A stretch of 64,000 nt of DNA from an uncultured Bacteroidota bacterium. Its GTDB lineage: Bacteria > Bacteroidota > Bacteroidia > Flavobacteriales > Flavobacteriaceae. Under the pieces are notes generated by a model that was not told the origin of the DNA, searched no databases, and worked only from the letters and a program-made list of their open reading frames with translations. Below are positions 1 to 64,000 of this stretch, piece by piece (within the stretch, counting starts at the first letter, position 1; each line of letters starts with the position of its first letter). The stretch spans positions 17,449-81,448 of the forward strand of contig CACGZJ010000005.1 of NCBI GenBank assembly GCA_902577515.1, in the 5' to 3' direction. The translations under genes and the position numbers were made by a program.

Positions 1-1
1 T

Positions 2-1306
2 AGAAATCTTTTTAGAGGAACTGAAAATTTATCTATTAATCTAAAAAATTCAATTGGAGCATCAACTGATATAAATCTACCAGGAGATGATTTTTTTAAT
101 CTTTTTGAACTTGGAGGTAATCTTAACCTTCGGATTCCTAGAATTTTATTTCCAATTAAACTTGGATTTATTTCTAAAGAAATGGATCCTAGTACGAATA
201 TAATTATTGGATCATCAATTCAGAAGAACATAGGACTAGATAAGCAATATTATAATGCTAATTATGAAATTAGCTGGAATCATTCACCAAATAAAAAATT
301 TAACTTTAAGTTATTAGATTTTGAGTATGTAAATAATAAAAATATTTCAAACTATTTCAATGTCTATAGGAATTCATATGATAATTTAAATTATATATCA
401 TCTTTATATAACTTTAATCAATCCTCTTTGGATTATGAAGGAAATTTAACTGTGCCAAATGGAGCAGAAAATTTTATAAATCAAGTATTAAACAATCAAA
501 CTAGTATTGAATCAAATTCAGATCTATACAAAGATGTAAGTACAATTCTTGAAAGAAAGGAAAGACTAACTCAAAATAACTTAATAATTGGATCATCAAT
601 TTCATTATTAATAAATACCCAAGATAATATTCTAGATGAAGACTTTTCTCAATTAAGATTTAAGGTTGAGACTATTGGTAATCTATTCAATGCTTTGATT
701 AAAAAAAATAATCAAAATTCTAACAATAAAGTAGTTATATCAGATATTCTTCCCTCTCAGTATTTTAAGACTGAAATCAATTATATTAAACATTTTTCTC
801 TAAAAAATAATGATATAATTGCAACAAGAGGATTTTTTGGGATAGCAATACCTTACGGAAATTCAGATTATATACCTTTTTCTAGATCTTATTATGCTGG
901 AGGTGCAAATGACAACAGAGCTTGGAAAGCCTATAAACTAGGTCCTGGCAGTAGCAAAAATATTAATGAGTTTAATGAGGCAAATCTTAAAATTTCCCTT
1001 AGTATTGAGTATAGAAAAGAAATACTGGGAAAGCTTAAAGGTGCAATATTTATCGACTCTGGAAATATTTGGAATGTTTCAGATAATGTTTCGGATAATT
1101 CAATGAAGTTTAATAGTATTAAAGATTTAAGTGAACTAGCATTAGGAACAGGCATTGGATTAAGATATGACTTTAACTTCTTTATTTTTAGATTGGATAC
1201 TGCTTTCAAAACCTATAATCCTTCAAAAAACAAGACTGAAAGATGGCTAACTGATTTGGCATTAAAAAAAGCTGTATTTAATATTGGAATAAATTACCCT
1301 TTTTAA
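2..1306 (+). CDS. TamL/BamA-like outer membrane beta-barrel protein, C-terminal part (5' truncated by window)
   Basis: Frame is open from base 2 (RNLFRGTENLSINLK...) through the ORF listed at 182; 'YYAGGANDNRAWKAYKLGPG' and 'EYRKEILGKLKGAIFIDSGNIW' are typical of the surface-antigen/Omp85 barrel. Confidence 0.8.
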   Translation, partial: RNLFRGTENLSINLKNSIGASTDINLPGDDFFNLFELGGNLNLRIPRILFPIKLGFISKEMDPSTNIIIGSSIQKNIGLDKQYYNANYEISWNHSPNKKFNFKLLDFEYVNNKNISNYFNVYRNSYDNLNYISSLYNFNQSSLDYEGNLTVPNGAENFINQVLNNQTSIESNSDLYKDVSTILERKERLTQNNLIIGSSISLLINTQDNILDEDFSQLRFKVETIGNLFNALIKKNNQNSNNKVVISDILPSQYFKTEINYIKHFSLKNNDIIATRGFFGIAIPYGNSDYIPFSRSYYAGGANDNRAWKAYKLGPGSSKNINEFNEANLKISLSIEYRKEILGKLKGAIFIDSGNIWNVSDNVSDNSMKFNSIKDLSELALGTGIGLRYDFNFFIFRLDTAFKTYNPSKNKTERWLTDLALKKAVFNIGINYPF

Positions 1307-1348
1307 AAATAAGTTTAATATTTTTGACAAGAATTAACGAAATTCATT

Positions 1349-2407
1349 TTGAAGAATAACTTTGTTTACGGAAAGAGAAATCAACAACTTTATAAACTTG
1401 CAAAAGAAAAAAAATTTGCTCTTCCAGCTGTAAATGTTTCGGGCTCAAATTCAATTAATTCTGTACTTGAAACAGCTTCAGAAATTAATAGTCCTGTAAT
1501 AATTCAATTTTCCAACGGAGGATCTCATTTTATTGCTGGAAAAGGTATGAATAACAAAAATTTAGAAGCATCAATAGCTGGTTCAATATCAGGAGCACAT
1601 CATATACATAATATAATTGATCACTATGAAACTAAAGTGGTAATTCATACAGATCACTGTGGAAGAAAAATTCTCCCATGGATAGATGGACTTATAACTT
1701 TTGGTAATAAATTTTATAAAAAAAATGGATATCCGTTATTTTCATCTCATATGATTGATCTTTCCGATGAACCTATTGAAGATAATATAAGAACATGTAA
1801 AGAATATCTTAAGAAGATTACAGATCTTGAAATGACATTAGAGATTGAACTAGGAGTGACAGGAGGAGAAGAAGATGGAGTTGATAATACAGATATTGAC
1901 TCATCAAAACTTTATACCCAACCTGAGGAAGTTGCATACGCCTACTCAGAATTAAGCTCAATTAGTAATAATTTTATGATTGCTGCCGCATTCGGAAATG
2001 TTCATGGAGTATATAAGCCAGGAAATGTAAAACTTACTCCAAAAATCTTAAAAAATTCACAAGAATATGTTTCAGATAAATTTAATTTACCTTCTAACTC
2101 TCTTGATTTTGTGTTTCATGGTGGCTCTGGATCATCAGTTGAGGAAATTAGAGAAGCAATTGACTATGGTGTTATAAAAATGAATATTGATACAGATCTA
2201 CAATTTGCATTTACTGAAGGAGTTAGAGATTACATGTTAAAAAATTCTAGTTATCTTATGACTCAGATTGGTAATCCTGAGGGAAGTGATATACCAAACA
2301 AAAAATATTATGACCCAAGAGTTTGGCTTAGATCAGGAGAAGAAACTTTAAAAATAAGACTTATTAAGGCTTTTGAAGATTTAAATAATATCAATACCTT
2401 AGATTAA
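1349..2407 (+). CDS. fbaA: Class II fructose-bisphosphate aldolase (TTG start)
   Basis: [79 protein letters not shown]. Confidence 0.93.
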
Positions 2408-2418
2408 ATTCTAATAGC

Positions 2419-3279
2419 ATGAGTTGGTTCAAAAGAACAAACAAAAATATTAGTACAAAAACTGAAGAGAAGAAAGATATTCCTGCCGGACTCTGGTACA
2501 AAACTCCTAGTGGTAAAATAATTGAAACGAAAGAGTTAGCTAAAAATTTATATGTTAGTCCTGAAGATGACTATCATGTCCATATTGGAAGCAAAGAATA
2601 TTTTGAAATATTATTCGACGATACATTTAAAGAGTTAAACTCTAGAATGAAGTCAATTGACTTTTTAAAATTTGAAGATCAAAAAAAATATTCAGAAAGG
2701 CTAAAAGATGCACAAATTAAAACTAACCTTAATGATGCAATTAGAGTTGGATATGGAAAGTCCTTCGGAAAGGAGCTAGTAGTTGCATGTATGGATTTTA
2801 AATTTATTGGAGGATCAATGGGATCTGTTGTAGGTGAAAAAATATCACAGGCAATAACTTTCGCAATTAAAAAAAAGTACCCTCTTATAATTATTTCAAA
2901 ATCAGGTGGAGCTAGAATGATGGAGTCTGCCACATCTCTTATGCAAATGGCTAAAACATCTGCTAGACTTAATGACTTATCTGAAGCTGGATTACCATAT
3001 ATTTCTCTTTGTACTGATCCAACTACTGGTGGAACTACTGCTTCATTCGCTATGCTTGGAGATATCAATATAGCAGAACCAAAAGCTCTTATTGCTTTTG
3101 CTGGCCCCAGGGTTGTTAAGGATACGACAGGTCAAGATTTGCCTGAAGGATTTCAAAGAAGTGAATTTTTATTAGAAAAAGGTTTTCTCGATTTTATTAC
3201 CCATCGAAAAGATTTAAAGAAGAAAATTAATCTTTACTTAGATTTAATTCAGAATTCTCCCTTACGTAAATATGAATAA
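2419..3279 (+). CDS. accD: Acetyl-CoA carboxylase carboxyltransferase subunit beta
   Basis: [58 protein letters not shown]. Confidence 0.93.
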
Positions 3280-3307
3280 ATAATTTACTTATTTAAATAT
3301 AAACTAC

Positions 3308-3315
3308 TATATTTG
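3308..3315 (+). promoter_or_regulatory. Candidate Bacteroidetes -7 element TATATTTG upstream of rpsO
   Basis: Exact TAnnTTTG match 18 nt before the rpsO ATG; no clear -33 TTG seen. Confidence 0.5.
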
Positions 3316-3333
3316 CGGCTCAAAAATAATTGA

Positions 3334-3597
3334 ATGAAAGTACTCAAAAAAGAAGATATTTTTAAGGAGTTCGGGAAAAGTAAAAAAGATACTGGATCTA
3401 CAGAAAGTCAAGTTGCACTTTTCTCTAAGAGAATTGACGATCTTTCTAATCATCTTAAGACTAATGCAAAGGATTTTAATACAGAGAAATCTTTAGTTAA
3501 AATGGTTGGAAAAAGAAGAAATTTACTCGAGTACTTAAAGAAAACAGATATTGAAAGATACCGTGATATAATAAAAAAACTTGGTATCAGAAAGTAA
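3334..3597 (+). CDS. rpsO: 30S ribosomal protein S15
   Basis: DTGSTESQVALFSKRIDDLSNHLKTNAKDFNTEKSLVKMVGKRRNLLEYLKKTD. Confidence 0.97.
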   Translation: MKVLKKEDIFKEFGKSKKDTGSTESQVALFSKRIDDLSNHLKTNAKDFNTEKSLVKMVGKRRNLLEYLKKTDIERYRDIIKKLGIRK

Positions 3598-3600
3598 ATT

Positions 3601-3650
3601 TAGTTTGGTTGTCTTATAACTCACACAACAATTAATTTAAACCAAAACTA
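3601..3650 (+). promoter_or_regulatory. Possible rpsO-pnp intergenic stem-loop
   Basis: TAGTTTGGTT (3601-3610) can pair with AACCAAAACTA (3640-3650) with one bulged base; the stem ends just before the pnp ATG at 3655. Confidence 0.35.
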
Positions 3651-3654
3651 GATT

Positions 3655-5765
3655 ATGAACCCAAAACCTTTATCAAAAACAATTGTTTTAAATGATGGAC
3701 GAGAGATTATCATTGAAACAGGCAAACTTGCAAAGCAAGCACACGGATCCGTAGTTATAAAAATGGGTAACTGTATGCTTCTATCAACAGTTGTTTCCAA
3801 TTATGGAGAATCAACACTAGATTTTCTTCCTTTAACAGTTGATTATAGAGAAAAATTTGCATCTGCAGGAAGATTTCCAGGTGGTTTTTTCAAAAGAGAA
3901 GCTAGACCAAGTAATGAGGAGATTTTAACAATGAGAATTGTTGATAGGGTTCTTAGACCTTTATTCCCAAAAGATTATTATAATGAAACTCAGGTAATGA
4001 TACAATTAATGTCTCATGATGAAAACGTAATGCCGGATGCATTAGTTGGTTTAGCTGCCTCTGCAGCACTGTCGTTATCGGATATTCCATTTGATGGCCC
4101 TATTTCTGAAGTTAGAGTAGCAAGAATTGATGGAAATTTCTTAGTAAATCCTTCAAAAGGTCAACTTGAAGAATCAGACATAGATATGATGGTTGGTGCT
4201 AGCGAAGATTCAGTAGTTATGGTTGAGGGAGAATTTAATGAGATTTCTGAGGAGGAGATGACAGAAGCTATAAGATATGCTCATGAAGAGATTAAAGCTC
4301 AAATTAAGGCTCAAAAAGAGCTTGTTAAGCTTGTTGGAGTAAGTTCTGAAAAAAGAGAATATGATTCCACTGACGAGGACACAGAACTAGAAAATCAAAT
4401 TATTGAAAAAACTTATCAAAAATGTTATGATATAGCAAAAAAAGGTCTTTCAAAAACGAAAGAAGTGAACTTTTTTCAAATGTTAAACAAGAATTAGTCG
4501 AATCTTATGATGAAGAAACGTTTGAAGAAAAGAAAGATCTTATTCTAAATTACTTTAGTAAATCACAAAAAAAGGCGGTAAGAGATCTTGTTCTTAATGA
4601 AGGTATAAGGCTTGATGGAAGAAAACCTGATAGTATCAGAAATATTTGGACTGAAATCAATTATTTACCTTCTACTCATGGATCTGCTGTCTTTACGAGA
4701 GGTGAAACTCAAGCACTTGCTTCAGTTACTTTAGGAACAAGTCGAGAGGCTAATGTAATAGATATGCCTACAGATCAATCTGAAGAAACCTTTTATTTAC
4801 ATTATAATTTCCCTCCTTTTTCAACTGGAGAAGCAAGACCATTGAGAGGAACTTCAAGAAGAGAAGTTGGTCATGGAAATCTAGCTCAAAGGGCTCTAAA
4901 AAAAGTTATGCCATCTGATTGTCCATATACAGTTAGAATTGTATCTGAAATTTTAGAATCTAATGGATCGTCCTCTATGGCTTCAGTCTGTGCGGGATCT
5001 CTTGCATTGATGGATGCTGGAATTAATATTAAAAGTAATGTTTCAGGTATCGCAATGGGTTTAATAACTGAGGGAGATAAATATGCTGTATTATCTGATA
5101 TTTTAGGTGATGAAGATCATCTTGGAGATATGGACTTTAAAGTAACAGGGACTAAAGATGGAATCACTGCATGTCAAATGGATATCAAGATTAAAGGATT
5201 GAAATATGATATATTAGTTGAAGCACTTAGTCAAGCTAAAAATGGAAGATTGGATATATTGAACAAATTAGATGAAACAATAAATAATCCTAACGATTCT
5301 GTTAAAGCGCATGCACCTAAAATGGTTAATCTTGAAATCAGCAAGGACTTTATTGGACTGGTGATAGGGCCAGGAGGTAAAAATATTCAAGAACTTCAAA
5401 AGGATACTGAAACTACAATTGTAATAAATGAGAAAGATGAAATTGGTGTTATTGAAATTTTAGGGGTTGATCAAGAAAAAATTAACTATGCCATTGACAG
5501 AATTAAAAATTTAGTTTTTGAGCCTGTAATTGATGAGGTATACAATGTCAAAGTAATCAAAATACTAGATTTTGGTGCAGTTGTTGAGTTTGTTCCAGGA
5601 AAAGAAGCTTTATTACATGTTTCTGAAATTGCTTGGGAAAGAGTTAATGATGTAAATGAATATTTAAAGATTGGTGATCAAATTGAAATAAAATATTTGG
5701 GGATTGATCCTAGAACAAAAAAATCTAAAATTTCTAGAAAAGTTCTACTTGAAAAAAAATCTTAA
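3655..5765 (+). pseudogene. pnp: Polynucleotide phosphorylase interrupted by one -1 frameshift (real indel or sequence error)
   Basis: Frame 1 ORF 3655-4497 carries the first RNase PH domain; frame 3 continues without loss of sequence ([58 protein letters not shown]...) through the KH and S1 domains to 5765; the frames switch between about 4431 and 4499. Confidence 0.9.
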
Positions 5766-5807
5766 TCTTTTTTCAATTTGGAACAATTTTTGTGGCATAA
5801 ATAGTCT

Positions 5808-6671
5808 ATGAGACAATTAAAAATTACAAAACAGGTCACTAATAGAGAGACTGCCTCTCTTGATAAATACCTACAAGAAATTGGTAAGGTTGATCTTATT
5901 ACTGCTGAGGAAGAAGTTGAATTAGCTCAAAGAATTAAAGCTGGAGACCAGTTTGCTTTGGAAAAGCTAACTAAAGCTAACTTGAGATTTGTTGTATCAG
6001 TAGCTAAGCAATATCAAAATCAAGGTTTGACCCTTCCTGATCTTATTAATGAGGGAAATTTAGGACTTATTAAAGCTGCACAGAGATTTGATGAAACTAG
6101 AGGTTTTAAATTTATCTCATATGCTGTATGGTGGATTAGACAATCAATACTTCAAGCTCTAGCCGAGCAATCAAGAATTGTAAGATTGCCTTTAAATAAG
6201 ATTGGATCAATTAATAAAATTAACAAGACATATGCATTTCTAGAGCAAGCTCATGAAAGAGCCCCTTCAGCAGAAGAAATTGCTAAAGAACTTGATATGA
6301 CTGTTAACGATGTAAAAGAATCATTAAAAAATTCTGGAAGACATGTATCAATGGATGCCCCTTTAGTTGAAGGTGAAGACTCAAATTTGTATGATGTATT
6401 GAATAGTGGAGAATCACCAAATCCTGATAGACAACTTCTTCACGAATCACTTAGAACTGAAATTGAAAGAGCTCTTGACACCTTAACCCCCAGGGAGGCT
6501 GATGTTGTTAGACTTTATTTTGGTCTTGGCAACCAGCATGCTATGACTCTAGAGGAAATAGGTGAAACATTTGACTTGACAAGAGAAAGAGTTAGACAGA
6601 TCAAAGAAAAAGCTATAAGAAGGCTAAAGCATACATCTCGAAGTAAAATACTTAAAACTTACCTAGGATAA
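5808..6671 (+). CDS. rpoD: RNA polymerase primary sigma factor (RpoD/SigA)
   Basis: [63 protein letters not shown]...[28 protein letters not shown]. Confidence 0.96.
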
Positions 6672-6742
6672 TTAGGAGCTGTGTTTATATCTTTTATTAG
6701 TCGATATTATGTATTATTATTTAAAACTTTATATTGGCAAAT

Positions 6743-7387
6743 ATGTCAGTAAAAGTTTCTCCCTCTATTCTTGCAGCAGATTTTGCTAATTTATCTTTAG
6801 AGTGTTCTAAAATAGATAAAAGCAATGCTGACTGGTTTCATCTAGATGTTATGGATGGACTGTTTGTTCCTAATATATCTTTTGGTATGCCAGTTGTGAA
6901 GACCATAAGACAACTAACTAAAAAGCCTTTAGATGTTCATCTTATGATCGTTGAGCCTGAAAAGTATATAACTGAATTTATAAACCTTGGATCTGATATA
7001 ATTACAGTTCACATAGAGGCAACAAATAATTTAAATCAAATCATTAATAAGATTCATGAATCTTCACTAATGGCTGGAATTGCTATAAATCCTGAAACTC
7101 CTATATCTGAACTAAAAGAATACATCAAAAAGGTTGATTTAATTTGTTTAATGGGAGTTAATCCTGGGTTTGCTGGTCAAAAATTTATTGAATCTACAAC
7201 AGAGAGACTTAAAGAATTAAAACAATTAATTATTTCGTCTAAATCAAATGCATTAATAGAAGTAGATGGAGGAGTAAATAAGGATAACTTTCAGGATCTT
7301 AAATCTAATGGGGCAGATGTTTTAGTTGCTGGAAGTTACATATTTAATTCACCCGATTATAATATTGCAATTGATGCTCTTAAATAA
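6743..7387 (+). CDS. rpe: Ribulose-phosphate 3-epimerase
   Basis: VSPSILAADFANL, WFHLDVMDGLFVPNISFGMPVV, MGVNPGFAGQKFI, EVDGGVN; ATG at 6743 preferred over TTG at 6734. Confidence 0.95.
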   Translation: MSVKVSPSILAADFANLSLECSKIDKSNADWFHLDVMDGLFVPNISFGMPVVKTIRQLTKKPLDVHLMIVEPEKYITEFINLGSDIITVHIEATNNLNQIINKIHESSLMAGIAINPETPISELKEYIKKVDLICLMGVNPGFAGQKFIESTTERLKELKQLIISSKSNALIEVDGGVNKDNFQDLKSNGADVLVAGSYIFNSPDYNIAIDALK

Positions 7388-7422
7388 GATAATTACTAAA
7401 TTTATATTCAGTAAAATTATAA

Positions 7423-8172
7423 ATGGACATATTCATAAGAAGTATATTAGTTTCTATTTTTTTATTGTCATTATCCTGTAATCCTCAAAATACTGCAGAA
7501 AACGACATAGACTATAGTAATATTGAGAATAAAAATTTTGAATCAAATGAAATTGATTTAATTAACTCAAGTATCTCAAAATTTAGTTTTCTAGCTCTAG
7601 GTGATAGCTACACAATTGGAGAAGGAGTAAACGAAAATGAAAGATGGCCAAATCAATTTGTCGAAGTTGCATATGAAAATGGTCTAGACTTTGAAAAACC
7701 TGTAATCATTGCTGAAACTGGTTGGAAGACCTATGATCTTTTGAACGCAATAAGTCAGACCAATTTTACTCAAAAATATGATTATGTTTCTCTTTTAATT
7801 GGAGTAAACAACCAATTTAATTCAAGATCTATTGATGAATTTGAGGAAGATCTTAACAAACTAATGGATAAGATGAATAGTCTTAAAAAAAGTAACGGAA
7901 ATATCATTATTGTTTCTATACCAGATTGGGGATATACTCCTTTTGGATCAAAAACTAAATATAATAGAGAAGTAATTTCATCTGAAATAAATTTATTTAA
8001 CAATAGCTTAATAAATTTTGCAAATAGTAATGGACTCAAGTATGTTGATGTTACAGATATTTCCAGAAGGGCACTAAATGAAAGCAATTTATTAGCTTCT
8101 GATAATCTTCATCCAAGTGGATTGATGTATTTGGAATGGGCAAAAAAAATTTATGAAACTTGGATAGACTAG
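7423..8172 (+). CDS. SGNH/GDSL-family lipoprotein hydrolase
   Basis: Lipobox-like SLSCN, FLALGDSYTIGEGV (block I), IGVNNQF, ASDNLHPSGLMYLEWA (block V Asp-His). Confidence 0.85.
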   Translation: MDIFIRSILVSIFLLSLSCNPQNTAENDIDYSNIENKNFESNEIDLINSSISKFSFLALGDSYTIGEGVNENERWPNQFVEVAYENGLDFEKPVIIAETGWKTYDLLNAISQTNFTQKYDYVSLLIGVNNQFNSRSIDEFEEDLNKLMDKMNSLKKSNGNIIIVSIPDWGYTPFGSKTKYNREVISSEINLFNNSLINFANSNGLKYVDVTDISRRALNESNLLASDNLHPSGLMYLEWAKKIYETWID

Positions 8173-9425
8173 AGAAATTAGCAAAAGAATTAGATTCAAA
8201 AGATAAACTAAATAAATTCAAAAGTGAATTCATCTATCCAGATGATAAATTATATTTTGATGGTAATTCTCTTGGTCTACTTTCAAAAAAAACTAAAGAG
8301 GCCATTAATAAAGTTATAGATAATGAATGGGGGCAAAATCTTATCTCAAGCTGGAATAATTCATGGATAAACCTACCTAATAAAGTTTCTAAGAAAATTT
8401 CAACAATCTTAAATTCAAATGAAACTGAAATACATGTAGGCGGATCTACTTCTTTAAATCTCTATAAATTACTATTAAGCCTTATAAAAAGCAACGACAG
8501 TATTTTAAATATCTCTACTGACAATCTTAATTTTCCTTCAGATAAATATATCTGCGATGGTATTTGTAATGATCACAATTTAAAATTTAATCTTCTAGAG
8601 TATGATAATTATTTACCAGATATTGATGTGCTTGAGCAATTTATCAAGAATAATAACGGTATAATTGTCCTATCACTAGTTACTTATAAATCTTCATACA
8701 GATATCCTGTAAAAAAAATTAATAGAATTTGTCAAGAAAATGATAGCATTGTTATTTGGGATTTAAGTCACGCAATTGGAGCTATAGATATTGATATGAA
8801 ACTCAATGATATTGATTATGCAGTAGGTTGTACATATAAATATTTAAATGGAGGTCCAGGTTCACCAGCTTTTATATATACTAGAAATGAAAAACAGATA
8901 GGACTTAAGTCCCCAATAAAAGGGTGGTTTAGTCATAATGCACCATTTGATTTTTCAGAGACGTATATTCAGTCAGATACAATGGATAAATTTTCTAGCG
9001 GAACACCACATATTATTTCAATGTCTTCTTTGGAATCTTCTCTTGATATAACTATTAAAGCAACAACAAAAAAGTTAGAGGATAAATCAGAGGATTTATT
9101 TGACTTCTTTACAGAAATTTTTGATGATCGATTAGTTAATTTAGGTTTTAAAATTATTACTCCTAAGAATAAATGTGATAGAGGTTCTCACATTTCATTA
9201 GTCCATGATGAATCTTGGAGAATAACAAAGTGTCTTACAAACCCAGAGAATGCTCAAGAAAAAAATATTATTGTAGATTTTAGACCACCTAACATAATTA
9301 GGATTGCATTAACACCTCTTTATATATCATTCATTGACATATATAAAGTTAGTATGAGACTTATTAATATAATTGAATCAAAAGAGTATGATAGTAAAGA
9401 TAAATCTAAAAATATAGTTACCTAG
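8160..9425 (+). CDS. kynU: Kynureninase (TTG start, overlaps preceding gene by 13 nt)
   Basis: YFDGNSLGLLSKKTKEAI, HVGGSTSLNLYKLL, WDLSHAIGAIDIDM, YAVGCTYKYLNGGPGSPAF, VDFRPPNIIRIALTPLYISF. Confidence 0.9.
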   Translation: MDRLEKLAKELDSKDKLNKFKSEFIYPDDKLYFDGNSLGLLSKKTKEAINKVIDNEWGQNLISSWNNSWINLPNKVSKKISTILNSNETEIHVGGSTSLNLYKLLLSLIKSNDSILNISTDNLNFPSDKYICDGICNDHNLKFNLLEYDNYLPDIDVLEQFIKNNNGIIVLSLVTYKSSYRYPVKKINRICQENDSIVIWDLSHAIGAIDIDMKLNDIDYAVGCTYKYLNGGPGSPAFIYTRNEKQIGLKSPIKGWFSHNAPFDFSETYIQSDTMDKFSSGTPHIISMSSLESSLDITIKATTKKLEDKSEDLFDFFTEIFDDRLVNLGFKIITPKNKCDRGSHISLVHDESWRITKCLTNPENAQEKNIIVDFRPPNIIRIALTPLYISFIDIYKVSMRLINIIESKEYDSKDKSKNIVT

Positions 9426-9437
9426 ATAGTTTACAAA

Positions 9438-9890
9438 CTAATTAGATAAAATATTTTTGACTATTTCAGCAATTATTCTACCCTCAGCTCTACCTGATAC
9501 TTTTTTACTTACTGTAGAGATTACAGCCCCCATATCTTTCATTGAAGAGGCCTTTAATTCAATAATTGTAGTGTTAATTATTTCAGTCAATTCTAATTCA
9601 CTTATTTGCTCTGGGAGAAACTCTGAAATAATTTTTGATTGAGCAATTTCAATTTTTGCTAAATCCTCTCTTTTTTGTTCATTATAAATTTTTGCGCTAT
9701 CATTTCTTTGCTTAACAAGTCTTTGTAGAATTTTTATAATTTCATTTTCATCTAAAGTCTTATCTGAAGAAGATTTAGTCTTTTCTAATAAAATTGCAGA
9801 CTTTATAGACCTTAATGATTCAAGCCTAAGAATATCTTTTTTTTTCATTGAGTCTTTAATAGACTCATTTATTTGACTTTCTATACTCAT
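9438..9890 (-). CDS. yqeY: GatB/YqeY domain protein
   Basis: LRSIKSAILLEKTK, RNDSAKIYNEQKREDLAKIEIAQSKIISEFLPEQ; usual neighbour of ftsZ. Confidence 0.88.
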   Translation of the reverse strand: MSIESQINESIKDSMKKKDILRLESLRSIKSAILLEKTKSSSDKTLDENEIIKILQRLVKQRNDSAKIYNEQKREDLAKIEIAQSKIISEFLPEQISELELTEIINTTIIELKASSMKDMGAVISTVSKKVSGRAEGRIIAEIVKNILSN

Positions 9891-9895
9891 TTTAA

Positions 9896-11707
9896 TTAAT
9901 CTACGTTATCATGTAAATAAGTGTTAACATCTGGAAATTCTAATTTATTATCCTCATTTAAAATAGTCTTTGAGAATATTTCATTATCCTCTGTCTTTGA
10001 ATTATTAATTTCAATACCCATTCTTTTATATGCTGGTATTTTTTCCAGATCTTCAATTGAAGAATTATTACTTTTAAAAACATAGTTATATTTTTTTAAA
10101 TTCTCCCTCCTAATAATATTTTCATTATCCAAATCCATATCTATTGGTTTTTCAAATAAATATTTATCTTCTTGGTAATCAATGGCTTCATTGTTAGATT
10201 TTTCTTCAAAAGTTTTTATTTCTTCTATTTGATCCTCACCATCATTAAGATCTAATTTTATAAATTCTATAGCTTCTTCCTCTTCTTTTTCAGAAAAAGA
10301 ATTAATTTCTTCAAATTCTGAAGTTTCTCTATCAATATTATTATCTAAGGATTCATTATTATCTATTACTTCTTTTTCTAAATTGTTTGAAAACAGACCA
10401 AAGGATATTTCATTAGAACTTTCTTCATTTTCTTTGGTTTTAGTATGATCAGCTAGAATATATTCAAAATCAATTACCTCAATTTCATTTATATCAATTA
10501 ATTGTTCTTCTGCCTCAACTACTTCATAGCTAACTTCAATATTTCTTAAAATTTCATTTATTTCACTTTCTATCTTCTTTTGTTGAGAATCATGAGAGTT
10601 TTTTTCAATTACTTTATCTTCTATTATTTCAGTTTCTTCATCAGCGTTCTCTCCAATTAATTTCTTTTCAAATGGATGATCATCGTCAAGCGTATATATA
10701 ACTTTCTTTATCTCTGAATTCACTAAACTATGTTGTTTTTCGTCACCAAATCCAGTTGCTATAACTGTGACAGATATATTATTTCCTAGCTCAAGATCTT
10801 CTCCAACTCCCATTATTATATTTGCATTATTACCTGTTTCATTTTGAATATACTCATTTATTTCTCCTATTTCATCTATAGTAATCTCATCTGATCCTGA
10901 AATAATTAATAGTAGAACATTCTTACTACCTTCTATTTTGTTGTCGTTAAGGAGTGGAGAGTCCAAAGCTTTTATAACTGCTTCATTTGCTCTGTTAGAC
11001 CCACTTGCAATTGATGAGCCCATTATAGCTGTACCACTATTTGAAAGTACAGTTTTGGCGTCCTTAAGGTCGATATTTTGAGTATAATGATGTGTTATCA
11101 CTTGTGCTACTCCTTTCGCAGCTGTTGCTAGAACCTCATCAGCTTTTGAAAATCCCTCTTTAAATCCTAGATTCCCGTATACCTCTCTTAACTTATTATT
11201 ATTAATTATTATTAATGAATCTACAGATCTTTTTAACTTATCCAAACCCTTAATAGCTTGAAGCTCTCTATTTTTTCCTTCAAAATTAAATGGTATAGTT
11301 ACTATTCCTACAGTCAAGATTTCAAATTCTTTTGCCATTTCTGCAATTATTGGAGCTGCACCAGTTCCTGTTCCACCTCCCATTCCAGCTGTTATAAATA
11401 ACATTTTAGTTTGAGTTTCAAGTAAATTTTTTAACTCCTCATAGCTTTCTAAAGCTGCTAATTTTCCTATTTCCGGATTTGCTCCAGCACCTAAACCTTC
11501 AGTAAGATTAATTCCTAGTTGAATCTTATTAGGTACTGGACTCTCCTCTAGCGCTTGAGAATCAGTATTACAAACAATAAAGTCTACACCCTTTATTCCT
11601 TGACTATACATATAATTCACTGCATTACTTCCTCCACCTCCTACTCCCATTACTTTCATTACGTTACTTTTATTTTTTGGTAAATCGAAACTAAAATTTG
11701 TATCCAT
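9896..11707 (-). CDS. ftsZ: Cell division protein FtsZ with long acidic C-terminal linker
   Basis: [33 protein letters not shown] (tubulin signature); about 280-aa Glu/Asn-rich tail ending YLHDNVD. Confidence 0.97.
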
Positions 11708-11734
11708 ATCTATTTTTATTTTTTTTAATTTTTG

Positions 11735-13024
11735 TTAATTATCGTATGTATTGTCCACGTTATCTAAAAACTTTTTGAAACCTTCTCCCCACTTAGTCAG
11801 AATTGTCTTTCTCTTTTGATTAACTAGATCATCTCCTGTTGAATTAGTTATATCATTTGTTAAATTTTCAGGATTTTTTTCTATTGCCTTCATCAAAAGC
11901 CCAACAGCTGTTGAATAAATAGGATTATATTCATTACTGTCTCCAGATAGGTGTTCTCCAGGATAACCAACTCTTGTATCCATACCAGTAATATATTCAA
12001 CTAATTGTTTTAGATGTCTTAATTGGCTACCTCCTCCAGTTAATACAATTCCTGCAATAAGTCTTTTTTTTGAATCCTCATGACCATAATTTTTAATTTC
12101 TAAATATGCTTGTTCAATAATCTCTACAACTCTAGCATTAATTATTTTAGATAATGTTTTTAATGATATTTCTTTTGGGTCTCTACCCCTAATTCCAGGA
12201 ATTGAAACTATATCTGAGTCCTTATTCTCTCCTGGCCAAGCTGATCCAAACTTTATTTTTAATTGCTCAGCCTGGTTACCAATAATTGAGCATCCCTCTT
12301 TAATATCCTCAGAAATAACATTACCACCAAAGGGTATTACAGCTGTATGTTTTATAATACCATCTTTAAAAATTGCCACATCCGTAGTTCCTCCTCCAAT
12401 ATCAATTAAAGCAATACCTGCATCTTTTTCTTCAATAGAAAGAACAGCATCAGAAGATGCTAAAGGCTCTAGAGTAATATCTCCCATCTCAAGTCCTGAG
12501 CTTTTGATACATTTACCAATATTTCTAATTGAGGAAACTTGACCAACAACAATATGAAAATTAGCTTCTAGTCTACTTCCATACATACCTATGGGCTCTT
12601 TAATTTCTGATTGACCATCTACCTTAAAATCCTGAGGTAGAACATGAATAATTTCTTCACCTGGTAACATAACTAATTTATAAACTTGATCGATTAATTG
12701 ATCTATATCATCATTATTAATAACCTCATCTGGATTTTCTCTAGTTATATAATCACTGTGCTGAAGGCTTCTAATATGTTGACCGGCAATACCAACAGCA
12801 ACCTCCTTAATTTCTATACCTGATTTAGACTGCGCTTCATCTATAGCAATTTTTATTGATTGAATGGTTTGTGTAATATTATTAACAACACCCCTGTGAA
12901 CTCCTAGGCTTTGAGATTTTCCTACACCAGTTACCTTAATTTTATTAAACTGATTTTTTTCTCCTACCATTGCTACAATTTTTGTAGTACCGATATCAAG
13001 ACCTACTGAAAATTTATTATTCAT
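11735..13024 (-). CDS. ftsA: Cell division protein FtsA
   Basis: SVGLDIGTTKIVAMVGE, LIDIGGGTTDVAIFKDG, IVLTGGGSQLRHL. Confidence 0.95.
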   Translation of the reverse strand: MNNKFSVGLDIGTTKIVAMVGEKNQFNKIKVTGVGKSQSLGVHRGVVNNITQTIQSIKIAIDEAQSKSGIEIKEVAVGIAGQHIRSLQHSDYITRENPDEVINNDDIDQLIDQVYKLVMLPGEEIIHVLPQDFKVDGQSEIKEPIGMYGSRLEANFHIVVGQVSSIRNIGKCIKSSGLEMGDITLEPLASSDAVLSIEEKDAGIALIDIGGGTTDVAIFKDGIIKHTAVIPFGGNVISEDIKEGCSIIGNQAEQLKIKFGSAWPGENKDSDIVSIPGIRGRDPKEISLKTLSKIINARVVEIIEQAYLEIKNYGHEDSKKRLIAGIVLTGGGSQLRHLKQLVEYITGMDTRVGYPGEHLSGDSNEYNPIYSTAVGLLMKAIEKNPENLTNDITNSTGDDLVNQKRKTILTKWGEGFKKFLDNVDNTYDN

Positions 13025-13028
13025 GAAT

Positions 13029-13727
13029 TTATTTTTTAATTGCTATTAATTGATTATTATAAACTAAATCGATCTGTTTATAAGTCTCACTTTCTTTTTT
13101 TTCCATATTATATAAGCAGAAGCCTTTTAACATTTCTAATTTTTTTTTGATTTTGATGTTATCTCCAAATCTAATATCAAATTGATAGTTATTTAACTTC
13201 AAAAAGAGTTCATCTTTGACGAACCATAGCTTTTCTAATTTTTGATTTAAGAACATATCTTCATTAAAAGCCTTGATAACATCTACTACTTTTTTTATAT
13301 TATTTTTGGAGGTATCACCTAATAATATTGGCAGTCTATCATCTAATTTATTATTTCTTCTTATAATTTTTCCTGATAAATCTATGTATGAATCATTTTT
13401 TTTATAATAAGCTAAAGGCTCTCTTTCAACAATATTTATAGAAAGGTTGAAATTTAAATCTCTAAATATATTAGCTTCATATATAGATTCTATTTCATAT
13501 AATTTTGATTCAATCTCATTTAATTTATTTTCCTTTATTAATTCAATATTTGATTTATTCTTCATAATACTATCAATTATTGTCTTATTATTAAATAGAT
13601 TATCAAAAGCATAATAAACATTGTACTTTGTATTTGATTCATGATTATCATATTCAATAAATGAGCTTAATAATATCATAAATGATATTAGTGATAGCAT
13701 TAAAATTGCAGTTAAAAATCTATTCAT
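13029..13727 (-). CDS. ftsQ: FtsQ/DivIB-like cell division protein
   Basis: N-terminal TM, NLSINIVEREPLAYYKKNDSYIDLSGKII; located between murC and ftsA. Confidence 0.8.
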   Translation of the reverse strand: MNRFLTAILMLSLISFMILLSSFIEYDNHESNTKYNVYYAFDNLFNNKTIIDSIMKNKSNIELIKENKLNEIESKLYEIESIYEANIFRDLNFNLSINIVEREPLAYYKKNDSYIDLSGKIIRRNNKLDDRLPILLGDTSKNNIKKVVDVIKAFNEDMFLNQKLEKLWFVKDELFLKLNNYQFDIRFGDNIKIKKKLEMLKGFCLYNMEKKESETYKQIDLVYNNQLIAIKK

Positions 13728-15051
13728 TTGTAAATATTTTTTTGTTTAGATTTAACGTTAAGTCGCCTGCACCAAGAATTGAAATTATTTTGCATTTAGT
13801 CTTATTAATTATATCATTGATATCAACCTTTTTAATTATTTGTTTTTTTGATGTATCTATTTTATTCAATAAAGCTTCTGAAGTTATACCATTAATTGGC
13901 TTCTCTCTTGCAGGATAAATATTTAAAAGGTATACTTCTTGAAAATAAGATAGAACTTTACCAAAATCATCCATTAAATCCCTTGTTCTAGAGTACAAAT
14001 GAGGTTGAAAAATAACCGCTTTAGGCTTATCTTGAAAATTATAATCTATTGTATCAATAATTGACTTTATTTCGGTAGGATGATGAGCATAGTCATCTAT
14101 AATTACTTTATCTTCATATTTATAAATATCCATTCTTCTTTCAATTCCCTTAAATTCAGATAAATGCGGTATGAATTCTTCTAAATTAAAATCCTCAATT
14201 TGATCAATTAATGATAAGGCTGAAATAACATTTTTTAAATTATGTTTTCCTATAACTCTTGCATGAATATTTGAAATTAAATTATTTGGAGTTTTAAAAT
14301 CAAAATGAATTCCATTAAGGTCGTTTTTTATAATATTAACAGAGTAATCTGCATCTTCATCTACTGAGAACGAGAAATCTTTTTTAATATTAATACCCTT
14401 TTCTGCTATTACAAATTTTTTTGTTTTATCACAAAAAATCCCAAAGCTTGTTAGAATAGATTCCAAGTCACCATAAACATCAAGGTGGTCTTTTTCAATA
14501 GAAGTTATTAAAGTATAGTCTGGATCTAGAGCTAGAAAAGACCTGTCATACTCATCTGCTTCAATAATAACATATTCATCACCGGTAGATAAGTAATTCG
14601 AATCAAATCCTTTCATTATTCCACCAACAAATGATCTAAATTTAACTTGTTTAGAGTATAATAAATGGCTTAAGATAGCAGTTGTAGATGTTTTACCATG
14701 AGTTCCTGCAACTGCTATACATTTTGAATTTGTAGATATTTGACCTAATATTTCGGATCTTTTAAAAATTTTATTTCTTTTTTTATTTGAAAAAAAGTCA
14801 AGATATATATTATCATTTTTAATTGCAGGAGTATATACAACAATAACATTATCATCAAGGAACTCCTTTGGTATTAAACTTATATCTAGTTTATCAGTAA
14901 ACTGAAGTCCATTATCTATTAATTTATCAACCAGTTTATTCGATGATCTATCATATCCAAAAACAATATTCTTAGTATCAATAAGATAATTTGCTATAGA
15001 AGACATTCCAATTCCTCCAACTCCAATAAAAAAATATTTATTATGGCTCAT
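13720..15051 (-). CDS. murC: UDP-N-acetylmuramate--L-alanine ligase
   Basis: FIGVGGIGMSSIANYL, AVAGTHGKTSTTAILSHLL, DDYAHHPTEIKSII. Confidence 0.96.
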   Translation of the reverse strand: MSHNKYFFIGVGGIGMSSIANYLIDTKNIVFGYDRSSNKLVDKLIDNGLQFTDKLDISLIPKEFLDDNVIVVYTPAIKNDNIYLDFFSNKKRNKIFKRSEILGQISTNSKCIAVAGTHGKTSTTAILSHLLYSKQVKFRSFVGGIMKGFDSNYLSTGDEYVIIEADEYDRSFLALDPDYTLITSIEKDHLDVYGDLESILTSFGIFCDKTKKFVIAEKGINIKKDFSFSVDEDADYSVNIIKNDLNGIHFDFKTPNNLISNIHARVIGKHNLKNVISALSLIDQIEDFNLEEFIPHLSEFKGIERRMDIYKYEDKVIIDDYAHHPTEIKSIIDTIDYNFQDKPKAVIFQPHLYSRTRDLMDDFGKVLSYFQEVYLLNIYPAREKPINGITSEALLNKIDTSKKQIIKKVDINDIINKTKCKIISILGAGDLTLNLNKKIFTNE

Positions 15052-16138
15052 CCTTAAAATGTTTTTTAATTATTTCAACTATATCACTAGAGGCATATGG
15101 AAGTCCTATTTTACTAATATTTCTTGATAGTTCGTTCCTTAGATTTTCATCATTGATAAGTAAATCAAGTTTATTTTTAAATATTAATTTTAAGTCCTTT
15201 TCCTCTATACAAATACATGCATTTTTTTCCTCTATTGTTTTAGCATTTAAAAATTGATGATTTTCTGCAACATTTGGAGATGGTATTAAAATAGATGGTT
15301 TTCCTACAATAGCTAATTCAGATAGTGTTAAAGCCCCACTTCTTGCAATAATAATATCGGAGACCTGATATACAGAATCTATATCATCTATAAAATCAAT
15401 AATCTTTATAAAATCATGGTTTAAATGTTTATAATTCTCAAAGTAAAGACTACCACATTGCCATATAAGAAAAACATTTTTAGACTTTATGAACTCAATA
15501 TTATCTTCAATAATTGTATTTATCATCTCTGCACCTAAACTTCCCCCTAGAACAGTTAATACCAGTATATCATCTGGAATATTATTTGTTTTTTTATAAT
15601 GACTATTATTTATATTTTTTGAAATTGATTCCCTTATGGGATTACCTGTTAAGTAAATTTTATTACTTGGGAAGTATCTATCCATTTTTTCATAAGCAAC
15701 AGAAATATAATCTGCATATCTAGATAGGAGTTTATTTGAAATTCCTGGTAACGAGTTCTGTTCTTGAATTAAAGTTGGAACTTTAAATAGAGATGAGACA
15801 AATAGCATAGGGAAGCTAGCATATCCTCCTGTTCCAATTACAAATTTGGGTTTAAAAATTATTAGTTCAATTAAAGATTGAATTAAACTAACAATTAACT
15901 TAAATGGAACTAAAATATTTTTAATAGACAGTGATCTTTGAAGACCACTGATCCATAATCCTTTAATTTTAAAACCATGTTTTGGAATAATTTCCATTTC
16001 CATCTTACCAATGGCTCCTACAAATCTTACTTCAGAGTTTGGGATTGATTTAATTATCATATTAGCAATAGATATTGCAGGATAAATATGACCTCCTGTT
16101 CCTCCTCCCGATATTATGAATCTATTTTTTCTAACCAA
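15041..16138 (-). CDS. murG: UDP-GlcNAc:undecaprenyl-PP-MurNAc-pentapeptide GlcNAc transferase
   Basis: ISGGGTGGHIYPAISIA, GTGGYASFPML, QEQNSLPGISN, ARSGALTLSELA; TTG at 16138 preferred (GTG at 16168 also possible). Confidence 0.95.
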   Translation of the reverse strand: MVRKNRFIISGGGTGGHIYPAISIANMIIKSIPNSEVRFVGAIGKMEMEIIPKHGFKIKGLWISGLQRSLSIKNILVPFKLIVSLIQSLIELIIFKPKFVIGTGGYASFPMLFVSSLFKVPTLIQEQNSLPGISNKLLSRYADYISVAYEKMDRYFPSNKIYLTGNPIRESISKNINNSHYKKTNNIPDDILVLTVLGGSLGAEMINTIIEDNIEFIKSKNVFLIWQCGSLYFENYKHLNHDFIKIIDFIDDIDSVYQVSDIIIARSGALTLSELAIVGKPSILIPSPNVAENHQFLNAKTIEEKNACICIEEKDLKLIFKNKLDLLINDENLRNELSRNISKIGLPYASSDIVEIIKKHFKDEP

Positions 16139-17276
16139 TTTTCTTTTTTTTAATCGAAGAACTAACACTTAAGATCATTCCTAGGGATATACAAGTCATC
16201 CATGCCGAGGAACCTCCACTACTAATTAAAGGTAAATTCTGACCTGTTACAGGAATTATTTGAGTTGCAACTGAAATATTAGTGAATGCTTGAATTAAAA
16301 TTAAAATTCCTAAACCTGAAACTAGAATTTTACCAAACTTATCATCAGCTTTATGAGTTATGATAAGTATCCTAAAAAACATAAGCACATACAATAGAAT
16401 AATTACAGAGCCACCTATTATACCAAACTCTTCAACAATTATTGCAAAAATAAAATCTGAGTTACTTTGTGGTAGGTGATTTTTCATTATACTTTTTCCT
16501 GCTCCTACTCCAATTAATCCTCCGTTATTAATTGCCATTTTTGCTCTTTCAATCTGATAACTCGCATCTAGGTTTTGAATAGAATTAAAATTTTCAACTC
16601 TACTAATCCATGTGTCAATTCTATTTGGGAACTGATCAGGAAAAGTTTTAGCTAAAAAGTAAAAACTTGATAGAAACAGTATTAATATCAAAAACATTTT
16701 AACCATATGTCTAAAAGGGAATCCCGAGATAAACAATATTAGAATTATTGAGGAAAATATTAAAAATGCTGAGGACAGATTCGATGGAAGAATCAATAAA
16801 ATATAGAGAAAAACAGGAAGCCATAGTGGTAAAATTGTTTGTTTGAATTTTATTTTTTTTAAATCCACTTTAGAAAGGTACCTAGCTACATAACTAATAA
16901 TAACAACTGCAGCTAATGAAGATGTTTGAAAACTAATTCCAACTATTGGTATATCAATCCATCTACTTGCAGCAGAACCAGCAATAATAGTTCCTTTAGA
17001 TAATGTATAAGCTAAAAGTAATACTCCAATTGGCATTAGGATTATAGACATTCCTTTATATAAGTTATGAGGGATTAATTTTATTGAGAACATTAAAGCA
17101 AATCCAAATAGTAAAACGATGAAATGTTTTATTAAATAATATAGTGGTGAATATCCATCAATAACATATGATAGATATGAACTAGATGAGAAAACCGGAA
17201 AAAATGAAAATAACGACAGTAATATTATAATTACTAGTAATACTCTATCCCCAAAAACTATATTTTTAAAACTCAT
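16131..17276 (-). CDS. ftsW: Peptidoglycan polymerase FtsW (SEDS family)
   Basis: AASRWIDIPIVGISFQTS, NNGGLIGVGAGKSIMKNHLPQSNSDFIFAIIVEEFG, LPLISSGGSSAW. Confidence 0.95.
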   Translation of the reverse strand: MSFKNIVFGDRVLLVIIILLSLFSFFPVFSSSSYLSYVIDGYSPLYYLIKHFIVLLFGFALMFSIKLIPHNLYKGMSIILMPIGVLLLAYTLSKGTIIAGSAASRWIDIPIVGISFQTSSLAAVVIISYVARYLSKVDLKKIKFKQTILPLWLPVFLYILLILPSNLSSAFLIFSSIILILFISGFPFRHMVKMFLILILFLSSFYFLAKTFPDQFPNRIDTWISRVENFNSIQNLDASYQIERAKMAINNGGLIGVGAGKSIMKNHLPQSNSDFIFAIIVEEFGIIGGSVIILLYVLMFFRILIITHKADDKFGKILVSGLGILILIQAFTNISVATQIIPVTGQNLPLISSGGSSAWMTCISLGMILSVSSSIKKKKIG

Positions 17277-18608
17277 TTATAAATTTCTTACTGCTTGCTT
17301 AAATTGATTTCCCCTATCTTCATAGTTCTCAAATAAATCAAAACTTGCACATGCAGGAGATAGAAGTACATTATCCTTTTTTTCCGCAATTTTACTAGCA
17401 ATCTTAACTGCCTCGTCTATTGACTCAGTCTCTACAATTATTTCAGATATTGGCTTAAATGTCTCTAACAATTTTGTGTTATCAATCCCTAAACAAATTA
17501 TTGCTTTCACTTTTTCTCTAACAATTGGTAATAATTCAGAATAGTCATTTCCTTTATCTACTCCTCCTGCAATCCATACGGTTGGTGAGGTCATGGAATC
17601 TAGAGCAAAATATGCTGCATTTACATTAGTTGCTTTTGAGTCATTAATGTAATTAACCCCTTGTATTTTTAAAAAATTCTCTAATCTGTGAGGAAGTCCC
17701 GAAAAACTCATTAAGCTTTCTCTTATAATTTCATTTTCAATTTTTAATAAATCTGAGACTGTTAATGCAGCCATAGCATTAAGCAAATTGTGTCTTCCTT
17801 TTAATGCAAGTTCTTCTGTATTTATCATAATTGTTTTTTTTTTGTTTGACAGAATATTTTTTTTATTACTTATTACGTTTTTGTTTTGATTTTGAATACC
17901 ATATGAAATTCTTTTAACTGTTGAATTATCTCTATCTAATGCCTCAACTAATTGTTTATCATCAGAGTTATAGATCAAATAGTCAGAGTTATCTTGATTT
18001 GATATGATTTTCATTTTTGCATCTATGTATTTACTAAAATCAAAATCATACCTATCTAGATGGTCTTCCAACACATTAGTAATCACTGATATATTTGGTT
18101 TAAAATCTTTGATATCGTCTAATTGAAAACTACTTATCTCTAATACATATATATCTTTATCTCCTGAAAGCAACATTTTGGAGAAACTATCTCCAACATT
18201 ACCTGCAATGCCTACACTAAGACCTGCAGCTTCTAGAATATTATAAATTAAATTAGTAGTTGTTGTTTTTCCATTTGTACCAGTTATACATATTTTAAAT
18301 GAATTTGAGTTAGAACTTGCAAATTCAATTTCAGAGATTATAGGAATTTCTAAGGATTTGATTTTAATTATTATATCAGAGGAATTTGGTATTCCAGGAC
18401 TTTTAATTATTAAATCTGAAGACTGTATTTTATCAATAGAATGTTTATTCTCTTCATATTTAATTGAGTGATCTTCAAAAAGTAATTTTATATTATCATC
18501 TATATAATTAAAATCTGACACAAAAACATTAAAACCTTTTTTTGAAGCTAACATTGCTGCCCCAAATCCACTTTCTCCAGCACCAAGTATTGTTACGTTC
18601 TTTATCAT
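17277..18608 (-). CDS. murD: UDP-N-acetylmuramoylalanine--D-glutamate ligase
   Basis: [73 protein letters not shown]. Confidence 0.96.
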
Positions 18609-19816
18609 CTGATCTTAAGTGTTAATATTGTTAATATGGCTAGGAAAATTCCAATTATCCAAAATCTTGAAACAATTTTACTTTCATGATATCCTACCTT
18701 TTGATAATGATGATGAATTGGGGACATAAGAAAAATTCTCTTACCTATGCCTAATCTTTTTTTGGTTATTTTAAAATATCCTACTTGAAAAATGACTGAA
18801 AGAGCTTCAATTAAGAATACACCGCAAAGAAGGGGAATCATTAATTCCTTTCTTATCAATATTGAAATGACTGCAATTAATCCACCAATAGTAAGACTTC
18901 CTGTATCCCCCATAAAAATTGAAGCTGGATATGTATTATACCAAAGAAATCCAACTAAAGATCCTAAAAGGGAAGCAATAAAGATTGTAATTTCTCCTAC
19001 TCTTGGTATATACATAATATTTAAATAATCTGAAAAAATTATATTACCTGAAGTCCATGCAAAAACTCCAAGAGTAAAAACTATAATTGCAGAAGTTCCA
19101 GCTGAAAGTCCATCAAGACCATCTGTCAGGTTATTTGAATTTGAAACTGCAGTTACGATAAATATTATTATTGGAATTAGAATTAGCCATAACATATTCT
19201 CATTCTCAAATATAGCATTGGATATAAGCGCATAGTCTAGCTCATTGTTTTTAAAGAATGGAATGGTTGTTTTAAATGATTTAATCTCATTGGATTGGAC
19301 ATTTTCAAAACTATTAATATCACTTATTGAAGAAAATTCAACAATCGTTATATCGTTACTTGTTAATAACATTATTCCAACAAAAATTCCTAGAATAGTT
19401 TGTCCAGCAATTTTGAATTTTCCTTTCAGGCCTTTTTTGTCTTTTCTAAAAACCTTTATGTAATCATCTATAAAACCAATAATTCCAAGGATAATTGTTG
19501 AGATTATTAATATTTTTATATAAATATTTTCAAGATTGGACATTAATAATACTGGAATTATAGTTCCTATAATTATTATTAGCCCACCCATTGTTGGTGT
19601 ACCAGATTTTTTTTCCTCACCCTTTAAACCTAATTTTCTGACATTTTCGCCTATTTGTTTTTTTCTTAAATACTCAATTATTCTTTTACCAAAGACAATA
19701 GATATTATTAGTGAAATAATTACCGAGACAGCTGCCCTAAATGATAAATAATTAAATAGGCTTGCTCCAGGGAGATTATATTGGGTTTCAAGAATTTCAA
19801 ATAGATAATATAACAT
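18605..19816 (-). CDS. mraY: Phospho-N-acetylmuramoyl-pentapeptide transferase
   Basis: [80 protein letters not shown]. Confidence 0.97.
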
Positions 19817-19818
19817 AC

Positions 19819-21276
19819 TTATTTATTAAAAATTTTTTTGGCCATTTTAAAATCATCAAATTTGATTACTTTATTTTTCAATATTTGATAGTCTTCATGT
19901 CCTTTTCCTGCAATAAGAACTATATCTCCTTCTCCACTGTTTTTTCTTGCTTCTTCAATTGCCTTTGACCTTTCAACCTCAACCAAAATTTTATTATTGT
20001 TGTAGTTTGATACTCCTGAAACTATATCATTAATTATTGATTCTGGATTCTCTGATCTAGGATTATCAGATGTAAAAATTACTTTATAACTAAGATCTGA
20101 GCATATCTTTCCAATAATTGATCTTTTAGCTCTATCTCTATCTCCTCCACATCCAATTACCGTTATCAAGTTTTGATTAGATTTTTTAATCTTATTAATA
20201 GTAGATAATACATTTTCAATTGCATCTGGTGTATGAGCATAATCAATTATTACAGTAACATTGCTATTTGAAAGAAATGATTGAAGTCTTCCCTGAACAC
20301 TATTAAGTTGACTGATATTAGTTAAAAGATTTAATGAATCTAGCTCATAAATTTTACCGACTGAATAAATTGCTAATACATTATATGCATTAAACTCTCC
20401 TATTAGTTTTGTCCATATTTCACTATTTTCAATATTTAACAACATTCCATTAAGTTGTTGCTCAACTATTCTGCAAGAAAAATTTGACTTAGATTTTATT
20501 GAGTATGAATAAACTCTTGCTGAAGAGTTTTGAGTCATGAATTTTCCATTTTTATCATCAATATTTATTAGTGCAAACGAATTTTTATTAAGAGTGTCAA
20601 ACACCTCTTTTTTAGTATCTCTATAATCTTTAAATGTCTTATGGTAGTCAATATGATCATGTGTTAAGTTTGTAAAAACAATTCCTTTAAAATCTTTACC
20701 AAAAACTCTTTTTTGTTTAATTCCATGAGATGAAACTTCAATGAAACATATTTTAATATTTCTTTTCACCATTTCGTTTAGATGATGATTTAATAAAATA
20801 GGATCAGGAGTTGTATTTTTCGAATTTTCAGTAAATCCTTCATATTCAATATTTATAGTTGATATTAGTCCAGATTTAATACCTTGATTATTGAAAAGCC
20901 TATATAATAATGAGGTTATAGTAGTTTTACCATTAGTACCTGTTACTCCTATTAAATCTATTTTTGATGAGGGATTACCATAAAAATTAGAAGAAATTAT
21001 ATAAAGAGCTGTTTTTGAACATTGAACCTTGATAAATACAATATCATATTCATCGATTTTTTTTGGAAATGTTTCACAGACAACTACTTTTGCACCTTTA
21101 TTTATTGATTGATCTATGTAATCATGACCATCTAAATCATTTCCTTTTAGAGCAATAAAAATACTATTTTGTTTTATCCGCCTTGAATCAAAAGAAATTT
21201 CTGAGATACTAACATTAATATCACCATATACTGAATCAATATTTACCCCAAATAATATTTCTTTTAATTCTTTCAA
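19819..21276 (-). CDS. murE: UDP-N-acetylmuramyl-tripeptide synthetase
   Basis: [64 protein letters not shown]. Confidence 0.95.
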
Positions 21277-23057
21277 TATACTACAGTAAGTTTATTAGTG
21301 TTAATCTCAATTTCAATTGGAATGTTATTCATAATCTTTTTAGCAACTTTTTTAAACACTGGAGCTGCAACTGTACCACCATAATAGCCTTTAGATTTAT
21401 TCGGTTTATGAATTACAACAATCGATGTATAAATAGGTTCATCTGCTGGAAAATACCCAACAAAACTTGATATATATTGTGTTTCCTCTGAAGTATAATC
21501 AGCTTGAGCTGTTCCTGTTTTACCTGCAATTTTTAATTTGTCATCATAAATATTATTTGCTGTTCCCCAAGGTTTTTCAACTACATTTAGTAGCATTTGC
21601 TTTACCGAACTCAATGTCTGCTTTGAAGATATTGATGGCATTATAATTTCTCTATCAATTTGATAAATTGGTTTTTCTCCAAAAGAGCCAATACTTTTTA
21701 TAAAACTTGGTTTAACCATTTCACCATCATTTGCAACAGCATTATAGAAAGTAAGTTGTTGCAAGGGTGTTAGACTAACTCCGTAACCAAATGACATCCA
21801 TGGTAGAGATATTCCATTCCAGTTTTTATCAAGTGGATGTGGGATTTTGGGCTCACCTTCTCCAATTATATCAATACCAATTTTTTTATCAATTTTCATA
21901 TTAATTAGCCTATCAACAATCCTTTCGGGATTATCTTTATAGTTATCATATATAATTTTGACCATTCCAGTGTTAGATGATACTTCAAATGCTTTTGCAA
22001 TTGTAATTTTTCCATAGCCCTTTCTATTTGAATCTTTTACCTCATATTTATTATAAAATTTTAATATCCCATTTTTTGTATCAACGGAATCATTTGGTTT
22101 TATTAATCCGTCCTCTAAGGCAGCAATCATAGTCATTAGTTTGAATGTAGATCCTGGCTCATGACTTTCACCAACAGCATAATTTAATCTTTCATAATAT
22201 TTGCCATCTTGGTTTACTCCAAGATTAGATATAGCTTTAATCTTACCTGTTTTAGTTTCCATTACGATCATTGTTCCATGATCAGCTTCAAAATTTTCTA
22301 GCTGATATAGAAGCTCATGGTGAACAATATCCTGTATTTCAGTATCTATTGTTGTATGAATATCATATCCTTGAATAGGATCCCTTTCATAATAAGAAGT
22401 CATTGGCTTCCATTGTCCATCAGCAATTTTTTGCATTAGTCTTAATCCACTTTTACCAGATAGAAACTCAGAGTATGCACCTTCTAGACCAACTCTAATG
22501 TAATTTCCAGATTTATCAACTTTTTCATATCCAATAGTTCTCTCAGCTACTTTACCCAAGTGACTTTGTCTAGAATGATTCTCTTTAATTATTAAACCTC
22601 CTTTGTATAAACCCTGATTAAAAATTGAAAATGATTTAATAATATTCACATCTGAAATGGACAGGTCTCTTCCAATCAATAGATATCTATTAGTGTTCAT
22701 TCTAGCCTTATGTAGGTAATCTTTGAAATAGTTTTTTTCTTTATTAAAGAAATTTGATAAACTAACAGACAAATCATCTAAGCCTGATTTGAACAGATCT
22801 TGACTTGGAATTTTTGAGTCCCATCTTAACTCGTATTTAGTAACAGTTGAGACTATTAAATCGCCATTTTCAGAATAGATATTTCCTCTTGATGACTCTA
22901 CTTCAACATTTTTAATGGTTTCAATTAATACCGATGGATCTTGTTCATGTGTATTCTGTAAATAAAATATCTTTCCAATAACAAAAATTGAAAACAAAAG
23001 AAATAAGAAGAACACTATGTTCATTCTATTAATAATTCTTTTATCGGATTTTTTCAT
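21273..23057 (-). CDS. ftsI: FtsI/PBP3-like septal transpeptidase
   Basis: VESSRGNIYSENGDLIVST, HEPGSTFKLMTM (SxxK), SSNTGMVKI (SxN), AGKTGTAQADY (KTGT). Confidence 0.94.
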   Translation of the reverse strand: MKKSDKRIINRMNIVFFLFLLFSIFVIGKIFYLQNTHEQDPSVLIETIKNVEVESSRGNIYSENGDLIVSTVTKYELRWDSKIPSQDLFKSGLDDLSVSLSNFFNKEKNYFKDYLHKARMNTNRYLLIGRDLSISDVNIIKSFSIFNQGLYKGGLIIKENHSRQSHLGKVAERTIGYEKVDKSGNYIRVGLEGAYSEFLSGKSGLRLMQKIADGQWKPMTSYYERDPIQGYDIHTTIDTEIQDIVHHELLYQLENFEADHGTMIVMETKTGKIKAISNLGVNQDGKYYERLNYAVGESHEPGSTFKLMTMIAALEDGLIKPNDSVDTKNGILKFYNKYEVKDSNRKGYGKITIAKAFEVSSNTGMVKIIYDNYKDNPERIVDRLINMKIDKKIGIDIIGEGEPKIPHPLDKNWNGISLPWMSFGYGVSLTPLQQLTFYNAVANDGEMVKPSFIKSIGSFGEKPIYQIDREIIMPSISSKQTLSSVKQMLLNVVEKPWGTANNIYDDKLKIAGKTGTAQADYTSEETQYISSFVGYFPADEPIYTSIVVIHKPNKSKGYYGGTVAAPVFKKVAKKIMNNIPIEIEINTNKLTVVY

Positions 23058-23058
23058 A

Positions 23059-23367
23059 CTAGTCTCTTATGATAATTTTTACTGGTGGATTGTTAGAAGA
23101 ATAAAGACCTTGTTTATTTAATTTCGAAGTCACCTTGGATTCCATTTTTACATTCATTAAGTCTATTTTAGTTGATACTGATATATTGTTTAGGTTATTT
23201 ACTTCTTTACTTAATTCAGATATTTTAAAGACCTTTTGATCAGCACTGTGACTACTATAAATAGTCGCCATAATTAAAACAGAAATAAACATTAACATCC
23301 TCCAATTTTTTCTTGAGTCTTTACCTGCTAGGAAATCAATATTTATAAATGATAAAAAATTTTTCAT
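23059..23367 (-). CDS. ftsL: FtsL-like small membrane protein
   Basis: 102 aa, one TM then coiled-coil-like region, between rsmH and ftsI. Confidence 0.75.
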   Translation of the reverse strand: MKNFLSFINIDFLAGKDSRKNWRMLMFISVLIMATIYSSHSADQKVFKISELSKEVNNLNNISVSTKIDLMNVKMESKVTSKLNKQGLYSSNNPPVKIIIRD

Positions 23368-24275
23368 ATTTTTTCAGCAATTCTGAGCTTAGCGCTTCTT
23401 GATCTTTTATTTTTAATTAATTCATCCTCAGATGGAGTGACTATTTTACCTATTTTCTTAAAACAGATGTTTTTGTTTCCATAAATATCTCTTTCTACTT
23501 GTTCATTAAAACTTCCATTTTGAATATATCTTTTTACTAGTCTGTCCTCTAGAGAATGATAGGAAATACATACAAGCCTTCCTCCTTTGTTTAAGTATTG
23601 TGATGAGGCCTCAAGTAATTTTTTTATTACTGAGAGTTCATCATTAACTTCAATTCTTATAGCTTGAAAAATTTTAGCTAGAAACTTATTATTATTCTTT
23701 GGCGGTGATATTGGCTTTAATATTTTTATTAGATCACCAGTTGTAACAATTTTTTGTTTTGATCTTTGATTAGTAATTATTTGAGTTACTTTTTTATAAT
23801 TTTTAACCTCACCAAAATTTTTAAATATATAGTTTAAATCATCACTACTATACTTATTTAATATATGTCTTGCATCCTTTTTTTGATCCTTATTCATTCT
23901 CATATCAAGATCTGAGTCAAATCTTATAGAAAAGCCTCGTACTTGAGTATCAATTTGATATGATGAAATTCCAAAATCAGCAAGAAGGCCATCTATTTTA
24001 TTAATTTGCAGATATTTAAGGTGGTTGGTTAAGTATTTAAAGTTTGATTTTATAAGCTTAAGACGTTTATCATCAATTTGATTTTCTATTGCATCTGCAT
24101 CTTGATCAAATGCTACTAACTTTCCTGAAGAGTTAAGATTATTTAAAATTTCTTTAGTATGCCCTCCACCACCAAATGTTGCATCAACATATACTCCATT
24201 TGGTAAAATATTTAGCCCTTCTATAGACTCTTTCAATAAAACTGGAATATGATATGTTTTATTCATCTTTATCAC
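23364..24275 (-). CDS. rsmH: 16S rRNA (cytosine(1402)-N(4))-methyltransferase
   Basis: HIPVLLKESIEGL, YVDATFGGGGHTKEIL, DGLLADFGISSYQID, ARHILNKYS, CISYHSLEDRLVKRY. Confidence 0.96.
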   Translation of the reverse strand: MIKMNKTYHIPVLLKESIEGLNILPNGVYVDATFGGGGHTKEILNNLNSSGKLVAFDQDADAIENQIDDKRLKLIKSNFKYLTNHLKYLQINKIDGLLADFGISSYQIDTQVRGFSIRFDSDLDMRMNKDQKKDARHILNKYSSDDLNYIFKNFGEVKNYKKVTQIITNQRSKQKIVTTGDLIKILKPISPPKNNNKFLAKIFQAIRIEVNDELSVIKKLLEASSQYLNKGGRLVCISYHSLEDRLVKRYIQNGSFNEQVERDIYGNKNICFKKIGKIVTPSEDELIKNKRSRSAKLRIAEKI

Positions 24276-24714
24276 CCATTACTTCTTCTGCTAAATTTCC
24301 AAAATCAAATTTTGCATCATCAATTGCATTTTCATAATTTGTTTTGTCCCATATTTCAAGAATATTAACTGCAGAGGATACAACTACTTCTTTTTTAATT
24401 TTTGCATGATTTATTAAATCCTTTGGAATTAAAATTCTTCCAGAAATATCTATATCAATCTGTCTAACACCAGCTGTAAATCTTCGAATGAAATCTATAT
24501 TTTTCTTATTAAACCTATTTAGCTTATTTATTCTTTCCATTAGGCCATCCCATTCTTTTAGAGGATAGAGCTCCAAACATTGACTAAATACAGCTCTTTT
24601 TATTACAAAACCATTTTTAAGTTTATCAGATAGCTGTTTTTTTAGTGACATAGGAAGCATGATTCTTCCTTTATCATCTGCTTTACATTCATATGTTCCA
24701 ACAAAGTGTTGCAT
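24259..24714 (-). CDS. mraZ: Transcriptional regulator MraZ
   Basis: GTYECKADDKGRIMLPMSLKKQL and second SpoVT/AbrB-like repeat DISGRILIPKDLINHAKI; first gene of dcw cluster. Confidence 0.95.
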   Translation of the reverse strand: MQHFVGTYECKADDKGRIMLPMSLKKQLSDKLKNGFVIKRAVFSQCLELYPLKEWDGLMERINKLNRFNKKNIDFIRRFTAGVRQIDIDISGRILIPKDLINHAKIKKEVVVSSAVNILEIWDKTNYENAIDDAKFDFGNLAEEVMGDKDE

Positions 24715-24731
24715 TAATTGGTTGATTTACT

Positions 24732-24739
24732 CAAATATA
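24732..24739 (-). promoter_or_regulatory. Candidate -7 element TATATTTG for the dcw operon
   Basis: Plus strand CAAATATA = minus TATATTTG, 17 nt before the mraZ ATG. Confidence 0.55.
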
Positions 24740-24747
24740 AAATTATT

Positions 24748-24777
24748 TTACCACTTTTTACCACTTTTTACCACTTT
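24748..24777 (-). promoter_or_regulatory. Three tandem MraZ-box-like repeats (AAAGTGG TAA)x3
   Basis: Minus strand reads AAAGTGGTAAAAAGTGGTAAAAAGTGGTAA: perfect 10-bp period, three copies, directly upstream of the mraZ promoter. Confidence 0.8.
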
Positions 24778-24930
24778 GTTAATAAATTATTTTTTTTTAC
24801 TCTATTATCTTGATTTACAATTAATTAAGATGAACAAAAAATAGGTTATTCTTTATGTATATATTTGTGCTAAATCTTTAAATTTTTTATTATTTAATTA
24901 ATTGAAAAAGTTTAAAATCAGTACTTATCC

Positions 24931-25698
24931 ATGGAGACAGAATTAATCAAAGAAGGTGGTTTTAACTACATTGAAAATGGTGATGGAAGGCCAATTATAA
25001 TATTACATGGTCTTATGGGAGGCTTAAGTAATTTTAAAGGTGTATATGATTATTTTCCTAGCGAAAAACATAAGGTAATAATTCCTGAGCTACCTGTTGA
25101 TTCTACTCCAATTTTAAAGACAAATGTTGCAACTTTCTCCAAATTTGTTTTTGAGTTTATTAATTATAAGAAATTAAAAGATGTAGTCTTATTAGGCAAT
25201 TCATTAGGAGGCCATGTCGCATTATTATTTGCAAGAGACTATCCTGAACTTATAAGCGGTCTGATAATAACAGGTAGCTCAGGATTATATGAGAAGTCAA
25301 TGATTGGTGATGGATATCCCAAAAGGGGTAATTATGAATATATAAAAACTAAAACAGAAGAGGTTTTTTATGATCCAAAGATCGCAACAAAAGAAATTGT
25401 AGATGATGTCTATGCAAGTGTTAATAATAGAGAAAAATTAATTAGAACTTTATCTCTTGCTAAAAGTGCAATAAGACATAACATGGCAAAAGATCTTCCA
25501 AAAATGAGTACTAAAACTTTAATTATATGGGGTAAACAAGACTCTGTAACACCACCAAATGTAGCAGAGGACTTTAACACACTTCTTCCAAATTCAGATT
25601 TATCTTGGATTGATAAATGTGGACATGCTCCAATGATGGAACATGCTAATGAATTTAATAAAATCATGGAAGATTGGCTTTCTAAAAATAACTTATAA
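24931..25698 (+). CDS. Alpha/beta-fold hydrolase
   Basis: IILHGLMGGLSNF, LLGNSLGGHVALLFA (GxSxG), WGKQDSVTPP, CGHAPMMEH. Confidence 0.88.
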   Translation: METELIKEGGFNYIENGDGRPIIILHGLMGGLSNFKGVYDYFPSEKHKVIIPELPVDSTPILKTNVATFSKFVFEFINYKKLKDVVLLGNSLGGHVALLFARDYPELISGLIITGSSGLYEKSMIGDGYPKRGNYEYIKTKTEEVFYDPKIATKEIVDDVYASVNNREKLIRTLSLAKSAIRHNMAKDLPKMSTKTLIIWGKQDSVTPPNVAEDFNTLLPNSDLSWIDKCGHAPMMEHANEFNKIMEDWLSKNNL

Positions 25699-25709
25699 TC
25701 TTTTTGATT

Positions 25710-26312
25710 ATGAAAATTACTAAGTCAGTCTTTGAAAAAAGCAGTAGTAAGATTAGTGAATGTCCAGAAGGAAATTTACCTGAATTTGCACTAGTGGGTA
25801 GATCCAATGTTGGAAAATCGTCATTGATTAATGCATTACTAAACAAAAAATCAATTGCAAAAACATCTTCAAAACCAGGAAAGACTCTATTAATTAATCA
25901 TTTTAAAATTAATGATAAGTTTTACTTTGTAGATCTACCTGGATATGGATACGCAAACACCTCAAAACAAGTAATTAAAGAACTTAAATTAATTCACGAA
26001 AGTTATTTTAAAACAAGAAGACAACTTCTATATACCTTTCTTTTGATTGACATTAGACACGGCCTCCAAAAGATTGATCTTGAATTCATGAAATATCTTA
26101 ATAGTTCGGTATCCCCCTTTGTTATAGTTTTTACAAAATCTGATAAAATTAAATCAGATTTAGTAGATAAAAAAGTTAAACATTATCAAGATAATTTATT
26201 GGATTATTGGGAGATCTTGCCTAAGAATTTTATTACTTCATCCTGGAAGAAAAAAGGTATAGATGAAATCTTACAGTTTGTGAATCAATCAATTACAAAA
26301 TTTACTTTTTAG
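25710..26312 (+). CDS. engB: Ribosome biogenesis GTP-binding protein YsxC/EngB
   Basis: ALVGRSNVGKSSLINALL, KPGKTLLINHF, FVDLPGYGYA, FTKSDKI. Confidence 0.95.
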   Translation: MKITKSVFEKSSSKISECPEGNLPEFALVGRSNVGKSSLINALLNKKSIAKTSSKPGKTLLINHFKINDKFYFVDLPGYGYANTSKQVIKELKLIHESYFKTRRQLLYTFLLIDIRHGLQKIDLEFMKYLNSSVSPFVIVFTKSDKIKSDLVDKKVKHYQDNLLDYWEILPKNFITSSWKKKGIDEILQFVNQSITKFTF

Positions 26313-26634
26313 GATCTTGATTAATTTTGCTCTTAAATTTTTGGGAAAACTCATCAATAATTTTAGTTAAATCTTCATTACCTATTGCCTTTGAAATAGT
26401 TTGCTTCATTGATTGAATTGTTTGAAGCATAAATGTTTTCATCTCATCAATTGGCATCTCTTTTGTCCAAAGATCCATTTTTAAGGTTTCTTTTTTCTTA
26501 CTGTCCCAAAATGAAAGAAATATAGCTTTTGATGGCTGATTGTTCATCCCACCATCAGGTGCAGACCAAACTATTTCTTCAGGAATATTATTTTGATCTA
26601 ATTTTACTTTGATTATTATTTCTGTTTCTTTCAT
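26302..26634 (-). CDS. gldC: Gliding motility-associated protein GldC
   Basis: EIIIKVKLDQNNIPEEIVWSAPDGG...KAIFLSFWDSKKKETLKMDLWTKEMPIDEMKTF; next to nadE. Confidence 0.88.
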   Translation of the reverse strand: MKETEIIIKVKLDQNNIPEEIVWSAPDGGMNNQPSKAIFLSFWDSKKKETLKMDLWTKEMPIDEMKTFMLQTIQSMKQTISKAIGNEDLTKIIDEFSQKFKSKINQDPKK

Positions 26635-26651
26635 TTAATTTTATTATGTGC

Positions 26652-26669
26652 TAAATTTGAACAAATATA
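26652..26669. promoter_or_regulatory. Back-to-back -7 elements for nadE (+, TAAATTTG 26652-26659) and gldC (-, TATATTTG 26669-26662)
   Basis: Two exact TAnnTTTG motifs on opposite strands separated by 2 bp, roughly equidistant from the two start codons. Confidence 0.5.
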
Positions 26670-26684
26670 ATCAAATAGCATTTG

Positions 26685-27464
26685 ATGAAGTATCCTAAAA
26701 AAGTTTCAAATCATATCGTAAGTTGGATTGATAAATATATCAATGAATCTGGAGTCAAAGGTTTAGTTGTTGGTGTTTCAGGAGGAGTTGATTCAGCATT
26801 AACCTCTACTCTTTGTGCTGAGACTGGCAAAGATGTCTTATGTTTAGAAATGCCAATTTATCAGAATAAAGATCAAGTTTCAAGATCAAGAAAACATATC
26901 GATTGGTTAAAATCTAAGTATCCAAATGTTACTTCAAAACAAATAGAGTTAGATAAAACATTTGAATCTTTTGTTAGTTCTTTACCTAATAATAGTTCAG
27001 ACAAACATGAACTTAGTTTAGCTAATTCAAGGTCTAGACTTAGAATGATTACTCTTTACTATTTTTCTGCTCTAAATAATTACATTGTTGCTGGAACAGG
27101 AAATAAAGTTGAAGATTTTGGAATTGGATTCTATACAAAATATGGAGACGGGGGTGTTGATATTAGCCCTATTGCCGATTTATTAAAGTCAGAAGTATTC
27201 AGTTTAGCTAAATTTTATAATATTATTACTGAAATTATTGAAGCTGAACCAAATGATGGACTCTGGGATGATAATAGAAGTGATGAAGATCAAATTGGTG
27301 CATCATATGAGGAAATTGAGAATACCATGATCAACTTTGATAAAAATGATAATTTATCCGAAAGAGAAAAAGAGGTACTAAAAATATATAGTTCATTAAA
27401 TAGTGCAAATAAACATAAAATGGATCCTATTCCAGTATGTAAAATACCAAAAGACTATCTATAA
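26685..27464 (+). CDS. nadE: NAD+ synthase
   Basis: GLVVGVSGGVDSALTSTLCAE, VAGTGNKVEDFGIGFYTKYGDGGVDISPIADLLKSEV. Confidence 0.96.
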   Translation: MKYPKKVSNHIVSWIDKYINESGVKGLVVGVSGGVDSALTSTLCAETGKDVLCLEMPIYQNKDQVSRSRKHIDWLKSKYPNVTSKQIELDKTFESFVSSLPNNSSDKHELSLANSRSRLRMITLYYFSALNNYIVAGTGNKVEDFGIGFYTKYGDGGVDISPIADLLKSEVFSLAKFYNIITEIIEAEPNDGLWDDNRSDEDQIGASYEEIENTMINFDKNDNLSEREKEVLKIYSSLNSANKHKMDPIPVCKIPKDYL

Positions 27465-27467
27465 GTT

Positions 27468-28112
27468 TTGAAGAAATTAAAAATCTTAGTAATTGATTGT
27501 AATCCAGTTATTCATATTGGTTTAAAATCTATTTTTAAAAACTCTGTAATATTTGAAGTATACTCATATCTAGAGGATATAGATCTTCTTATTGATACAA
27601 TTACTGAAGAAAAAATAGATTTTATAATTTCTGAAGTTAATATTAATGGAATCACAGCCGTTGATATATTAAAGACTTTAAAAAAAAATAAAATTGATAT
27701 TCCTCTTGTTATTTTTACTTCTATTTCAAATGAAAGTAAATCATTAAAATTATTAAAGACCGGTGCCTCAGGATTTTTAACAAAAAATTTAAAGAAAAGA
27801 GCTATTAGATCTATGCTTCAAGAAATCGCATTTTCAAGATATAGTTCTGGTGAACTAAATAAATTTACGAGACTTAAAAACCGATTCAATTTTGATTACA
27901 ATAAAGAGAAGATTAACAGCCTTTCAAAAAGAGAACTTCAAGTTCTTAAATTATTTTTCAGAGGTAAGAGGAATATAGAAATTTCAGAAAAACTAAATAT
28001 TAATCAAAAAACAGTTAACACTTATATAACAAGAATAATGAAGAAGCTGGAAGTTAATTCAAAAACAGACTTATTCATTTTAGCTAGAACGCATATCAAA
28101 CAACCCTATTAA
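27468..28112 (+). CDS. NarL/FixJ-type response regulator with atypical receiver domain (TTG start)
   Basis: Receiver-like fold KILVIDCNPVIHIGLKSIF...DFIISEVNINGI...LVIFTS...GASGFLTKNL; LuxR HTH LSKRELQVLKLFFRGKRNIEISEKLNINQKTVNTYITRIMKKL. Confidence 0.88.
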   Translation: MKKLKILVIDCNPVIHIGLKSIFKNSVIFEVYSYLEDIDLLIDTITEEKIDFIISEVNINGITAVDILKTLKKNKIDIPLVIFTSISNESKSLKLLKTGASGFLTKNLKKRAIRSMLQEIAFSRYSSGELNKFTRLKNRFNFDYNKEKINSLSKRELQVLKLFFRGKRNIEISEKLNINQKTVNTYITRIMKKLEVNSKTDLFILARTHIKQPY

Positions 28113-30027
28113 GTCTTGCTGATAAAAGTTTCTTTAGATTATAATAACTCATTACCTCCTCTAATACCTTATCCTTATCATCCTTAATGTTATTCTTGAG
28201 CTCAGTAATCTTTTTATCAATCAAATACCTTCTCATATTTAATATGGTTTCATTGACTAATTGACTTAATTCACTACCAATCTTTTTAACATAAATATTT
28301 CTTTTCTCCCAATCATGAAGTTGATACTTTTCATCATTTATTAGAATATCTGAAACTATTTTGCTTGAATTAGGTTCAAGATCATTTATAAAATTATCGA
28401 TTGATAGTAATTTTTGGTTATGAAAACTGTTAATAAGCTTATTGTATATTTCCTTAAAAGGTAAATGAGTAAACTCTATTTCATCCTGTTGAAGATCTAA
28501 ATAAATTTTTTCAAATACTTTAGACCTAATTTCTTTTTTACTTTCAACTATATCTCCTTTTTCATTTTTATTAAGGATTATATCTTCAAAAAGTATTTCT
28601 TCAGCACCATATTTTAGAAGAATACTTATAATCTGTCTTTCTAATTGATATATGTAATCACTTTTATTTTCAATTTTTGAGGTTTCAACCTTAAGTAGAT
28701 TATTTCTATTATAATTTTTAGTTTTTCCTTTGTTTATTTTTTTTCCATTCTCAATATTCGATAAGGATTTAAAAAGAGATGACTCATCTATAGATAAAAC
28801 AGAAGAGAGTTTCTTTATATATACTTCTTGTTTAATAGAATCTGGTATTAGTGAAATTGATTGAAGAATACTTTTAATTAAAGTGACCTTTTTATCTTCA
28901 TCATTATTATAATCTTGATGTATACTTATCATAAAATCTATTAGATCCTTTGATTCTTGATCAATAAATTCAATCATTTTATCACGTTTATTTTTTTTAA
29001 CGAAGCTATCAGGATCTTCTCCATCAGGGAATGAACATATTCTTACATTTAAGCCTTCTTCTATTATTTTATCTATACTTCTTAAGGATGCAGATAGACC
29101 TGCTTGATCTCCATCAAAGAGAATTACAATATTCGATGTAAGTCTTTTAATTAGAATTATTTGATCTTTAGTAAGAGATGTTCCGGATGAAGCCAAGACA
29201 TTTTTAATTCCATGCTCATGCAGTTGGACAACATCCATATAACCTTCAACTAAAAAACAAACATCATCTTTAACAATAAACTGTTTAGACTCATAAATCC
29301 CATAAAGAGTTTTACTTTTATTATAGATTCTACTTTCTGGAGAATTTATATATTTTGCAATTTTTTTATTTGATTCAATTATTCTCCCACCAAATCCTAT
29401 AATCCTACCTGAAATACTCTTAATTGGGAACATTATTCTACCTCTAAATCTATCAATAAAATTATCATCATTTGATATTACTAAACCTGTTTCAACTAAA
29501 TAGTCTTTATTGTAACCATTTTCTGATGCTTTTTTATAAAAACCATTTTTTACATCTCCAGTGAAGCCAATATTAAAGTTCTCTATTGTTGAATTTGAGA
29601 GCCCCCTTTCTCTGAGATAATTTTTCACATCATTTTGACTAGATAAAATATTCTGAAAGTGTTCCTGGGCAAATGAATTTATAACAAAAAGAGACTCTCT
29701 TGCATTTCTTTCTTCAACATTAACAGACTTATCTGTTGTCTCTATTATTTCTATGTTATATTTATTAGCTAGATATCTAATTGACTCTGGATAATTAAAT
29801 TGCTCATGTTCCATAAGAAAAGCAATTACATTACCTCCTTTACCCGAGCTAAAATCTTTCCATATCTGTTTAGATGGAGAAACAATAAAACTCGGTGTCT
29901 TTTCATTTGTAAAAGGGCTTAAGCCTTTATAATTAGCACCTGTTTTCTTTAAAGCTATAAAATCAGATATAACCTCTTCAACCCTTGCATATTCAAAAAC
30001 TTTATCAATAGTTTCTTTACTAATCAA
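28096..30027 (-). CDS. dnaG: DNA primase (TTG start)
   Basis: YKGLSPFTNEKTPSFIVSPSKQIWKDFSSGKGGNVIAFLME; GRIMFPIKSISGRIIGFGGRII; FLVEGYMDVVQLHEHGIKNVLASSGTSLT. Confidence 0.95.
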   Translation of the reverse strand: MISKETIDKVFEYARVEEVISDFIALKKTGANYKGLSPFTNEKTPSFIVSPSKQIWKDFSSGKGGNVIAFLMEHEQFNYPESIRYLANKYNIEIIETTDKSVNVEERNARESLFVINSFAQEHFQNILSSQNDVKNYLRERGLSNSTIENFNIGFTGDVKNGFYKKASENGYNKDYLVETGLVISNDDNFIDRFRGRIMFPIKSISGRIIGFGGRIIESNKKIAKYINSPESRIYNKSKTLYGIYESKQFIVKDDVCFLVEGYMDVVQLHEHGIKNVLASSGTSLTKDQIILIKRLTSNIVILFDGDQAGLSASLRSIDKIIEEGLNVRICSFPDGEDPDSFVKKNKRDKMIEFIDQESKDLIDFMISIHQDYNNDEDKKVTLIKSILQSISLIPDSIKQEVYIKKLSSVLSIDESSLFKSLSNIENGKKINKGKTKNYNRNNLLKVETSKIENKSDYIYQLERQIISILLKYGAEEILFEDIILNKNEKGDIVESKKEIRSKVFEKIYLDLQQDEIEFTHLPFKEIYNKLINSFHNQKLLSIDNFINDLEPNSSKIVSDILINDEKYQLHDWEKRNIYVKKIGSELSQLVNETILNMRRYLIDKKITELKNNIKDDKDKVLEEVMSYYNLKKLLSARLNRVV

Positions 30028-30056
30028 TTCTTATAATTTAACATTAATATAATAAA

Positions 30057-31028
30057 TTAATACTTTCTGTCTATAATATAATTCAATAAGATTTTGAGAG
30101 AATTTTTTGATTCATTATCTGGAAAAGTTTGAAGAATTTTAAGTGCTTTTTTCTTATAGTCTAGCATTATATTTTCTGCATATTTAAATCCGTCATGCTC
30201 ATTTACAAATTTATTAATTATCTTCTTGTCTTTAATTGAATGTTTTTTTCTTTTAAGAATTGACTTAATTGACCCTAGCTCACTTTTACTTGCTTTTTTT
30301 ATTGAATAAATTAATGGAAGAGTAATCTTTTGTCTATTTAAATCATCTTTAGTTGGTTTACCTATCCTTTTTTTAGAATAATCAAAAAGATCATCCTTTA
30401 TTTGAAAAATAATACCTAAGAATAATCCAAAATTTTCAACGTTTTTATTTTTTTTGTTACCTGATGAAATTAAGCCAAGTGTACAGCAGCATGAAAATAA
30501 AGATGCAGTTTTTTTTGTAATCAATTTAATATAATCTTCTTCTGTTATTTTAAAACTTCTTGACTTTTGAATTTGAAAAAGCTCTCCTTCAGAAATTTCT
30601 TTTACAGCATTTGATACCTGATCTAGTAAATCATAATCATTATTTTGAGTAGATAGAAGTAGAGCCTTAGATAAAAAAAAGTCTCCTACTAATACAGAAA
30701 TTTTATTTTTCCATAGAGCATTAATAGTAAGAAACTTTCTTCTTACATTGCTATCATCAACTACATCATCATGAATTAGTGATGCAGTATGAATAAGCTC
30801 AACTAAATTAGCAGCCCTGTATGTCTTTGATGAAACTTTTCCATTTGAAAACATTTTGGAAAAAAGAATCACAAGAATAGGCCTAATCTGTTTTCCCTTT
30901 CTTCTAAGGATATAATTTAAAATTAAGTCAAGTAGCTTAACCTTAGATGATACAGAATTAAAAAATTGTTTGTTAAATATTTTTAACTCTTGATAAATTG
31001 GACTTTTTATTTTGTTAATAATTTTCAA
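30057..31028 (-). CDS. Polyprenyl diphosphate synthase (TTG start)
   Basis: GKQIRPILVILFSKM, ELIHTASLIHDDVVDDSNVRR (FARM), GIIFQIKDDLFDY (SARM). Confidence 0.93.
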   Translation of the reverse strand: MKIINKIKSPIYQELKIFNKQFFNSVSSKVKLLDLILNYILRRKGKQIRPILVILFSKMFSNGKVSSKTYRAANLVELIHTASLIHDDVVDDSNVRRKFLTINALWKNKISVLVGDFFLSKALLLSTQNNDYDLLDQVSNAVKEISEGELFQIQKSRSFKITEEDYIKLITKKTASLFSCCCTLGLISSGNKKNKNVENFGLFLGIIFQIKDDLFDYSKKRIGKPTKDDLNRQKITLPLIYSIKKASKSELGSIKSILKRKKHSIKDKKIINKFVNEHDGFKYAENIMLDYKKKALKILQTFPDNESKNSLKILLNYIIDRKY

Positions 31029-31036
31029 AAAAAAAT

Positions 31037-32086
31037 CTAGATTATCATCATAGCATCTCCGTATGAGAAGAAGTTATACTTTTTTTTAATTGCCTCTTTA
31101 TATGCCTTCAAAACAAAATCTTTTCCTCCAAAAGCAGAAACCATCATTATTAGGGTTGACTTTGGAGTATGAAAATTTGTAATCATTGAATTTGCAATAG
31201 AAAAGTCATAAGGTGGATAGATAAACTTATGAGTCCAACCATTATAAGAATTAAGTGTCCCAAAAGATGATACAGAACTTTCAAGACCTCTCATAACAGT
31301 AGTTCCAACAGCACAGATTCTTTTTTTATTTTTAATTGCATTATTTATAATTTCAGCAGAATTATCATTAATAATTAATTCTTCTGAATCCATTTTGTGT
31401 TTTGATAAATCTTCTACATCAACAGGACTAAAAGTTCCTAAACCAATATGTAGAGTAATTTCCGGAAGAAGAACACCCTTAATCTCTAATTTTTTTAACA
31501 AATGCTTTGAAAAATGTAGTCCTGCAGTAGGGGCTGCTACAGCTCCCTCATTTTTTGCATATATAGTTTGAAATCGCTCTTTATCATTTTCCTCAACAGG
31601 CCTACTTATATATTTTGGAAGAGGAGTCTCACCTAATTCTTGAAGTTTTGTTCTAAAATCATCATATGGACCATCAAAAAGGAATCTCAATGTTCTGCCT
31701 CTTGAAGTTGTATTATCTATGACTTCAGCTACTAGACTCTCATCTTCGCCAAAATATAATTTATTTCCAATTCTAATTTTTCTTGCTGGATCAACTAGTA
31801 CATCCCAAAGTCTTTGATCTTGATTAAGTTCTCTAAGAAGAAAAACTTCAATTCTTGCACCTGTTTTTTCTTTATTACCAAATAGTCTTGCAGGAAAAAC
31901 TTTAGTATTATTGAGTACAATTACATCTCCCTCATTAAAAAAATCAATCATATCTTTAAAAAGAAGATGGTCAATTGTCTTCTTTTCTTTATTTAAAAGC
32001 ATTAATTTACATTCATCTCTTTCTTCAGATGGATATTGAGCTAAAAGTTTTTGTGGAAGTTTATAATCAAAATCAGATAATTTCAT
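31037..32086 (-). CDS. queA: tRNA preQ1(34) S-adenosylmethionine ribosyltransferase-isomerase
   Basis: [64 protein letters not shown]. Confidence 0.96.
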
Positions 32087-32104
32087 AGGATTAAATTAAG
32101 TCCG

Positions 32105-32112
32105 CAAATATA
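32105..32112 (-). promoter_or_regulatory. Candidate promoter for queA (TTG-N21-TATATTTG)
   Basis: Minus strand ...ACTTGACTTTCGGTATTCTAGAGTACTATATTTG, 18 nt before queA ATG. Confidence 0.55.
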
Positions 32113-32148
32113 GTACTCTAGAATACCGAAAGTCAAGTATTTAGCTAT

Positions 32149-33372
32149 TTATTTTTTTAAAATTTTAAATCCAAGTTTTTCCAAATGATCCCAAAAGCTT
32201 ACATAAGACTTTGAGACAACCATCGGGTCGTTAATTATAATTGGTTTTAAAATTGATAATGGGACAAAAGACATAGCCATTCTGTGATCATCATATGTAT
32301 CAATTGATATATTTGATTTAAGTTTTGACTTATTTTCTAAATGTATAGAATTATCTGTTATTTCAATTTTATCAACTCCAAATTTTTGAATTTCAGATTT
32401 CAATGCTTTAAGTCTATCTGTTTCTTTTATTTTAAGTGTTTGCAGGCCATAAAGATCACAATCAATTCCAAGACCTAAACAGGTTACAATAATTGTTTGA
32501 GCTAGGTCAGGATTATTTGAAAGATCTAATGATATTTTTTTTTCAAGTTTAACGTCAGTCTTACTTAGATTAATTCCATTATTTATATACGTAGTCTTAA
32601 TACCAAAATTTTTATAAATCTCAACTAGATCTGAGTCTCCTTGTATACTATTTTTATAATAAGTATTTAACGTTAAATCTGAAAAATCTGATAATGCGGC
32701 TATACTATAAAAATATGATGCAGAGCTCCAGTCTGACTCAACTAATTGGTTTGGTATTTTTTTATTAGATAATGAATCAATCGTAATTTGATTTGATTGA
32801 AGTCTAACATTACCTCCAATTCTTTCAATTATTTTTTTGGTCATCTCAATATATGGCAAAGAAGTTATTTCTGTTGAGAGATTTATAACTAGTCCATTTT
32901 TTAGAGATACTCCAAGCATCATAAGGGATGAAATATATTGAGAACTTACATTTGCCGGAAGATTGACATGTTTCTTATTTATTTCTTTTCCATTAATTCT
33001 AATAGGAGGATAACCTTCATTCTCAATATATAATATTTCAACTTCCAGTTCTCTTAATGCATCAACTAAAATTGAAATAGGTCTTTCTCTCATTCTTTTT
33101 GACCCAGTTAGAATAACCGATGAGTTCTTAATTGATGAGAAATACGATGTTAGAAACCTCATTGCCGTTCCTGCATGTCCAATATCGATCTTCTCTTGAT
33201 TTGAATTAATTGCTGACATCATAACTTTTGTGTCATCTGAATCAGAAATATTTATAATGTCAAAATAAGATGCAAAACCTCTTAGGGCTAACAGTCTATT
33301 TGACTCACTTTTTGACCCACTAATATTTAAAACCCCTTCTATGGATTTTGATTTTTTTGAAATTTCAAACAC
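32149..33372 (-). CDS. aroA: 3-phosphoshikimate 1-carboxyvinyltransferase (GTG start)
   Basis: SGSKSESNRLLALRGF, IGHAGTAMRFLTSYF, GSKRMRERPISILVDALREL, ETDRLKALKSEI, DDHRMAMSF. Confidence 0.95.
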   Translation of the reverse strand: MFEISKKSKSIEGVLNISGSKSESNRLLALRGFASYFDIINISDSDDTKVMMSAINSNQEKIDIGHAGTAMRFLTSYFSSIKNSSVILTGSKRMRERPISILVDALRELEVEILYIENEGYPPIRINGKEINKKHVNLPANVSSQYISSLMMLGVSLKNGLVINLSTEITSLPYIEMTKKIIERIGGNVRLQSNQITIDSLSNKKIPNQLVESDWSSASYFYSIAALSDFSDLTLNTYYKNSIQGDSDLVEIYKNFGIKTTYINNGINLSKTDVKLEKKISLDLSNNPDLAQTIIVTCLGLGIDCDLYGLQTLKIKETDRLKALKSEIQKFGVDKIEITDNSIHLENKSKLKSNISIDTYDDHRMAMSFVPLSILKPIIINDPMVVSKSYVSFWDHLEKLGFKILKK

Positions 33373-33698
33373 TACTTAAGCTTATTATTTGATTTATGTC
33401 TTTGTCTGTCTCTCTCTGTTTTTTTAGAGAGATTATTTTTAAATGACTTTTCGAGGTCAATTCCTGTCTGATTTGCAAGACATATCAGAACAAACAACAC
33501 ATCTGATAACTCATCACCTAGATCATCTATATTATCATTTTCTTTCAAACTTTGCTCACCATACTTTCTAGCAATAATTTTGGCAACCTCACCTACTTCC
33601 TCTGATAATATAGCCATATTTGTAAGTTCGTTAAAGTACCTTACACCATGTTCCTTTATCCATTCATCTACTAATTTTTGTGCATCTTTAATATTCAT
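33372..33698 (-). CDS. MazG-like nucleotide pyrophosphohydrolase
   Basis: YFNELTNMAILSEEVGEVAKIIARKYGEQ...DLGDELSDVLFVLICLANQTGIDLE. Confidence 0.88.
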   Translation of the reverse strand: MNIKDAQKLVDEWIKEHGVRYFNELTNMAILSEEVGEVAKIIARKYGEQSLKENDNIDDLGDELSDVLFVLICLANQTGIDLEKSFKNNLSKKTERDRQRHKSNNKLK

Positions 33699-33701
33699 AG
33701 T

Positions 33702-34709
33702 TCAATTTTTTTGATTTAGTTTATTCCATAAATCCTCTTTAATTTCATTTATACCAAAAGTACTAACAGAAGAGATTATATGGTATTGCATATCCTTAAA
33801 TTCTTGTTTTAAAATTGTTTTAAATTCTTCTAATAATTCTTGATCCATAAGATCTGCCTTACTAAATGCTATAATAAAATCTTTATCAGCCAGTTCTGGA
33901 TTATACTTTACAAGTTCTTTTTGAAGAACTGTAAAGTCCTTCTTTATATTTTTTGTGTCGACAGGTATAACATATAGAAGTATCGAGTTTCTTTCAATAT
34001 GTCTAAGGAAATAATGACCTAAACCTCTACCTTCACTTGCTCCTTCAATTATTCCAGGTATATCAGCCATAACAAATGACCTAAAGTCTGACATTGCAAC
34101 AATTCCAAGGTTAGGTTTTAATGTAGTAAATTCATAATCTGCTATTTTAGGTTTAGCATCAGATAGAACAGACAGCAGTGTTGACTTTCCAGCATTAGGA
34201 TATCCAACTAATCCAACATCTGCTAAAACTTTAAGCTCTAATATTATTTTCAGTTCCCTACCGGGAAGTCCACTTTGAGAATATCTAGGAGTTTGATTAG
34301 TAGGGGTCTTAAAATGAAAGTTACCACGTCCACCTTTACCACCTTTTAAAAGAATTAAATCTGAGGACTCATCATTTATCTCGCAAATAACTTTTTCAGT
34401 CTCTAAATCCTTAATAACAGTTCCAAGTGGAACATTAATTACAACATCTTCTCCGTTACTTCCAGATTTTCTTGAACCACTTCCATCTCCACCATTTCCT
34501 GCTTTAAAATGTTTCTTATACCTAAAACTTTGAAGAGTCCATAAGTTACTGTTACCTTTTAAAATGATATTACCACCGTTACCACCATCACCACCATCCG
34601 GCCCTCCTTTTGGAACAAACTTTTCCCTTCTCAAGTGAGTAGAACCTTTTCCACCTTTACCTGAATTTACAGTAAGCTTCACATAATCAACAAAGTTATC
34701 GACTATCAT
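33702..34709 (-). CDS. obgE: GTPase Obg
   Basis: [71 protein letters not shown]. Confidence 0.97.
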
Positions 34710-34715
34710 AACAGA

Positions 34716-35291
34716 CTAGATTAAACTATCAACAAGGTTGAATAATCTTGAAGTAATATCATCAACACTTCCGTGACCATTAACTGAGTAAAACTTTGAC
34801 TGTTTTTGATAAAAATCAATTAGTATAGATGTCTTGTTATTATACTCGTTAAATCTATTTTTAATTTTTTCGATATCCTGATCATCAGATCTATTAGTAG
34901 TTTTACCTCGATCTAATAACCTATTTATTAGCTCATCTTCATCAACTTCTAGAGCAATTGTTGCATTTATCTTCTGGTTAATAGATTCAAGAAAAATATC
35001 GAGGGATTCAGCCTGATTATGTGTTCTTGGAAAACCATCAAAAATAAAACCATTAGCATCCTTATTTGCTAAAACTTCATTTTCAAGCATTTTAATTGTA
35101 ACAGTGTCAGGCACAAGATCCCCACTATCAAGAAATGACTTTGCTTCAATACCCAAATCAGTTTTATTTGAAATATTTTTTCTAAATAAATCACCTGTAG
35201 ATATATGATATAAATCATATTTATCTTTTAAAAAATCAGCCTGGGTTCCTTTCCCAGATCCTGGTTTACCAAAAATCACAATATTAAACAT
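34716..35291 (-). CDS. adk: Adenylate kinase
   Basis: FNIVIFGKPGSGKGTQADFLKDKYDLYHISTGDLFR, FIFDGFPRTHNQAESLD; ATG at 35291 preferred to GTG at 35297. Confidence 0.94.
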   Translation of the reverse strand: MFNIVIFGKPGSGKGTQADFLKDKYDLYHISTGDLFRKNISNKTDLGIEAKSFLDSGDLVPDTVTIKMLENEVLANKDANGFIFDGFPRTHNQAESLDIFLESINQKINATIALEVDEDELINRLLDRGKTTNRSDDQDIEKIKNRFNEYNNKTSILIDFYQKQSKFYSVNGHGSVDDITSRLFNLVDSLI

Positions 35292-35296
35292 AGGCA

Positions 35297-35304
35297 CAAA
35301 GATA
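35297..35304 (-). promoter_or_regulatory. Candidate -7 element TATCTTTG for adk, 5 nt from the ATG
   Basis: Minus strand TATCTTTG TGCCT ATG. Confidence 0.45.
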
Positions 35305-35346
35305 TTTAAAATGTTTGGTATTCTTTATTGTGATTAAAGGAATGCT

Positions 35347-35354
35347 TATTTTTG
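35347..35354 (+). promoter_or_regulatory. Candidate -7 element TATTTTTG for purK, 4 nt from the ATG
   Basis: TATTTTTG AAAG ATG; a TTG lies 16 nt upstream (35328-35330). Confidence 0.45.
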
Positions 35355-35358
35355 AAAG

Positions 35359-36510
35359 ATGTTTAAGGAAAATAGAATAATTGGTATACTTGGAGGAGGT
35401 CAACTCGGAAAAATGGTTCTTGACGTAGCTAATAAATGGGGACTCCAAGTATATATTCTAGATTCCAATGAGAACTGTCCATCTAGCAAGCTTTGCTCAA
35501 AATTTTTTAAAGGGGACTTAATGGACTTCGACACAGTTGTCAATTTTGGTAAAATGGTTGATATATTGACAATTGAAATCGAGAATGTAAATGTTGAGGC
35601 ATTAAAATTTCTTGAATCCAATGGGTTGGAAGTTTCACCTCAATCTAAAGTTATTGAAATAATTCAAGACAAATCTAAACAAAAAGAATTCTACATTAAT
35701 AATCAAATTCCTACTTCCTCATTTAAAATTTTCACAGGTAAAAATGAGTTGAAAGAGAGTGTTAGCAAAGGTGAAATTTCACTTCCTTTTATTTGGAAAG
35801 CATCAAGAATGGGATATGACGGATATGGTGTAAATAAAATCTCTAATAATAAAGATTTAGAAAAAATAGATGATTGCCCCTGTATAATAGAGGAATTAAT
35901 TTCAATAAAAAAAGAACTTTCTGTAATGATAGCATCTAGAAAATCTGGTGAATTAATTAATTACCCTGTAGTTGAAATGGAGTTCAATAGTGATTCAAAT
36001 CAGGTTGAGTATATTTTGTCACCCGCAAAAATTAATAATGATTTAAAATCAAATGCTGAAGAGCTTGCAATTGAGGTTGCAAAGAAACTCAAAATTACAG
36101 GGATATTAGCTGTTGAAATGTTTTTAAACTCAGAAGATGAAATTCTAGTAAATGAGGTTGCCCCAAGACCACATAACAGTTATCATTTTTCAATAGAGGG
36201 CTCTTACACAAGTCAATTTGAACAACTTTTAAGATCAATTCTTGATATGCCTTTAGGTAGCACAAAGATTATAGAAGCTGCTGTAATGGTAAATTTAGTG
36301 GGTGAAAAAGGATCTAATGGCCCTGTCATATATAAGAATTTTGATCAAATTATTGGGCTTGAAGGTGTTAATCCACATATTTACGGTAAATTTGAGACCA
36401 GATTCAATAGAAAGATGGGACATGTAACCGTTATAAATGAAAATATTGATAAAGCAAAAGTATTAGCAAAAGAAATTAAAGAAACAATTATTATTACATC
36501 AAAAAAATGA
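35359..36510 (+). CDS. purK: 5-(carboxyamino)imidazole ribonucleotide synthase
   Basis: IGILGGGQLGKMVLDVA, FIWKASRMGYDGYGV, VNEVAPRPHNSYHFSIEGSYTSQFEQLLRSI. Confidence 0.96.
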   Translation: MFKENRIIGILGGGQLGKMVLDVANKWGLQVYILDSNENCPSSKLCSKFFKGDLMDFDTVVNFGKMVDILTIEIENVNVEALKFLESNGLEVSPQSKVIEIIQDKSKQKEFYINNQIPTSSFKIFTGKNELKESVSKGEISLPFIWKASRMGYDGYGVNKISNNKDLEKIDDCPCIIEELISIKKELSVMIASRKSGELINYPVVEMEFNSDSNQVEYILSPAKINNDLKSNAEELAIEVAKKLKITGILAVEMFLNSEDEILVNEVAPRPHNSYHFSIEGSYTSQFEQLLRSILDMPLGSTKIIEAAVMVNLVGEKGSNGPVIYKNFDQIIGLEGVNPHIYGKFETRFNRKMGHVTVINENIDKAKVLAKEIKETIIITSKK

Positions 36511-36998
36511 GTCAAGTAGCAATTATAATGGGCAGTAAGTCAGATTTTGAAGTAATGAGCGAAGCTATTGAAATTCTCAAATCATTTGACATAAATACTG
36601 AATATGATATAGTTTCAGCTCATAGGACACCTAATAAAATGGTTGAATATGCTTCGAATGCTGAAAAAAAAGGAATAAAAGTTATTATTGCCGGAGCAGG
36701 AGGAGCAGCTCACCTTCCTGGAATGGTAGCATCAATTACAAGCTTGCCAGTTATCGGAGTTCCAATAAAATCAAGAAATTCAATAGATGGTTGGGACTCA
36801 ATTTTATCTATACTTCAAATGCCTGGAGGAGTTCCAGTTGCAACAGTAGCTTTAAATGGTTCAAAAAATGCAGGTATTCTTGCTGCTCAAATTATTGGAT
36901 CCTTTGATTCTAAAGTTGCTGATAAAGTTAAGGCCTATAAAAAAGATTTAGAATATAAGGTTATTGAAAGCAGTAAAGATTTGAAGAAAAATAGCTAG
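36507..36998 (+). CDS. purE: 5-(carboxyamino)imidazole ribonucleotide mutase
   Basis: IMGSKSDFEVMSEA, SAHRTPNKM, IIAGAGGAAHLPGMVAS, LQMPGGVPVATVALNGSKNAGILAAQII. Confidence 0.97.
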   Translation: MSQVAIIMGSKSDFEVMSEAIEILKSFDINTEYDIVSAHRTPNKMVEYASNAEKKGIKVIIAGAGGAAHLPGMVASITSLPVIGVPIKSRNSIDGWDSILSILQMPGGVPVATVALNGSKNAGILAAQIIGSFDSKVADKVKAYKKDLEYKVIESSKDLKKNS

Positions 36999-37339
36999 TC
37001 TTTAATCCAATCCTTATACCCTTTTTTATAATGATATATCATTTTAAAACCTAAAGACTTCATCACGTGACTAGCCTTTGAACTTCTATTACCTGACATA
37101 CAATATATAACGTAGGGTTTTTCTTTATCAAGCTTGTTTAGGTTATCTATAAACTCCCTCTTTTGAAAGTCAATGTTAAAAGAGGATCTTATTTTGCCAT
37201 CTTCAAATTCCTTTTCAGTCCTTAGATCAATGACCATTACTTTATCATTGATAAGACTATTTACTTGATCTTTATTAATATCTTGAATAACAGGTGATTG
37301 AAGAAAAACTAATAGTATATAAAAAAAAAGTTTTAACAT
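36995..37339 (-). CDS. Rhodanese-like domain protein
   Basis: MVIDLRTEKEFEDGKIRSSFNIDF, PYVIYCMSGNRSSKA (active-site Cys loop). Confidence 0.88.
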   Translation of the reverse strand: MLKLFFYILLVFLQSPVIQDINKDQVNSLINDKVMVIDLRTEKEFEDGKIRSSFNIDFQKREFIDNLNKLDKEKPYVIYCMSGNRSSKASHVMKSLGFKMIYHYKKGYKDWIKD

Positions 37340-37375
37340 TTAATGAACATTATTATTATTATTTTCAATAATACA

Positions 37376-37383
37376 TATTTTTG
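37376..37383 (+). promoter_or_regulatory. Candidate -7 element TATTTTTG for gcvP
   Basis: Exact TAnnTTTG match 13 nt before the ATG at 37397. Confidence 0.4.
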
Positions 37384-37396
37384 CTAAAAACTTTTG

Positions 37397-40225
37397 ATGT
37401 TTAAGGAAAATTTTACTCGAAGACATATTGGACCAAACTCTTCTGAGTTAAATAAAATTCTAGGTACAATTGGTGTCACATCTGTTGAACAACTTCTTGA
37501 GCAAACTATTCCTGAAAAGATTAGATTAAAAAATGACTTAAATATTCCAGAGGGTATTTCTGAAATGGAATTTTTAAAGGAGATAAAAAAATTATCATCT
37601 CTAAATCAGAAGTTTAAAACATACATTGGTCTTGGTTATCATGACACTTTCACCCCCTCTGTTATTCAAAGAAATATTTTGGAAAATCCAGGATGGTATA
37701 CAGCTTACACTCCCTATCAACCTGAAATTGCTCAGGGAAGACTTGAAGCTTTATTAAATTTCCAAACAATGGTTTGCGATATTACTAAAATGGAAATAGC
37801 AAACGCCTCACTTTTGGATGAGGGTACTTCAGCCGCTGAAGCCATGATAATGATGTATAATAATAGATCAAAAGATCAGAAGTCAACAAACCAAAATAAG
37901 TTTTATGTTGACTCTAACATCTTTCCACAAACTTTAGCTGTTCTATCAACAAGAGCTAAACCACTTGATATTGAATTAGTAGTAGGTGATATAAAAGAGT
38001 TAAATGAAAATGAGTTTTTTGGATGTATTATTCAATATCCTGGAAAGGATGGAAAACTGGAGGAGATAGATAATTTATTAGAATCAATAAATAATGAAAA
38101 TCTTAAAGTAATAATTGCTGTTGATTTAATGTCAATAGTCTTGATTGAACCTCCTAATCCTGATAAAATTGATGTTGTTGTTGGAACAACTCAAAGATTT
38201 GGAATACCTCTTGGTTATGGAGGTCCTCATGCTGCTTTTTTTGCAACTAAAGAAAAATACAAAAGAAATATACCAGGAAGAATTATTGGCGTAACCAAGG
38301 ACCTTGATGGTGATTATTCACTTAGGATGGCTCTTCAAACTAGAGAACAACATATTAAAAGAGACAGAGCTACATCAAATATTTGTACTGCACAAGTTCT
38401 ATTAGCAGTAATGGCTGGAATGTATGCAGTCTATCATGGTTCAGAAGGCTTAAAAGAAATTTCAAAATCAATTCACCTTAAGGCTGTTTATCTAAAAAGA
38501 AGTATAGAATCAGTTGGACTTCAAATTAAATATTCTAAATACTTTGACACAGTTACAGTCTTATGTGACTCAAAAAAAATTAAAGAATTAGCTGCTTTAA
38601 AAAAGATTAATTTCTGCTTTCTATCAAATAGTGAAATATCAATTTCTGTAAATGAAAAAACTAATTTGAAAGATCTTAAAGAGATTATTTCAGTTTTTGA
38701 AGAGTTCACAAATAAAAAATCAACTATAAAGGAGTTCCCAACAGATATTGAATTAATTAATGAAAGAAAATCTGAAATTTTATCTCATCCTGTTTTCAAT
38801 TCATATCACTCTGAAACTTCATTAATGAGATATATAAAATCATTAGAGAATAAGGATTTATCTTTAACTCAGTCTATGATCTCACTTGGATCTTGTACTA
38901 TGAAATTAAATTCAGCTTCAGAAATGATCCCATTAAGTTGGAGCGAGTGGAATAGTATACATCCTTTTGTTCCTGTTGATCAAGCAAAAGGATATCACGA
39001 GGTAATAAATAGATTAGAAGGGTACCTTTCAGAAATTACAGGTTTTGCTGCAACTTCATTACAACCAAATTCTGGTGCTCAAGGAGAATACAGTGGGTTA
39101 ATGGTAATTAAATCTTATTTAGATAAAAAAGGTGATAGTCACAGAAACATATGTCTAATTCCATCTTCTGCTCATGGAACTAATCCTGCATCAGCAATTA
39201 TGGCTGGATTAGAAGTAGTAGTTATTAATACTGATGAGAGAGGAAATATTGATATTGAAGATCTTAAAACTAAAGTAAACGAACATAAAGATAACCTTGC
39301 TGCATTAATGATTACTTACCCATCTACTCATGGAGTATTTGAATCTGAGATTCAATCAATTAATGACTTGATTCATCAAAATGGTGGTCAGGTATACATG
39401 GATGGTGCCAATATGAACGCACAGGTTGGATTGACTAGTCCAAAAATAATTGGCGCTGATGTTTGTCATTTGAATCTTCATAAAACTTTCTCTATTCCTC
39501 ATGGGGGTGGTGGTCCAGGTGTTGGACCAATTTGTGTAGCAGAACATCTTAAAGAATTCCTTCCATCTAATCCATTAATTAAGACAGGTGGAGATGATTC
39601 ACTTGAAGCAATTTCATCTGCACCCTGGGGATCTGCACTTGTTTGCCTTATATCATACGGATATATAAGGATGTTAGGTAGAAATGGTATTAAAAAATCT
39701 ACAGAAATTGCAATTGTAAATGCAAACTATTTGAAGACTAAACTCGAGAAAAATTATAAAATACTTTACAGTGGAGAAAATGGAAGATCAGCACATGAAT
39801 TTATTATAGATTGTAGAGATTTCAAAAAATATAATATTGAAGTTGTAGATATTGCCAAAAGACTAATAGATTATGGATTTCATGCTCCAACAGTTTCATT
39901 TCCTGTTCCCGGTACTATGATGATTGAACCTACTGAAAGTGAAAATTTAAATGAATTAGATAAATTTTGTGAAGCTCTTAATTCAATTTATACTGAGATT
40001 ATTTCTGATGATGATTCCAAAAGGGAGATGCTCAGGAATTCTCCCCATACATTAAAGATGTTGACATCGACTGACTGGCCATATAGTTATAGTAGAGAAG
40101 ACGCCTCATTCCCTAAAAGCTATTTAAAAACTAATAAATTTTGGCCATCAGTTAGAAGAGTAGATGAAGCTTATGGTGACAGGAATTTAATTTGTAGCTG
40201 CCCTCCTATAGAGACTTATCAATAA
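37397..40225 (+). CDS. gcvP: Glycine dehydrogenase (aminomethyl-transferring), P-protein
   Basis: FTRRHIGPNSSELNKIL, YTPYQPEIAQGRLEALLNFQTM, ASLLDEGTSAAEAM, HLNLHKTFSIPHGGGGPGVGPI. Confidence 0.97.
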   Translation: MFKENFTRRHIGPNSSELNKILGTIGVTSVEQLLEQTIPEKIRLKNDLNIPEGISEMEFLKEIKKLSSLNQKFKTYIGLGYHDTFTPSVIQRNILENPGWYTAYTPYQPEIAQGRLEALLNFQTMVCDITKMEIANASLLDEGTSAAEAMIMMYNNRSKDQKSTNQNKFYVDSNIFPQTLAVLSTRAKPLDIELVVGDIKELNENEFFGCIIQYPGKDGKLEEIDNLLESINNENLKVIIAVDLMSIVLIEPPNPDKIDVVVGTTQRFGIPLGYGGPHAAFFATKEKYKRNIPGRIIGVTKDLDGDYSLRMALQTREQHIKRDRATSNICTAQVLLAVMAGMYAVYHGSEGLKEISKSIHLKAVYLKRSIESVGLQIKYSKYFDTVTVLCDSKKIKELAALKKINFCFLSNSEISISVNEKTNLKDLKEIISVFEEFTNKKSTIKEFPTDIELINERKSEILSHPVFNSYHSETSLMRYIKSLENKDLSLTQSMISLGSCTMKLNSASEMIPLSWSEWNSIHPFVPVDQAKGYHEVINRLEGYLSEITGFAATSLQPNSGAQGEYSGLMVIKSYLDKKGDSHRNICLIPSSAHGTNPASAIMAGLEVVVINTDERGNIDIEDLKTKVNEHKDNLAALMITYPSTHGVFESEIQSINDLIHQNGGQVYMDGANMNAQVGLTSPKIIGADVCHLNLHKTFSIPHGGGGPGVGPICVAEHLKEFLPSNPLIKTGGDDSLEAISSAPWGSALVCLISYGYIRMLGRNGIKKSTEIAIVNANYLKTKLEKNYKILYSGENGRSAHEFIIDCRDFKKYNIEVVDIAKRLIDYGFHAPTVSFPVPGTMMIEPTESENLNELDKFCEALNSIYTEIISDDDSKREMLRNSPHTLKMLTSTDWPYSYSREDASFPKSYLKTNKFWPSVRRVDEAYGDRNLICSCPPIETYQ

Positions 40226-40243
40226 TTTAAGTAATTTTATAAA

Positions 40244-41314
40244 ATGAACTACAGAATAACTGGTACAGGAAGCTGCACACCAGATATCACAAAGAAAAAT
40301 TCAGATTTTCTTAAGAATAAATTTCTCGATAGAGATGGGAGTGATATTCAAAGTTCAAATCCAGAAATAATCGAAAAGTTTAAGTCTATAACTGGTATTA
40401 CTGAGCGAAGGTATGCTTCTAATGAAATAAATTGTTCTGACTTAGCAACAGATGCTGCACGAAGTGCAATTGTTGATTCAAAAATTGATCAAGAAACTTT
40501 AGACTATATTATTGTCGCTCATAATGCAGGAGATATTTCATGTAATAGTGGACAAGTAGATACACTTCCTTCAATTGCTTCAAAAGTTAAAGCAAAACTT
40601 AAAATTAAAAATCCAAATTGTGTAGCATATGATATTATTTGTGGTTGTCCAGGTTGGGTAGAAGGAATGATTCAAGCAAAATCTTTTATTAACTCTGGAA
40701 TGGCAAGTAAATGTTTAATAATTGGATGTGACACACTTTCAAGAATTCTAGACGAAAACGATAGAGACTCAATGATATATGCAGATGGATCTGGTGCTAC
40801 AATATTAGAAAAAGACACTTCTTATGATGGGGGAATATTATCTCATAAATCTGCAACTTTTACCTATGAGGGTGAAAATGATTTTATATTCTATGGCTCA
40901 TCATATGATAAAGAATTAAGAGAGAGTAGCGATCAGAAGTTTATCAAAATGCAGGGTAGAAAAGTATATGAATTTGCACTTACGAATGTTCCAATAGCCA
41001 TGAAATCATGTTTTGATGAGTCTAAATGTAATATTGACGATCTTAAAAAAATATTTATTCATCAAGCTAATAAAAAAATGGATGAAGCAATTATTAAGAG
41101 ATTTTATAGACTCTATAAAAGTTCTGCACCAAAAGATGTTCTTCCAATGAACATTGAAGAATTTGGCAATAGCTCAGTAGCTACAATTCCAACTCTTTTT
41201 GATATAGTTAAAAGAAATAACTATGGAGGACATGTCTTAAATAAAGGAGATGTAATAATGTTTGCAAGTGTAGGAGCAGGTATGAATATAAATGCTATAA
41301 CCTATAAGATTTAA
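40244..41314 (+). CDS. 3-oxoacyl-ACP synthase III family protein
   Basis: YRITGTGSCTPDI, ITGITERRYA, YDIICGCPGWVEGMIQA, FIHQANKKMDEAI, EEFGNSSVATIPTL. Confidence 0.9.
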   Translation: MNYRITGTGSCTPDITKKNSDFLKNKFLDRDGSDIQSSNPEIIEKFKSITGITERRYASNEINCSDLATDAARSAIVDSKIDQETLDYIIVAHNAGDISCNSGQVDTLPSIASKVKAKLKIKNPNCVAYDIICGCPGWVEGMIQAKSFINSGMASKCLIIGCDTLSRILDENDRDSMIYADGSGATILEKDTSYDGGILSHKSATFTYEGENDFIFYGSSYDKELRESSDQKFIKMQGRKVYEFALTNVPIAMKSCFDESKCNIDDLKKIFIHQANKKMDEAIIKRFYRLYKSSAPKDVLPMNIEEFGNSSVATIPTLFDIVKRNNYGGHVLNKGDVIMFASVGAGMNINAITYKI

Positions 41315-41319
41315 TCATA

Positions 41320-42057
41320 ATGAAACTTTTTTTTCATATAGGTAGGTATTTCTTAATGATTAAATACACTTTTACAAAATTTACTAAGTGGAATGTTTTA
41401 AAAAAATTAATTATTCAAGAGATTGATGATCTCATTATTGGCTCAATTTGGATTGTAGCTTTCATGTCTTTTTTAGTGGGAGGCGTCGTTGCAATTCAGA
41501 CTGCGCTTAATATCGAGAGTCCTTTTCTACCTGGAAATCTTATTGGATTTGCAACAAGACAATCAGTAATTCTAGAATTTGCTCCAACTTTAATTTCTAT
41601 AATTATGGCAGGAAAGGTTGGATCTTTTATTACATCTAGCATTGGAACTATGAGAGTGACAGAGCAAATAGATGCTCTGGAAGTAATGGGTGTTAATTCA
41701 TTTAATTATCTAATTTTTCCTAAAATTATTTCTTTAATGTTATATCCCTTTTTAATTACTTTAGCAATGTTTCTAGGAATACTAGGTGGTTACGTAGCAA
41801 GTGTTTATGCAGGATTTTCTACAAGTTTTGATTTTATTCAAGGAATTCAACTAGATTTTAAAGTGTTTCACGTAATATATGCATATATAAAGACAACATT
41901 ATTTGCATTTATTTTAGCTACAATTCCATCTTATCACGGATTCTTTATGAAAGGTGGTGCATTGGAAGTTGGTAAAGCAAGTAATATATCTTTTGTTTGG
42001 ACAAGTATAGTAATTATCATAATTAACTTTGTTGTAACTCAACTTTTATTAGCCTAA
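41320..42057 (+). CDS. mlaE: MlaE-family ABC transporter permease
   Basis: FLVGGVVAIQTAL, MAGKVGSFITSSIGTMRVTEQIDALEVMGVNSFNYLIFPKI. Confidence 0.92.
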   Translation: MKLFFHIGRYFLMIKYTFTKFTKWNVLKKLIIQEIDDLIIGSIWIVAFMSFLVGGVVAIQTALNIESPFLPGNLIGFATRQSVILEFAPTLISIIMAGKVGSFITSSIGTMRVTEQIDALEVMGVNSFNYLIFPKIISLMLYPFLITLAMFLGILGGYVASVYAGFSTSFDFIQGIQLDFKVFHVIYAYIKTTLFAFILATIPSYHGFFMKGGALEVGKASNISFVWTSIVIIIINFVVTQLLLA

Positions 42058-42812
42058 TGATTAAAGTAGAAGAAATATCAAAATCATTTGACGGAATTGA
42101 AATTTTGAAAGAAATTTCAACTGTTTTTGATAAGGGAAAGACTAATCTAATAATTGGTCAGAGTGGATCAGGAAAAACTGTTTTAATGAAATGTCTTTTA
42201 GGACTCCTTGAGGTAGAAAGAGGAAATATTTATTTTGATAATGAAAGATTCGATAAAGATAATATATCAGCATTAGCTAACTTAAGGAAAGAAGTTGGAA
42301 CTGTTTTCCAAGGAAGTGCTTTATTTGATTCAATGACTGTATTAGAAAATATTATTTTTCCAATGAAGATGTTTTCAAGTAAAACTGATGAAGAGATGTT
42401 ATTCAGAGCTCAAGAAGTAATTAATAGAGTTGACTTAAAAGATGCTGATAATAAATATCCTTCTGAAATATCTGGCGGAATGAAAAAAAGGGTTGCAATT
42501 GCACGAGCTATTGTTTTAAATCCAAAGTATCTTTTTTGTGACGAGCCTAATTCTGGACTTGATCCAAAGACAGCTATAATAATTGATAAGTTAATTCAAG
42601 AGATAACAATTGAGTACAATATCACTACTGTCATAAATACTCATGACATGAATTCAGTTATGGAAATTGGAGATAAAATTATTTTTTTAGTTCAAGGAGA
42701 AAAAGTCTGGGAAGGAAATAACAAAGAAATTCTAAAGACCAATAACAAACTAGTTAACGACTTTGTCTATTCTTCTGAATTACTTAGAAAAGTTGGAAAA
42801 TTAGGGAGTTGA
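42057..42812 (+). CDS. mlaF: MlaF-type ABC transporter ATP-binding protein
   Basis: LIIGQSGSGKTVLMKCLLGL, VFQGSALFDSMTVLENI, EISGGMKKRVAIARAI, CDEPNSGLDP. Confidence 0.93.
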   Translation: MIKVEEISKSFDGIEILKEISTVFDKGKTNLIIGQSGSGKTVLMKCLLGLLEVERGNIYFDNERFDKDNISALANLRKEVGTVFQGSALFDSMTVLENIIFPMKMFSSKTDEEMLFRAQEVINRVDLKDADNKYPSEISGGMKKRVAIARAIVLNPKYLFCDEPNSGLDPKTAIIIDKLIQEITIEYNITTVINTHDMNSVMEIGDKIIFLVQGEKVWEGNNKEILKTNNKLVNDFVYSSELLRKVGKLGS

Positions 42813-43472
42813 GTTTGAAACAGATATAAGTTTTCCATTAAATAATTTACCACCATTTAAAGCAAAATCTAAAATATAACTTGCCATTTCAATAGGATTT
42901 GTTTGTGCAACATACTCAGGAAAAGCCTCTTTCAGCATCTTTGTTTGTACAGCACCTAGAGCAAGAACATTAAAAGAAGGGCCATTTGGAAATTCCTCTG
43001 CTAATACTTCAGTTAAAGCAATAACTGCAGCCTTGCTGCTTGAGTATACTGATAGACCAGGAAATTTTTTTGAACCATTTACACCTCCAATACTACTTAT
43101 ATTTATCACATGGCCTGACTTATTAATTATTGGTAAAAGCAATCTTGTAATTTGAGCTAAACCAAAAACATTTACATCGTATGTTTGCTTAAAGGACTCA
43201 TATGAAGTTTTATCAAAGGTTTCATTTTTAAGATGACCTGCATTATTGATTAAAAAGTCAATGTTAACTTTTTTACTTTTCAAATCTTCAACTAAATTAT
43301 TTAATTGATCATTATCTGTTATATCAACTGAATAACAATCAATTCCTTTAATATTTTCAAGAGGCTTAGAATTTCTTGACACAGATATAACTTTATATTT
43401 AAGCTTAAGAGCCTGAACGCATATTTCATAGCCTATACCAGAGCTTGTTCCGGATACAAGGATAGTTTTCAT
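42801..43472 (-). CDS. Short-chain dehydrogenase/reductase
   Basis: ILVSGTSSGIGYEI, LINNAGHL, YSSSKAAVIALTEVLAEEF. Confidence 0.92.
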   Translation of the reverse strand: MKTILVSGTSSGIGYEICVQALKLKYKVISVSRNSKPLENIKGIDCYSVDITDNDQLNNLVEDLKSKKVNIDFLINNAGHLKNETFDKTSYESFKQTYDVNVFGLAQITRLLLPIINKSGHVINISSIGGVNGSKKFPGLSVYSSSKAAVIALTEVLAEEFPNGPSFNVLALGAVQTKMLKEAFPEYVAQTNPIEMASYILDFALNGGKLFNGKLISVSNSTP

Positions 43473-44704
43473 TAAATTAGAATTGAGACTGGATTTTCAA
43501 TATAATCTTTCAAAGTTTTTAGAAACAATGAACCAGTAGCGCCATCAACTGTTCTATGATCACATGCTAATGTTAATTTCATAGTGTTTCCAACGACTAT
43601 CTCTGAATTTTTAACTATTGGTTTTTGAATTATTGCACCAATTGAAAGTATCGCAGAATTAGGTTGATTAATTATTGATGTAAAACTTTCTATACCAAAC
43701 ATACCAAGATTAGATATAGTGAATGTACTTCCTTCAATTTCTGATGGATTTAATTTTTTATTTTTTGCTCTTTCTGCAAAGTCTTTTATTTCTGAATTAA
43801 TCTCAGAAAGATCTTTGGAGTTTGCAAACTTAACAACAGGAACTACCAGACCATCTTCAACAGCAACAGCAACACCAAGATGAACATGCTCACTAAATAA
43901 AATTTTATCATCATACCATCTAGAATTAACTTTTGGATGGTTAGCAAGAGAAAGTGCAACAGCCTTAGCTATAATATCGTTAAATGAGATTTTTATGTTT
44001 TGAGTATTTATAAATTGCTGCCTAAATGATATCATGTTGTCCATTTCCAGCTCAATGTTTAAGTAGTAATGAGGTGCTGAAAATTTTGAATCAGACAATC
44101 TCTTTGCAATAGCTTTTCTCATAGTATTGTTAGGAATCTCATATGATGATTCTTTAACATGAGGCTTTGGTTGAGTAAAATGACTGTAATTTGAGGGTTT
44201 ATATGAGTCTATATCTCTCTTTATAATTCTTCCATTATCACCAGTCCCTTTAATTAATGAAATATCTATTTCCTTTTCAGATGCAAGTTTTTTTGCTAAT
44301 GGTGAAATAAGTATTCTTCCATTGGAGTCAGACTTTTGTTGATCTTGAGTTATTGGCTTTGGCTCCTCTTTAACCTCTACTTTTGGCTCCTCTTTAACCT
44401 CTACTTTTGGCTCCTCTTTAACCTCTGGCTTTGAATCACCTTTGATTAGAGACGATATATCTTCTCCTTTTGAACCTATTACAGCAATTATACTATCTAC
44501 AGGAGCTGTAGAACCCTCATCTATTCCTATATGAAGAAGAACTCCATCATGAAAAGATTCAAATTCCATTGTAGCCTTATCTGTCTCAATTTCTGCTAAA
44601 ATCTCACCTTCCTTAACATCGTCACCAACTTTTTTGAACCATTTTGCAAGAGTACCCTCCTCCATAGTATCACTTAGTCTTGGCATATTTATAACCTCAG
44701 CCAT
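43472..44704 (-). CDS. pdhC: Pyruvate dehydrogenase E2, dihydrolipoamide acetyltransferase
   Basis: Lipoyl domain (EIETDKATMEFES), E3-binding-like region (ISPLAKKLASEKEIDISLIKGTGDNGRIIKRDI), catalytic LACDHRTVDGATGSLF. Confidence 0.94.
   Translation of the reverse strand: MAEVINMPRLSDTMEEGTLAKWFKKVGDDVKEGEILAEIETDKATMEFESFHDGVLLHIGIDEGSTAPVDSIIAVIGSKGEDISSLIKGDSKPEVKEEPKVEVKEEPKVEVKEEPKPITQDQQKSDSNGRILISPLAKKLASEKEIDISLIKGTGDNGRIIKRDIDSYKPSNYSHFTQPKPHVKESSYEIPNNTMRKAIAKRLSDSKFSAPHYYLNIELEMDNMISFRQQFINTQNIKISFNDIIAKAVALSLANHPKVNSRWYDDKILFSEHVHLGVAVAVEDGLVVPVVKFANSKDLSEINSEIKDFAERAKNKKLNPSEIEGSTFTISNLGMFGIESFTSIINQPNSAILSIGAIIQKPIVKNSEIVVGNTMKLTLACDHRTVDGATGSLFLKTLKDYIENPVSILI
44358..44426 (-). 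repeat. 24-bp tandem repeat (about 2.9 copies) encoding EVKEEPKV in the E2 linker
   Basis: TTTGGCTCCTCTTTAACCTCTACT beginning at 44358, 44382 and 44406. Confidence 0.9.
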
Positions 44705-44705
44705 A

Positions 44706-45707
44706 TTAATCTAATTTATGTTTAATAAATGGATAATCATTTTGCTCGTAAACAACATCATACATAACAGAAGTATCTGGAAATGGCGATGACTCTGAAA
44801 ACTCCTCACACTCTATAATTATTTTTTTAACTTTTTTATCAATTTTTTCAATATCAGATTTAGTTCCATATTTCTTTGAGATAATAATTTTTTCAACCTG
44901 AGTAATTGGGTCAATTTTTCTATACTCTTCGACTTCTTCTTTAGTTCTATACTGTTGAGCATCAGACATTGAGTGACCTCTATACCTATAAGTTTTTACA
45001 TCGAGAAGTGAAGGACCCTTACCAGCTCTAGCATGTTTTACACATTTATCAATTACCTCGGCAACTTTAACTGGGTCCATACCATCTACTGGCATTGAAG
45101 GCATTTCGTATGGCTCACCTAATTTCCAAAGATCTTCCTGACTTGTTGTTCTTGATACTGATGTTCCCATAGCATAACCATTATTTTCAACTATATAAAT
45201 AACAGGGAGTTTCCATAAAGCTGCAAGATTAATTGACTCATGAAATGATCCTTGTCTAATAGCACCATCACCTAGAAAACATAGAGTAACACTATCTCTT
45301 TTAAAATATTTATCACCAAAAGCAATACCAGTACCTAATGGTATCTGACCTCCAACAATTCCATGACCACCAAAAAAATTATATTTTTTTGAAAAAATAT
45401 GCATTGAGCCACCTAATCCTCCAGATGTACCAGTTGCTTTACCGAATAATTCTGCCATTACAAATTTTGGATCTTCTCCTAAACCTATTGCATGAACATG
45501 ACTTCTATATGAACTAATCATTCTGTCCTTTTTAGGATCTATAGAATGAAGACAGCCAGCAAGAACTGCCTCTTGGCCATTATAAAGATGTAGAAAACCT
45601 CTTATCTTTTGTTGAATATACTTAGCAGCAAGTTTATCCTCAAACTTTCTCCATAAAAGCATATTTTCATACCAATCTAGATAAGTCTTTCCAGTAATTT
45701 TTTTCAT
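44706..45707 (-). CDS. pdhA: Pyruvate dehydrogenase E1 alpha subunit
   Basis: MLLWRKFEDKLAAKYIQQKIRGFLHLYNGQEAV, GGSMHIFSKKYNFFGGHGIVGGQIPLGTG, FLGDGAIRQGSFHESINLAALWKLPVIYIVENN; MKKITGK start chosen over ORF start 45791. Confidence 0.94.
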   Translation of the reverse strand: MKKITGKTYLDWYENMLLWRKFEDKLAAKYIQQKIRGFLHLYNGQEAVLAGCLHSIDPKKDRMISSYRSHVHAIGLGEDPKFVMAELFGKATGTSGGLGGSMHIFSKKYNFFGGHGIVGGQIPLGTGIAFGDKYFKRDSVTLCFLGDGAIRQGSFHESINLAALWKLPVIYIVENNGYAMGTSVSRTTSQEDLWKLGEPYEMPSMPVDGMDPVKVAEVIDKCVKHARAGKGPSLLDVKTYRYRGHSMSDAQQYRTKEEVEEYRKIDPITQVEKIIISKKYGTKSDIEKIDKKVKKIIIECEEFSESSPFPDTSVMYDVVYEQNDYPFIKHKLD

Positions 45708-45742
45708 ATTATAAAGTTGAAGTCTGTAATCAAAAGACCCAG

Positions 45743-45773
45743 CAAAAATACTGATTTCTTTAGTATATTGCAA
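45743..45773 (-). promoter_or_regulatory. Candidate promoter for pdhA (TTG-N20-TATTTTTG)
   Basis: Minus strand TTG at 45773-45771 and TATTTTTG at 45750-45743. Confidence 0.55.
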
Positions 45774-45783
45774 TAAAATAAGG

Positions 45784-47061
45784 TTGGACACTCAAAAATT
45801 ATATTCTCTTTTCAATTCCTGCTCAGGCGTGTCTATTGATACTAGGAAAATTAATAAAGATGAAATGTATTTTTCATTAAAAGGAGATAATTTCGATGGT
45901 AATGTTTTTGCAATGGAAGCAATTGAAAAGGGTGCAAAGTTTTCAATTGTTGACGACCTTGAGCAAAAAGATATTCATGATAATATTGTTTATGTAGAAA
46001 ACAGTCTAAAAGCTCTTCAAGATTTAAGTAATCATCATAGATCTCTATTTGATACAAAAGTTATTGGAATTACTGGTAGTAATGGCAAAACTACTACTAA
46101 GAATCTAATCTATTCAATCCTTTCTCAAAAGTATAATGTAATCAAGACAAAAGGGAATTTAAATAATCATATAGGAGTTCCAATCTCACTCCTTAATATA
46201 AAAGATGATATTGATTTAGCAATTATAGAGATGGGTGCTAACCATGTTGGAGAAATAAAAAGATTATGTGAAATTGCTATGCCAGATATAGGATTGATTA
46301 CCAATTACGGATATGCTCATCTAGAGGGTTTTGGAAGTTTTGAAGGAGTCATAAAAGGTAAAACTGAGATGTATGAGTACCTAACAGAAAACTATGGTCA
46401 CATAATTCTAAATAATGACGATAAATTACAAGTAGAGAATTGTAAGGGAGATCTTGCTGTAACTTTTGGAAGTAATAAAGATTCAGAGTTTATATTTGAT
46501 TATAAAAAAGATAATTCATCTTTGAAACTTAAAATTGATGGTTACGAGTTTAATTCAAACATCTACGGTGAATATAACTTTTCAAATTTAGCCTCAAGTA
46601 TTACAATTGGAAAGTTTCTCGACTTATCAAATAAAGAAATTCAAGAAGGACTTAACAAATTTTTAAATGATTCCAATAGGTCAGAAATTTTAATTTTTGA
46701 TAGTAATAAGATTTATTTAGATGCATATAATGCTAATCCTACAAGTATGATAGCGGCTATTTCAAATTTTGAAAATGTAAATACAAATAATAGAGTATTA
46801 ATCTTGGGAGACATGTTTGAACTTGGAGAATATTCAGATCAAGAACATCAAAAAATAGTTGATTTTCTTATAAACAAAGACTATAGCAAAGTCTATTTAG
46901 TAGGTGATAATTTTTCAAAATGTAAAACTGATGAGGGATACTTTTTTAAATTTTTAAACACTGATGAGTTAGCACAATCTGATTCATTTAAAAGTTTAAA
47001 AAATATGAATATTTTGGTTAAAGGATCTAGGGGAGTTAATTTAGAAACATTATTTAAATAA
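45784..47061 (+). CDS. murF: UDP-N-acetylmuramoyl-tripeptide--D-alanyl-D-alanine ligase (TTG start)
   Basis: SIDTRKINKDEMYFSLKGDNFDGN, GITGSNGKTTTKNLI, YDAYNANPTSM-type LDAYNANPTSMIAAI, LGDMFELGEYSDQEHQ. Confidence 0.95.
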   Translation: MDTQKLYSLFNSCSGVSIDTRKINKDEMYFSLKGDNFDGNVFAMEAIEKGAKFSIVDDLEQKDIHDNIVYVENSLKALQDLSNHHRSLFDTKVIGITGSNGKTTTKNLIYSILSQKYNVIKTKGNLNNHIGVPISLLNIKDDIDLAIIEMGANHVGEIKRLCEIAMPDIGLITNYGYAHLEGFGSFEGVIKGKTEMYEYLTENYGHIILNNDDKLQVENCKGDLAVTFGSNKDSEFIFDYKKDNSSLKLKIDGYEFNSNIYGEYNFSNLASSITIGKFLDLSNKEIQEGLNKFLNDSNRSEILIFDSNKIYLDAYNANPTSMIAAISNFENVNTNNRVLILGDMFELGEYSDQEHQKIVDFLINKDYSKVYLVGDNFSKCKTDEGYFFKFLNTDELAQSDSFKSLKNMNILVKGSRGVNLETLFK

Positions 47062-48946
47062 TAGCTCCATCTATAATTTCTTTAACAACATTAGGATTTA
47101 AAAGGGTAGATGTATCTCCAAGGTTTTGAAAATCATTACTTGCAACCTTTCTTAGTATTCTTCTCATTATCTTACCTGATCTAGTCTTAGGTAAACCGCT
47201 AACAATTTGAATTTTATCTGGTTTTGCAATTGGCCCTATAACTTTTCTTACAACTTTTATTATCTGATCCTTAATTTCATCATCATTTAATTTTGTACTT
47301 ACAATAACATATGCATATATGCCCTCACCTTTAATATCGTGCGGATATCCAACCACAGCTGATTCAATTACATCTTCATGCTCATTAATCGCATTTTCAA
47401 CTTCGGCTGTTCCCATTCTATGACCAGATACATTAATAACGTCATCAACTCTTCCAAGTATCCTTAAGTATCCATCATGGTCTCTTTTTACTCCATCACC
47501 TGTAAAGTACATACCTTTATAGTGTGAGAAATATGTACTAATGCATCTTTCGTGATCTCCGTATGTAGACCTTATGATAGATGGCCATGGAGATTTAATA
47601 CATAAATTACCTTGAACATTATTTCCACTTAATTCATTACCCTCCGCGTCAACGATTACTGGTATTATACCTGGTAATGGTAAAGAAGCATGAGCTGGCT
47701 TATTAGGAGTAATTCCTGCAAGTGCTGAGATCATTATACCACCTGTTTCAGTTTGCCACCATGTATCAACTAAAGGACACTTTCCTTTACCAACATTATC
47801 ATGGTACCAATGCCATGCTTCTTCATTTATTGGTTCTCCGACAGATCCAATAACTTTCAATGAATCGAGTGAGTTATTTTTAATTGGTTCTAGACCATGA
47901 GCTTGAAGAGCTCGAATTGCAGTTGGTGCTGTATAGAATTGATTAATCTTATATTTATCAACTATATCCCAAAAACGACTAACATTAGGATATGTTGGAA
48001 CGCCTTCAAACATTACTGTAGTGGCACCACAAAGTAAAGGTCCATATACTATATAAGAATGTCCTGTAATCCATCCTACATCAGCAGTACACCAGTAAAT
48101 ATCTTCTTCATCATATTGGAATACATTTAAAAATGTATAAGAAGAGTATATCATGTATCCAGCTGAAGAATGAACAACACCTTTTGGCTTACCTGTTGAG
48201 CCTGATGTATATAAAATAAATAATAAGTCCTCTGAATCCATAACTTCAGAATCGCATATGTTAGATTCATCCTCAATACATTCATGCCACCAAAAGTCTC
48301 TTCCGTCCTCCATATTAATATTTTGTTTTGTCCTTTCTAAAACAATAACACTTTCAATTGATGAACATTTTTCAAGAGCTTCATCAACTACATCTTTAAC
48401 AGGAATTGTCTTATTTCCTCTAAAGTTTCCATCAGATGTTAATACCATCTTTGCCTCACAATCATTTATTCTGTCCGCTAAAGATGCAGCAGAAAAGCCA
48501 GCAAAGACAACTGAGTGAACTGCGCCCACTCTTGCACAAGCAAGCATAGCAATAGCTGCCTCTGGAACCATTGGCATGTAGATAATAACTCTGTCTCCTT
48601 TCTTAATTCCTTTACTTCTAAGAGCATTAGAAAAAGTACATGTTTGTTTGTAAAGTTCTTTGTATGATAGATATTTTGGTGACTCTTTAGGATCATTTGG
48701 CTCCCAAATGATAGCAGTCTTGTCACCTCTTTCAGAAAGGTTTCTCTCAAAAATATTTTCAGTTATATTTAATTGAGCATTTTTAAACCATTTAAAATCT
48801 GCATTTTCAAAATCAGACTCAAGGACATTGTCCCACTTTTTTTTCCAAATGAATGAATCAGCAATTTCAGACCAAAATTTTTCAGGATCTTTTTCGCTTA
48901 ATTCGTATTTTTTGAAATATTCAGATAAGGTTTTTATTCTTTGCAT
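47054..48946 (-). CDS. acs: Acetyl-CoA synthetase
   Basis: LFILYTSGSTGKPKGVVHSSAGY, TADVGWITGHSYIVYGPL, DTWWQTETGGIMISALAG, YFTGDGVKRDHDGYLRILGRVDDVINVSGHRMGTAEVE, PKTRSGKIMRRILRK. Confidence 0.97.
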   Translation of the reverse strand: MQRIKTLSEYFKKYELSEKDPEKFWSEIADSFIWKKKWDNVLESDFENADFKWFKNAQLNITENIFERNLSERGDKTAIIWEPNDPKESPKYLSYKELYKQTCTFSNALRSKGIKKGDRVIIYMPMVPEAAIAMLACARVGAVHSVVFAGFSAASLADRINDCEAKMVLTSDGNFRGNKTIPVKDVVDEALEKCSSIESVIVLERTKQNINMEDGRDFWWHECIEDESNICDSEVMDSEDLLFILYTSGSTGKPKGVVHSSAGYMIYSSYTFLNVFQYDEEDIYWCTADVGWITGHSYIVYGPLLCGATTVMFEGVPTYPNVSRFWDIVDKYKINQFYTAPTAIRALQAHGLEPIKNNSLDSLKVIGSVGEPINEEAWHWYHDNVGKGKCPLVDTWWQTETGGIMISALAGITPNKPAHASLPLPGIIPVIVDAEGNELSGNNVQGNLCIKSPWPSIIRSTYGDHERCISTYFSHYKGMYFTGDGVKRDHDGYLRILGRVDDVINVSGHRMGTAEVENAINEHEDVIESAVVGYPHDIKGEGIYAYVIVSTKLNDDEIKDQIIKVVRKVIGPIAKPDKIQIVSGLPKTRSGKIMRRILRKVASNDFQNLGDTSTLLNPNVVKEIIDGAII

Positions 48947-48948
48947 TT

Positions 48949-50616
48949 CTATTTAGGATATCTTATGCTTTCAACTAATTCCTTGATATTTTCAGGTGTT
49001 GGTTTTGTTAATCTTGAGACTACTAAAGATACAATAAAGTTAATTATCATACCAATAGTTCCAATTCCCTCAGGCGATATTCCAAATAAATAATCTTTAG
49101 GTAAACCTGGGCCACCAAGTTGGGGTTTAAAATAGAAAATATATATAGTTGTAAAGACTACACCTACAATCATTCCAGATAATGCTCCTTCCTTGTTCAT
49201 TCTTTTGTCAAAAATCCCAAGAATTATTGCAGGAAAAAAAGAGGACGCAGCAAGACCAAAAGCTAATGCAACAACTTCAGCAACAAATCCAGGGGGATTT
49301 AATCCAGCTAGCCCAGCTGCAACAACTGCTACTGCTATAGAAATTCTTGCTGCCCATAATTCTCCTTTTTCAGAAATATTAGGATTTATATTCTTCTTGA
49401 GAAGATCATGGGATATTGAGGTTGAAATTACAAGAAGCAAACCTGCTGCAGTTGAAAGAGCAGCAGCTAAACCGCCAGCTACAATAAGTCCAATTACCCA
49501 TGGAGGTAAGTTAGCAATCTCAGGATTTGCTAGAACCATTATATCTCTGTCAATAGTTAACTCGTTAATTTGTTCATCAGCTACATACTGGATTACACCA
49601 TCTGCATTTTTATCATCGAATTGAAGTAAACCTGTGTTCTCCCAATTTTTAAACCATTGAGGTACTTCTGAATATTGAGCATTTGATACAGTATTAATTA
49701 AATTAACTTTAGCAAATGCAGCAACAGCTGGAGCAGTTGTATATAAAAACGAAATAAATAATAATGCCCATCCTGCAGATATTCTTGCATCTCTTACTTT
49801 AGGAACAGTGAAAAATCTTACAATAACATGAGGAAGTCCAGCAGTTCCAAACATTAATGCAGCAGTAATAAAAAATACATTAATTAATGTCGTCTGATTA
49901 ATATCAGTATACTTTTCAAAACCTAAATCAACAGACAATTGATTGAGCTTCTCTAAAAGATATACTCCATCAGTCGTCTTGCTACCAAATCCAATTTGAG
50001 GAATTGGGTTTCCTGTTGCTTGAAGTGATATAAAAATTGCTGGGACAGTAAAAGCGAAAATTAGAACACAGTATTGAGCTACTTGAGTATATGTAATACC
50101 TTTCATGCCCCCAAGAACAGCGTAAAAGAATACTATTCCAATACCAATAATTACTCCCAGATCATATGGTATCTCAAGAAATCTTGAGAATGCAACTCCA
50201 ACTCCCTTCATCTGTCCAACCACATAGGTAAATGAAACAAAAATTGCACATATTAATGCAATTGTTCTGGCATTTTTTGAATAATATCTTTCTCCAATAA
50301 AATCCGGCACGGTAAATTTTCCGAATTTCCTTAGATAAGGTGCGAGGCAAAGGGCCAATAATACATAACCTCCAGTCCATCCCATTAAATATTGTGATCC
50401 ACCATAACCTAGAAATGAAATAATACCTGCCATAGAAATAAATGAGGCGGCCGACATCCAATCAGCTGCAGTTGCCATTCCATTTAGTACTGGATGGATT
50501 CCTCCACTAGCAATATAAAATTCCTTAGTACTTTGAGCTCTTGACCATATAGCTATACCTATGTAAAGTGAAAAGGTTACTCCAACTAACAAGTATGTCC
50601 AAAATTGTGCATCCAT
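48949..50616 (-). CDS. actP: Sodium/solute symporter, cation acetate symporter (ActP-like)
   Basis: SSS-family TM protein: GMATAADWMSAASFISMAGIIS, GGLAAALSTAAGLLLVISTSISHDLLKK; next to acs. Confidence 0.9.
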   Translation of the reverse strand: MDAQFWTYLLVGVTFSLYIGIAIWSRAQSTKEFYIASGGIHPVLNGMATAADWMSAASFISMAGIISFLGYGGSQYLMGWTGGYVLLALCLAPYLRKFGKFTVPDFIGERYYSKNARTIALICAIFVSFTYVVGQMKGVGVAFSRFLEIPYDLGVIIGIGIVFFYAVLGGMKGITYTQVAQYCVLIFAFTVPAIFISLQATGNPIPQIGFGSKTTDGVYLLEKLNQLSVDLGFEKYTDINQTTLINVFFITAALMFGTAGLPHVIVRFFTVPKVRDARISAGWALLFISFLYTTAPAVAAFAKVNLINTVSNAQYSEVPQWFKNWENTGLLQFDDKNADGVIQYVADEQINELTIDRDIMVLANPEIANLPPWVIGLIVAGGLAAALSTAAGLLLVISTSISHDLLKKNINPNISEKGELWAARISIAVAVVAAGLAGLNPPGFVAEVVALAFGLAASSFFPAIILGIFDKRMNKEGALSGMIVGVVFTTIYIFYFKPQLGGPGLPKDYLFGISPEGIGTIGMIINFIVSLVVSRLTKPTPENIKELVESIRYPK

Positions 50617-50618
50617 AA

Positions 50619-50861
50619 CTATTCCTCTAGGTTATGTTTTTTATCAAGCCTATTCATTAAATAAACATATATGAAAATTAGAATAACAAAAATGTAAATT
50701 GATCCTTGTTGAGCAAACCAAAAGCCCAAGGGGAATCCACCTAGGTAAAATTCATTTAAGTTTTCAGCAAGTAAAATACCAAAACCAAAAGAACAAATAA
50801 ACCAAATTGTTAGAAGTATCCTAAGGTATAATATGTTTTTTCTCCAATATTTTTCTTTCAT
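50619..50861 (-). CDS. DUF4212-type small subunit of SSS symporter
   Basis: 80 aa, two TM, YWRKNILYLRILLTIWFICSFGFGILLAENLNEFYLGGFPLGFWFAQQGSIYIFVILIFIYVYLMNRLD. Confidence 0.88.
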   Translation of the reverse strand: MKEKYWRKNILYLRILLTIWFICSFGFGILLAENLNEFYLGGFPLGFWFAQQGSIYIFVILIFIYVYLMNRLDKKHNLEE

Positions 50862-50926
50862 TTTGTTTATTTTTTTTCAAATTAAACAATAATTAAATAA
50901 ATATCTCACTTTATAATTACAGCTTA

Positions 50927-51406
50927 TTATTTGTTTTCTGGAAGCTTTCCATGTTTTCTCAAATCCTCTTTTGTAATTATACTAAATGTGTTTGATTTTG
51001 GACCTCCTTTAAAAATTTCAAATGATTCATTTGGCATTGATATGAGTTTTCTAAGTTTTGTGTCCATAATTCCAAAAGCTAAATCTAGATGAGCTAAATG
51101 GTTTCCATTCATATCATAAAAATTTTGAAAAAGAGTGAAAAACCTACCATCTTCACTGTAACCATCTATCTCTACATTAATTGAAAATTCAACACCCATC
51201 ATTATCTCTTCGTAATAATGCATATGTTCATAGAATAGGACGGGACCTATATTGAGATTATTAAATTTATCTTTATCTAGTTTTAACTCAGAGAAGAAAG
51301 ATACTCGAGTATCTGTTGCATATTTTATGTATGCATGATTAGCAACATGCCAGTTAGGATCAAGATCAGTCCATGAGGCAAAATATTTTCTTTCAAATTT
51401 TTCCAA
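50927..51406 (-). CDS. Hotdog-fold (4HBT-like) acyl-CoA thioesterase family protein
   Basis: FASWTDLDPNWHVANHAYIKYATDTRVSFFSEL. Confidence 0.8.
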   Translation of the reverse strand: MEKFERKYFASWTDLDPNWHVANHAYIKYATDTRVSFFSELKLDKDKFNNLNIGPVLFYEHMHYYEEIMMGVEFSINVEIDGYSEDGRFFTLFQNFYDMNGNHLAHLDLAFGIMDTKLRKLISMPNESFEIFKGGPKSNTFSIITKEDLRKHGKLPENK

Positions 51407-51439
51407 ATCTAAAAAATTGGTTATTTCAATTTAGGAAAT

Positions 51440-51937
51440 TTAAAAAAAACTTTCTCTGTATCCCCAAAAAATATCAAAATAGAAAAACAAGAAACTAAGA
51501 CTTATTAAAAATTTTATTACACTTCCGGCTATAACTCCTATAAATGAGCCAAATGCTGGTCTCAATGATTCATTGAAAGATTTATTATTAGTCATTTCTC
51601 CAAGTAAAGCACCTAAGAATGGACCAATAATAATACCAATAGGTCCAAGAATAACTAAAGCCAGAATAAGTCCAACTGTTGTACCTATTTGTCCAGATCT
51701 TGTTCCCCCTAATTTTTTTACTCCTAATATTGGTATCAAATAATCAAGGATTCCAACTGAAACAGCTACAGTAAGTGTTATTAAAATGAAGTTCAAGTTA
51801 AACTCAACTACAGAAGTTAAGTTTAAAAGCAAAATACCCAACCAAGCAGTAACTGGGCCAGGTATTATTGGTAAAAAGCTTCCAATTATGCCAATTAAAC
51901 AGCATAGAAAGCCTAATATTAATAAGAATAAATCCAA
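51440..51937 (-). CDS. DUF456 domain membrane protein
   Basis: LLILGFLCCLIGIIGSFLPIIPGPVTAWLGILLL, KKLGGTRSGQIGTTVGLILALVILGPIGIIIGPFLGALLGEM. Confidence 0.9.
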   Translation of the reverse strand: MDLFLLILGFLCCLIGIIGSFLPIIPGPVTAWLGILLLNLTSVVEFNLNFILITLTVAVSVGILDYLIPILGVKKLGGTRSGQIGTTVGLILALVILGPIGIIIGPFLGALLGEMTNNKSFNESLRPAFGSFIGVIAGSVIKFLISLSFLFFYFDIFWGYRESFF

Positions 51938-51941
51938 GTTA

Positions 51942-52433
51942 TTATTCTGAAGGCTGAGTTTGTCTATCGTATACGATTATCATACTTACTAAACCATCCG
52001 TAAATTGAATATCCAACATTGTTCCTGTTGAAGTTTCAACACCATCAACAGTTGTTATTGTTTGATGTCCTGCAATTATCCATGTTTCACCATTATTAAC
52101 TCCAACATATGGCATTCCCCAAAAAGGATTAAATGATGGATTAGTTTCTTCAAACCATGATTTAAGACCTTCTAAATGAGAAGCCTTGTCATCAACAGTT
52201 CTTCCATCAGAATGATATATAATAAGATCATCTGATAAAAGTGCATCTATTGCCATCATATCTTGATTGTTATGAGCATCAATAAATTGGTTGTATAATT
52301 CAGTTGTTTCTGATGGTCCAGCAACAAATGTTTCATTCTCATCGCCTAACCAAAAACCGAAACCTTTAACTTCTTCCGTTGGCATATCACATGAAGCGAA
52401 TAAAATTGAAACTAATAAAATATATTTTTTCAT
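51942..52433 (-). CDS. NTF2-like lipoprotein, paralog A
   Basis: Lipobox ILFASC; TTELYNQFIDAHNNQDMMAIDALLSDDL...WGMPYVGVNNGETWIIAGHQT. Confidence 0.8.
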   Translation of the reverse strand: MKKYILLVSILFASCDMPTEEVKGFGFWLGDENETFVAGPSETTELYNQFIDAHNNQDMMAIDALLSDDLIIYHSDGRTVDDKASHLEGLKSWFEETNPSFNPFWGMPYVGVNNGETWIIAGHQTITTVDGVETSTGTMLDIQFTDGLVSMIIVYDRQTQPSE

Positions 52434-52456
52434 TTTAAAGTATTTATAGTTATATA

Positions 52457-52466
52457 CTAAATATAG
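52457..52466 (-). promoter_or_regulatory. Promoter-like CTATATTTAG shared by the two NTF2 paralogs (copy A)
   Basis: Same CTATATTTAG...ATAACTATAAA upstream of both paralogs. Confidence 0.4.
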
Positions 52467-52489
52467 CGAAACTTAATTATTGATAAAGC

Positions 52490-52663
52490 AATTAACAATG
52501 TTATTAAACATAATTCTTATTAAATCCTAATACTTAGATAAGATTTAAAATTAGAATACCTAGCCAAGAGTAACCAGGCTAGGTATTATATTATAGCTTG
52601 AAATAGAACTATCTAAGATTACTCACAATAAAAATTTATTGATAGGAGTAAAAAATTTACAAT
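52490..52663 (-). pseudogene. Decayed DUF456 gene copy
   Basis: Minus strand ATAATACCTAGCCTGGTTACTCTTGGCTAGGTATTCTAATTTTAAATCTTA aligns with the DUF456 gene ATAATACCTGGCCCAGTTACTGCTTGGTTGGGTATTTTGCTTTTAAACTTA; conceptual IPSLVT/WLGILILNL...VLGFNKNYV/LITLL versus IPGPVTAWLGILLLNL...VVEFNLNFILITLT, with frameshifts and stops. Confidence 0.8.
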
Positions 52664-53158
52664 TTAATCTTGTGAAGGAGGTTCTTTATCATATACTATT
52701 ATCCAATTAAGAAGACCGTCAACAAATTGTGCGTCAATCATTCTTTGAACAGCAACTTCCTCTCCCTCTGCAGATGTATTTGTAACATATTGACCCGCAA
52801 TAATCCACTCTTCGCCTTTAGATACAGCTTTATATGGAAGAGCCCAGTACATATTCCAATTAGGATCAGTTGTAAAGTAATTTGAAAGAGCTTCAGCATG
52901 TGCATCTTTGCCCTCTATTACATTTCCATTAGATAATGCAATTCTAATACTGTCTGTTTCAAGTGATAAAATAGCATCAATATCTTTATTATTATGAGCC
53001 TCGACCCAATTTGAATAAGTATCTGTTAGTTCATCTGATGCTATAACATATTTTTCAGTGCCATCACCACCTATCCAATATCCAGCGCCTTGAGGTTCAT
53101 TAACATTTTCGTTACATGATACAAGTAATATAGAAAATAATAAAATATATTTTTTCAT
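52664..53158 (-). CDS. NTF2-like lipoprotein, paralog B
   Basis: MKKYILLFSILLVSCNE...; LTDTYSNWVEAHNNKDIDAILSL...WALPYKAVSKGEEWIIAGQYVT; clear paralog of the 51942-52433 product. Confidence 0.8.
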   Translation of the reverse strand: MKKYILLFSILLVSCNENVNEPQGAGYWIGGDGTEKYVIASDELTDTYSNWVEAHNNKDIDAILSLETDSIRIALSNGNVIEGKDAHAEALSNYFTTDPNWNMYWALPYKAVSKGEEWIIAGQYVTNTSAEGEEVAVQRMIDAQFVDGLLNWIIVYDKEPPSQD

Positions 53159-53182
53159 TTTAAATTTGTTTATAGTTATTAG

Positions 53183-53192
53183 CTAAATATAG
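53183..53192 (-). promoter_or_regulatory. Promoter-like CTATATTTAG (copy B)
   Basis: See copy A at 52457-52466. Confidence 0.4.
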
Positions 53193-53369
53193 AAAAAGTT
53201 AAGCAAAGTTTCTAATTGCACTAATATTTCCAAATAGGGACCGTGTAATTATTTTTTTCAAAAAATGATTTTTTCTTATCATTTAGTTTACTATTAGATT
53301 AGTTAGGTTAGTAAGAAAGTTATTAATATTTGATGGTTTTTTTTACTTTTAATAAATAAAAAATTTTTT

Positions 53370-53924
53370 ATGGCTAAAACTACATCAAATATGATTTCAC
53401 TTGGGTCTAATGCCCCTGATTTTAAGCTTCCTGACGTTAATTCAGAAACTAATATTTCATTAAAAGAATATAAAGGAAAAGTAGGTACAGTTATAATGTT
53501 CATATGTAACCATTGTCCATATGTTAAACATGTTAACCCAACAATAACAAAAATATCTAAAAAGTATCATGGAGATGATATTAAGTTTGTAGCTATTTCA
53601 AGTAATGATGTTATAAATTATCCTGATGATAGTCCCGAAAAAATGAGAATTAATGCTATAGATAATGATTTTATTTTTCCATATCTATATGATGATTCTC
53701 AAGAAGTTGCAAAAGCATATGATGCTGCATGTACTCCTGATTTCTATGTTTATGATTCAAGTCTAAAGTTAGTATACAGAGGTCAATTAGACGATTCAAG
53801 ACCAGGAAATGATAAATTATCTGATGGAGCTGACATAGAAAATGCAATTGAATGCCTTATTTCTGGAAAGGAGAACACAAAACTTCAGAAACCTAGCATA
53901 GGGTGTAATATAAAGTGGAAATAA
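53370..53924 (+). CDS. Thioredoxin-family (AhpC/TSA-like) protein
   Basis: GSNAPDFKLPDVNSETNISLKEYKGKVGTVIMFICNHCPYVKHVNPTI, AACTPDFYVYDSSLKLVYRGQLDDSRPGN. Confidence 0.9.
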   Translation: MAKTTSNMISLGSNAPDFKLPDVNSETNISLKEYKGKVGTVIMFICNHCPYVKHVNPTITKISKKYHGDDIKFVAISSNDVINYPDDSPEKMRINAIDNDFIFPYLYDDSQEVAKAYDAACTPDFYVYDSSLKLVYRGQLDDSRPGNDKLSDGADIENAIECLISGKENTKLQKPSIGCNIKWK

Positions 53925-53925
53925 A

Positions 53926-54861
53926 ATGACAAAAAATGATTTAATTGATTGTCATGATAGGATTAAACCATTTATTCATAATACGCCTGTTCTAACTTCA
54001 AAGCTTATCAACGATTTAACTGGTGCTGATATATACTTTAAGTGCGAAAACTTTCAAAAAATGGGTGCATTTAAAATGAGAGGAGCAGCAAATGCAATTC
54101 TAAAACTTTCCGACGAACAGAAAAATAATGGTGTTGTTACTCACTCATCTGGAAACCATGCACAGGCTATATCACTCGCAGCAAAAAAAATTGGAATTAA
54201 GTCTTATATAGTAATGCCATCTAATGCTCCTGAAATAAAAAAAATAGCAGTTAAGAGTTATGGAGGGCAATTAATAGAATGTGAACCAAATCTAGTTGCA
54301 AGGGAAACTGCTGCTAAAAAAATTGTGGATTCAAAAGGTGCTACTTTTATCCATCCTTCTAATAATGAAGATGTGATAATTGGACAAGGCACATCATGTA
54401 AAGAGCTGATTGAAGAATATGGTTATTTTGATCATATACTTGTGCCAATTGGAGGTGGAGGATTAATTGCAGGGACAGCCTTAGCAGTAAAATATTTTGG
54501 AGATGAATGCTCGGTTATTGGAACAGAGCCTCTTGAAGTCGATGATGCTTATAGATCTTTAATTAGTGGTAAAATTCAATCAAACACTACTACTAATACT
54601 ATTGCAGATGGATTAAAAACTCAACTTGGAGATAAAAATTTTCCTATAATACTGGAGGAAGTAAAGTCAATTATACGAATTACAGAAGATGAAATCATTG
54701 AATCAATGAAATTAATTTGGCAACACCTAAAGATAATATGTGAACCTTCTTGCTCTCCTCCCCTTGCTGGAATTATAAAAAACAGAGAACAGTTCCTAGG
54801 AAAAAAAATCGGTATTATAATTACAGGAGGCAATGTAGATCTCAAAAACCTACCATTTTAA
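53926..54861 (+). CDS. PLP-dependent threonine dehydratase/serine racemase-family lyase
   Basis: FKCENFQKMGAFKMRGAANAI (PLP Lys), SSGNHAQAISLAAKKIGI, PIGGGGLIAGTALAVK. Confidence 0.92.
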   Translation: MTKNDLIDCHDRIKPFIHNTPVLTSKLINDLTGADIYFKCENFQKMGAFKMRGAANAILKLSDEQKNNGVVTHSSGNHAQAISLAAKKIGIKSYIVMPSNAPEIKKIAVKSYGGQLIECEPNLVARETAAKKIVDSKGATFIHPSNNEDVIIGQGTSCKELIEEYGYFDHILVPIGGGGLIAGTALAVKYFGDECSVIGTEPLEVDDAYRSLISGKIQSNTTTNTIADGLKTQLGDKNFPIILEEVKSIIRITEDEIIESMKLIWQHLKIICEPSCSPPLAGIIKNREQFLGKKIGIIITGGNVDLKNLPF

Positions 54862-54867
54862 TATTTA

Positions 54868-55299
54868 CTAAATCTTTCTATTACCAATAATAGAAATTGA
54901 GTGAAGAATTACACTCCCCAGACCAAGATAAATAAATGGTGAACTTGGAATCCAAATATATGCAAAGATCAAAGCTAAATAAACTGTAAAACCAGTACAT
55001 ATTAGTAAAGATTTTCTTATATCTGAATCTTTAATAAACTTTTCTCTAAGAAATGAAACTATAAATAAACCTATTATTGAAACCCATAGACCAAAGAAGC
55101 GATAAATCTGTTTTAAATATCCTGGTAATGTCTCATTAATTTCACTAGAAAATAATTTTTCAAATGTCATATTTAACCTTTCTTCGTTTGCAACCCTGTC
55201 AAGCATCCATGGCTCATCAACAAAAATCCACCTTAAGCCCATTATTATAAATATGAAGCCAATAAATAGTAAGGGGATTTTAAATAGTCTTTTATTCAT
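54868..55299 (-). CDS. Uncharacterised multi-pass membrane protein
   Basis: 143 aa ORF with about four hydrophobic segments; well-packed between neighbours. Confidence 0.6.
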   Translation of the reverse strand: MNKRLFKIPLLFIGFIFIIMGLRWIFVDEPWMLDRVANEERLNMTFEKLFSSEINETLPGYLKQIYRFFGLWVSIIGLFIVSFLREKFIKDSDIRKSLLICTGFTVYLALIFAYIWIPSSPFIYLGLGSVILHSISIIGNRKI

Positions 55300-55308
55300 A
55301 AAATGAAA

Positions 55309-55701
55309 TTAATCATTACAGCACTCCTCTTGACATTGACAATATTTCAAATTATATACATGTACGAAGGCTAGAGAAAATGCAGATACATATGAAAATA
55401 ATTCCGGTATTTTAGTTAATTCAATCATCTCATTTAAGATTACTGATACAAAAAATAGCCAGCAAAGCCATAAAATTGGTTTCATAATATTCTCAGATGT
55501 ATTTTTTGCTGAATAATAAACTGCTATGAATGATAAAGCAATGAATATATAATTAATAGATTCCCACCATAGTGGTTGAATATTGGAAGATAGAAGACCA
55601 GATTGAGCCACAAATAAAATTGGTGTTGCAAAACAATGAATAGAACAAACTAAGCTTGTAAAAACTCCAATTGTATCTGAATTATTATGTAATACCTTCA
55701 T
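55309..55701 (-). CDS. MerC-domain membrane protein
   Basis: DTIGVFTSLVCSIHCFATPILF plus Cys-rich tail YCQCQEECCND. Confidence 0.82.
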   Translation of the reverse strand: MKVLHNNSDTIGVFTSLVCSIHCFATPILFVAQSGLLSSNIQPLWWESINYIFIALSFIAVYYSAKNTSENIMKPILWLCWLFFVSVILNEMIELTKIPELFSYVSAFSLAFVHVYNLKYCQCQEECCND

Positions 55702-55715
55702 ATTTTATTATTAAG

Positions 55716-55790
55716 TGGGTAATACTGGATTCGAACCAGTGACCCCTACCCTGTCAAGGTAGTGCTCTAAACCAACTGAGCTAATCACCC
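55716..55790 (-). tRNA. tRNA-Val (GAC)
   Basis: Minus strand GGGTGATTAGCTCAGTTGGTTTAGAGCACTACCTTGACAGGGTAGGGGTCACTGGTTCGAATCCAGTATTACCCA; anticodon loop TTGACAG; 3' CCA not encoded. Confidence 0.93.
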
Positions 55791-55831
55791 ATCATATACA
55801 AATTTAAAAGAATTCTTTATACTTTTAGAAA

Positions 55832-56449
55832 ATGAAACATTTATCTAAAGAGGACTTTGATGATTTACAAAAATTTTATAGAATTAATTTAATTAATTCT
55901 TGTACAGGCTATAAATCCGCTAATTTAATTGGATCAATTTCAAAAGATGGAGTTGAAAATGTTGCAATATTTAGCTCAATTACTCACTTAGGTAGTAATC
56001 CTGCAATGTTAGGCTATATACTTAGACCTACAACTGTTCCAAGAAACACTTATAAGAATATAAAAGAGACAGGTTTTTTTACTGTAAATCATGTAATAAG
56101 TGATATTATTAGTGAAGCTCACCATACAAGTGCTAAATATCCTGAGGAAATTTCTGAGTTTGATATGACTGAACTTGAACAAGAATATAAAGAAGGATGT
56201 AAAGCTCCATTTGTAAAAGGAGCACCTGTTCAACTAATTTGCAAATATCTTAATGAGTATAATATCGAAGAGAACGGTACTATTTTAGTTGTAGCAAGTA
56301 TCGAACAGCTATATTTTGATGAAGATTTAATTAGTGACACAGGTTTTTTAAGACTTGATAAAGGAAATGTAGTAACTATTAATGGCTGCGATGGATATGC
56401 ATTACCTACTCTTATTGATAGATTTGATTACCAAAGACCAAAAAAATAA
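55832..56449 (+). CDS. Flavin reductase-like (FMN-binding split barrel) protein
   Basis: CTGYKSANLIGSISKDGVENVAIFSSITHLGSNPAMLGYILRPTTVPRNTYKNIKETGFFTVN. Confidence 0.85.
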   Translation: MKHLSKEDFDDLQKFYRINLINSCTGYKSANLIGSISKDGVENVAIFSSITHLGSNPAMLGYILRPTTVPRNTYKNIKETGFFTVNHVISDIISEAHHTSAKYPEEISEFDMTELEQEYKEGCKAPFVKGAPVQLICKYLNEYNIEENGTILVVASIEQLYFDEDLISDTGFLRLDKGNVVTINGCDGYALPTLIDRFDYQRPKK

Positions 56450-57088
56450 ATGGATTTTATATCTGATAAATTAGCTGATTATTTAAATAAAAATTCTGAA
56501 AAAGAACCAGAAATTTTATCTAGACTCAGTAAAGAGACTCATCAAAAGATTTTACAACCTAGAATGTTAAGCGGACATATTCAAGGAAGATTTTTAAGTT
56601 TTTTATCTAAAATTAAATCTCCTGACAAAATTTTAGAGATTGGAACATATACTGGATACAGCACAATTTGTCTAGCTGAAGGGTTATCCAAAGATGGAAA
56701 AATTGATACAATAGATAAAAATGAGGAATTGATTAAAATTCAGAATAAGTATTTTGAGGAAAGTGGATATAGAAAAAACATTATTCAACATACTGGAAAT
56801 GCTCTTGATTTATTAAAAAACTTAAATGAAAAATATGATATTATTTTTATTGATGCTGATAAAGAAAACTATATTAATTATTTTAAAAAAGTATCAAAAA
56901 AACTCAGCAAAAATGGCATTATAATTTCAGATAACGTTCTTTGGTCAGGAAAGGTATTAGATTCGAAACAAAAGGATGAAGAAACTTCTACTCTTGTCGA
57001 GTTTAATAGAATGATTAATCAAGATAAACTGTTTAACACTATTATTTTACCAATTAGAGATGGAATTTCAATTTCTAGATTAGTTTAG
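56450..57088 (+). CDS. Class I SAM O-methyltransferase (caffeoyl-CoA type)
   Basis: KILEIGTYTGYSTICLAEGL, YDIIFIDADKENYINYF, IISDNVLWSGKV. Confidence 0.93.
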   Translation: MDFISDKLADYLNKNSEKEPEILSRLSKETHQKILQPRMLSGHIQGRFLSFLSKIKSPDKILEIGTYTGYSTICLAEGLSKDGKIDTIDKNEELIKIQNKYFEESGYRKNIIQHTGNALDLLKNLNEKYDIIFIDADKENYINYFKKVSKKLSKNGIIISDNVLWSGKVLDSKQKDEETSTLVEFNRMINQDKLFNTIILPIRDGISISRLV

Positions 57089-57355
57089 GTCTCTTTTAAT
57101 CGAGTCTTTTAAATCATCAAAATCTTTTTTTATATCACTTACACTATCATTTAAGTCCTTAGTAATAGATTTAGTTGGATCCTTATCTTTAGTATTTTTT
57201 GAAATCTCAGTTTTTATCTCATTAGTTGCCTGTCTAATCTGAGTCATACCTTTTGCAAGCCCTTTTGCTATTGAAGGAATTCTATCAGCACCAAAAACAA
57301 GTAGGACAATAAAAAAAACAAAAACAAGTTCGGCTCCACTTATAAATAGAATCAT
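57080..57355 (-). CDS. tatA: Sec-independent translocase TatA/TatE-like protein
   Basis: ISGAELVFVFFIVLLVFGADRIPSIAKGLAKGMTQIRQATNEIKTEI. Confidence 0.9.
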   Translation of the reverse strand: MILFISGAELVFVFFIVLLVFGADRIPSIAKGLAKGMTQIRQATNEIKTEISKNTKDKDPTKSITKDLNDSVSDIKKDFDDLKDSIKRDLN

Positions 57356-57368
57356 AGTATAAAACTAA

Positions 57369-58142
57369 TCAATTATTAAAGCTCTCAAAATTTTTTTTAA
57401 AATATTCAATTACTAATGAATAGTTTCCCATTTTGAAATTTTCTTCAACAGGATAACTTAAATAAGTTGAGGTTACAAAATTATGAATATTGTCTATTTT
57501 GAGGTCAAACTCTTGTATAAAAAAACTTTGACCATAAAATTTTATTATTTGATCAATAAGATCAGAATCATTAATGTATTCCCTTACTTTTTTTAAGTTT
57601 TTATAATATCCTGAGAACCATTTATACATCCTATCAATATTAATTCCACCTGAAAGAGGAGCAAGAAGTATTTCAGAGATTAGTTGAGTATTTGTTGGTA
57701 TGCTCTCCATTCTAATACCTTTAAATCCAGGTATACCAACGTCATCAAAATTTAACTGGTCAATAACACCTGAATTGAGTAAATCAGATGATAGATTGCC
57801 AGAAAGTCCACTTGAATTAACTATTACCTCATCTAATTCATTAACAAACTCTTCTAAAAATACTTTGATTGAAATAGAATTTATTAAATCATCATTTATG
57901 ATGATTTTCTTTCGTTTAAATTGAATAGCAGAAAAAATAATTTCATCATTAAGATTAGCATTTATTTTAAAATTTCCTTCAGAATCTGTAATTGTATTAA
58001 AATTTGAAGTAATATTTAATACATGAACACCTTCTATTGAATATGAATCATCACTGTAAACTGTACCTTGAATTAACTTTTGACCATTACTTTGTGATAA
58101 ACAAATTATTGGAAAAAATAGAAGAAATAAGGCATTTCTCAT
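57369..58142 (-). CDS. Carboxypeptidase-regulatory-like domain protein, paralog 1
   Basis: Signal peptide, KLIQGTVYSDDSYSIEGVHVLNITSNFNTITDSEGNFKINANLNDEIIFSAIQFKRKKI. Confidence 0.75.
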   Translation of the reverse strand: MRNALFLLFFPIICLSQSNGQKLIQGTVYSDDSYSIEGVHVLNITSNFNTITDSEGNFKINANLNDEIIFSAIQFKRKKIIINDDLINSISIKVFLEEFVNELDEVIVNSSGLSGNLSSDLLNSGVIDQLNFDDVGIPGFKGIRMESIPTNTQLISEILLAPLSGGINIDRMYKWFSGYYKNLKKVREYINDSDLIDQIIKFYGQSFFIQEFDLKIDNIHNFVTSTYLSYPVEENFKMGNYSLVIEYFKKNFESFNN

Positions 58143-58864
58143 TCTAGTTGAAGAGCTTTATAGATCTCTACTTCTTTTAATAAATAATCTATTACTAAAA
58201 ATTGATTTTTTTCTAAAATAAGGTTTTTAAGCTTTTGATCTGAGTCCAGTTTATAAAGGAAATCGGAAGTTTCAAAGGGTTCAAGGTTAAGAATATCTGA
58301 AAAAAAGTTATCATCTAAAATATATGGAAGGACCTCACTAGGAGATATATTAAGTTTTTCTACTTCAGATTTAGAATCAACTAAAGTGGATAATAGTTTA
58401 AATATATTAACAAAATTTAATCCATTAACTACCTGCCTGTCATCAGTTAGAACGTTTTGGATTCTTGTTGACTTATCAGCTATATAGTCAAAACCTTTAA
58501 ATTGTTCTTCCTTGAGATCTAAGAACTTTTCAGTATCATCAGGCGTAATAATAACCTCATCTAACTCTCTAACTCTTTGGTTAATTTGAACTATCAATCT
58601 TTTATTTTTCATTATCTCTTCGCTTACTCTAACAGTTCTAATTATGTATTGAACTGAAGAAAAAATAATTTCATCATTAACTCTTGCTAAAATTTCAAAT
58701 TCACCATTTTCATTAGTAATAGTTGTATTTTGAGAAGTATTATTAACAACGTTAGCTGCAGGAACATCCATATTTCTATAAATGACTTTTCCTTTAATTA
58801 ACTGTCGTTCTTGGGAAAAACCAAATTGAAAAATAAAGATTAAAAAAAGAATTTTTTTGAACAT
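58139..58864 (-). CDS. Carboxypeptidase-regulatory-like domain protein, paralog 2
   Basis: RQLIKGKVIYRNMDVPAANVVNNTSQNTTITNENGEFEILARVNDEIIFSSVQYIIRTV; overlaps the next gene by 4 nt. Confidence 0.75.
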   Translation of the reverse strand: MFKKILFLIFIFQFGFSQERQLIKGKVIYRNMDVPAANVVNNTSQNTTITNENGEFEILARVNDEIIFSSVQYIIRTVRVSEEIMKNKRLIVQINQRVRELDEVIITPDDTEKFLDLKEEQFKGFDYIADKSTRIQNVLTDDRQVVNGLNFVNIFKLLSTLVDSKSEVEKLNISPSEVLPYILDDNFFSDILNLEPFETSDFLYKLDSDQKLKNLILEKNQFLVIDYLLKEVEIYKALQLE

Positions 58865-58931
58865 ATCTCTATCTAATTTACGAATAAATCATTCATAAAA
58901 TAATGAGGTCAAAATTTAATCTTTCTATAAA

Positions 58932-59687
58932 TTACCTAACAAAGACTGGGTTTAATATATCCTTAGATTCTTCCGAGCTAAACGAATAACCTGAGTAGTC
59001 AAATCCTAAAATATCATTTTCAGATTTAATTTCATTTTCGATTAAATATCTTGTCATTAATCCTCTAGCTTTTTTTGCGTAAAAAGAAATTATTTTAAGC
59101 TTACCATTTTTAAAGTCCTTAAACTGAGGAGAAATAATTTTATTATTTAATAATTTAGAATTTATAACTGAAAAATATTCATTACTAGCAAGGTTTATAA
59201 TAAGCTCATGATTAGAAATTTCATCAGTAATAGAATTAGTTACAGATTCACTCCAAAAATCATAAAGATTTTTTGAACCATTTACTGAAAGCTTTGTTCC
59301 CATCTCTAGTCTATAAGGTTTAATAATATCAAAAGGTTTAAGAATACCGTAAAGACCGGATAATATTCTAACACTTTCTTGAATTTTTTCATGCTTATCA
59401 CTAGATATTGATGATATATCAATACCATCGTATACATCACCGTTAAATGCATAGATAGCCTGCTTTTCAGATGAATCTAAATTCTGGAATTCTTGATTTC
59501 TTTTCCAGTTCAAATCACTTAACTTAGGAGATATACTCATAAGTTTACCAAGATCAGGAGCAGATAAATCTTTAATTATATCATTAATCTGTTTGGCTTT
59601 TTTACCAAACAAAGGGTTGGAGCTATGACTTGTCTCCACTTCGTTTTCAAAATCAAGAGATTTTGCTGGGGAAATAAGTATTTTCAT
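58932..59687 (-). CDS. yaaA: Peroxide stress protein YaaA
   Basis: MKILISPAKSLDFE, AIYAFNGDVYDGIDI, LSGLYGILKPFDIIKPYRLEMGTKL, NLASNEYFSVI. Confidence 0.95.
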   Translation of the reverse strand: MKILISPAKSLDFENEVETSHSSNPLFGKKAKQINDIIKDLSAPDLGKLMSISPKLSDLNWKRNQEFQNLDSSEKQAIYAFNGDVYDGIDISSISSDKHEKIQESVRILSGLYGILKPFDIIKPYRLEMGTKLSVNGSKNLYDFWSESVTNSITDEISNHELIINLASNEYFSVINSKLLNNKIISPQFKDFKNGKLKIISFYAKKARGLMTRYLIENEIKSENDILGFDYSGYSFSSEESKDILNPVFVR

Positions 59688-59702
59688 CTTTTTATTTCAA
59701 AT

Positions 59703-60731
59703 TTATAAATTTTTATGTTTTGAATAACCTCTCCATTTTTCAATAACAGAATTCATGTCTACTGGAATATCACTGTCAAATAGAACATTTTCTTTGGTTT
59801 TAGGGTGGATAAATCCAAGTGTTTTAGCATGAAGAGCTTGTCTTGGTAACATATCAAAACAATTTTCTACGAATTGTTTATACTTTGAATAAACAGTCCC
59901 CTTTAATATTTTATTTCCACCATATCTTTCATCGTTAAAAAGTGTATGCCCTAAGTATTTCATATGAACTCTAATTTGATGAGTTCTTCCTGTTTTTAAT
60001 TTACAGCTAATAAGCGTTACATAACCAAACCTTTCTATAACTTTATAATTAGTAATTGCATCTTTTCCACCCTCAAGATCTTCATAAACAATCATTTGAA
60101 GTCTATTTTTTGGATTTCTGCCAATTGGTGCATTAATCTCACCCTCATCATTTTTTACATCGCCCCACACTAAAGCTAAATATTCTCTTTCAACTGATTT
60201 CTTGAAAAATTGCTTAGCAAGAATAGTCATAGATTTTTCAGTTTTAGCTATTACTAAAAGACCAGATGTATCCTTGTCAATTCTATGTACTAGTCCAGGT
60301 CTATTAGATGAGTTATTAGGAAGATTATCAAAGTGATATAAAAGACCATTTATTAATGTGCCTGAATAATTTCCGTGGCCTGGATGAACCACCATTCCAC
60401 TTTTTTTGTTTATTACAATTATTGAATCATCTTCATATTTTATGTCTAAATCAATATTTTCAGGAGTAAGAAGATTCTCATATGGAGGATGAGTAAATAG
60501 TATTCTTACTTTATCTCCTTTTTTTACTTTATAACTGGATTTTACAATTATACCATTAACCCTAATTGATCCTTCTTTTGCTGCTTTTTGAATTTTATTT
60601 CTAGTTGCATTTTCAATCCTATTCATTAAAAATTTATCAATTCTAAGTGGTTCCTGACCAAAATCTATATCAAAAGCAAAATGCTCATGAAGATCTTGTT
60701 CAAAAATTTCTTTAGAATTATCTTTTTCCAT
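59703..60731 (-). CDS. rluD: RluA/RluD-family 23S rRNA pseudouridine synthase
   Basis: S4 domain, VINKKSGMVVHPGHGNYSGTLINGLLYH, GLVHRIDKDTSGLLVIAKTE, GRTHQIRVHMKYLGHTLFNDERYGG. Confidence 0.95.
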   Translation of the reverse strand: MEKDNSKEIFEQDLHEHFAFDIDFGQEPLRIDKFLMNRIENATRNKIQKAAKEGSIRVNGIIVKSSYKVKKGDKVRILFTHPPYENLLTPENIDLDIKYEDDSIIVINKKSGMVVHPGHGNYSGTLINGLLYHFDNLPNNSSNRPGLVHRIDKDTSGLLVIAKTEKSMTILAKQFFKKSVEREYLALVWGDVKNDEGEINAPIGRNPKNRLQMIVYEDLEGGKDAITNYKVIERFGYVTLISCKLKTGRTHQIRVHMKYLGHTLFNDERYGGNKILKGTVYSKYKQFVENCFDMLPRQALHAKTLGFIHPKTKENVLFDSDIPVDMNSVIEKWRGYSKHKNL

Positions 60732-61269
60732 TACCCAAAATTAGACTTAAGCCTGAGTTCATTGGAATTTTTTGTCCGGGAAGAATTTTTTCACCTTCAT
60801 ACAGAATATCTAACACCATATCTTTTCCAATATCATCAACATAATTATACTCCAAGACTTGGAAACCAAGAGCAGTAAGTATAGATTCTGCATTTCTTTT
60901 AGTAATTTGAATTACATTAGGTAGAGAAACTTTTTGAAAATTTCTTGGATTTACATTTAGATAGATTTTTCTATTTTTTTTAACAAGTTCTTTCTCTATG
61001 GGTATTTGAGAAATAATTGAATAATTTGGAATCTCTACAAAAAATTTGGATGAATCAAGAACTTCATATTTAAGCTTATTCTTTTTAAGTATATCAATAG
61101 CCTCATCAAGATTTAATCCTGATAAGTTAGGAACCTCTATATATCTATTTTGTTTTGTATAGATCATTAACGAATTATAGACAAGAAAGAACACAATAAA
61201 AACGACAGATATCATAAGAAATATTTGCTTAGTAAGTGATTTACTTTTGAACTGATCCCAAATTTTCAT
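60718..61269 (-). CDS. Membrane-anchored PASTA-domain protein
   Basis: N-terminal TM then PASTA repeats EVPNLSGLNLDEAIDILKKNKLKYEVLDS..., SLPNVIQITKRNAESILTALGFQV. Confidence 0.88.
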   Translation of the reverse strand: MKIWDQFKSKSLTKQIFLMISVVFIVFFLVYNSLMIYTKQNRYIEVPNLSGLNLDEAIDILKKNKLKYEVLDSSKFFVEIPNYSIISQIPIEKELVKKNRKIYLNVNPRNFQKVSLPNVIQITKRNAESILTALGFQVLEYNYVDDIGKDMVLDILYEGEKILPGQKIPMNSGLSLILGNGKR

Positions 61270-61302
61270 TTCTATAATTTTTGTAAATATACTAAGACAT
61301 AA

Positions 61303-61331
61303 TTGTCTTTTATTATATTGACTTACATTTG
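61303..61331 (+). promoter_or_regulatory. Candidate promoter for ddl (TTG-N18-TACATTTG)
   Basis: TTG 61303-61305 and TACATTTG 61324-61331; ATG at 61340, only 8 nt downstream. Confidence 0.5.
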
Positions 61332-61339
61332 AAAATATT

Positions 61340-62308
61340 ATGTTAAATATTGCTGTTGTTTTTGGTGGGTATTCCTCTGAATATGAGGTATCAGTTAAAA
61401 GTGGAAAATTTATCTATAAAAATTTAAAAGACAACTCGGATTGGAATGTATTCGAAGTTTGTATTTCAAGTAATAAAAACTATGTTAGGTATAACGAGAA
61501 AGTTTATGACTTAGACTATGAAAGTTTTTCATTTAGTGTCAACGGAAAGGTATTAAAACCCGATGCTGTATTTAATATAATACATGGTGATCCTGGGGAA
61601 AATGGAGATCTTGCCGAGATCCTAGAGAGAAATAAAATTCCTCAGACCGCATGTGATGTTTATGTATCTAAGCTCACATCTAATAAGAAAAAATATATAG
61701 AATTTGTTAATTCTCTTGGTATTCCTTCATCAAAACAAGTATTGATTACAAGGGGTGACATTGATAATCTATCTTCACTATCAAGCTCAATCACATTCCC
61801 ATGTATTGTTAAACCTAATAATGGCGGAAGCAGTATTGGTGTGTCAAAAGTTTATAAATCAAATGAACTAAATAAAAAGGTTCAAATTGCTTTTAAAGAA
61901 GATGATGAAGTATTAATTGAGAGTTTTCTTGATGGTCAAGAGGTATCAGTGGGAGTCATTCAAAATAAAAATGGTAGAATAATACTTCCAATTACTGAGA
62001 TCATTAGTAACAATGAACTTTTTGACTACAGTGCAAAATATCTAGGTGAATCTCAAGAAATTACCCCAGGAAATGTTTCTGAAAAATCAAAAAAATTGAT
62101 TGATGAATATCTGAATAGTATCTATGATAATATAAACTTAAATGGAATTACAAGATCAGAATTTATAATAATTGATGATATACCATATATTTTAGAAACT
62201 AATACTATTCCTGGATTTACTGAGCAGAGTATTGTTCCCCAACAAATTAAGGCTCAAAAACTAAATGTTAAAGATGTTATAAATGATCTTGTTAGATCTA
62301 TTCTTTAA
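61340..62308 (+). CDS. ddl: D-alanine--D-alanine ligase
   Basis: VVFGGYSSEYEVSVKSG, FNIIHGDPGENGDLAEILE, FPCIVKPNNGGSSIGVSKV, LETNTIPGFTEQSIVPQQ. Confidence 0.95.
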   Translation: MLNIAVVFGGYSSEYEVSVKSGKFIYKNLKDNSDWNVFEVCISSNKNYVRYNEKVYDLDYESFSFSVNGKVLKPDAVFNIIHGDPGENGDLAEILERNKIPQTACDVYVSKLTSNKKKYIEFVNSLGIPSSKQVLITRGDIDNLSSLSSSITFPCIVKPNNGGSSIGVSKVYKSNELNKKVQIAFKEDDEVLIESFLDGQEVSVGVIQNKNGRIILPITEIISNNELFDYSAKYLGESQEITPGNVSEKSKKLIDEYLNSIYDNINLNGITRSEFIIIDDIPYILETNTIPGFTEQSIVPQQIKAQKLNVKDVINDLVRSIL

Positions 62309-62328
62309 ATAATAATTAAATTTATCTC

Positions 62329-62781
62329 ATGAAAAGAGCTGTTTTTCCTGGATCCTTTGACCCAATTACAATTGGACACCTTGATATAGTTAATAGAGGT
62401 TTAAAAGTTTTTGATGAAATAATCATTGGAATAGGAGAAAATACTGACAAAAAATATATGTTTTCATCTGATAAAAGAGCCGAATATGTCGAAACTGTTT
62501 TTAAAAAAAATAATAAAGTAACTGTAAAAACTTATTCTGGATTAACAGTTGATTTTTGTAAAAAAAATAATTCAAACTTTTTAATAAGGGGTCTAAGAAA
62601 CCCTTCTGACTTTGAGTTTGAAAAAAGCATTGCACTTATAAATAGAAAGATTTCAGATATTGAGACTGTGTTCTTTTTAACTTCAATAGAAAACTCGTAT
62701 ATAAGCAGTAGTATAGTAAGAGAGCTGATAAGGAATAATGGTGACTACCAATTATTTATTCCTAAAGGAATTACTATTTAA
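62329..62781 (+). CDS. coaD: Phosphopantetheine adenylyltransferase
   Basis: KRAVFPGSFDPITIGHLDIVNRGLKVFDEIIIGIGEN, LIRGLRNPSDFEFEKSIALINRKI, YISSSIVREL. Confidence 0.97.
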   Translation: MKRAVFPGSFDPITIGHLDIVNRGLKVFDEIIIGIGENTDKKYMFSSDKRAEYVETVFKKNNKVTVKTYSGLTVDFCKKNNSNFLIRGLRNPSDFEFEKSIALINRKISDIETVFFLTSIENSYISSSIVRELIRNNGDYQLFIPKGITI

Positions 62782-63372
62782 AACTTCTAGTACTATTAAC
62801 CTTATATTTTCAAATGCATTTTTTAGAAGATTATTAATATCATCATATGATATCCACTCTGTCTTCATTATACCCTCCTCGAATTGAGGAACTAGAGGCC
62901 CCATATAGGAGGTTGACATTTTAAACCAATATGTTTTTTTTAATCTATAATTTTTACCCTTTTTAAAAATATGATAAGTCTCTGATAACTGATTATTAAT
63001 AATAATATCTGCAACACCTGTCTCTTCTGTTACTTCCCTTTTAGCAGCTTCAATTATTAGTTCTTTTTTTTCAACTCCACCCTTTGGAAGATCCCATTTA
63101 TCATTTCTAAATATGAAAAGTAATTTTCCGTCAGTTCTTTCAACTAATCCTCCAGCAGCCTGAATTACAGGAAATTTTTTTAAAAATATTTCCCATAGCT
63201 TATCCATATTTTTATGATATAAATATACCTTTTCATTATTCTTAGACTTTAATGATTTAATAATTAATGATGCAGAAGTATATTTTATAAAAATTAATGG
63301 AGATGAATCAGTTGTCTCAAGTATTTTATCAGTTAAAATAAGGGGCTTTTGGTTGAAAAAAACTTTATACAT
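62752..63372 (-). CDS. NUDIX hydrolase with an N-terminal extension
   Basis: Complete Nudix box GGVEKKELIIEAAKREVTEETGV; ATG at 63372 preferred. Confidence 0.9.
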   Translation of the reverse strand: MYKVFFNQKPLILTDKILETTDSSPLIFIKYTSASLIIKSLKSKNNEKVYLYHKNMDKLWEIFLKKFPVIQAAGGLVERTDGKLLFIFRNDKWDLPKGGVEKKELIIEAAKREVTEETGVADIIINNQLSETYHIFKKGKNYRLKKTYWFKMSTSYMGPLVPQFEEGIMKTEWISYDDINNLLKNAFENIRLIVLEVLNSNSFRNK

Positions 63373-63380
63373 TTGTAACA

Positions 63381-64000
63381 ATGGTTCTAGATAAAAAAGT
63401 TGCTGAGCAAACTATAAATTATCTCACACAAATTAATGCAATTAAATTAAATACCAAAAATCCATTCACATGGACAAGCGGTATAAAATCTCCAATTTAC
63501 TGTGACAATAGATTACTGCTCTCATATCCTGAGATTAGAAATTTTATTGCAGAAAAAATGTCTGAAATTATTAAAAATAAATATGGAGAAAATATATCAG
63601 TTACTGGAGTTGCTACAGGTGCCATAGCAATTGGAGCATTGATTGCAGAAAGATTAAATCTTCCATATTCTTATGTCAGACCAGAGCCTAAAAATCATGG
63701 ATTAAAAAATCAGATTGAAGGATTTATTGCCAAAGGATCTGAAGTTATTGTGATTGAAGATTTGATAAGTACAGGAAAAAGTAGTCTAAATGCTATAAAC
63801 GCTTTAAGAGATGAAAGTTTTAATATCAGTGGAATGCTTTCTATATTCTCATATAACTTTGATTTTGCTAATCAAAGGTTTCAAAATGAAAATATTCCAA
63901 TTAACTCATTAGCAGATTTTAATACTTTAGTTGAAATGATTTTATCTGAAGGATCTATATCTAAAGATGAGGCAACCAGGCTTATGGACTGGAGAAAGGA
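63381..64000 (+). CDS. pyrE: Orotate phosphoribosyltransferase (3' end at or beyond window edge)
   Basis: MVLDKKVAEQTINYL...NPFTWTSGIKSPIYCDNRLLLSYPEIR...VIVIEDLISTGKSSLNAI (PRPP loop); read directly, absent from ORF track. Confidence 0.93.
   Translation, partial: MVLDKKVAEQTINYLTQINAIKLNTKNPFTWTSGIKSPIYCDNRLLLSYPEIRNFIAEKMSEIIKNKYGENISVTGVATGAIAIGALIAERLNLPYSYVRPEPKNHGLKNQIEGFIAKGSEVIVIEDLISTGKSSLNAINALRDESFNISGMLSIFSYNFDFANQRFQNENIPINSLADFNTLVEMILSEGSISKDEATRLMDWRK

Follow-up and report, generated by a model that had tools for sequence, protein, structure and literature searches.

The window analysed here, a stretch of 64,000 nucleotides, belongs to an incomplete genome (1.16 Mb, 78%), termed G000, which we compared with 24 further genomes of the genus. 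Four elements follow one another on its minus strand in the direction of transcription: the lipoprotein gene NTF2-B (53158-52664), a gap of 230 bp (52434-52663), a second lipoprotein gene, NTF2-A (52433-51942), and an intact gene for a DUF456 membrane protein (51937-51440; 165 amino acids, TTG start, Pfam PF04306 with E=7e-33). Both NTF2 genes encode SnoaL/DUF4440-like proteins with a lipobox-like N-terminus (MKKYILL...SC), and, as proposed in an earlier, sequence-only reading of this DNA, they are tandem paralogs, the open reading frames being 44-45% identical. NTF2-A reaches 30.1 bits against DUF4440 (E=7e-7; Pfam cut-off 25.2), while NTF2-B remains below the cut-off at 19.9 bits, yet is 45% identical to NTF2-A. 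A search of the PDB with the lipoprotein sequences returned no convincing solved relative, and the structure model of NTF2-A, built on three sequences only, was too poor for a fold search (pLDDT 54.7). Each gene is preceded by a promoter-like element read from the sequence, CTATATTTAG, at 53183-53192 for NTF2-B and at 52457-52466 for NTF2-A, also on the minus strand. The element had been considered duplicated, which holds for the motif itself, but the regions that bear it have different closest relatives, that of NTF2-B being most like G018 and that of NTF2-A most like G013. Upstream of NTF2-B, positions 53199-53290 of the same strand match a PEP carboxylase-like gene (857 amino acids in relatives) at its 3' end, with a score of 127 against a shuffle maximum of 45, and are closest to G018. 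The complete gene occupies the same place in 9 congeners; a search of G000 for it found none, with the 3' remnant all that the window keeps.

The gap is not random sequence. Its alignment with the 5' end of DUF456 scored 58, whereas 2000 dinucleotide shuffles peaked at 40 and not one of 1074 other chunks of the window attained 58; two other scoring schemes agreed, so the DUF456 remnant suspected earlier is real. It spans 52479-52663 (minus strand), corresponds to the first ~60 codons only, as alignment with relatives also indicates, is frameshifted and decayed, and directly abuts the promoter of NTF2-A. The remnant is closer to DUF456 genes of relatives than to the intact one in the window, with scores of 84 for G021 and 58 for the latter. 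Looking for a second DUF456 gene, including the intact second copy that the sequence-only reading had suggested seeking in related genomes, we found none: all 23 genus genomes with a DUF456 match have exactly one. A junction of a DUF456 5' end with the NTF2-A promoter accounts for the stub and requires no complete second gene, and alternatively there may have been a complete second copy, the remainder of which was later deleted.

Next, we considered the lipoproteins in the light of the congeners, most of which carry a single NTF2 gene immediately before DUF456, of a type that varies between genomes. Type A is present in the window genome and in G018, G019, G012, G016, G022, G017 and G004; type B in the window genome and G021 (92%), with a more distant form in G006 (69%). 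Another type occupies the slot in G020, G023, G011 and G007, a further one that in G008 and G009, and the occupant in G014 is very different (27%). In G008, G009, G014 and G020 the DUF456 proteins are 95-98% identical to that of the window, while the NTF2 proteins of the slot share only 27-51% identity with NTF2-A. At the protein level NTF2-A is 90% identical to the only NTF2 in the slot of G018, and NTF2-B 92% identical to its counterpart in G021. The same pairs are joined in the NTF2 tree, with support of 99/97 for window B and G021 and of 97/90 for window A and G018, A and B lying in separate supported groups. This conflicts with the tree of flanking proteins, which groups G000 with G008, G020, G014, G009 and G018 and places G021 elsewhere. 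Given the identities, the NTF2 tree and its conflict with the flanks, A and B did not arise by a recent duplication in place; as judged by these comparisons, they are alternative occupants of one slot that were brought together in the window genome. B may have replaced the resident gene behind the old promoter before A was added, or the events may have run in reverse. The slot thus exhibits fast lipoprotein replacement among otherwise closely related species. It is a speculation from this rapid exchange that the lipoproteins serve a surface role under diversifying pressure. The earlier suggestion of selection on the lipoprotein pair finds no indication here, most relatives having one NTF2 gene in the slot.

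The intact DUF456 gene contains a terminator-like hairpin in codons 24-35 (51833-51866, minus strand; arms 51866-51856 and 51843-51833), an 11-bp stem which, together with the U-rich tail TTGCTTTT (51825-51832, same strand, codons 36-38, conserved as TTR-CTT-TTA), occupies codons 24-38. The stem starts about 75 nt past the NTF2 stop codon, inside the first ~105 nt of DUF456. Synonymous codons are conserved most strongly at codons 21-43 of the 22 genus DUF456 genes, with an excess of ~0.33 as compared to ~0.05-0.19 elsewhere. Measured against shuffles that preserve both protein and codon usage, the hairpin (-14 to -20 kcal/mol) has a z of -2.1 to -4.5 in all 21 NTF2-linked DUF456 genes, with -2.3 for the window's own. 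It is absent in G003 and G015, where DUF456 lacks an NTF2 neighbour (z -0.8 and +0.4), and essentially absent in 29 other genera of the family, in which DUF456 has the same protein motif and no NTF2 neighbour was detected (mean z -0.33, lowest -2.7). A sliding scan along DUF456 recovered a sole strong peak (-3.1 at codons 22-35, -3.0 at codons 25-38); a conserved second hairpin downstream was considered and rejected, the folding z at codons 37-50 being only about -0.9. The same hairpin is common to very different NTF2 types, with identities down to 27%. An IUPAC pattern of the stem matched a single site, at DUF456, in each of 21 genomes, and in addition the stub; the one extra match, inside an ABC-transporter reading frame of G012, was taken as chance, and the reversed control pattern had no matches in the genomes searched. 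An Rfam search gave no match. Covariation in the formal sense is weak, as most pairs are invariant; one pair is changed on both sides, and the covariation score is equalled by 33 of 500 shuffles. The variable inner stem positions keep pairing, and G-U-compatible variation occurs at several positions. Selection acting at the level of the hairpin in DUF456 is well supported by the genome comparison. A single origin is probable for the hairpin and the NTF2 linkage, on the branch that divides the 21 genomes from G003 and G015, so that their association counts as one evolutionary event.

The stub retains this element as its best-preserved part, a perfect 11-bp inverted repeat of the form AATACCTAGCC-N11-GGCTAGGTATT (52555-52587, minus strand; arms 52587-52577 and 52565-52555) with a folding energy of -17.9 kcal/mol. 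It is followed by a partly eroded U-rich tail, CTAATTTT (52547-52554, minus strand). A terminator scan of 50800-53500 returned two sites only, that of the stub and its counterpart in the intact DUF456, with 0.6 expected. At those columns in which the 21 intact DUF456 genes are conserved to at least 90%, the stub matches at 19 of 20 positions in the stem, 6 of 7 in the loop and 8 of 10 in the tail, compared to 54 of 83 in the flanks (stem against flanks, p=0.006), and the single stem change converts a G-U into an A-U pair. This suggests that the hairpin was selectively kept in the stub, a comparison made in one genome, through an alignment with many indels and uncertain in the flanks. Three changes in the stub that appeared to be compensatory, perfecting the stem, were discarded, since the relatives show two of the three to be derived in the window's intact DUF456.

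To what extent the element resembles an intrinsic terminator was assessed with a standard score of the d'Aubenton-Carafa type. The 21 NTF2-linked DUF456 genes averaged +3.1, 17 of them above zero, while none of the 29 other genera exceeded zero (maximum -17.8); elsewhere in the linked genes the score reached at most -36.8, and on the antisense strand -38 to -55. By this score the embedded site in the window's DUF456 is negative at -4.9, as is the stub at -17.4, weaker than the intact sites. The U-run is interrupted, reading TTTTRCTTTT in the intact genes with U at 6 of 8 positions after the stem, and the conserved post-stem codons favour U. Such an interrupted run would fit a leaky stop that still permits expression of DUF456. 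All six NTF2 genes checked that are followed by neither DUF456 nor another NTF2 gene end in canonical intrinsic terminators (scores 5-37); the first NTF2 copy of G011, where the next NTF2 gene lies 77 nt on, is followed by no DUF456 and no terminator. Terminators of this kind seem sparse here, as none of 63 window genes (reading frames of at least 100 amino acids) scores above zero within 100 nt after its stop. Published work in E. coli (PMC4824070) shows that an intrinsic terminator functions efficiently if it lies within the initial 100 bp of a coding region and if more than ~30 nt separate it from a stop codon; the embedded hairpin has such a position.

Aggregated, we consider it reasonably probable that a leaky terminator of the NTF2 gene is embedded in the coding start of DUF456, and that the stub represents this terminator travelling with the NTF2-B unit. 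The locus would consist of a slot promoter, an NTF2 lipoprotein gene exchanged between species, and DUF456, with the transcription stop of the slot written into DUF456 codons 24-38. RNA polymerase leaving NTF2 would be released at the hairpin in most cases, a minority of transcripts reading through into DUF456, itself presumably weakly started from its TTG codon. In the window, the B-type gene would have come to lie before the A-type unit with a DUF456 stub behind it, the coding sequence of which decayed as the hairpin was kept; the kept hairpin would leave NTF2-B with a stop signal, albeit weakened. Termination and read-through, as well as selection on the stub hairpin, are what we infer from these patterns.

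Among other explanations, the hairpin may be an element of mRNA stability or processing, or, as a ribosome termination structure, a block to ribosome re-initiation, that sets the ratio of NTF2 to DUF456 expression without ending transcription. The data reveal selection on a hairpin rather than termination, and structures of this kind are frequent downstream of stop codons (PMC7518266). The published structures are, however, located directly after the stop codon and not ~75 nt further on, the U-rich tail is conserved on the sense side, and detached NTF2 genes possess canonical terminators; we hold this explanation to be unlikely. Still less likely is the origin put forward in the sequence-only reading, a cassette of promoter, NTF2 and DUF456 duplicated in place, one DUF456 of which then decayed neutrally, with the hairpin surviving by chance. 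The remnant is indeed real, the order of the parts fits and G011 also has tandem NTF2 genes, but A and B belong to distinct, older types that occur singly in the slot of other species, and they are closest to G018 and G021, respectively, against the flanking tree. Whole-cassette copying is similarly at odds with the single DUF456 of every congener and with a remnant of only ~60 codons from the 5' part, and chance survival with a stem better preserved than its flanks. That the inverted repeat acts on the DNA, as a site for protein binding or for recombination promoting NTF2 exchange, is very improbable despite its position at the border of a slot with an exchanged occupant and its occurrence essentially once per genome, since G-U-compatible stem variation is more in keeping with RNA than with a DNA dyad, the U-rich tail lacks symmetry and there are no second genomic sites except the stub and the one coding-region match in G012.

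Returning to the embedded terminator, a more far-reaching and rather doubtful extension is that the first DUF456 codons double as a shared stop of the interchangeable slot, gated by DUF456 translation, such that any entering NTF2 gene would inherit the stop, and that beside an extra NTF2 copy the terminator half was retained as the coding half decayed. The proposed element resembles leaky intrinsic (Rho-independent) operon terminators and short-leader attenuators, for example that of pyrBI, in its stable stem and U-rich tail and in a site unblocked by ribosomes, within the initial ~100 nt of coding sequence (PMC4824070). It differs from these in that it resides within N-terminal codons of a conserved structural gene rather than in a leader peptide or spacer, and in its genus-wide upkeep by synonymous constraint. 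RNA 3' ends inside open reading frames have been mapped in E. coli, some with intrinsic-terminator scores (PMC7815308), and likewise represent transcripts ending inside coding sequence; those are experimental, whereas the evidence here is comparative only, and the gene served by the signal seems to be the upstream one. The DUF456 family includes YqgC of Bacillus subtilis, which is co-transcribed with sodA and together with SodA affects manganese homeostasis (PMC10888875); the partner of the same protein family is here an NTF2-like lipoprotein. The literature on embedded terminators and SnoaL lipoproteins provided context and no earlier description of this case, which is best read as known elements in an unusual arrangement, an exchange slot with a terminator in the coding start of the next gene. 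If true, it would be a clean case of one stretch of DNA serving as protein code and as the transcription stop of the preceding gene, with the stub as a natural experiment that separates the two roles. It would also show how a streamlined genome packs regulation into coding sequence, and explain why what looks like a fossil gene may be retained.

Some further observations concern the surroundings of the slot. The PEP carboxylase-like gene was found in 12 of the 25 genomes, most of them incomplete, and its decayed 3' end is kept in the window and in G019; it adjoins the slot in some congeners only (relatives' loci L063, L065, L066, L068, L072, L074, L076, L077 and L082). G011 (L071) and G007 (L072) carry an extra NTF2 gene adjoining an AhpC-like gene; the two copies are 93% identical to each other and 26-47% identical to the other NTF2 types, and no DUF456 remnant was noticed behind them. 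Across loci L062-L084, the apparent start codon of DUF456 is TTG in nearly all NTF2-linked genomes, and ATG in G003 and G015, which lack an upstream NTF2 gene, and in G014, which has the most divergent one. Finally, the DUF456 gene of G001 (L081) has a frameshift near its start and two in-frame stop codons with the hairpin intact. This may reflect an error in the assembly, or may offer a second natural test.
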